From Oryzias latipes (Eukaryota > Chordata > Actinopteri > Beloniformes > Adrianichthyidae), in assembly GCF_002234675.1 (NCBI RefSeq), contig NC_019865.2:1984958-2048957 (forward strand): a stretch of 64,000 nucleotides of DNA, written 5' to 3'. A model generated the notes under the pieces. That model was given only the letters and a program-made list of their open reading frames with translations, was not told the DNA's origin and made no database searches. A program made the position numbers and the translations under genes. Positions 1 to 64,000 of the stretch are shown in pieces; positions within the stretch are counted from its first letter, which is position 1, and the number at the start of each line of letters is the position of its first letter.

Positions 1-1082
1 TCAGTCGAGAATCCATTGTGATACTCTTCAAAACATGCTTTTATTGGTTAGTTAGTACCTAAAATGGCAACATTTATTTTTAAAATCCACTAATACAGCA
101 GTTTTTCCATCTTAAAATGCCCACATTTAGCATTTTCCTGTAGAGTGAGTGTTGGAAGAGCAAAATGAATTGGCTCATGTTCCAGGAGTCTGAAACTTTG
201 AAGGAATTGATGTGATTTTCCTGAAGGTCAACCGGCTCCAATGAAAGATGCTCACCTTTGATGGGTGATCACACTGTTAAGCTTTTATTCAGGGTAGACT
301 CCCAGAATCTCAATATTTTATGCCTCTTGCCTTTTATTAACAAACCAGTTCCATTGATTCCCAGCTAATGTATTTATGAAACCTAAAATCCCAACTGAGG
401 CTCTACAGGCAGAAGATCCAAAGGAAACATCCAAGTCATGGCTCATTCTCTGATGAACTGCACTTGACTGGAGGCATCAGATGTTTGAATTTGGAAAACT
501 CATTTAAAAGAAAAACAAGACAGTTGACTAAAAAATGGTTTCTATGTATTCATTGACTCCTGCTTTCATAACGTCCTCAGGAATTTAAATGGTTGAATGT
601 TTTGTGGTTTTATTGTGTTTTATTTATCTGATGTGTTGTTGTTGAATGCAAGCAGCCGCAACAAGGGAATGTCCTTTAGGACATAAATAAATTAATAAAA
701 CAAAAATAAAATAAATGAAAAAACAAAAAAAATGTCCTTCAGGAAATTTCGAGAAGCTATTCATCTGTCTATCCTCCATCCGTCCGTCAGTCAGTTCGTT
801 CATCCATGCATCCATCTATTCATCTATACATCCATGCATCCATCTATTCATCTATACATCCATCCATCCATCTTGTAGTTTTCTTGTCAAATAACGGATG
901 GCTACTGAACAAAATCTCAGGACCGTTTTGGTCCCATATATTCCATGTCTGTGCGTTAGGTTGAACCTTATTGTCATATTTGTTTATATATGTGACTGAC
1001 AGATGAAACAGCAGTTTGCTTTTCCGTGTCGGTGTCTGCTCTGAGTCTGCAGGTGTGGGACAGGGGGGAGGAATGTTGTCAC
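1..1082. other. Intron of the transglutaminase gene, no exon seen
   Basis: This stretch lies downstream of the last visible transglutaminase exon on the minus strand. I looked for the next expected exon, which carries a conserved RCLGIP-type segment, and did not see it. The sequence is AT-rich with short A/T runs and one tetranucleotide-type microsatellite near 770-875. The missing 3' half of the gene is therefore presumed to lie left of position 1. Confidence 0.5.
767..875. repeat. CATC/CATT-type microsatellite
   Basis: Degenerate tandem repeats of CATC, CATT and GTCC tetranucleotides occupy this stretch. Within them a compound unit of about 34 bp (CATCCATG, then CATCTATTCATCTATACATC) occurs twice. 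The repeat sits in the transglutaminase intron and is likely length-polymorphic. Confidence 0.8.
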
Positions 1083-3885
1083 CTGAGCAGAGGACGGCTC
1101 CAAAGACCCAGCACTGTCCGTATTTCACAGGTTTGCAGTTTGATGAGAGCCACTGCTGCAGGATGTCCGCGCTGCCGCTCCAGTCCGTCGGCTTCTTCCC
1201 GTCCTCGTAGCTGCCTTGCCACTTTCCTTGCAGAATGCCTAAGTCGTCGTTGCAGTTCACCTTGGACACAACAATTCTAGTTACTTTCGAAGACCTTTAA
1301 CAGGAGCCTTTGGAAAATGGGAGCTCCTGTGTTCAAACTGGTCTTGTAAGTGCGCGGCTTCTCACCATGGCACAGACCACCCTGCTGAGGTAGACGGGAT
1401 CTGCTCGGGCCATGTAGTCCTTCTCACCGTCACTCAGGTGCTGAGGGCTGACCTGCAGAAGCTTCAGGCAGGCCTCCAGGACCCCTGGTTCATACTGACC
1501 AGAAACAGCACTGTGGGTGAGCGTGCTCTGGTCTGCAGGTGGCGCTGCAGCGCGTCGCGTACCTGACCAAACGACCAGGGTCTCCCAACGACATTGGTTT
1601 CCGTGCCCATGTATACCACTCCATAGTCACTCTGGACGTACTCCTCTAGCAGGACGTCCTGCGGCATGTACACCGGATCTTCTGCAATGCAAGAGCAGCA
1701 GTGAAGAGGTGTGAACACAGAAGCAGAGAAGCTTCAAGCACCAACCTTTCAGCCAGGGGTTGCACAGCAGAACAAACTTCCCCGCTTCGTAGGTCAGTCT
1801 TCTCTGAGGCGTCTCGACGTTCAGGTGGAGCTCGTACAGAGCCACAGAGGACAGAACCGGCGAGCAGATGTGGACGGTGACCGACAGAGGATGCAGGTCT
1901 CCTGGGTAGACGGTTGCTGACCAGCGCAGAGGGTCAAAAGCTGTTCTGGGGGAGAGAACTGGAATCCTCACCGACAGATCACCTGGAGAACGACACCAGA
2001 AGGATTTGATCTTCCAACACGACCAACATTTAGGGCTCATGTGACGTTTTTGTGCATGAAAATAGATGGCATCAAACCACACAGATGATAAGTTAAGACA
2101 CGGTTCAATCATTCGTTGTAAATAAGTCAACAGTTTCATTTGAGCCACAATGGAAACAAAATGTAAATAAGAGCCAATGATTTCAGAAAGATTCGCTTTT
2201 GCCCCTGAAAATATCCTACCGACTACCGCATGAAAAAAATATTTAAAATTTACCAAAAACTACAAATCCCAGAGCCCCGCCTCTTCACATTTAAAAAGGC
2301 CCCAAAAGGAATTAATTCAGTAGAACGCAGTGGTTGGGACATATCTGGTTTAAAAATGCCCTTTGCAGAGGGTAATGCAGGTACTTAGGAGGATATAACA
2401 GGATATAACAAAACTCTGAAATGATTTTAATGCCAAAATGTCAATAGGTTGATTTTCCTCATGAACAGGGGAAGCTTCGCAGAAGCAAAAAGTTTACAGT
2501 TTTGCTGGAGATTGCACACTTGCATATTTCCCTTTGACAGAAAAGTGGCATGAATTAAATGAATTAATCTCCACAATTTAAGAATGTGAAGGAATCTCTG
2601 TGTGCAGGGATGACCAGTGTTGTATTTAACTTCTTCAACTTTGTCATGTGATTATTTGACACTTAATAATTCTTAATGACGTGAAACTGTGTTGTTAAGG
2701 TATAAATGCCGGATTGGACGTTATGAACCGGATGATGATAATTCATGTGAAGAAAATGATACAGTAGAAAAGTGGTGGGATTCCATTAATTCACTCCATT
2801 CCACTCCCTTTTATGCAATCTGTCATTTAAGGACCAATCATCCTACGTTTGATGTTAAACTGTGTTGATCGTATCGTTTTGTGCATTATTCTTGCTTTGA
2901 TCGCATGAAATAAACCGAATCCAAATCTAAATTTCAGCATAAGTGGAAAAAGCGGCAGAGCAGAACAATCTGATCAGTGATCTTATTAGCTTATTATCTG
3001 CTGCTGTTTAGCGTCTCCATGGTTACAAGAGCTCAATAATGGACATTAGTGTGGCATTATTAAAAGCACGAATAATGCTTGGATCTGCTGGAATAAAAAC
3101 ACGACATGCCGGGGAAGAGTTCACTAATTCAGGCAGGAAAATGTTAACATTCTTCTCAAAATACTGCAGAACTTTGCTGCTCTGTGGGAGTTTGGGTTGA
3201 ACTTGGAAAAAAGGTCACTTCACATGTGAGCAAACAGCTCAAAATGACAGATAATGAACATTAAGAGAGCATGTCATCCAATAAAGTAAAGGAAAAAAGT
3301 TGAGATTCATCCTTTTATCTCCACAAGTCCCACATGACCTGTGAGGATCGTTGGTACCTAATCGGGCCTCCAGCACCAGCCTGTGGGTGGGGTGGTTCCA
3401 CGCCGGGCTGTCAAACATCAGGGTGACTTTGAAGGGCTTCCCGCGCCGCACCACCAGGTAGTCGCTGCTTAGCCCCTGGGTCTGATGGGAAATGTGGTTG
3501 TCATGGTTCTCGAAGTTCACCAACTTCAGTCGGCTGTTAGGGCCTGGGGGGGAAAAGTGTGGTTAATCGACTCGCCGGTTCACTCACAGGCTATAAAAAC
3601 ATACACGAAAATAGAAACCTCAACATTGCAAAACGTTTGTAGTTTTATGTTAATTTTTGTTAATGAATGAAATTTTTTCTACTTTACAACTCAAACCAGT
3701 TAATTAACTGGGTGTCTAATTGATGCTGGAAACAAATGTCGAGACATTCCCCACTTTCTGTCAAACTTTTGCTTCTCTGCAGACGTCTCGGCAGCTTCCT
3801 CAGAAGCGCACACAAATCCAAAAGGAGATCTTCGAATTTGGAGAGAGCACTCACCGCTGCTGATGCTGCCGGGTGCCTGTTGCAT
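1083..3885 (-). CDS. Transglutaminase, 5' half (exons 1-6 of a longer gene)
   Basis: This is a member of the Ca2+-dependent transglutaminase family, which forms glutamine-lysine isopeptide crosslinks. Coding exons, in transcript order: 3855-3885, 3358-3543, 1746-1982, 1563-1681, 1366-1494 and 1083-1260. Phases join into 293 codons with no stop. The start ATG at 3885 opens a 10-residue exon followed by GTGAGT. The N-terminal beta-sandwich contains SSDYLVVRRGKPF. The catalytic core begins near residue 235 (VNCNDDLG) and contains the active-site motif YGQCWVF, with the nucleophile at Cys284. Exon lengths of 119, 129 and 178 bp fit the family as I know it. The exons carrying the catalytic His and Asp and the two C-terminal beta-barrels are not in the window. 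The subtype (TGM1-, 2- or 5-like) cannot be settled from this half. The exon 2 donor at 3358 was chosen on phase. Confidence 0.88.
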
Positions 3886-5875
3886 GTTGCAGGAGCTGCA
3901 GCTGAAGGGTGAGCCCCACCTTCCTTCCAGCTGAAACACCTCACTGTGGGTGTTTGGAAGGCCGGGCGCTCAAAGAAAACACCTTCCTCAGAAGAAGAGA
4001 ACCAAGGTGGAAGCCCGCCTTTGCTGGGGACAGCTCAGTCTCTTTCAGAGTCTGTTTGTTCTGATCTCATTGGACAGACAGACACACATGCATGCAGCTG
4101 CACCTCCAACGTGCACAAGTGTGCGACAACACACCCAGAGGCCCACGCGCTCTGGGGCATAGCTGAGATGATTTCTGACAAGATAAAGACTCAAACTATC
4201 CGTTGCATCATCCTCGATTCCAAATGCCTGACAGTCACTCCTATTCTGTAAAAAGAAAAAAGGAAATTGAAGCCTCAATAAAAAAGTTAATGAAGATTCA
4301 AACTTCAAAACACAAACCTTTTCACCCACTGATCACTGGATCCTCCAGACTCTGAAGGATGCAGACAAACTGAAATGTGTTGCTTTGTAGTTCAGGTGCC
4401 TTACAATCTTTTTTTTTTTAAATTACTATTATTGTTGAGCACTTTTACGTGTTTACATCCAGTGTTGAACTGATCCAAAAGTGCTGCAGGCGCAGCTCTG
4501 CTGGGAACAGAAGAGGTTTTTATGCAGCCTCACTTTTACTATCAATGCCTGCTTGTTCAAACTTGAACCCAACTGAGAGGCTTTTTGGTTCTCATGAAAA
4601 AGACCAAGTTTCTTCATGACTAAAAATAAACAGAAACTTCTTACAACTTTGGATCACCCGTTTTGTCAGACTTAGAGGCAAAAGCTTCAGCGATCGGCTT
4701 CCTGCTTCCGTTTGGGATGGAGGACCACCTTGAGCCGCTGGAGGTCCTGCTCCACTCTCCCGTCACAAAAAGTCATTTCTTTTTCTCTTCAGCGTGTCAG
4801 AGAATTTGTGTTTCTCACGATCTTCCACACCAAAAGGCAGAAGTGTGTCTGTGCGCCCCCACGGTCACCTCCTGCTTACCAGGGAGGTGCATCAGCAGAA
4901 CCCAAAACTGAAGAAATAGATTTTTGACAAATAAAACAGCATCTAACTTGTTTAAAAAAATAAAGTAAAGTCTCAGGTGTGGGTCAACCGTCCAGCATTT
5001 TTGTCCTTTAAGGTGGAATGTGTGGATAACTGGGGGCACACCCTCTTTCTTTAGAAAGGTGTTCCAGATAAGAACTGCACAGACATGAAGGCCCAACCCA
5101 CCCTTACAGGTAAACCGTCAACACTTCTGACATTTAGCCAAACTGGTCATTAAATGTCACTAACTACCTGCTGACATTCCACCCGCACCACAGATCAGGT
5201 TTTACTCTTTCTGCCTCCATCCATTTTAAAATCCTTGAGGATTCATGTTCCAGTTTATGAGCCTGCAGTTCTGACAGGAATTTCACCAAACTCCAAAGAG
5301 TTCAAGAAAAAAATAAAAAAAAGATGCTCGTTTTGGTTTCGGAAAGAGAAACACAGAAATCCATCAGTCAACGAGAAGCTTTTCTCCCACAAGGTGAATT
5401 CATGGGCGTTTACGGGTGAAAAAGGCATGAATCTGTGGGAAATGTTCAGGTCATAAACCGGCCCGGTGAACCCGTGTTTGTGCACATTTTATTCTACATG
5501 CATGCTGCGGGTCACAGGTCATAGAGAACACCTAAACAACACGCCAAGGTGAAGTAGGCGAGACGCAGGGCTGTTTTATATATTCCAAATCCTGCAGACT
5601 GTACAAGGAGCCTGTTAGTGATGTTCACGTGATACGTGCACGCTCCTCAATGCAGCCTGTAAGAAATGAGGAAATCAGGCAATCTGTGGAGTTTGTGTGG
5701 ACGTCCCACAGGCACCTATGGATCACGTGCACATTTCCTGTGTATGTAGCGTTTGTGCGCTAGGTAAGGATCCAGTTCGCACTTTCCTAACGACTTAAAG
5801 TGTGGTGTGAGGGCGCCGTGCGACAGAGTCAGCTATACGTCTCAACTCCGTGTATCCATTAGCCTTATGAATACT
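3886..5875. other. Intergenic, upstream of the transglutaminase gene
   Basis: I see no supportable gene here. Open frames in the stretch are short and lack homology I recognise. The region just right of 3885 should hold the transglutaminase promoter and 5' leader, but I could not identify a TATA box or a clear start site. Confidence 0.45.
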
Positions 5876-6248
5876 TGTGTCCGAATTCCTTCCCTACTCA
5901 CTACGTAGTGCTGTCCCAATCTACAATTCCAAAATCCAGGGCCCTAGAAATTTCCCAGAAATCTCTGCAAAAAACTAGTGTGCATTGATGCTCATTAGAT
6001 CGGCAAATATAGACCACAATGCATTGCATCGGAACAATCTTTGCCAGAAAAAAAGGTATTTAATTGTATTTTTAAAATAAATTATCTTCAGAAAACAGTG
6101 GACTCATAATCCTCGCAAAACGCTCATATTAATTAGATTTTAACTTTGTTAATTTGATGACATCAATCCGCCGTGAAAAAAAAAAAAAAAAAGAAGCAGT
6201 GAACAGGGAGTCATTCAGGGCACTAGATAGTGCAGCACTGGATAGTTT

Positions 6249-7888
6249 TTAACCCTCCTGTTATGTTCATTTGTGAGGAACAGAGATGATGTTCCCGGGT
6301 CAATTTGACCCGGTGCATGTTTTATTAATTAAAAAATGTCTGAAACCCAGAAAATCCTAACAAGCAGTGTGAATATATCATCACTAACTCCATTACCAGT
6401 TATTCTTTCAAAAACTTAGTTAAAATGATGTTTCTTTACCACTAACAGGAAGTGGTGCAATTATTTGATAATTCACTAGTTTTTCTTAAAAATATACATG
6501 TTCAAATTTTTTTTGAATTTTTCACTACTGTATTACTTTTAAAAGACTAACATATAAAATACAATAGTTTTACATAACATTGAAACATAATCTTGAAATT
6601 TTGTTTTACATGCTTGCACTGTGAACCAGAAAAAAACAAAATCACAACACAACAGACAAGCAATTGCAATGTGAAGTTGTGTGTGTGTCTGTACATATAC
6701 ACAGCACAAGAGGGATCAGTCATCTCACTGTGCTTTGTGCAAATTAATTTTGCACATTTCACACAGGTCACGCTTGTCTTGACCTGGATCCTGTCTCCGG
6801 CTCGTCTCGCGCCCCTGACTGTCCCCCCAACTCCATCTGGATGAAGCTCGTCTGCTGGACTTTAAATATGTAGTTGTAGAGATAGATAAACTAATTCCTC
6901 TTTATGAGTTCTGGTAAATCGCCTGTCCGTCCTGGGGGAGGATCCCTCCTTCATGTGGACACCCCTGAGGTTTCCAATTGTTTAATGACATTTAGTTTAG
7001 TTTTCTTAGTTCAATTTAGTTTTTTCCTATTGAATTCTATGTAGCCCATTGAGATGACAGTTGTAGTGAATTTGGGCTGTACAAATAAAATGGAACGGAA
7101 TTGAATTGAATTAGATTGAGTTGAATTGACATGGTCACATGAGTCACTGCCATCCTAGTGGGCCCTGGCAGACAGGTTTGTCTGACGCATATTTGGGGAT
7201 GAAGACCAATATATTTCACCATTCTTTGACATGAATGTCTTGCTTGGAGGAACAGGAATAACAATTCCTTCATCCGTTTCAAAATCAAAACCATTAGAAT
7301 CAGAATTTAGCTCAAGATAGTCTTCTTCTGATCATGATCAGTGATGACTATCAGGACATCCTGGACTGTCATCTTTCTGCTTCTGCTGCTCATTTTGTAA
7401 AGGTCTGCCTGACAGAGTGTAATGTTGGAAGGACTCCCATGCAGAGAATCTTTTATATGTTTTGCCCCTCCCCTGTTGAGTGTCCACTGAATGTGGGTTG
7501 AGTTTTCCTACGAGAACATAAATGGTTCCTGTCAAAAGTCATAACAACTATGCACCTGTGTTTGTGTGTGTGTGTCTATGTGTGTGATTGGGTTGAAATA
7601 TGTCTCACAGCTGCAAAGAAAGCAATACTACTTATAAGACATCCTTGTACCTCCATTTTGACTGCCGGGTCAAATTGACTCGAACATCATCTATGTTATA
7701 TAAACATGCAGGGGGGGGGGGGGGGGTTGCATATATGTGAGATGAACCATTTTCCTAATATATGTTGATTACGCTAATTAAGGTAAGCAGAAGAAGTTTC
7801 ATGCTGAAAAAATACTTTTAACTATTTTTTCTAGATGTTCAAACTTTAAAACGGGTCAATTTGACCCGGAACATAACAGGAGGGTTAA
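6249..7888 (-). mobile_element. piggyBac-like element (relic) with TTAA flanks
   Basis: The element starts at 6253 with CCCTCCTGTTATGTTC and ends at 7884 with the exact inverse. Both sides are flanked by TTAA, the obligatory piggyBac target. Subterminal near-palindromes of the form CGGGTCAATTTGACCCG lie at 6295-6313 and 7852-7869, and a third degenerate copy at 7664-7682. The interior holds minus-strand remnants of a transposase, including a C-terminal cysteine-rich domain. A G16 run (7711-7726) and a LINE-like 3' tail (about 6970-7135) are later additions. No intact transposase remains, so it is not autonomous. Confidence 0.82.
6706..6812 (-). pseudogene. piggyBac transposase C-terminal cysteine-rich domain remnant
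   Basis: On the minus strand one frame reads ...SVTCVKCAKLICTKHSE... with further cysteines after it. The pattern C-x2-C-x4-C-x2-H is typical of the RING/PHD-like zinc-binding domain at the end of piggyBac transposases. A short basic stretch (RRAGDR) precedes it, as in that family. Upstream catalytic-domain sequence is not continuous in any frame. A piece near 7150-7190 (GPTRMAVTHVT) may be another transposase shard. The orientation fits the terminal repeats of the surrounding element. Confidence 0.6.
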
Positions 7889-7921
7889 GTAGTTGAGGGT
7901 TTGGGCGGGAATTCAGACACA

Positions 7922-8020
7922 GCCTAGAATCCACTAACCACGCATGACAATGGTACGTTCCATCTTCATGTCTCCTGAGTGGGCCGTAGGAGACTGCAGC
8001 CACTCTTCTGATCCTCCAGG
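7922..8020. mobile_element. Fragment of a dispersed repeat leading into the minisatellite
   Basis: The segment containing ACAATGGTACGTTCCAT (from about 7945) matches, in reverse orientation, a segment at about 36975-37010 inside an itch intron. The similarity continues through the next 80 bp, with GGCCGTA and a CTGC-rich tract, up to the first minisatellite unit at 8021. I infer that this is the left part of one dispersed repeat whose right part was amplified into the tandem array. The superfamily is unknown. Confidence 0.6.
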
Positions 8021-10024
8021 GACCGGGACAACCCAAAACCCCACAGAACCCAGCATCCTAGGCCTCATCACGGACCGGGACAACCCAAAACCCCACAGAA
8101 CCCAGCATCCTAGGCCTCATCACGGACCGGGACAACCCAAAACCCCACAGAACCCAGCATCCTAGGCCTCATCACGGACCGGGACAACCCAAAAACCCCA
8201 CAGAACCCAGCATCCTAGGCCTCATCACGGACCGGGACAACCCAAAACCCCACAGAACCCAGCATCCTAGGCCTCATCACGGACCGGGACAACCCAAAAA
8301 CCCCACAGAACCCAGCATCCTAGGCCTCATGGACCGGGACAACCCAAAACCCCACAGAACCCAGCATCCTAGGCCTCATCACGGACCGGGACAACCCAAA
8401 AACCCCACAGAACCCAGCATCCAAGGCCACATCACGGACCGGGATAACCCAAAAACCCCACAGAACCCAGCATCCTAGGCCTCATCACGGACCGGGACAA
8501 CCCAAAAACCCCACAGAACCCAGCATCCTAGGCCTCATCACGGACCGGGACAACCCAAAAACCCCACAGAACCCAGCATCCAAGGCCTCATCACGGACCG
8601 GGACAACCCAAAAATCCCACAGAACCCAGCATCCTAGGCCTCATCACGGACCGGGACAACCCAAAAACCCCACAGAACCCAGCATCCTAGGCCTCATCAC
8701 GGACCGGGACAACCCAAAAACCCCACAGAACCCAGCATCCTAGGCCTCATCACGGACCGGGACAACCCAAAAACCCCACAGAACCCAGCATCCAAGGCCT
8801 CATCACGGACCGGGACAACCCAAAAACCCCACAGAACCCAGCATCCTAGGCCTCATCACGGACCGGGACAACCCAAAAACCCCACAGAACCCAGCATCCT
8901 AGGCCTCATCACGGACCGGGACAACCCAAAAACCCCACAGAACCCAGCATCCAAGGCCACATCACGGACCGGGATAACCCAAAAACCCCACAGAACCCAG
9001 CATCCTAGGCCTCATCACGGACCGGGACAACCCAAAAACCCCACAGAACCCAGCATCCTAGGCCTCATCACGGACCGGGACAACCCAAAAACCCCACAGA
9101 ACCCAGCATCCAAGGCCTCATCACGGACCGGGACAACCCAAAAACCCCACAGAACCCAGCATCCTAGGCCTCATCACGGACCGGGACAACCCAAAAACCC
9201 CACAGAACCCAGCATCCAAGGCCACATCACGGACCGGGATAACCCAAAAACCCCACAGAACCCAGCATCCTAGGCCTCATCACGGACCGGGACAACCCAA
9301 AAACCCCACAGAACCCAGCATCCTAGGCCTCATCACGGACCGGGACAACCCAAAAACCCCACAGAACCCAGCATCCTAGGCCTCATCACGGACCGGGACA
9401 ACCCAAAAACCCCACAGAACCCAGCATCCTAGGCCTCATCACGGACCGGGACAACCCAAAAACCCCACAGAACCCAGCATCCTAGGCCTCATCACGGACC
9501 GGGACAACCCAAAAACCCCACAGAACCCAGCATCCAAGGCCTCATCACGGACCGGGACAACCCAAAAATCCCACAGAACCCAGCATCCTAGGCCTCATCA
9601 CGGACCGGGACAACCCAAAAACCCCACAGAACCCAGCATCCAAGGCCTCATCACGGACCGGGACAACCCAAAAATCCCACAGAACCCAGCATCCTAGGCC
9701 TCATCACGGACCGGGACAACCCAAAAACCCCACAGAACCCAGCATCCTAGGCCTCATCACGGACCGGGACAACCCAAAAACCCCACAGAACCCAGCATCC
9801 AAGGCCTCATCACGGACCGGGACAACCCAAAAACCCCACAGAACCCAGCATCCTAGGCCTCATCACGGACCGGGACAACCCAAAAACCCCACAGAACCCA
9901 GCATCCTAGGCCTCATCACGGACCGGGACAACCCAAAAACCCCACAGAACCCAGCATCCTAGGCCTCATCACGGACCGGGACAACCCAAAAACCCCACAG
10001 AATCCAGCATCCAAGGCCGCATCA
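8021..10024. repeat. Minisatellite, about 38 units of 52-53 bp
   Basis: Each unit contains GACCGGGACAACCC, a run of four or five A, CCCCACAGAACCCAGCATCC and TAGGCCTCATCACG. Unit length is 52 bp with four A and 53 bp with five. Diagnostic variants recur: CCAAGG in place of CCTAGG, GGCCACATC with GGATAACCC, and AAAATCCC. The GGATAACCC variant occurs near 8443, 8973 and 9238, spaced 530 and 265 bp apart, which is exactly ten and five 53-bp units. There are no spacers, so it is not a CRISPR array. Open frames running through it are artefacts of the periodicity. Confidence 0.97.
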
Positions 10025-10430
10025 AATACACCCAAATAAAAACTCGTTTCCACTTGTGACGCTCAAACTTTTACTTTCTCATGCAACAATGATTTGACTT
10101 GTTTAAAGTTTTTAACATAAAAGATAAATCAAGATTTTTTTTAGGACATTTGCATAATGGGGGGGGGGGACTTTACCCTCTCAAATCCCCAAAATCCGCA
10201 GCACAAAGGAGGACTCCGGCCTTTTTCCAGCTTACCTGGTTGCAGGTTTGATTCCTTGATTACCCTCACCTGTTACCTGCCACAGGTGTGTCTGAATACA
10301 AACAGCAGCCATAGGTGTTGCATAGGTGCAGATACTTTGACCATGGCTGAGCTATTATGAATCAGATAAACCAGAATAAAAAGTGTTTAGTCTGATAAAT
10401 TGTGTAGACAACAAACTTCCAATCAAAATA
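10025..10430. other. Intergenic, nothing recognised
   Basis: This short AT-rich gap lies between the minisatellite and the probable 3' end of e2f1. It holds a G9 run near 10159 and no convincing gene or repeat end. Confidence 0.4.
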
Positions 10431-10791
10431 TTATGTTTTATTTACATCAAAGACAAATTGATACTAAAAAAGGTCCACAAACAGTTTCAATCTGGATATT
10501 TTCAAATAAACTTTAAATCCAAATGAAATGGGGAAAAACAAGTCTATAAAACATGAATCCTCTGATGGCTAGTTCCACATTAGACCCAGAGCGCCCCCTA
10601 CAGGTGGAACACACCTGATGCATCAGGTTTGTATCAAAATACTTTGAACGCACAGAAAATAATTTAAAAGGTAAAACGTTAGAGTATTACAAAGATCAGA
10701 CGCCACATTTGAGGAGAAATCCAAGACAGACTCATCATCCAACAATCCTGAAAAGTTTGAGCTTCATTCAAAGGTGCAAACAACACAGACA

Positions 10792-10809
10792 CCCCCCCCC
10801 CCCCCCCCC
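10792..10809. repeat. C18 homopolymer (G18 on the minus strand)
   Basis: An uninterrupted run of 18 C lies in the probable e2f1 3' UTR. In the transcript it would be a G18 run, able to form a G-quadruplex. Its length is uncertain because homopolymers are error-prone in assemblies. Confidence 0.85.
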
Positions 10810-11044
10810 TAAAAAAAGATCCTGAAAACAACAAAACTCTCACAAGAGCAAAGACTAAAGATCTAAACCCAAGAAGGCACTGCATTTGGACCGCACAGAA
10901 CCAGAACACTAGTTTCAGACCAGAACAAAGAGTTTTCACTTTTTCTGAGAAGTTGGACAACAGTTTCCTTCACGCTGCAGATAAAACAGCAGTTTGTGCA
11001 CGTTCAGACGAGGAGCGCAAACAACACGCAAGGTCGACCCCAAA

Positions 11045-11139
11045 GCATGATGGTCCACTCATGATCAAAGCATGATGGTCCACTCATGATCAAAGCATGA
11101 TGGTCCACTCATGATCAAAGCATGATGGTCCACTCATGA
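11045..11139. repeat. 25-bp tandem repeat, about 3.8 copies
   Basis: The unit CATGATGGTCCACTCATGAT plus CAAAG is repeated almost perfectly four times; the last copy is truncated at CATGAG. Copies are identical, which suggests recent expansion. It lies in the probable e2f1 3' UTR. Confidence 0.95.
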
Positions 11140-12073
11140 GAACATCTAATGGATCTCTAAGGTTCTTCCATTCATTCATTCGTTTGTCTTCTAAACCCGT
11201 TTTTGTCCTTTACAGGGTCACTGGGTTGCTGGAGCCTATCCTGGCCACTCGACACCCAGGACAGTCTGACGCTCTCACGTGTTCTGGGCTCCAGTACTTT
11301 TAATGATTAACGACCAAAATCACTGCAGACAGACAGGAAACTTTCTCTGGGGGGTAAATGTCCTAAAGATCACTTCCAGAATACTTCAACACTAAAAACA
11401 CTCACCTGTGATTTTACACACAAATCCCTTCCTGACAGAAAGTAACTACAACTAAAATGTACCTTTTTTTTGTCAAATTAAAACATTTAAAATAAATATG
11501 CAATAAAGAACAACTCCAGAACAGAAGGAATGGAGAAAACGTCTTCAGCTTCCATAAATTAAGACGAGGAGAAGCAGACGCGACGCGACGACCCCGCTGA
11601 GACCCCGCCTCCGCCCGTCAGGAGACCCGGTGGAGGCCTGAGCTCCTCCTCCTCTGAAGTGCAAACGCTGGAGACCAGCAGCAAGTTCCTGTGTGGAAAT
11701 CCTTTCAACGAGTCCAAAACCCTGCTGGAAACACGCCGGGACCACGCCCCAAAACCCGGCTAGAACCGCCCCTCTGACTGGATCCAGCCCGGAGCACCCG
11801 AGACCTCCAGAAAGGACTCCAGTCATGATCAGATTCTTACCCGCCCACAGCTGGACGTCACCCGGTTTCTCCGCAGAGAGAGGCGGCATTTAAAGTTGGT
11901 GTCCAAACGTTTCCCGCCGTCTCCTTCCTCCAAATCATCCGAGATTCAGAAGAACTTCTCTGCCGACGCCGAGGGAAACGACCCCGCACTAAAGCTCCCA
12001 ACATGCATCTGGGGCGGCAAACCTTAATTCACGGCGTGCCTGCGAAGGAGACCTCCCCCTACGAGTCCAAACA

Positions 12074-12101
12074 TCACACACACACACACACACACACACA
12101 C
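12074..12101. repeat. CA dinucleotide microsatellite
   Basis: A simple (CA)n run of about 14 repeats lies in the probable e2f1 3' UTR, about 340 bp past the stop codon. Confidence 0.9.
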
Positions 12102-12442
12102 CTCTACCACCCACACAAAACTTTATCGACAACACCCAAAAGCTCATTAGGTAGAAAAAATAAAGATTAAATTCATATAAATAATTTAAATAGCTTTCTA
12201 GAGCTAAAGTCTTGGTCTAAAATTGGAAAATGGCCACAAAGAAGTGATGATGAAGAATTTCTGTACAATTTCAAGACGTTTTCTGGGGGATTGTTGGTCA
12301 TTTGAACACAATAAGTCTCCCAAAGCCCAAAGTTCAAGACACAAAGCGGGTCATTCAGACCCGACTCAGTCCTCTTTGTTGCTCCGCTCCATCGGAATCT
12401 GCAAACGGTGGAGCCACACCGGCCGCCCTCTTCCTCCGTTAG

Positions 12443-15400
12443 CTAACCGTCCCCGAGGACGTGCGAGAGTTCGTCAAAGTCGCAGTCGAAGAGCTCGCTG
12501 ATGCCTTCGTGGTCCTCCAGACCAAAGTGATAATCGTGGCTCTGGGGAGGAGACAGGTTGATGAAGTTGTCCAACGCCAGAGGAAGGCCTTCGCCGTTCA
12601 GGAAGTCCGAGGAAGACAGCGGCGAGAGGTCAAAGTCGGCCATGTCTCCCAGGCTGGAGAACGGGTCGCCCCCCAGGAGGGATTCTGTGGGGGGAAACGG
12701 AAACGTCAGAAAACCGGAGGAATCCCGTGTGACGCTTCTCTAAAAGTTTGAAGCGATGCGAAAAATTTGTGGAAGCAGCAAACCATGATACCGCCACCGC
12801 CGTGTTTTACAAGCTCACTTTTGCTGAAAAGTTTATTTTTTCTTTCTTCTAAAATTTTAACTGTTGAGAAACAGAAGATTTTAGTCTCCAAAACAGAAAA
12901 GGGGTTCACTTTGTTTTTTATTTAATAAACTATGTTTATTTCCGTACAAATATTAGTTTCAAATAGAGGGAAGGCGGGGCCTCCGAAAATCCCAGGAGTG
13001 TTAAATTGTCTTTATCCGTCTCTCATTCTAGCCAGAATTGGAAAAATCCCCTTTTGCCGCTGTCGACGCACTTCGCCGTTTTTGACTGAAACAACTCGAT
13101 GGAAGCGACGCCTCACCTGCGTCTCCGCCGATCGCCGTGGATTCCTGTTGTGAGGCTGCCGTCGCCGTGGACGACGTGGACACGGGCGACGCCAGAGCCG
13201 CCTCCTGAGCGGCGGCGCTGCTCCTGAGCTGCGGCGGCGGCTCTGCAGGATGCGGGAGGAGGGGTGAGGCGAGGGAGGGGTCGGCGCCGGTTTTGGAGGG
13301 ACTGGTTCCCGTCACTGGGCTGCAAACGCCGGAGCTGTCCTCCGGACAGAGGAAGACGTCGATCTGACCTCTGGTGCTCTTCAGCGACACTTGGTAGCCC
13401 TGTGGAAAGGGGGCGGGGCAGAACTTAGAAAAACAAGCGGGGGTGGAGAAAAGAAGAAAAAAAAGGGGGGGGGGGCTCACCTCACTGGGCTCGGAGACCT
13501 GCATCTGCGTCTCCGGAGGAGCTCGGATCACCATGACCAGCTGATCCGGAGAGTCGAAGGACTGCCGGAGGTCCTGGCAGCGCACGTATCCCAGCGTGCA
13601 CTGCAGGTCAAGGAGCCAAAGCGCCCACATTTATGAAACGTGAAGACGAAAAACCGTCCCAGACCAAGGCGGGAGAGACATCAACGTCACATTTGTTGTT
13701 TTGAGAGGTGCAGTCTTACTGACAGGAAGTGGGCGTGGCTAGAGACGCTTTAAAGACGAGTTCCCAGAACGAGGCTGAGGCTACGGTTCCTGAAGACAAT
13801 GTGCACACATTTTGATTTTTATCTAACTTTTTCAGAGTTATTTAATAGTTAGGGGATCAGTTTTAGGACAAATGGAGAAACGAATACTCATTGCAAAAAA
13901 AAATAATAATCCAATTTTTAAAGTGACAAAGTCACATCATTTAGCTTCAAAGATGATCAGAGTGGGACTTTGAAGTATACACACAAAAAGCAACAGTTGT
14001 GTTGTTGTTGTAACACCCAAACGCAGACCTCCGTCTCTGGAAAGGCGCCTCCTTTGAGGCTGAAGGATATTTCTTGTTCTGTGGATCCTCAGTCAGGAGC
14101 CGCAGCTGCAGGTTGCATTTGGCGATCAGCTCGTCCAGCTGCTCCTCGGCCTCCGTCAGGTCGCACGCCTCCCTCTGCAGCTCCTTATGGCGGGACACCA
14201 TGGAGGCGTCGATGCGATTTCCTCTGCAGGAGAGCAGAAACAGAAACGGAGCTTCTGTGATACAGGCGTGGCGGTTCTTTCTCCATCTTCTCCTGTCTGC
14301 TTCCTCAGACAGAGATGCCAGAACATTGAAGGTCGCTCCTTCATTTTGTACGGAGTGATATTCATGTCACCACGTTTCACACAAGTTGCAGATGAAAACA
14401 TTGAATATTTGCTTTCAAAAATGTTTTTTTAATGAAATTTGTTTTTCTTTCTAAATTTCTTTTGCCTTTAAAAAATATTTTTGTGTTTGCAAAAACGAAC
14501 TAGTTGTGTCTCCTCTCAGTTTTTTCCCATCTTTGATTTTGCTCTCATACGTTTCAGTTTAGCGTTTTGCAAATGTAAATCTTTTTTTTTCCTTTAGGTA
14601 AAAACTAAAATTTTGAAAGCAAAATAATTTGAAGGCAACATTTTTTTTACAGCAAATATTTAACATTTTCATTTGCAACTTAGACAGTTTTGTGTGAAAC
14701 ATGGCGGCATAAATATTACTCCATAATGTTAAAGTGAATAGTTTCAGCAAAACTGATCAGGGATCCGTTTCATTGATTGCTGATCGGGGGAACCACACAA
14801 AGTTGCTGGTTGCTAAGTTAGAAAAAAAACAACTTGTTTTGCATTAACCCATCCGGAACCAGCAGAATATGACAGCATGAGGTTCTGCCAGGGGAGGAGA
14901 AAACCCCAAAGCTCCTTTTCTTCAATGATCCTTAACTTAATTCAACTCCTGAGAGGTTTCAACGTCTAACCAAATGTTCCTTCAAAAATAATGTTCCCCA
15001 ACAGAACGGCTGGATAGAGGTCCATCATCCAGCTGCGGTTCCGGTAGCATTTCCTGTTTCCGTGCTCGTCACCTCCCCCATGACCATCAACTCACAGCCA
15101 CTGGATGTGGTTCTTGGACTTCTTGGAGATGAGCTGGATTCCCTCCAGGACGTTGGTTATGTCGTAGATGCGCCTCTTCTGGACGTCCAGGACCTGCGAG
15201 GCCCAGTTCAGATCCACCACGCCATCGGCCGACTGGGACAGCAGGTTGAGGAAGCGCTTGGTGGTCAGGTTCAGGGAGGTGTCGTACCTCGACTTCTCCG
15301 CCGTGCTTCGAGGAACTGGAAAAGCAGTGAAAAACACGCCGCCTTAAACCTCCTCCACAAACAAAACACACATCCAGGTGGAAAACAGGTGATCCTCCGA

Positions 15401-16874
15401 CTCCAGCTGTGAAGACGTTCCAGCGGCACAGGCAGGCCTCGTTTGGACCACGCCATCGAAACTTTTATTTTCTTTAAGGTAATATTTATAACCAGCCTTT
15501 AAAGAAACTCCAAGCCCCGCCCTCTCTGACGTGGCCACGGGACCTGGATTTCGGAGCCACGGCGGGTCTTTTGGTGGTTTAAAAATAGAAATCCACCGAT
15601 GAAGATTCTGCTGAAGGAAACATCTTAGAACTGAACGGTCAAATGTGGATTTCAGTGATAAAAAAACAAAAGGAACTGAGGCTCAGCCTTCAGCAGAAAT
15701 TCTCCTTCAACTTCTCATCCCAACGGCCCCAAACGTCTGCGGACGGAAACGCTTCACGCAGCATGTGGACGCCATGATGTCATGAGTCAGTCTGAGCGTT
15801 ACGCAATCCAAAAGATGTAAAATGATTGGTGGTCCTGTTCAAAAACACAGGACCTGGACTGCTCTATCCTGCATTAAATTAGGATTTAGATAGTAAAGAA
15901 TTCATTAAACACAGTTTCTGACTCATGAAAATGTGAAATAGGAGGATTTTATAGTATTTTACGCACCGGGTCCTCCTAAGACCCGGTCCTTTTGAAAAAC
16001 CGCTGGACCTGGACTCATTTTTATTTAATCATTTTAAAGTTTTTGTGGCTTTCCTGCTCGCAGCGCTCTGTTGTTTGGGATTCTGTTGCCTCCCCTCTTG
16101 TGAATTCGTGTCGTCTGCCTGCAATGCAGCTCACCAAACGACGGCAGACTAAAAATAGATCATTTTAAATTGATCAACTACATAAAATCATCCCATTTCA
16201 ATGTTCATAAATCAGAAGCTGTGTTTAATGAATTCTTTACTATCTAAATCCTAATTTTAATCCAGGTTTGAGCAGCCCAGGTCCTGTGGTTTCTGAAAAG
16301 GACCTGGTCTAAGGTGGTCTTAGGGTGAAAAATGCAGTGGAATGTTCCTTTAGTGCCCCCGCTAACCGGACGCCAGCTTCAGCGCCGTGAAAGGATGCCG
16401 AGTCGGCGCTCCTGCTCCTGAGCGTGCGGCGTACCTCTGGGAGGAGCAGGAGTAGAAGGAGGTGCTTGGCTGGCGGAGGATCGGGTGGTGCTGACATACT
16501 GGTGGTCGCTATCCAGGTCCAGCTTCCTCTTCACCTAATCATCAAATGAAGAGGAATCGATTATGTGAACCCCGGCGTGTGATGATGTGGCGGCGGCGGC
16601 CGCCTTGAAGCCACGCCCTCACCGGAGGTCTTCCCAGAGCCGGCCTCCTCCTGTCCTGGCCCCCCGCGTCGGCGTGGCTCTGCGGCGTGGCGAATAGCAG
16701 GATTTCCCCCGTGCTGCTGGGGGCGGCCAGCGGGTGGAGTCCCTCATTGCTGGGGCTGGTGATGATGACGATCTGGTGGTCCTGGCTCAGATCGATGCTC
16801 CCGGAGTTCAGCAGAGTCTCAAAGTCCTTCAGCAGATCCTCGGATGTCTGACCCGTTATCAGAGTCTCTGACAT
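12443..16874 (-). CDS. e2f1: Transcription factor E2F1
   Basis: E2F1 pairs with a DP protein, binds TTTSSCGC-type sites and activates S-phase genes; RB proteins repress it. Coding exons: 16623-16874, 16435-16534, 15096-15315, 14071-14223, 13481-13595, 13117-13399 and 12443-12684, together 454 aa, close to human E2F1. Visible parts: LLFATPQ and [14 protein letters not shown], the cyclin-A-binding region, near residues 60-91; the winged-helix DNA-binding domain at about 120-190 with [13 protein letters not shown]; the leucine-rich dimerisation part [16 protein letters not shown]; the marked box with GYVRCQDLR and IDVFLCPED; and the C-terminal transactivation/RB-binding motif [12 protein letters not shown]. 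The ending LFDCDF favours E2F1 over E2F2 or E2F3. The ATG at 16874 was chosen because the open frame upstream of it has no ATG. Intron 4 is AT-AC (separate entry). Confidence 0.96.
13596..14070 (-). other. e2f1: AT-AC minor-class (U12-type) intron 4 of e2f1
   Basis: No GT donor fits the end of exon 4, but the minus strand at 14070-14063 reads ATATCCTT, the U12 AT-AC donor consensus. The 3' end reads TCCTTGAC (13614-13607), a U12 branch-point match, and terminates in AC at 13596. The branch adenosine lies 12 nt from the exon. This junction restores the conserved frame ...[19 protein letters not shown] solution using the nearby CAG acceptor leaves no usable donor. Confidence 0.93.
14336..14745. 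mobile_element. Palindromic MITE in e2f1 intron 3
   Basis: The left arm (14336-14425) carries CGGAGTGATATTCATG, TTTCACACAAGTTGCAG and GAATATTTGC. The right arm (about 14632-14732) carries the same blocks inverted and diverged, for example GCAAATATTTAACATTTTC and ATAAATATTACTCCAT. There is no coding sequence between the arms. A related end, with CGGAGTGATATTTATGCCAC, occurs at 54620-54650, so the element is dispersed. Confidence 0.7.
15836..16340. repeat. Fold-back element in e2f1 intron 2
   Basis: About 120 bp at 15840-15960 is inverted at 16185-16305. Shared blocks include AGGATTTAGATAGTAAAG followed by AATTCATTAAACACAG, and CACAGGACCTG at the outer ends. A second pair, CCTAAGACCCGGTCCTTTT (about 15975) and its inverse (about 16297), adds to the symmetry. 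The arms would form a long hairpin in the pre-mRNA. No coding capacity was seen. It is probably a non-autonomous DNA element. Confidence 0.75.
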
Positions 16875-17930
16875 GGCACTGCCTGCCGCCCAAAGGGCTC
16901 CTGCAGCAGACTGGGGGAATGCCAGGGAGGGTGGGGGCACCAACTGGGGTATCAAAACAGGCTCAGCACCAGGTGACCCCAAACATGTTAGGAGGACTTG
17001 AGGAGAAAATGCTGATCCATTAACCTCTCCTCCTCCTCCTCCTCCTCCTGCTGAAGGTTGACCTACAGCGAGCCTGAAATCTGCAGATCAACCACAGAGG
17101 AGTCGAAGGTTCAAACGTCAAGGCGAGACGTGGAGCCCAAACAGGAAACGACCCGCTGAGCGCATCCTACTTTAGGCTCACGCGCTGCTCGGCTCGCGCG
17201 CCGTTTTCAGCGGAAATAAAAGAAGGTCAAAAGACGAAGTAGAAGAAGAAACCCGCCGTAAATTGAGATCATGAGCGAGCTAGCCTGCTAGTCTTTCGTT
17301 TTCCTGTCAGAGGCCTCGCCACTCCGTCCTCAAACACAGAGCTACCAAGCTAACGAACTAGCTTACCACAAGAAAAGACTACAACAACTTTGCTAATAAA
17401 CACGAACAACAGCAGAGGACTACATTTACCACCACTACCTAAAAGTTTATCTCCTTTTCCCTACGATATGGCTTCATTAACGGGTTCGGAAAACTTTATA
17501 GACGCTCACAGAACTGGGCTATCTAAGCAATAAAAAAAATACACATTCACTCGGCGGAGGCATCATGATCGCAGATCCACACCATCTTTGAGAAAATAGT
17601 TCCCAAAAGAAAGCAACCATCCGTCCGGGCGACGGCGACGACAGAGAGTTTAGCGCGGAAATACGGGGAACTTTAGCATGCTAGCTTCAGGGATTAGCTG
17701 CAGTTCTTCGGTCCCCCTCGTACTGTTGGGGCACGCAGGAAGCACTCGGAGAAACGCGGGAGATGCAGACAAAACGGAGGAAATACTCGCTCAAACGTTA
17801 AAAAATGTGCCGATGCTCCTTCGTCTGCTCGCCGAAGATCGGGTCCATCTGTAAACGAGCCGCGCCGACCCCATTAGCAGCCGTCATTGTTGTTGTCCCA
17901 GCTGATCTATATCTAAACAAGGCTGGACGG
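16875..17930 (-). other. e2f1: e2f1 5' leader and first-intron region
   Basis: This lies between the start codon and the promoter core. The sequence CCCCAG|TTGG near 16940 would serve as a 3' splice site, so the leader may be spliced, with a first non-coding exon close to 17.9 kb. A possible upstream ORF of 29 codons runs from 17887 to 17798. The GC-rich, CpG-containing part from about 17 to 18 kb looks like a CpG island. The transcription start was not determined. Confidence 0.45.
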
Positions 17931-18168
17931 TTTTCGCGCGAAATCCTTTTTGCCGCGAAACTGGCACGTGGGGAAAAGCGACCGCTGGGATTGGCCAGTG
18001 GGATTCGTTTTGCGCGTGACGCGATTGGTGTCTTCCGATTGGTGGAAATGGCCGTCTGTCACGTTACAGAGCATGGGGAAAACTGGCCTTCCATGTGACC
18101 AGGTTGGTGTTCTCTGATTGGCGGAGATGGCCGTCTGTGACTCTCCAGAGCACAGATTTGCTGATTGG
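17931..18168 (-). promoter_or_regulatory. e2f1: e2f1 promoter: paired E2F sites and five CCAAT boxes
   Basis: TTTTCGCGCGAAA (17931-17943) and TTTGCCGCGAAA (17949-17960) are two E2F sites in tight array. On the minus strand they read TTTCGCGGCAAA, then AAGGATTTCGCGCGAAAA. The same arrangement is known from mammalian E2F1 promoters, where it gives autoregulation and RB repression. Upstream, ATTGG (CCAAT on the e2f1 strand) occurs at 17990, 18024, 18038, 18117 and 18164, fitting NF-Y binding. A CACGTG E-box lies at 17965. No TATA box was seen. Confidence 0.85.
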
Positions 18169-18590
18169 GAGGTGCATTCACGTTCCACGGACAAAAGGCT
18201 TCTTAACTGCTTTGTTTAGGAAATTTTAAACAAAATAGTAAAACACGTAGTGTCAGTTTCATGTAAGGTTTCCCAAAACTAAAAGATAAACTCCTTTACC
18301 ATATTAAATATATGATGTAACAGTCTTTGCGTCCCAGCTTAAAAAAGTTACGTTTTTTCAATGTAGTCCCTAGCGCTCCCTCTCCGTTTAAGCAATCAGA
18401 TTAACAAAAAATAAAGTTAAATCTGATTGCTTAGGAACTTTCTAAACTAGAGTTTTCTGGGGGTCTGAACCAAATGTGATAAGTTTTTTTCTATTTGCAA
18501 ATATTAATGTAAGCATTTCATTGGGGGGTCTGCACCTAAAGTAACAGACCCTACCAATCGATCACCGATGGTAAACAGGAGCGCTGTAAG
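18169..18590 (+). promoter_or_regulatory. znf341: znf341 upstream region with a 17-bp hairpin
   Basis: This is the gap between the e2f1 CCAAT cluster and the znf341 start codon. An inverted repeat, TAAGCAATCAGATTAAC at 18389-18405 and its complement at 18416-18433 (one extra A), frames a short A-rich loop. AAGATGGCGC at the start codon resembles a YY1 site. No TATA box is evident. The position implies a shared head-to-head promoter region with e2f1. Confidence 0.45.
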
Positions 18591-25808
<7,218 letters not shown>

Positions 25809-26640
25809 AAAATTCTTAAAAACATTTCCTGGATTCACAACAAAAAAGACAAAACAAAGCATGGAATTCTGGGAAAATCTCAAACTTTTGTTTTAAATTA
25901 AAACGTTATTTATATATTTAATGTTTTTTCTGAAGTCTTTCACTGTAAGACGATGACTGGAGCCTGTCCATGTTATTACTGGCTGCGCATTTCTCCGCTT
26001 TCAGTGATCTAAACATAAATGACTGAGGATCTCATCTCGCTTGAAATGTGTTCTTTTTTAATTCACTTAACATTTATCCTAAACTGTTAGCAGATTTCAC
26101 TGCTTGGACTCTGGAAGTGATAAAAAGAAACTTTTTTTGCATTTAATTTCCTTTAAAGTCCCACTCTCATCCATTTGCAAAGCTTTTCCAGTGGTCTTTT
26201 AATTATGATGATGCCGTTTTTAGCAAAAATCCTAAAACCCAAGTGGTTTCTAGTAAATAGTTTCTGCACAGAACAGGCAAAAGCAGAAAAAAAGGCTTGT
26301 CTTTTTTTTCTGCTTTTCTGAAATGCCCTTGTCCTGAGTCCTTTAATGAAACAAACACAAAAAAACCTAAAAGCAGGAACATCACCTGTATAATCGGTGA
26401 ATGAGAAACGACCAGATTAGCAAATGTAGCTGAGAACCATTTTAAAGTTTCAGAATACTTATTTTTTGATGACATTCTTCTTTCATTTGCTGTCCTTTGA
26501 CTTTTTAAGATGAACTAATGCACTTATGGGAATTCCCAACAAATCCTTGATTGAATCTAGAATCCATCATTTCCCCCAGTTCCCCCTAAAATACACAAAT
26601 GTCTAAACTCTTTGACATTTTTTCTTCAAAGAAAACTCTA
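25809..26640 (+). other. znf341: znf341 3' untranslated region and inter-terminal gap
   Basis: Sequence after the znf341 stop codon. A variant signal ATTAAA near 25896 suggests a very short 3' UTR. No strong AATAAA follows before the end of the convergent itch transcript at about 26.65 kb. The remainder is AT-rich with no gene seen. Confidence 0.4.
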
Positions 26641-26644
26641 AAAT

Positions 26645-28426
26645 ATGAAGCACAGATTTTTAATTTATTAATGTGACACTATTTTACACAATTTTTCATG
26701 TACATCAGAAATTAAACATGGAAAGAAAATAGAGCAATCTTATTAAAACCTTTTACAAAAGAATAATTGTTATTGACACCATTTACAGCTTCTCTACATG
26801 TGCTGGAGAGTGACAGTGGTTTAGTGGGATTCCGAGGATGTTGGAGGAATAAAACACTATAAAGAGGGACGCCTATTGATTTGTACACATCGACTCCATC
26901 GCTGAACTTTATGGCGACTAACCAGGAACAGTGTCCTACGAGTGCGTTTACCTATCACACCATCTTGGTCTCAGCAGCTCTCCTCTCCAAAAGGCCCAGT
27001 TTCTCCACAGGAATCTTCTAAAGAGCGACGCTCTGGTCTCTGACGGTCAAACCCCAAAAAGATGCTCCACCGTCGCCCAGGAAACGCCTAAACCGAAACC
27101 TGAGAGGCTCAGTGCCGAGTGCCGCCGTCAGAATTACACGCCTGAAGCCGGCGATCCTGCCATCTCACAGAGTCATTAAATAGAAAAATATAAACTAGCT
27201 GGTTAGTTTATTACATCGTCTAAAATGTTTACCAGATGTTTCCCAAAAAGAAGGATTAATACCTCACAGTTTTTCCTTTCCACACACGCACACTCACTCG
27301 TAATCTGTGAAATAATCTGCTAAAACGGCTCTGCTGGAGGTCTACTATCAGTGGTAGAGAAGTCTTAATCTTTACCTCAACTAAACATTCATTTATGTCC
27401 CTCTGGTGTTTTTCTAAAGAGAAAACACTTAAGTTCAGAAGGAAAATGCTCTTTTTTTTTTAAAAAAGAAAAAAAAGGGGGGAAAAACTAAACAGGTTTT
27501 TAACATCATATTGCTAAATTTGTAAAAATTTGCCATTTTTTATTCATTTAGAGGCATGCCACGAAGCATGACACAGGCTCTAATCCCACTGCTACATATC
27601 TAGAAGAGCTACATGCAACTCCTTTTGTCAAATAAATCCTAAACTTTCTGTTGGTTCGACTTTGTTTTGGTGTTTCATTCATCTGATTTAATTCCAATTC
27701 CGGTTCTGCTTTAAACCAACGATGTCGGTTAAAAACTTGAAAATTGAATTAAAGCTAAAATGAGGGGTTCTCACTCTCACTCTGATCTGTAAGGTCCCCA
27801 GGTTTGGCCCTATAAAACTAGGGTCCGGTCAGAGTCGCTTCACATTTGTCACCGCCACTGCAAACCATGGAGGCCACAAGAATCCATTCACAGGTCAAAC
27901 ATCACCCAGAGCAGATAATAAAAGCAGCCAGTCCCAAATCTCTTTCAAGCACCAGGATTGTCTGTTTTTTAATCATTAAGATGGAGCGCTGCAATCTGTT
28001 TCAATGATGCATCTTTTATTAAACTTATCTTAAAAAGAGATCCACCTAAATGATTAGTAAAGATGCAGATTAAAGTGCAAGTCTAGCTAACAAAGTAGTT
28101 TACTCTCTGGAGGAGAACTCCAGTGAAAAATAAAGCTCACCTTCTCAATCCTGCACGGAATTTTCTTTAAATAATAATGTTATTGCTAAAACTGAAGCTC
28201 TTTAGGACCCAGAGGGTCCCCCGACTGCCGGTCAAAGACTCTGCAGGTATGCTGAGCAGGTGTCATGGAAGGTGAAGTTTGGGGATCTCGAGCATTCTCA
28301 GAGACTGGAGCCGCTCTGCAGAATCAGAAAGGACATTTTACACCGGCTCTTTCTGAAGAGGCTCCCTGATGCGAACGGTGCTGCGTTTGTCTTTGCAGAC
28401 TCCTGCGGCCAAGCCTTAAGCGTCCT
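26645..28426 (-). other. itch: itch 3' untranslated region
   Basis: The minus strand after the itch stop is open, AT-rich and free of recognisable repeats. The first clear AATAAA on that strand lies at about 26662-26668 (TTTATT on the plus strand), giving a 3' UTR of about 1.75 kb that ends roughly 0.8 kb from the znf341 stop. Short plus-strand frames in it are antisense noise. Confidence 0.55.
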
Positions 28427-46302
<17,876 letters not shown>

Positions 46303-46324
46303 GACATAAGGATGAGAAGAGGCC

Positions 46325-48571
46325 CTGCAGCACCAAAAGAAATACTATTAGAACGCTTCCTGCAAGGACGATGAACATGTCTTTACATACAAAAGTCTTA
46401 GACTGGCAAACTAATATACTCCTGATTCTTTCTAAAAAGCATAATCCTGTCATTTAGCAAAGAATTATTTCTTCTCATGGCTTCCACTGGAATCTTTTTA
46501 GAATATATCCTGGAAGGATAAATGTGAGTGCAGGCTTGAGTTTACACTGCTCACACTCAGTATTTGCACCACAGTTGTAAACTTTGAGTCAAGTCCTTTA
46601 AAAAAAACAAAAAAAAACTTTTAACCAACAGTTTCTAAATTTGCTACGACATATGAAATATGAACACACGCTGACATTTGCATTCAAAACAGAAACTAAG
46701 CCAGAGTAACGGGAAGTTCAGATCCATAATATCAGGAATAAAATCCACAGGACTGAATGAACCTTTGAGGAGATAACAAAAAAAGAAGCTAAATGTGACT
46801 TTCTTGAACCAAAAATCAGCATCTTTAACTATAAAATAGAGGCAGGAAAATGTCCAAAGTATAATTAACTTTCAATTTGGTGATCAAATATCAAATTAAG
46901 AATTTGATTTGCATTATTTTATTTATTTTGTTTTTTTTGAGGACATCTGTCTAGTATGGAAAATATCCAGAGGATTTCAGATTGTGATGAACATTAAAAA
47001 TGTGCTTATTGGACCCAGATGGTGTTTTTTATTACACTTTAAGAGCCGCTGTAAAGCAATATTTATGCTTGAATCTCACAGACGGGAATGTTCTTTTAGA
47101 AAAATGTTTGCCCAACAAACATATGAGCAAGACTAAATCAACAATGACGGCCTTACGCAGGTAAATAAAACACACGATCTGTGTTTCAGCATGGCCAGTT
47201 TCCTCCAAACATCTCTGAATAATAGATGGTCCTCAGTCTGTCCGGCCCAGTGACTCAGGGCAACATGGGAGAAAGTAAGGGGCTGATGGGTAAACTTTCA
47301 CTTTGATCTTTGTCAATAATTTAATGCAACCACCGACTTTGTTGCATAGCAAGAAGACTGACCGTTCTGTCAATGAAGGTGTTTTCCAGATATTAAAATT
47401 AAATTCCAACTTGATTTGCTTTTCCATTTTTAACTATCTTTAATCCCTCACAGTCTGATAATTAACATTTGTCTCGCTGTGGATTCCTTACGTGTTACAT
47501 CTATTTTTATTTTAAAACAAAATCTGCTTTTTATGTCGAAAAAAAAAGAAATCCCTTAGAAATACTAAACTTGTTAACCGTTCACGTCACAGACATACTA
47601 CCGCCCCATGACTAACACTGTATCAGCAAAACAGGTATAATTACACACTATAGGAATCAGGGCGTTAATCTATGTGCTTACTCAAAATATAGTCCTTTTT
47701 AAAGACAACTATCAGACGACTCAATTCATTATAAAGAGAAATGGGGGGGGGGGGGGGGGGGGTCTGGGCCTGTCAACAAGGGGTATAAATATGAAGCACT
47801 AACAGCTCAGACACTTTGGTCACGCAATGAGTTAATAAGTGTCCAGCTAAACCTGCAATAAAGACACAGAGGAACACGCCTCGCCGGGTTGCTGATAACT
47901 GCTGCTCGCGATCAGGCCTTCTCCAGAGGCTCCACTGATCCTAAGAGGACCAATCTATCCTGCCAGAGGAGATTCACGACACTCCTGAGCAGAAGACATG
48001 TCCCATAATGTCAATAAGGACGCCTGACAGGCGCAGTCAGATCGGGCCTCGATCCAACAGCATTTTTTCTTTTACTGCTGATTCACCTTCCTAGGTGGTT
48101 ATTCCGAGTGTCTAAAGGTAAAATGGTCTATCGATCCTCAGCGTAGGATACTAATAGGTTTTTAAATGTTGTTGCTACGCGGAAAAAACAAAACAAAAAC
48201 TAATTTCTTTCACTAACATGTCCCACCCAGTGTGGCTAAACAAACCTTACACACATAATTTGCTCCAGCTGAAAGTGTACTGTTTAAGCTAACGCTAACA
48301 TAGCCGAATTCCTTCACCAAAACGAGAAGGAAACAAACAAAGTGTATAGATGCTGAACATGGAGCGGCTACATTTGCATTGAAGCTGCAGTTGTTATGAA
48401 CGTGTTGAATGTCAGCTGGACACAAACAACCTGATGCCATCCCACAGAGACGGCTACTAGCTGCTAACCTGTTAGCCTGACGCGGGCTAGCAGGCTGGAG
48501 ACCCCAAAGTCAGGCAGTCACAGACGGAGAGAAAAGTCCTCTGATTTATCAGGTGAAATTTATCGTCTCAC
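46325..48571 (-). other. itch: Intron 1 of itch
   Basis: This is the non-coding interval between the first (untranslated) exon and the start-codon exon. It is AT-rich with a G20 run at 47743-47762. No additional exon was found; a regulatory role for its 5' end is possible but not shown. Confidence 0.5.
47743..47762. repeat. G20 homopolymer
   Basis: Twenty uninterrupted G in itch intron 1. On the transcribed strand it reads C20. The exact length may be an assembly approximation. Confidence 0.85.
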
Positions 48572-48720
48572 CTTAATCCAGAAGATGGTGTAACGCGCGG
48601 CGATCAGGTGGTAAATCCTCGCGGCTTTCGTCGTTGTCGTTTCAGTCAGCCTTCACTTTTAGGAAGTAGAAACTTCCACCATCTTCGTAAGCTCCTGTCA
48701 CGTGACCGAAACAAGGCGGG
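48572..48720 (-). promoter_or_regulatory. itch: itch first exon and promoter core
   Basis: The exon ends at 48572 with ...TTAAG|GTGAGA on the minus strand and has no start codon in frame with the protein. A perfect palindrome GTCACGTGAC at 48697-48706 lies at the probable start of transcription; it is a USF/TFE-type E-box. There is no TATA box. Surrounding CpGs (48590-48760) suggest a housekeeping-type promoter. Confidence 0.6.
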
Positions 48721-48802
48721 GTGCATAGGGTGCGCTCTTCCCCCCTCTGCGCGGTGATTGGACCAGAGGAGTGACGTAGATGAAACGCGTAATCGTGCCT
48801 AA

Positions 48803-48974
48803 ACCCATCTCCCTTCCAATCAATTCATAGGAATCTGTTTCTGTAATGTTTCTTTTGTAATACATGTACCATCCCCTGGCATTCACGTTGTTATGACTAT
48901 TGATCTTGTCACACATATTTGTTGTATTTGTTTTGAACAATAAAGTTTAAAAAAAACAAAACATCTCCCTTATT
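48803..48974 (+). mobile_element. Short retroelement 3' tail, first of two stacked insertions
   Basis: A roughly 150-bp AT-rich segment ending AACAATAAAGTTTAAAAAA is bracketed by ATCTCCCTT on both sides (48805-48813 and 48964-48972). This is the form of a severely 5'-truncated LINE copy with target-site duplication and poly(A)-like tail. Confidence 0.6.
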
Positions 48975-49708
48975 TTAAATGATATAAATTGGAAAGAATT
49001 GCGTGGATCCTATTTTGTATAAATAACAAAATTAAAGAAATACATGAAAAACATTCTACATAACATTTACACCACAAATTTTCAAATATAGAAAATAATT
49101 GTCGTTTTTGTATTGATTTCCCCGAATCAGTTCTTCACCTTTTCTGCTTTTGTAAATTTTCCCGTGAATTTTGGAAACGCTTTGTAAACATCAAATTTAA
49201 TTGTAACATTATTATAAACTTCAAACAAATGCTCACATATTTCAATTCTGATGATAAAAAAGTAGAAAATAGTATGTATTTGTTACTTCTCCAATCTAAA
49301 TCTTACATACATAAGTGCAGAATAAAAAAAAGAAAACTCCTAATTTATACTATTTAAGATAGAGATGCTTCAGTTTTATGAATACATTAAAAAAATTAAC
49401 ACATCCAAAGAAAGTTACACTGGAACAATTTGTGTTTTCTTTTGTTTGATATGTAATCCCTGCCTCTAAGAAAACTTTGTATTGTAAACATTATTTTTTT
49501 TAATTCTCTTTTATATATTTTATGATACTTTATTTCTTATCAGCAAATTCTATTTTTGATACATTTCTGCTACAATTACTACTTGATGTGGATGAGTAAG
49601 TTTGGAATGATGGCATTTATTGTTGCTGCTGATGATCTGTTTGATTCCTTGATGTTGTGTTTTGTAATTTAATGTTATGTTCAATAAAGCTTAAAAAAAC
49701 CCATCTCC
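48963..49708 (+). mobile_element. L1-like LINE 3' end, second stacked insertion
   Basis: The body, at about 49100-49200, reads CSRIVLHL-like and EFWKRFVNIKFN-like segments typical of the C-terminal part of L1-type ORF2, with stops. It ends TTCAATAAAGCTTAAAAAAA. The 14-bp sequence CATCTCCCTTATTT occurs on both sides (about 48963-48976 and 49699-49712), a good target-site duplication. Confidence 0.7.
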
Positions 49709-52700
49709 CTTATTTACATTCAAGCATTATTGAAATATTACAAATACGAAAATTCAAATGTTTACATAGATTACTTAGACATATTAAAAAAATTCTTGTT
49801 CTTCATTTATATTAGTTTACATACATTTCCTTACATACATGAATCTCTGGTATGTTTAAATCTAAGCATTTATGTATGACCACATTTATGTGTGTATTTA
49901 TACTTTTCCACATGAACATATGTATTGTTTGTTCATTTTTTATAATAATATGTTTTTCAAAAGGTACTCTTGGCAAAAAGTAGTGCACTTGAAGTTTATT
50001 TTATTAATTAATCATAATTGAGTATAAGTATAGCAGGTATACTATAGACAATGTACGTATGGTGTAGGAAGTATGACTGAATACTTCTTCAGGCTAAATT
50101 GACAACGTTTTTTGTTACCAATATATATTAAATAAAAGCTGAACTTCAAGAATACTGTCTCACGTTTAATATAGACGTTGTGGTAACCATAAATACAAAA
50201 AAATACTTTCTGCTGAGATTGTGTGTTTACTTTTTTGTATTTCCAACTTGCCACACAAGCAGTTAAAGCAAAGATTACAGGACCGTCTTCACTGTCCTGA
50301 AGTCTGCAACTTTGACTTGAAATTCAGGCAATAAATATGTGTTTTACGAATGTCACAGCAATTTAACACTATAATATTGTATTGACAACTTTTTTTCTTC
50401 GTGTTGTCATCCCTTTTCTGCTGCCCATCATGGCCAGACGGATGCCCAGAACTCCCTGACCTCCTTAAAAGCATCCTGGAGTTTTGCCAGGAAAACCACA
50501 AGGTGGTCCCAGGACAGGGTCAACTTACTGCTGACAATACAAATCAAAGTCTTGCTCTGCTTGAACAGAGACTAAAAGTGGCACTTATCCCCAGACTATC
50601 TTTCACAGAACACAGGGAGGGAAAAGAAAGAACGCTTTCATACAAATCTAATATTTTATAACTTTATTTTATTGTCTGATTTATTAAATATTTGATTGTA
50701 TAACCTTGTACTTTACCCTAAAGTGGGCTCACAACGTTTTCTAAGAGGCAGTACATTTTAAAAAATTCAACACATTGGCCCCCTCAGAGTGCTGGTGAAG
50801 TAAAACGAAATTTATACCTTTTATGCGCAGACGAGAAGTCCCTTATTTTGTAAAATCCTTTGGTGGCGCTGCAGAGTTTGACAGTTAAGTTTGTGTTCTT
50901 AGAAAGAGATGTTTATGAGAAAAGGCAGTTTGACATTGAACACAACTTTGTGTCTTTTTCCCTTTTACCTAATGATCTAAATACTTCAGCAGCATCTGAT
51001 GATTTTGTCTCCAATCCTACAATATTGTATGCATGACATTTCTATAGAGAAAAAATGATAACTGACGTAGATTTACAATCTGAAGCATTTTAAATCCTCA
51101 TTGACACACAGCTGTTTGCGCATGCTGTCCCTAACAATCAGTTTAAGGCAGACCCTCTTTATATTGCACATTCCATTGATCCATTCATGATTTGCAGTCT
51201 TTGTTTGGGCTTTTGGTCGTTTAGTCCCCGTGTTTTAAAGCTTTATTTAACGTTTTGCACTAAACTTTAAATATTGCAAATACATTTTAATTTTAGTTCA
51301 CTTTTAGAAAAATTTTCACCCTTTTTTTTTTATAACGTTGTTTTCTATTGGGCTTTAGTCTTTAAATCGACCACATTGTCAAACGCTTTGCAACTGTTTT
51401 TTTTGAATATTTTGTCAATTTGTAAGTGTGATTGTGTTTTAAGGCTCGAGTACCAAAGGGGCCCCTGGGGCTCTTAATCCTCCTTTACAGTGTTTTAACC
51501 AGATGATAATCTCTGACTTCCCCCGTAGGATTCTAAAACCTGAAGGTGGCGTTTGTATTGTTCGGATTTAACTGGATGTGACAAATTTAAAATAAACGAA
51601 TATTAAAAAAAAAAATCTGTAAAAAACCTACAATAATCATTGGCTGGGCAGCTGTACATTGGGGTAGTTTTGATGTCTTTCAATGCTGTTTCAGCTGGTC
51701 AAACATGCTCCCAACTCGCCTTTTTCTATCACTTGTTGCTTTTTTCCTGGTTATTTTTGTTTACCCGCAGAATTAAATTGTTACACAGTCTGCTGCAGTG
51801 TGTCGGGTTTCACTTCTAATTGCTAAAGCCAAACACTTAAATGTCTCTAAAATGATTCCAGTGCCATTATAATTCCAAAGCAGCTTATCGACCTCAAGAG
51901 ACTCTTTATAATTTGTCTTTCTGTGTCTCTGATCCACTAAAGCGAGAGCCATCCCACCGAATTATTCTTCGTCTTTTCTGATCCTCACATCAACTCTGAG
52001 CAGCCTGACTTTGAGGTGACAGTTTTCTTTACTCTCAGTCTGTTCGGCTCAGAAATGATGAAATGAGTAACCAGTAACAAGAGTACAACACACAGACACT
52101 CAGAACGACTGAAACTTACTATTTAAACATGCTTTCAGATGGCAATTAAATAAGAAAAACTACATTAAAAGTGTGTTCAAATCCCATTTAGTGTCAGTAG
52201 AAATGCTGAGAGTATCAAGAAAAACAGACAAACGGTTTCAGTAAAATGGCAGCTTCGTATATTTCTGCACATCACAAAACAGTTCAACGGTTGAAATAAC
52301 AAAAGTAAAAACTTTCAAAGGTGATAAGAACATTACCATAAGTACAAACGGCACAGGTTTTGATATTCTTCAATTTGCTATAGAAAAAAAAAAACATTTC
52401 ATCCAAGCACCTTATTTACAAAGTATATTCAATCCGCAAAAGCAACATTTTAGCGTAGCGTAATATTGTTTCTTCTGCTCTAATAAGACATGCACATGTG
52501 GATGCCAAAAAACAAGAAGTGAATATTTAAACTAAACCGTCATAAATAAAACTTCCCATATGCTCGAGGACATCTTTAAACGGGGAAATATGTATGTATT
52601 TTTTTGCATTTGTTTTTAACACATGGAAGAATAGTAAAAATAGAAAAATAATAAAGCTCAGAGTTAAATATGTTTGTGATACGGGTGCAGTGAGGAGGAC

Positions 52701-53209
52701 ATGAGGGTAGTTGGTGTGGGCGATGCGGATGGCTTTGGGTGGCGCCCCCTAAAGGGAATCAGCCGAAAGGCGAAGAAATCGATAGACTAGAATCTCTAAA
52801 AGGAATATGCTTGAATAATAATCCATGGATTAATGGAGTCCTTTTTAAATTCTGTCTCCTTTCTAGGAGGGTGGATTAGGTGTAAAAACTGCCAGAAAAA
52901 AAAGAGGCAGTTCAAAGCCAAAGTTACATTAGTTTTCACAAATGTTAACATCCATTTAACAAGAGAAGCTGCTTTATTTATTTTTTTAAACCAGCTGATT
53001 AGACTTTTGCATAATTTGTCTGATTTTTCTTCTGCGAGAGCCTCCTTCAGACAAACAATGTTCCGTGAATCACTGAAGCTTTAGCGGTCTGCAGATAAGA
53101 CGCTTCAAAAAGATGACGAGGAGTGTCCTCGGGGTTTCTGAATGGAAAGTGGGATTTGCCTCATTATGGGGTAGAATTCATCCCATGAGAGACATCTTTT
53201 GGAACACAG
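49709..53209. other. Intergenic between itch and the calcitonin-receptor-like gene
   Basis: No gene is supported here. Longer frames, such as one at 50401-50661, show no family I recognise. A small fragment at 52738-52775 (GGCGCCCCCTAAAGGG, AGCCGAAAGGCGAAGA) looks like the tail of the same SINE/LINE seen at 24.1 kb. The rest is AT-rich. Confidence 0.45.
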
Positions 53210-53516
53210 TAAGGATTTTCTAGTTTCTGTTTATTGAAGTCACAAAAAAATGCAGTCTGTACGCAAACAACATCAGTAGCCCTTGGCATTCTTTGTTTTG
53301 GTGAAAATTTGGTGGAGGTCTTGAAGTCTTTGGTCATTTGCCTCCAGCCCTAAAAAGCCCTCACGTCATCCGCCTCCTTTTGTGAAGCTCAAGCGGAGGG
53401 CTTGACAGTGGTGGTGCCTGCTTTCCTTTGCAGTTCTTAAATGACCAAAGACCTTCTTTTCTCTCCAGTCGGATTCTGGGTTTGTTACCGTCACAGCTCC
53501 AGAGATTTCTTTCCCC
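53210..53516 (-). other. calcrl: Probable 3' untranslated region of the calcitonin-receptor-like gene
   Basis: It follows the stop codon at 53517-53519 on the minus strand. TTCAATAAACAG on that strand, at about 53225-53236, provides a canonical AATAAA about 290 nt after the stop. Confidence 0.55.
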
Positions 53517-56500
53517 TCAGATGCCGGTGGTCTCCACCTTGTCGAGGGCGTCATTTTGCCCCCGGTTGCCCGCCTCGCCTGAGTTTTCTTGCTGCATCAC
53601 AGACAGAGCGTGGCTGTTCTCTTGTGGTTCCGAAAGCTGTGCGGGAGCGGCATGCTCCAGGTTGACGGTCGCACGGCTGGTCTCGGCGATGGACGAGTTG
53701 GTGTGGTAGTTGAAGTGGTTGTTAGTGGCGGGCGTTTCTCCAAAGCCGGTTTTCCCCCAGGCCGATTTCCACTGAACCCATTTCCTCTGCAGGGCCGTTT
53801 GAGCCTGGAATCCACACGAGAAATTAAGAGCCATCAGAGTGCTTTTACTTTTTTTGTCCTTTCTTTTGCAAATGCAGAAGCTGGGTAAACCTCACAGATG
53901 GTGCACACAAACACATTGACCTTTCTCAGGTGCAGAGAATTATTCTGCACTCATGCGGTGTTGGGAGATTTCTTTGTGTTTTCTGAGTCTGATTGTCGTT
54001 TTTCCGATTATTCCGGGACCACACGAACGCAGCATTTCTCCATCAACTGCGATTAAAACGTTCTGTGTTCTCGTTTTTATTTTCAGTTAAAATTGAAACA
54101 TGATATACGCACATTGCAGGGGGATTACCAACACACTCCATGCTCTAAAACCCTTTGTGGCCCACAAGTCAAAAAGTTTGCCCACCCCCGAGGTCTGAAT
54201 GCCAAAAACACAGCTTCATACCCCTGATTGCTCCACTTAACACTGCTTTGTTCTGACTCTGCTGCATCTTTGCTCCTTGCTGTGCAAAATTACCTGATTT
54301 CGCCTCCAAATCTGGAAATAGAGCCCGTTCAGGGGCAAAGGAGCGCTGTCTGTGAGGGCAAAATGCTATCAAGAGACCACTAATACTGTCATCATTCAAA
54401 TATTGTAAATATTTAAAAGCTACATTCCATATAATTGATTTAATGGACCCAAAAACATAAACAAAGTGTATTTGCTAAACAACAAAGTTTGAGTTTTGTG
54501 GCTCTTGATCTTCTCTTCTTCTTTATCTCCTGATACTTTTTATTCTGTGAGTAAAACTGCAGGAAAAACAGCTTTATGGCTTCTTAATAAGATGAAAACT
54601 CTAAATGAACTTGACAATCACGGAGTGATATTTATGCCACAACGTTGCACAAAAAAACATCTTCTGAAAGCAAATATATAAATATACATATGTAGTAACA
54701 AAACAATAAGTAAAATTTTTGTAAAAATATTTCCATAGACAATCAAATGGATGAGGGTTCAAAAACTTTGCTGTTTTTTGTGCAAATAAAATATTCCACA
54801 AACCTCAGAGTTGCAGAAACAGAAAATAATTGCCACCATGAGTCCCTGCAGAGAGAATAAATATGAACAGAGAAGATGATCATACAGATAATATGTAACG
54901 TGTTTTTAAGGTCAATATCTGAGCAACATCCCTGCTGCTCATCCACAGCCTTTTAAAGGAGTTTATCACCCAGCATAAATGCTAGGTGTAGCTATACTTT
55001 ACTGCTGATTATGTTTAAGTTACTTCAATGGAAGTGACAGATTTTTCTGGCCACTACAATGTAACCTGTGAATCTGCGTCCGCCACTGCTCAGTCTCTCA
55101 CCCAGACGTACCTGGAAGTGGGAGAAGATGTTGTTGAAGAAATCGTAGACGTAGCCGATGCATCCCTCCGGCCTCCACGGCATGAGGATGAACTGGACTC
55201 CCAGCAGCGGGATGAGGATGAGGGTGGCCCTCACCGCCTTCATGTAGGCCGTGGACTCGGTGCAGTGCGTCTCCTTCAGCTTGGTGATCAGAACACGGAT
55301 GATGTTTAGGAGAAAGAAGAGGTTAACCTGGATAAACAGACAGAAGATGAAAAACAAACACGCATGAATGAGATTTAAGGACTGGATGAAGGATCAGAGT
55401 TGGAGATCAGAAGTTAACATTTCCCCCTGCTGCCTGGGTGGCATTTAAAGCACCATGAAAGATTTGTTTTTTTCTCTGACAGCAGTCAGCCATAATTACT
55501 CTTAAAGGCACAGAATATTTTTGTTGGCTGATCCATCACCGTTTCAAAGATCCTGTGCAGATAAATGGAGATGGAGTTTTTATTTACTTATTTTTCTTAC
55601 AGCTTTGACCTTAAAGTTTGAGCAAAAACACAACTTACAACCAGAGCCACTTGGATGGGGCCATGAATGATGTAGACCAGATGCGTATGTGGACTGATCC
55701 AACACCTGAAAGAAATACAGACGCTTCTGATCCTTCAAGCTGTGTAAGAAATCCTTCTGGTATTTAACTCCAGCTCATGAATTTTCATCAGAACAGTGGG
55801 CTTTAAAAACTGCGTTTTTAACATTTTCTCAGCTTTAACTCTTTTAAGGACAAGAAAGATGTAGCTATTTTGAAAAGTTTGCGTCTATTGAACTCTTTTG
55901 TGTCAAAATTTGAGGGACAAACGTTCAGTTTTAGAAGTTTTTGAAGTAATTTTTGCTGTAGTACTTGGAAATATTTAAAACCCAATCTAAATATCAAAAT
56001 AAAATCAGGGGCTAATGCATTTTGCCAGCTAACTCAGTTTAATTAATATTGTAAAAATCCTTTAGAAGACAAAATTAAAAGGACAAAAACCAAAATGTGC
56101 ACAGCCTGTAGGTTTTTCATGTACCACTAATTATATAGATTTTACCTTTAATGAGACTATGAAATTATGTTAAAGGACTCAATCTTACTTGTCGTCGAAG
56201 TAAAGCCAGCGGGCAACAGCGTACGTGGTGGCAGGAATGATGGGAAAACCTGTGAACAAAAAACAAACAAACACAGGGACATGAGATCACTGAATCTCTG
56301 CTTGGTTTTTGGTTTATTGAAAAAGAAGGAAAAATACCATCATATGTAATAGTAATTGCCCCACCCAGTGGCGGTTTTTGATATGGGCGATGTGGGCGGT
56401 CGCCCAGGGCGGCACTTCATAGGGGGCGGCATTTGCCGTGCCTGAGGCGTTACACCTAATGTGCTACATACTATATTCAAAGAGGAAGCTTGGAGCTTTT

Positions 56501-59500
56501 AATTTGAAATTGCTTCAGCAGCCGACACTTAATGCTTTCAGTTTGACACATCAGACTGTTAAGAATGTCTTCCTCCTATTTCCTCTTCACACTTATGGTG
56601 CAAAAAAAAAAAAAGACAAAAAAAAAAAGAATACCTCAGAGTGAAACAACGTAAAACAGGCACATGAAAAGGAAATAGGCAGAACAAACACCCGTGCTCA
56701 ACCCAATTTCGAAAAAAGCAGGCAATGGGGATTATTTCCCACAATTCTTTGCTCCGACACAGCAGACCCGATGCGCACGTGACCACCGCCCTCTGCTGCA
56801 AGACGCTTGCGGCCACACCTCTTTGCGGTAGTCTTTGGAACATTAGTCAAAAAACTCGAGAGGGGAGCGCAACTCGCCAGTGGCTGGCTGAATCACACTA
56901 ACAGGTGATTGGGAGTCTTTTTCTATCTGACAATCAACTCTGGGCCGCAGCTGCGGCTCCCGTCATAGAGACGGAGCCGCGTGTGTCAGAGGGAAGGGGA
57001 GGGGGAGGGGGAGGGGGGATGAGATCAGACCATTTTTTATGGATTGAGGTTTTTTGGAGGATTTCTGCTGTTGGTGTTGCACAAATTTAGGGAAATGCCA
57101 AATATTTTTGGAGTAATCCCACTGATGAGTTCTAAGATTTAGTCTTTAATGTTTTATAAGACCTAAACATATTAATCACAATAAGTTTTATTTTTTAGAT
57201 CTAATCCCTCTGATATGTTTCACAAAGACACACACAGGACGTCTCACATTAAGAAATTATTGCTAAAAATGAAGCAGGAGTCCAGCTCTAAAAAAAAATG
57301 CTCTAAAAAATGATGAAAGAGCAAAAAAAATGGAATTATTTGATATAATTTCTTATTAATATTTCCAGGCTTTCTTTGCTTTTTGTCCTGCAGCATGTTC
57401 ATATTTGTATAATTTTGACAGAATATATTTATATGGAGAACAAAATATTACAACTTATTTAAGGTTTAACTTGTGTTCCTGTTTTTATTCATATTTATGT
57501 TCAAAAAATTTCAGTTTAAAAGGTTCAAAAGTTTAGCTTTAGTGTCTTCAGTAAACATTTATCTTCTTCGGCCCAAAACCTTAAGCGTGTTTTTAACTTA
57601 GGCCCCTGTGTGACTGAGTTTGACCCCCCTGTAATACGAGTCTAGAAAATTCATGCATTTTTTGTGTAAAATGGCTAAATAGAAGATAGGGAACACAGCA
57701 GGATGTTGTCAAATTTTGTATGTGTGTTTGTGTGTGTGCGGGGGGGGGGGGGGGGGGGGGGGGGGCTGGTGGGGTTACTCGCCCAGGGAGTAAGTTAGTG
57801 TAGAACCGCCACTGGCCCCACCCCAATTTGCCAAATAAAACTTTAAATTCATTATATTTTATTACAGAGAAACAAAATAAGTTTTACTTAACCAATAGCA
57901 CAGATAGCTGGGAAACTGCTGGATTTAAGGTTAATTCAGGTTTTTATGGTCAATATTTTATAGTGAAATTCAGAATAATATATTATTCAAGGTCATTGTT
58001 CCCATTATTCTACAATAATCTGAAGTATAGAAAAACACATTTTGTCATTCATTTATTTTTGCTCCTGTGATGAAAATTGTTGAATCCAAAATATGTTTAC
58101 ATGCTTTTTGTACAATTGAACATTTTCACGACTGGAAAGGAGCAGAATTGTAGAACACGTTTCTTATAGTTGTCTACTCCCTTTTAAACATTGTATGATT
58201 TCTACATTTCTCACACCATCACCTGTGCTCAGACTTCACCATTTACAGTTCAAATAAACACATATTTTAGTAAATAAATTCCATTCCTTTAGCACTTAAA
58301 TTCCAAACTTTCCATTCAACAATCTAATTTGCTTAATTTTAAACCTCCGTTTAAATTGAATAATATTTTGACAAATTTTTAACTGATTCTCCTGGGAATT
58401 CCAAATTTTTACCCCGACTGTAAACAAACACTTTTGCTTTAGTGTTTTCTAACTGTTTGAAATTAAATCTTCTCCTATGATTTTCATCTCCTGTAGTAAA
58501 AATAAAAAGCTTTTGTAAGTCTTCTGGTAAATCTCTGTTTCAAGCTTTAAACATATCTAATAGGGTCTGCAATTTAATGTAATTAAATTACACTTTAAAA
58601 TGTAATTGTTAAATTTCAATAAATCTGACTTAATGAAAAGTTAATTAGTATGATCTCTAAATTTAGCTTTGTGAATAATTCAAATAGCGCTCTTTTGTAA
58701 TAAACTAAGGGCATTATATTAGCTTCATATATATTTCCCCACACTTCAATACAATATGTAAAGTAAGGTAAAACCAAAGAGCAATAGAACATGTGCATAA
58801 TAAGACATGGTAAAATATATCTGGATTTGTTCAAAACAAAAAGGCTCTTGGCTACTTGGCTATTTTTTACCTAAAATATATAAGATTTCCATGTTTATTT
58901 GTCGTCCAACACCTAAAAATGTAAATTCAGACACCTGTTCTATATTTATGTTGTCAATGGATAAAGTCAATTCTGTTATTCTTTAATACCATAAACTTTG
59001 TTTTTGTTAGATTCAGAGATAATTTATTGTAATCAAACCACATTTTACGTTTTATCATTTGCTAAGGTTTTCAGATTAACCCCTGAACAGACACTGTATT
59101 TAGAAAAATAAAAAGCTCACAAAATAAAAGCAAAAGTAGGTTTTATGATCATTTCAAGTCTTTTTTGATGTATTTAAAAGAAAATGTCACTAAACTTAAA
59201 AGCATTTCCTTCAAGGTCAATCAAGATGCTTATTTATGAATGTTTATTTTATCTAAGACATAAATTGGAGCATAAAAGCTGCAGCTGTAATCAAAGTTCT
59301 TCAGTTAGTCTTGTGGTTCCACAGCCAATGCCCTGAAACCAGAACAACCCCGTCTTCTGGAACCGTCTGTGAAAGACCTGGGGTTTCTAACTCACCCCAT
59401 CCCAGGATGTAGTACCAGAAGAGCTGCTGCTCCTCCACAAAGACGGCCACGATGATGAGCGTGTGGAGGTAGATTCCCTCACACAGCATCCAGAAGTAGT

Positions 59501-60438
59501 TGGACGTGCTGGTGTACTGAGTCAGTGCAGCCAGGATCTTACAGCTCACCTTACAGGAGGAAAAACCACGCAGATCTCCTCACATTTGGAATTTCAAACA
59601 TTACAAAATTTGCATTTACAACAAAGCTGTGGATTAGGTTTCTTTACAAGCGCTAATAGAAATATCCAAACACGTCATTGGCTCAGAGGAAGCGACTCAC
59701 AGAGTTGCTGGAAGTTGTGTTTTCGTTAATGACAGCGGAGACGGAGAGAAACATGATGGTGACGATGGAGTTCAGAATGAAGGAGAGGAAGGTGTTCTTG
59801 TGGAGGGAGATCCTCTGGCAGCTGAGACTCCTGAACCCAAGCGGAAAAACACAGATTTTATTTGTATTGTGTACATGTTGACAGGTGAACGTTTTTGGAG
59901 CCAACAGGTATGTTTGCGGCATTTGGGTTGGTGGACAGGCCCCGCCTTCATAAACTTGTATTACATCTGAACCTCACTGTAATGAGTATAACCATCCAGC
60001 ATATCTTGTTGCTTTATGCTGCTTCATGGTTTTACCCCCCCCCCTTCTATAATCCCCCTCTTACCCCCCCCCCTCTTTCCTCCTTTCCTTTTCCGTCTGC
60101 TCCAACACCAAAGATTTCCAATTATGATTAAAATGAATAAAGTTTGGCCTCGATTACAAAAGGGGTTTATTCAGACAAACCTCTGGTTTGTCAGAAGATT
60201 CATAACCGCTGTTGTTAAAGTAAAATATGTCCAACACAAGAGGCCCTCAGCTCTCATCTGTCTGCCCAGCTGTTGGACAGGACGAGTTTGTTTGCTACAG
60301 ATTTTATACCTAGAAGTGTTCAGTGTGTGTTTGTGTCTGGACTCACTTTAAATAGGAGAAGATAATCAGACTGATTATTAAGGAGACGATGGAGAGACAG
60401 TGACCCACCACGGCCAGGTAGTAGAGGCTGATTGCCAC
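53517..60438 (-). CDS. calcrl: Calcitonin receptor-like class B1 GPCR, TM1 to C-terminus (5' exons missing)
   Basis: A plasma-membrane receptor of the calcitonin/CGRP/adrenomedullin type; CALCRL-class receptors need RAMP partners and signal through Gs. Exons: 60347-60438 (TM1), 59701-59830, 59396-59549, 56189-56249, 55639-55705, 55112-55327, 54804-54845 and 53517-53804. They join in frame into 349 residues to a stop. Landmarks: [12 protein letters not shown] before TM2; [16 protein letters not shown] in TM3; [23 protein letters not shown] at ECL2/TM5; [36 protein letters not shown] in TM6; and MPWRPEG. The wording at TM5-TM6 is nearer CALCRL than CALCR. The tail of about 90 residues is Asn/Ser/Gln-rich. 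The signal peptide and the hormone-binding extracellular domain (family motif DGWLCW) were not found up to 64000, so they are off-window or lost. Confidence 0.9.
54612..54680. mobile_element. MITE fragment related to the e2f1-intron palindrome
   Basis: CACGGAGTGATATTTATGCC followed by ACAACGTTGCACAAAAAAAC and GAAAGCAAATATAT matches the left arm of the element at 14336-14425 with substitutions. Only one arm was seen; it lies in an intron of the GPCR gene. Confidence 0.55.
56366..57814. mobile_element. Non-autonomous hAT element with perfect 8-bp target duplication
   Basis: The ends CAGTGGCGGTTTTTGAT and AGAACCGCCACTG are inverted repeats. Both sides carry GCCCCACC (56358-56365 and 57815-57822), the 8-bp target-site duplication expected of hAT transposition. 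The 1449-bp body includes GGGCGGTCGCCCAGGGCGGC near the left end and CGCCCAGGG near the right, plus a G26 run. No transposase frame was seen. It sits in the GPCR intron between TM4 exons. Confidence 0.88.
57740..57765. repeat. G26 homopolymer inside the hAT element
   Basis: Twenty-six uninterrupted G follow a GT-rich microsatellite (57718-57738). It is the longest homopolymer in the window and lies within the non-autonomous hAT element; its true length is uncertain. Confidence 0.85.
58180..59060 (-). mobile_element. Degenerate LINE reverse-transcriptase remnant
   Basis: On the minus strand, pieces in shifting frames read [22 protein letters not shown] and [21 protein letters not shown] text, then [15 protein letters not shown]. 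These are the conserved 3' end of a fish non-LTR reverse transcriptase. Multiple stops and frameshifts show it is old. The clade is not certain. It lies in the GPCR intron upstream of the exon at 56189-56249. Confidence 0.65.
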
Positions 60439-61495
60439 CTGCCAGAAGGAAAATAAAAGAGTTAAAATCAGGAATACTAAGAGGATCAAAATGAAAAAAA
60501 AAAAAACAGGTAAAGGTATTCAAATGATTGCAGTTCAGTCATTGAAAAAGTGTTCACAGATTGAGCTTTATAGCATATATATGAAACAAAACGCCCCCCA
60601 GCAGAGAGGACTTAAGGCATCCTCTTTACAAACATCTGACTCTTTATTGATTCAATAGAATTTCCATTTAAGTGGAGAAATACCTTTCATACCGTGGTCC
60701 AGTTGAATTCTGGATTCTGATTGGCTGCTGGTGTCCATTAAAATGTGTTTTACATAATGGACACCCATAAAAAAAATGTAATTCTGGCTTTAGAGCCTTA
60801 AAGTTCCATGTATGGATCTGGCCTAAACGCCAGTTGGTAAGAACAGAAACTTGGAACTCAGGTGGACAGACGCTATACCACAGCTGATCACAACAGAAGA
60901 CAATGAATAGATCTCTGTCCTTCAATGGTCTCTATGGTGGACATGACAGTGTCCCATTTTGCCTTCAACAGCAATGAGGCCTGTACTTTGAAACAGTTTG
61001 TTGTCTATCTTTGTGTTTTGTTTGCCTCATTGCCTGATGCAGACTGAACATGCATTTAAACATAATTTGATCAATTAGTTGTTTGCTTGTTGACCCACAT
61101 CCTACTAGGCTTGGTGTCCGTAACCATGACAACGCCTCACTTCTTGTGAAAAACAATCTAAACTTTAGAAATAAAAAAACTAAGTTCTAATAATCAATTA
61201 AATAGTGATTTTTTATTCATTTAGTGACTGTGGAGAATAGGCTTTGCAGAAGCAACCGTAAAAAAAATAAAAAGAAACTTCAATAATCTGGATCTCTTTA
61301 ATGGAACTCTTGATTTTTTTTTTTTAAAATGGGGAAGTAGGGGCTCTAACATTATTTTTTGGTTGGTTTTACGAGGACCTGGATCAGTGATCAACTCTTT
61401 TATGGATTTAATAGTTTTAACAGACACAGACTGACCCACTGTGCATTTTAATGAGACTATATGAAACAAGAGACTTTATGTTAGAAATTAATTAC
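60439..61495 (-). other. calcrl: Intron upstream of the TM1 exon
   Basis: I searched the minus strand for extracellular-domain exons (a Cys-rich motif with WDGWLCW-like text) and saw none. A cysteine-bearing frame at 60840-60900 (WYSVCPPEFQ) lacks flanking splice signals and is not accepted. Confidence 0.4.
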
Positions 61496-61499
61496 AAAT

Positions 61500-61985
61500 T
61501 CAAACCTTCAACATTCTTTTTATTGAATTTAATACCACCCCCTCACCCCAAGAACAAAAGTGCCTCACATTAGACGTTGACAAAATTATGACTATAAACC
61601 GAGCAGCCTTCAAAGTAAAGACAGAGGTCTTTCCAATTCTTCTTCTTTGACTTTTAAAATGAATGTAATTCTTTCTAAAGGGACACCTGACAACATTGGG
61701 TCATGCTTGGACTGCAAGGGTTTTTCCAGCGTTTGGGGACACACATTTTTGCGTGACTCAAGCTGAGATTTATAAATGAACTTTCCCCTTTGTTGTATTT
61801 GTTTTTTTTTTTAAATATACCAAATAAAATAAAAAAACTTGGGCTCCAGTGAGATCTTCTTTAAAGTCATTTTCTCTATTGTGATTTTCACTTCTTCCCA
61901 AAAGGTTTGTATACATTTGCATTCCCAAGTACAGTGGAAGAAGGTTCCTTTAGTTTCCACACATGTTGTCTAGTATACTTCTGTT
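61500..61985 (-). mobile_element. L1-like LINE ORF2 C-terminal fragment
   Basis: The minus strand reads GTFFHCTWECKCIQTFWEEV, followed by KITIEKMTLKKISLEPKFF, the characteristic C-terminal domain of L1-type ORF2. Stops follow. The copy is truncated on both sides. Confidence 0.75.
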
Positions 61986-62529
61986 AGACATATTTAAATC
62001 CGCTGGTGTTACATATGTGCGCATTAAGCATTGTATTCATTTTCGTCTGGAGTTAATTGACCCTCGTGGATGACGCTCTGGTGGTGAAGAAGGATTTCCT
62101 CTGCGGTAAAACCCGCTGAAGTCCTGATCCAGAATAGTTCAGATGTGCAGCTCAGCTTTCCTCTGACTCTGATATGAGCTACTCTATACTAGGATCACTG
62201 AATACAATCAATACTTCTAGCTAAGGGGGTGGGGGCGGGAGGGGTTGAAATCGATCACTCTTTGGGCACAAAGCACAGAGAGTCATTTTGTCACATCTGC
62301 AGCACTGATTCCATTGTCTGGATTGTTTTTCTCACAGACTTCACACGATTATTTGCAGCAGACGTTGTGAGTCACGCCGTAAATATGGTGACGTGCAACA
62401 AAACGGGCAATTCTCCTTCCAGGACAAGACCGAAGCTTGAGCCTCTGCAGACTTATGTGGTTTAGGCACAATTCTTTAATAAATCAAAATCAAAAGAGGC
62501 CCTAAATATCCCTCCTATCATCTTCCATA

Positions 62530-62705
62530 GCACACTCACACTTTGGGCTTTTTCCCTTCAGGGGGTGGCCACAGCCAATCAGCTTCCTCCGTCTAACCCT
62601 GTCTTCTGCATCCTCTCCTCTAACACCAGCGACCTTCATGTCTTCATTCGCTGCATCCAGAAACCTCCTCCTCTTTGGTCTTCCTCTAGCAGCTCAAGAA
62701 AAGAT
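62530..62705 (-). mobile_element. LINE reverse-transcriptase tail fragment
   Basis: The minus strand reads GRPKRRRFLDAANEDMKVAG, then VRGEDAEDRVRRRKLIGCG, a very common C-terminus of a fish LINE whose 3' end is shared with the SINE tail at 24.1 kb. It is flanked by unrelated sequence and clearly truncated. Confidence 0.75.
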
Positions 62706-62755
62706 CAGATTTGTTAGCAAGAGTCCCAATTTGCTTCTTGAAAGCTCCCCTGTGT

Positions 62756-63020
62756 TCAAATGGACACAAGAAATGATTCTTCCTTCAAATGAATATAATT
62801 AAAAAAAGGTTTCCTTCCTTTTCCATCTTCTGGTATTTTTTTGTAAACATTGAGTTGGTGCTGCACACAATCTGGGAGCAGAAGATGATGAAGAGGAGAA
62901 GTTGGACTGAAAGATCTAAACGGTCCTGATTGACATCCAAAGTGTCTAAAACTGTTTTCTCTGCAGGACTTGCTATACTCATCTAACACGGCGCTGGCGT
63001 TCGGCAGGGGAGCCGCCATT
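62756..63020 (-). other. Unassigned open segment, possible first exon
   Basis: The minus strand has an 87-codon frame from an ATG at 63019 within AATGGCGGCT (a YY1-like start context), beginning MAAPLPNASAVLDEYSKS. A second overlapping frame contains a hydrophobic stretch, LSVQLLLFIIFCSQIVC, that would pass as a signal peptide. Neither matches a family I recognise. It could be a 5' exon of the GPCR gene, a different gene, or retroelement-borne sequence. Confidence is low. Confidence 0.2.
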
Positions 63021-63084
63021 GTGTGCGATTGTGTGAAGGGGGACTTTGAGGAAGGTTTAGATTTCTCTTTGGTTTTGATTTCTT

Positions 63085-63910
63085 GCTATACTTTTCTTCA
63101 TTTGTCATTTTATGTTTTATTTTGTTGGGTCCAGGGGACAATTCTCAAATTGAAGTTTTAATCATCCGCTCTGAAGACAAGAGAGAGATGATTTTACCAC
63201 ATCTTCAGAATTTTAAAACTTCTCAATGTGTGAGAAATCTGGGCGGACTTTTTGACTCTGAGCTACATTTTATCCCACACTTTAAAAATGTCGTCAAGAC
63301 AGGATTTTCCATCTTAAGAACATTGCCAGAGTCCGCCGTTCCTCTTTCTTGCCAGCACAGAGATGCTGATGCTTTTATTTTCATTCGTTTGGATTATTGT
63401 AATGCCCTGCTCTCTGGTTTCCCCAAAAAGTCTATTTCAAACTTACAACTTCTACAGAACTCTGCGGCACGAGTTCTGACGAGGACCAGAGGGCGGGAAC
63501 ACATTACACCGGTTTTAAAATCGCTGCATTGGCTCCCTGTGTGTTTCAGGATTGATTTTAAAATTCTTTTAATGGTTTATAAATGTTTTTATGGTCTTGG
63601 GCCTTTTTATTTAAATGATATTCTTTTAAAGTATGAGCCCTCGCGGACCCTGAGGCCTCTTAGTTGTTCCTAAGGTGAGAACCAAAACTTATGATGAGGC
63701 TTCGTTCTGCCATCTTCGTCTGTGGAACAGGCTGCTGTAAAACTTCAGAGCCGCAGAGACTGTAGAAGTTTTTAAGAAGAGGCTCAAGACCCACCTTTTT
63801 AATTTAGCTTTTAGTTGATTTTAACTGCTAATTTATTATATTAGTTTTAGTATAGGCTATTTTATGTATTTAATTATGCATCTTATTCTCATTTTTATGT
63901 TTTTTTATAC
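63085..63910 (+). mobile_element. L2-like LINE reverse-transcriptase 3' part
   Basis: An open frame to 63673 reads RNLGGLFDSELHFIPHFKNV, IRLDYCNALLSGFPKKSISN, LQLLQNSAARVLTRTRGREH and TPVLKSLHWLPVCFRIDFKI, the terminal part of an L2-type reverse transcriptase. A frameshift follows, then LWNRLL and VFKKRLKTHLFNLAF. It is 5'-truncated near 63130. The related 3' end at 35.0 kb shares KTxLFKLAF-type wording. Confidence 0.85.
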
Positions 63911-64000
63911 ATCTTTTGTCTTTAATTTTAGCTTCTTATCATGATTTTAGCCCCAGTGTTTCTTGTGGGGATCTCTTCCTCCAGGGCTTGCCGGCTTGGT

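Follow-up and report, generated by a model that had tools for sequence, protein, structure and literature searches.

The E2F gene and its surroundings

The whole stretch of DNA analysed here, hereafter the window, is 64 kb long and comes from medaka (Oryzias latipes). It carries on its minus strand (16874..12443) a seven-exon E2F gene, with a coding sequence of 1365 nt including the stop codon, for 454 aa. Exon borders were set by eye and then located in the sequence, as follows.

16623..16874, minus strand: e2f1 coding exon 1, with a start codon at 16874 picked by eye
16435..16534, minus strand: e2f1 coding exon 2, from the gene model
15096..15315, minus strand: e2f1 coding exon 3, encoding the winged-helix DNA-binding domain (Pfam E2F_TDP)
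14071..14223, minus strand: e2f1 exon 4, 5′ of the minor intron, where the CC-MB domain begins
13481..13595, minus strand: e2f1 exon 5, 3′ of the minor intron, encoding the middle of the CC-MB domain
13117..13399, minus strand: e2f1 coding exon 6, whose start encodes the last part of the CC-MB domain
12443..12684, minus strand: e2f1 coding exon 7, containing the stop codon

Two E2F domains were recognised by Pfam in the 454-aa model, E2F_TDP (PF02319, E 6.3e-26) and E2F_CC-MB (PF16421, E 1.9e-30). Five PDB matches were obtained with phmmer, the best being the CC-MB domain of human E2F1 (2aze_B, 105.1 bits, model residues 201-301), followed by the E2F4 DNA-binding domain (71.1 bits), E2F8 (41.3 bits), and the CC-MB domains of E2F4 (35 bits) and E2F5 (25.7 bits). 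E2F2 and E2F3 chains were absent among these five matches, so that the scores compare E2F1 with E2F4, E2F5 and E2F8. Between E2F1 and E2F2 or E2F3, we presume E2F1 from the C-terminal DYHFGLE...LFDCDF. Exon 7 presumably encodes the retinoblastoma-binding region, as a C-terminal stretch of 23 residues. Viral contigs searched for relatives of the 101-aa CC-MB stretch gave one locus (L001, 32% identity, E 4e-6 against the candidate stretches only). This match was judged spurious, the ORFs reading as those of a phage-like contig.

Past the 3′ end of e2f1, positions 8020-10024 are occupied by a 53-bp minisatellite (38 copies, 97% matches) which has open frames on both strands, one 52-aa frame being without PDB match. 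A 25-bp tandem repeat (11041-11139, 4 copies, 100% matches) lies between this minisatellite and the e2f1 stop codon. Divergent from e2f1, C2H2 zinc-finger ORFs are found on the plus strand at 19480-25808, and the fragment 25233-25808 is a zinc finger by Pfam; we assume that these ORFs resemble ZNF341, a neighbour of human E2F1. The minus strand also contains fragments of the HECT domain of a ubiquitin ligase from the NEDD4 family (29952-30299; best PDB match WWP1 with 117.7 bits, ITCH 112.8 bits) and an exon fragment of a secretin-family receptor (55025-55393; Pfam 7tm_2, 1.8e-15). A 207-aa ORF on the plus strand (63050-63673) had zero Pfam matches, and presumably resembles a remnant of a LINE-type reverse transcriptase. 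Scanning the window against Rfam gave 0 matches at the gathering threshold.

Signals of intron 4

The original prediction had placed an AT-AC intron at 13596..14070 and left its strand unnamed. These coordinates proved exact, and the strand is the minus strand. The intron and its signals are listed below.

13596..14070, minus strand: intron 4, U12-type AT-AC, 475 nt, phase 2, defined by motifs and frame
14063..14070, minus strand: 5′ splice site ATATCCTT, matching RTATCCTT at 8 of 8 positions
13607..13614, minus strand: branch-site motif TCCTTGAC, matching TCCTTRAC at 8 of 8 positions, its adenosine at 13608 being followed by 12 intron bases
13596..13597, minus strand: terminal AC of intron 4, read from the sequence

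Exon 4 ends with ...AACAAGAA at 14071 and exon 5 begins with GCTGGGATAC at 13595, while the 5′ end of the intron reads ATATCCTTCA and its 3′ end ...GGCTCCTTGACCTGCAGTGCAC, the last bases being TGCAC. That the donor, a branch motif 12 nt from the 3′ end and the terminal AC would fit the AT-AC class was borne out: both motifs matched in full the consensus sequences given in PMC2846911, the class being scored by consensus matching and not by position weight matrices. The branch distance of 12 nt is inside the 11-13 nt range described as optimal for the branch adenosine in PMC6717393.

The five other introns of the gene (1, 2, 3, 5 and 6) are all GT-AG. Compared with the 8 of 8 matches of intron 4, they matched the U12 donor consensus at 2, 4, 3, 3 and 2 positions of 8, and the U12 branch consensus at 5, 5, 5, 4 and 5 positions of 8, respectively. 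U12-type introns lack a pyrimidine-rich region ahead of the acceptor; pyrimidines there numbered 12 of 20 in intron 4, versus 14, 16, 17, 17 and 15 of 20 in the GT-AG introns, a small difference. As several AT-AC introns are handled by the major spliceosome, according to PMC6717393, intron 4 could in principle be excised by the U2 machinery. We hold this to be extremely improbable: the U2 donor consensus GTRAGT was matched at only 2 of 6 positions at intron 4, and the U12 consensus in full; moreover, PMC12332006 describes retention of the mammalian E2F1 intron under U12 block.

How often such motifs arise by chance was estimated by simulating the window 200 times with a first-order Markov model. 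ATATCCTT and TCCTTGAC occur once each in the window, both strands included. A strict pair, defined as ATATCCTT followed within 5 kb by TCCTTRAC-N9-13-AC, was found once in the window, and at least one such pair was present in 20 of the 200 simulations (mean 0.11). Simulated means over both strands were 1.91 strict donors and 1.455 strict branch-plus-AC sites. Looser U12-like pairs numbered 4 on the plus strand and 1, intron 4 itself, on the minus strand, below the simulated mean of 8.76 (both strands), and at least one was seen in 198 of 200 simulations. The motif pair by itself is therefore poor evidence for a U12 intron, since even the strict pair turns up in 20 of 200 simulated windows. What carries the call is the placement of the motifs on a junction fixed by homology. 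The chance of their landing there is about 6e-7, a figure obtained by arithmetic from the simulated densities, with a tolerance of +/−30 nt for both intron ends.

The exon 4/5 junction

Human E2F1 aligned by phmmer to model residues 201-301 without any gap across the exon 4/5 junction, 54 of the 101 residues being identical. To evaluate alternative junctions, the start of exon 4 and the end of exon 5 were held fixed, and single-intron models with no extra exon between them were considered. A total of 3,261 donor-acceptor pairs, from five dinucleotide classes and at least 60 nt apart, were tried, and 186 produced open frames. Both LQLRLLTED and GYVRCQDL were retained in 14 of the 186, and without extra residues only with the AT-AC pair 14070/13596. 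When any ends were accepted, there were 254,541 possible removals of 30 nt or more, and 13,708 of them were in frame and open. The top score against human E2F1 (2aze_B), 278, was then a three-way tie between the AT-AC junction and two slides of it, one by 1 nt and the other by 2 nt. The claim that this junction is the only one giving the conserved frame was upheld, with the nuance that the two slides yield one identical protein; they end with TA-CG and AT-GC, which are not recognised splice ends.

A U2-type intron, GT-AG or GC-AG, with shifted ends would make the AT-AC match coincidental. In-frame, stop-free choices of this kind do exist (33 of 581 GT-AG pairs, 78 of 802 GC-AG pairs), and two GT-AG and four GC-AG choices even keep both conserved flanks, but all six insert residues into the conserved CC-MB domain: 27 and 31 for GT-AG, and 5, 9, 17 and 28 for GC-AG. 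Best scores against human E2F1 were 263 for GC-AG and 241 for GT-AG, compared to 278 for AT-AC; the two other classes, GT-AC and AT-AG, reached 257 and 214. Shifted ends moreover leave unexplained an exact 8/8 donor together with an exact 8/8 branch motif, and we regard a U2-type intron of this sort as very improbable. As the best GT-AG alternative adds 27 residues, it is plausible that gene finders would get exons 4 and 5 wrong, as the original prediction had it.

A CAG ending at 13601 sits 5 nt ahead of the AC end and 7 nt past the branch adenosine, and might serve, with the same donor, as a minor AT-AG site. As the main site it is unlikely, to the point that we give it almost no chance, because its use would shift the frame and end the protein after 265 aa. 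An occasional use of this CAG might generate a frameshifted transcript tuning the dose of e2f1 in fish, an idea that we find quite improbable.

Probable minor splicing of e2f1, and its relatives in the E2F family

The splice-site and branch motifs favour the U12-type AT-AC reading, as do the spacing of the branch, the junction forced by homology and the published minor introns of E2F genes. We conclude that intron 4 almost certainly belongs to the classical U12-dependent AT-AC introns, and that its orthologue in mammals is most likely the minor intron of E2F1. In U12-type introns, U11 and U12 bind the donor and branch motifs, and the minor spliceosome performs the excision. At intron 4, ATATCCTT and TCCTTGAC would be the sites recognised by the U11 and U12 snRNPs, U4atac/U6atac.U5 would then join, and excision of the intron would bring together AA|G inside a lysine codon, giving a conserved 14-residue stretch in the CC-MB domain. 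Judging from the sequence, the minor spliceosome probably removes intron 4 in medaka. The motifs, combined with the mammalian data, suggest that e2f1 expression may depend on U12 splicing, as had been proposed.

If minor splicing failed, intron 4 would be expected to be retained, with an early stop: the predicted product ends after 282 aa, its stop falling 749 nt ahead of the last exon junction. Skipping of exon 5 is predicted to give a stop after 247 aa, and skipping of exon 4 (153 nt) to keep the frame, yielding 403 aa with part of the CC-MB domain lost. Early-stop e2f1 products may possibly undergo nonsense-mediated decay. According to PMC8034651, some mis-spliced minor-intron transcripts, E2f3 included, were present on polysomes although their decay had been predicted.

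The statement that E2F-family genes are known for minor-class introns agrees with the literature: such introns are published for E2f1-E2f6, U12DB having already held E2f1, E2f2, E2f3, E2f5 and E2f6, and E2f4 having been added by PMC6717393. E2F is also counted among the families enriched for minor introns, with 75% of genes (PMC6865273). Functional data are described in two further papers: in human A549 cells a U12 antisense oligonucleotide led to E2F1 intron retention, while in AML cells the E2f1 minor intron was retained on Rnpc3 loss (PMC12332006), and zebrafish zrsr2 mutants retain an e2f4 intron (PMC9501576). A pufferfish has orthologues of human E2F1-6, the duplications predating the tetrapod/teleost split (PMC3224931). 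For a minor intron specifically in fish e2f1, no mention was found in the open-licence literature searched. Introns of this kind are familiar, and E2F1 was already among the genes known to have one. Intron 4 adds one more clean example of minor-intron conservation in a cell-cycle gene and is of use for a correct annotation of the locus, and the general view is unchanged, E2F genes being already an established minor-intron group.

Among the relatives of intron 4, the closest is the minor intron of mammalian E2F1, which belongs to the same family member, lies, to judge by a primer in PMC12332006, past a stretch coding for QLQESE and, according to that paper, is mis-spliced in mammalian cells depleted of U12 or Rnpc3. 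The forward primer named E2f1_U12_intron encodes QLQESE, and in the alignment this stretch falls on fish exon 4; we took this primer as mouse, from its place above the heading 'Human'. Its position fits with the same intron site in mammal and fish, short of proof, and an exact orthology of the two sites is probable. The fish intron differs in that both its length and its internal sequence are its own, the comparison with the mammalian intron being made by primer position and not by sequence. The minor introns of E2F2, E2F3, E2F4, E2F5 and E2F6 belong to paralogous genes, and are likened to intron 4 by gene listing and not by intron position. Finally, the human SMYD2 U12 intron shares with intron 4 the donor ATATCCTT, a branch CCTTGAC and the AC end, in an unrelated gene (PMC7367187).
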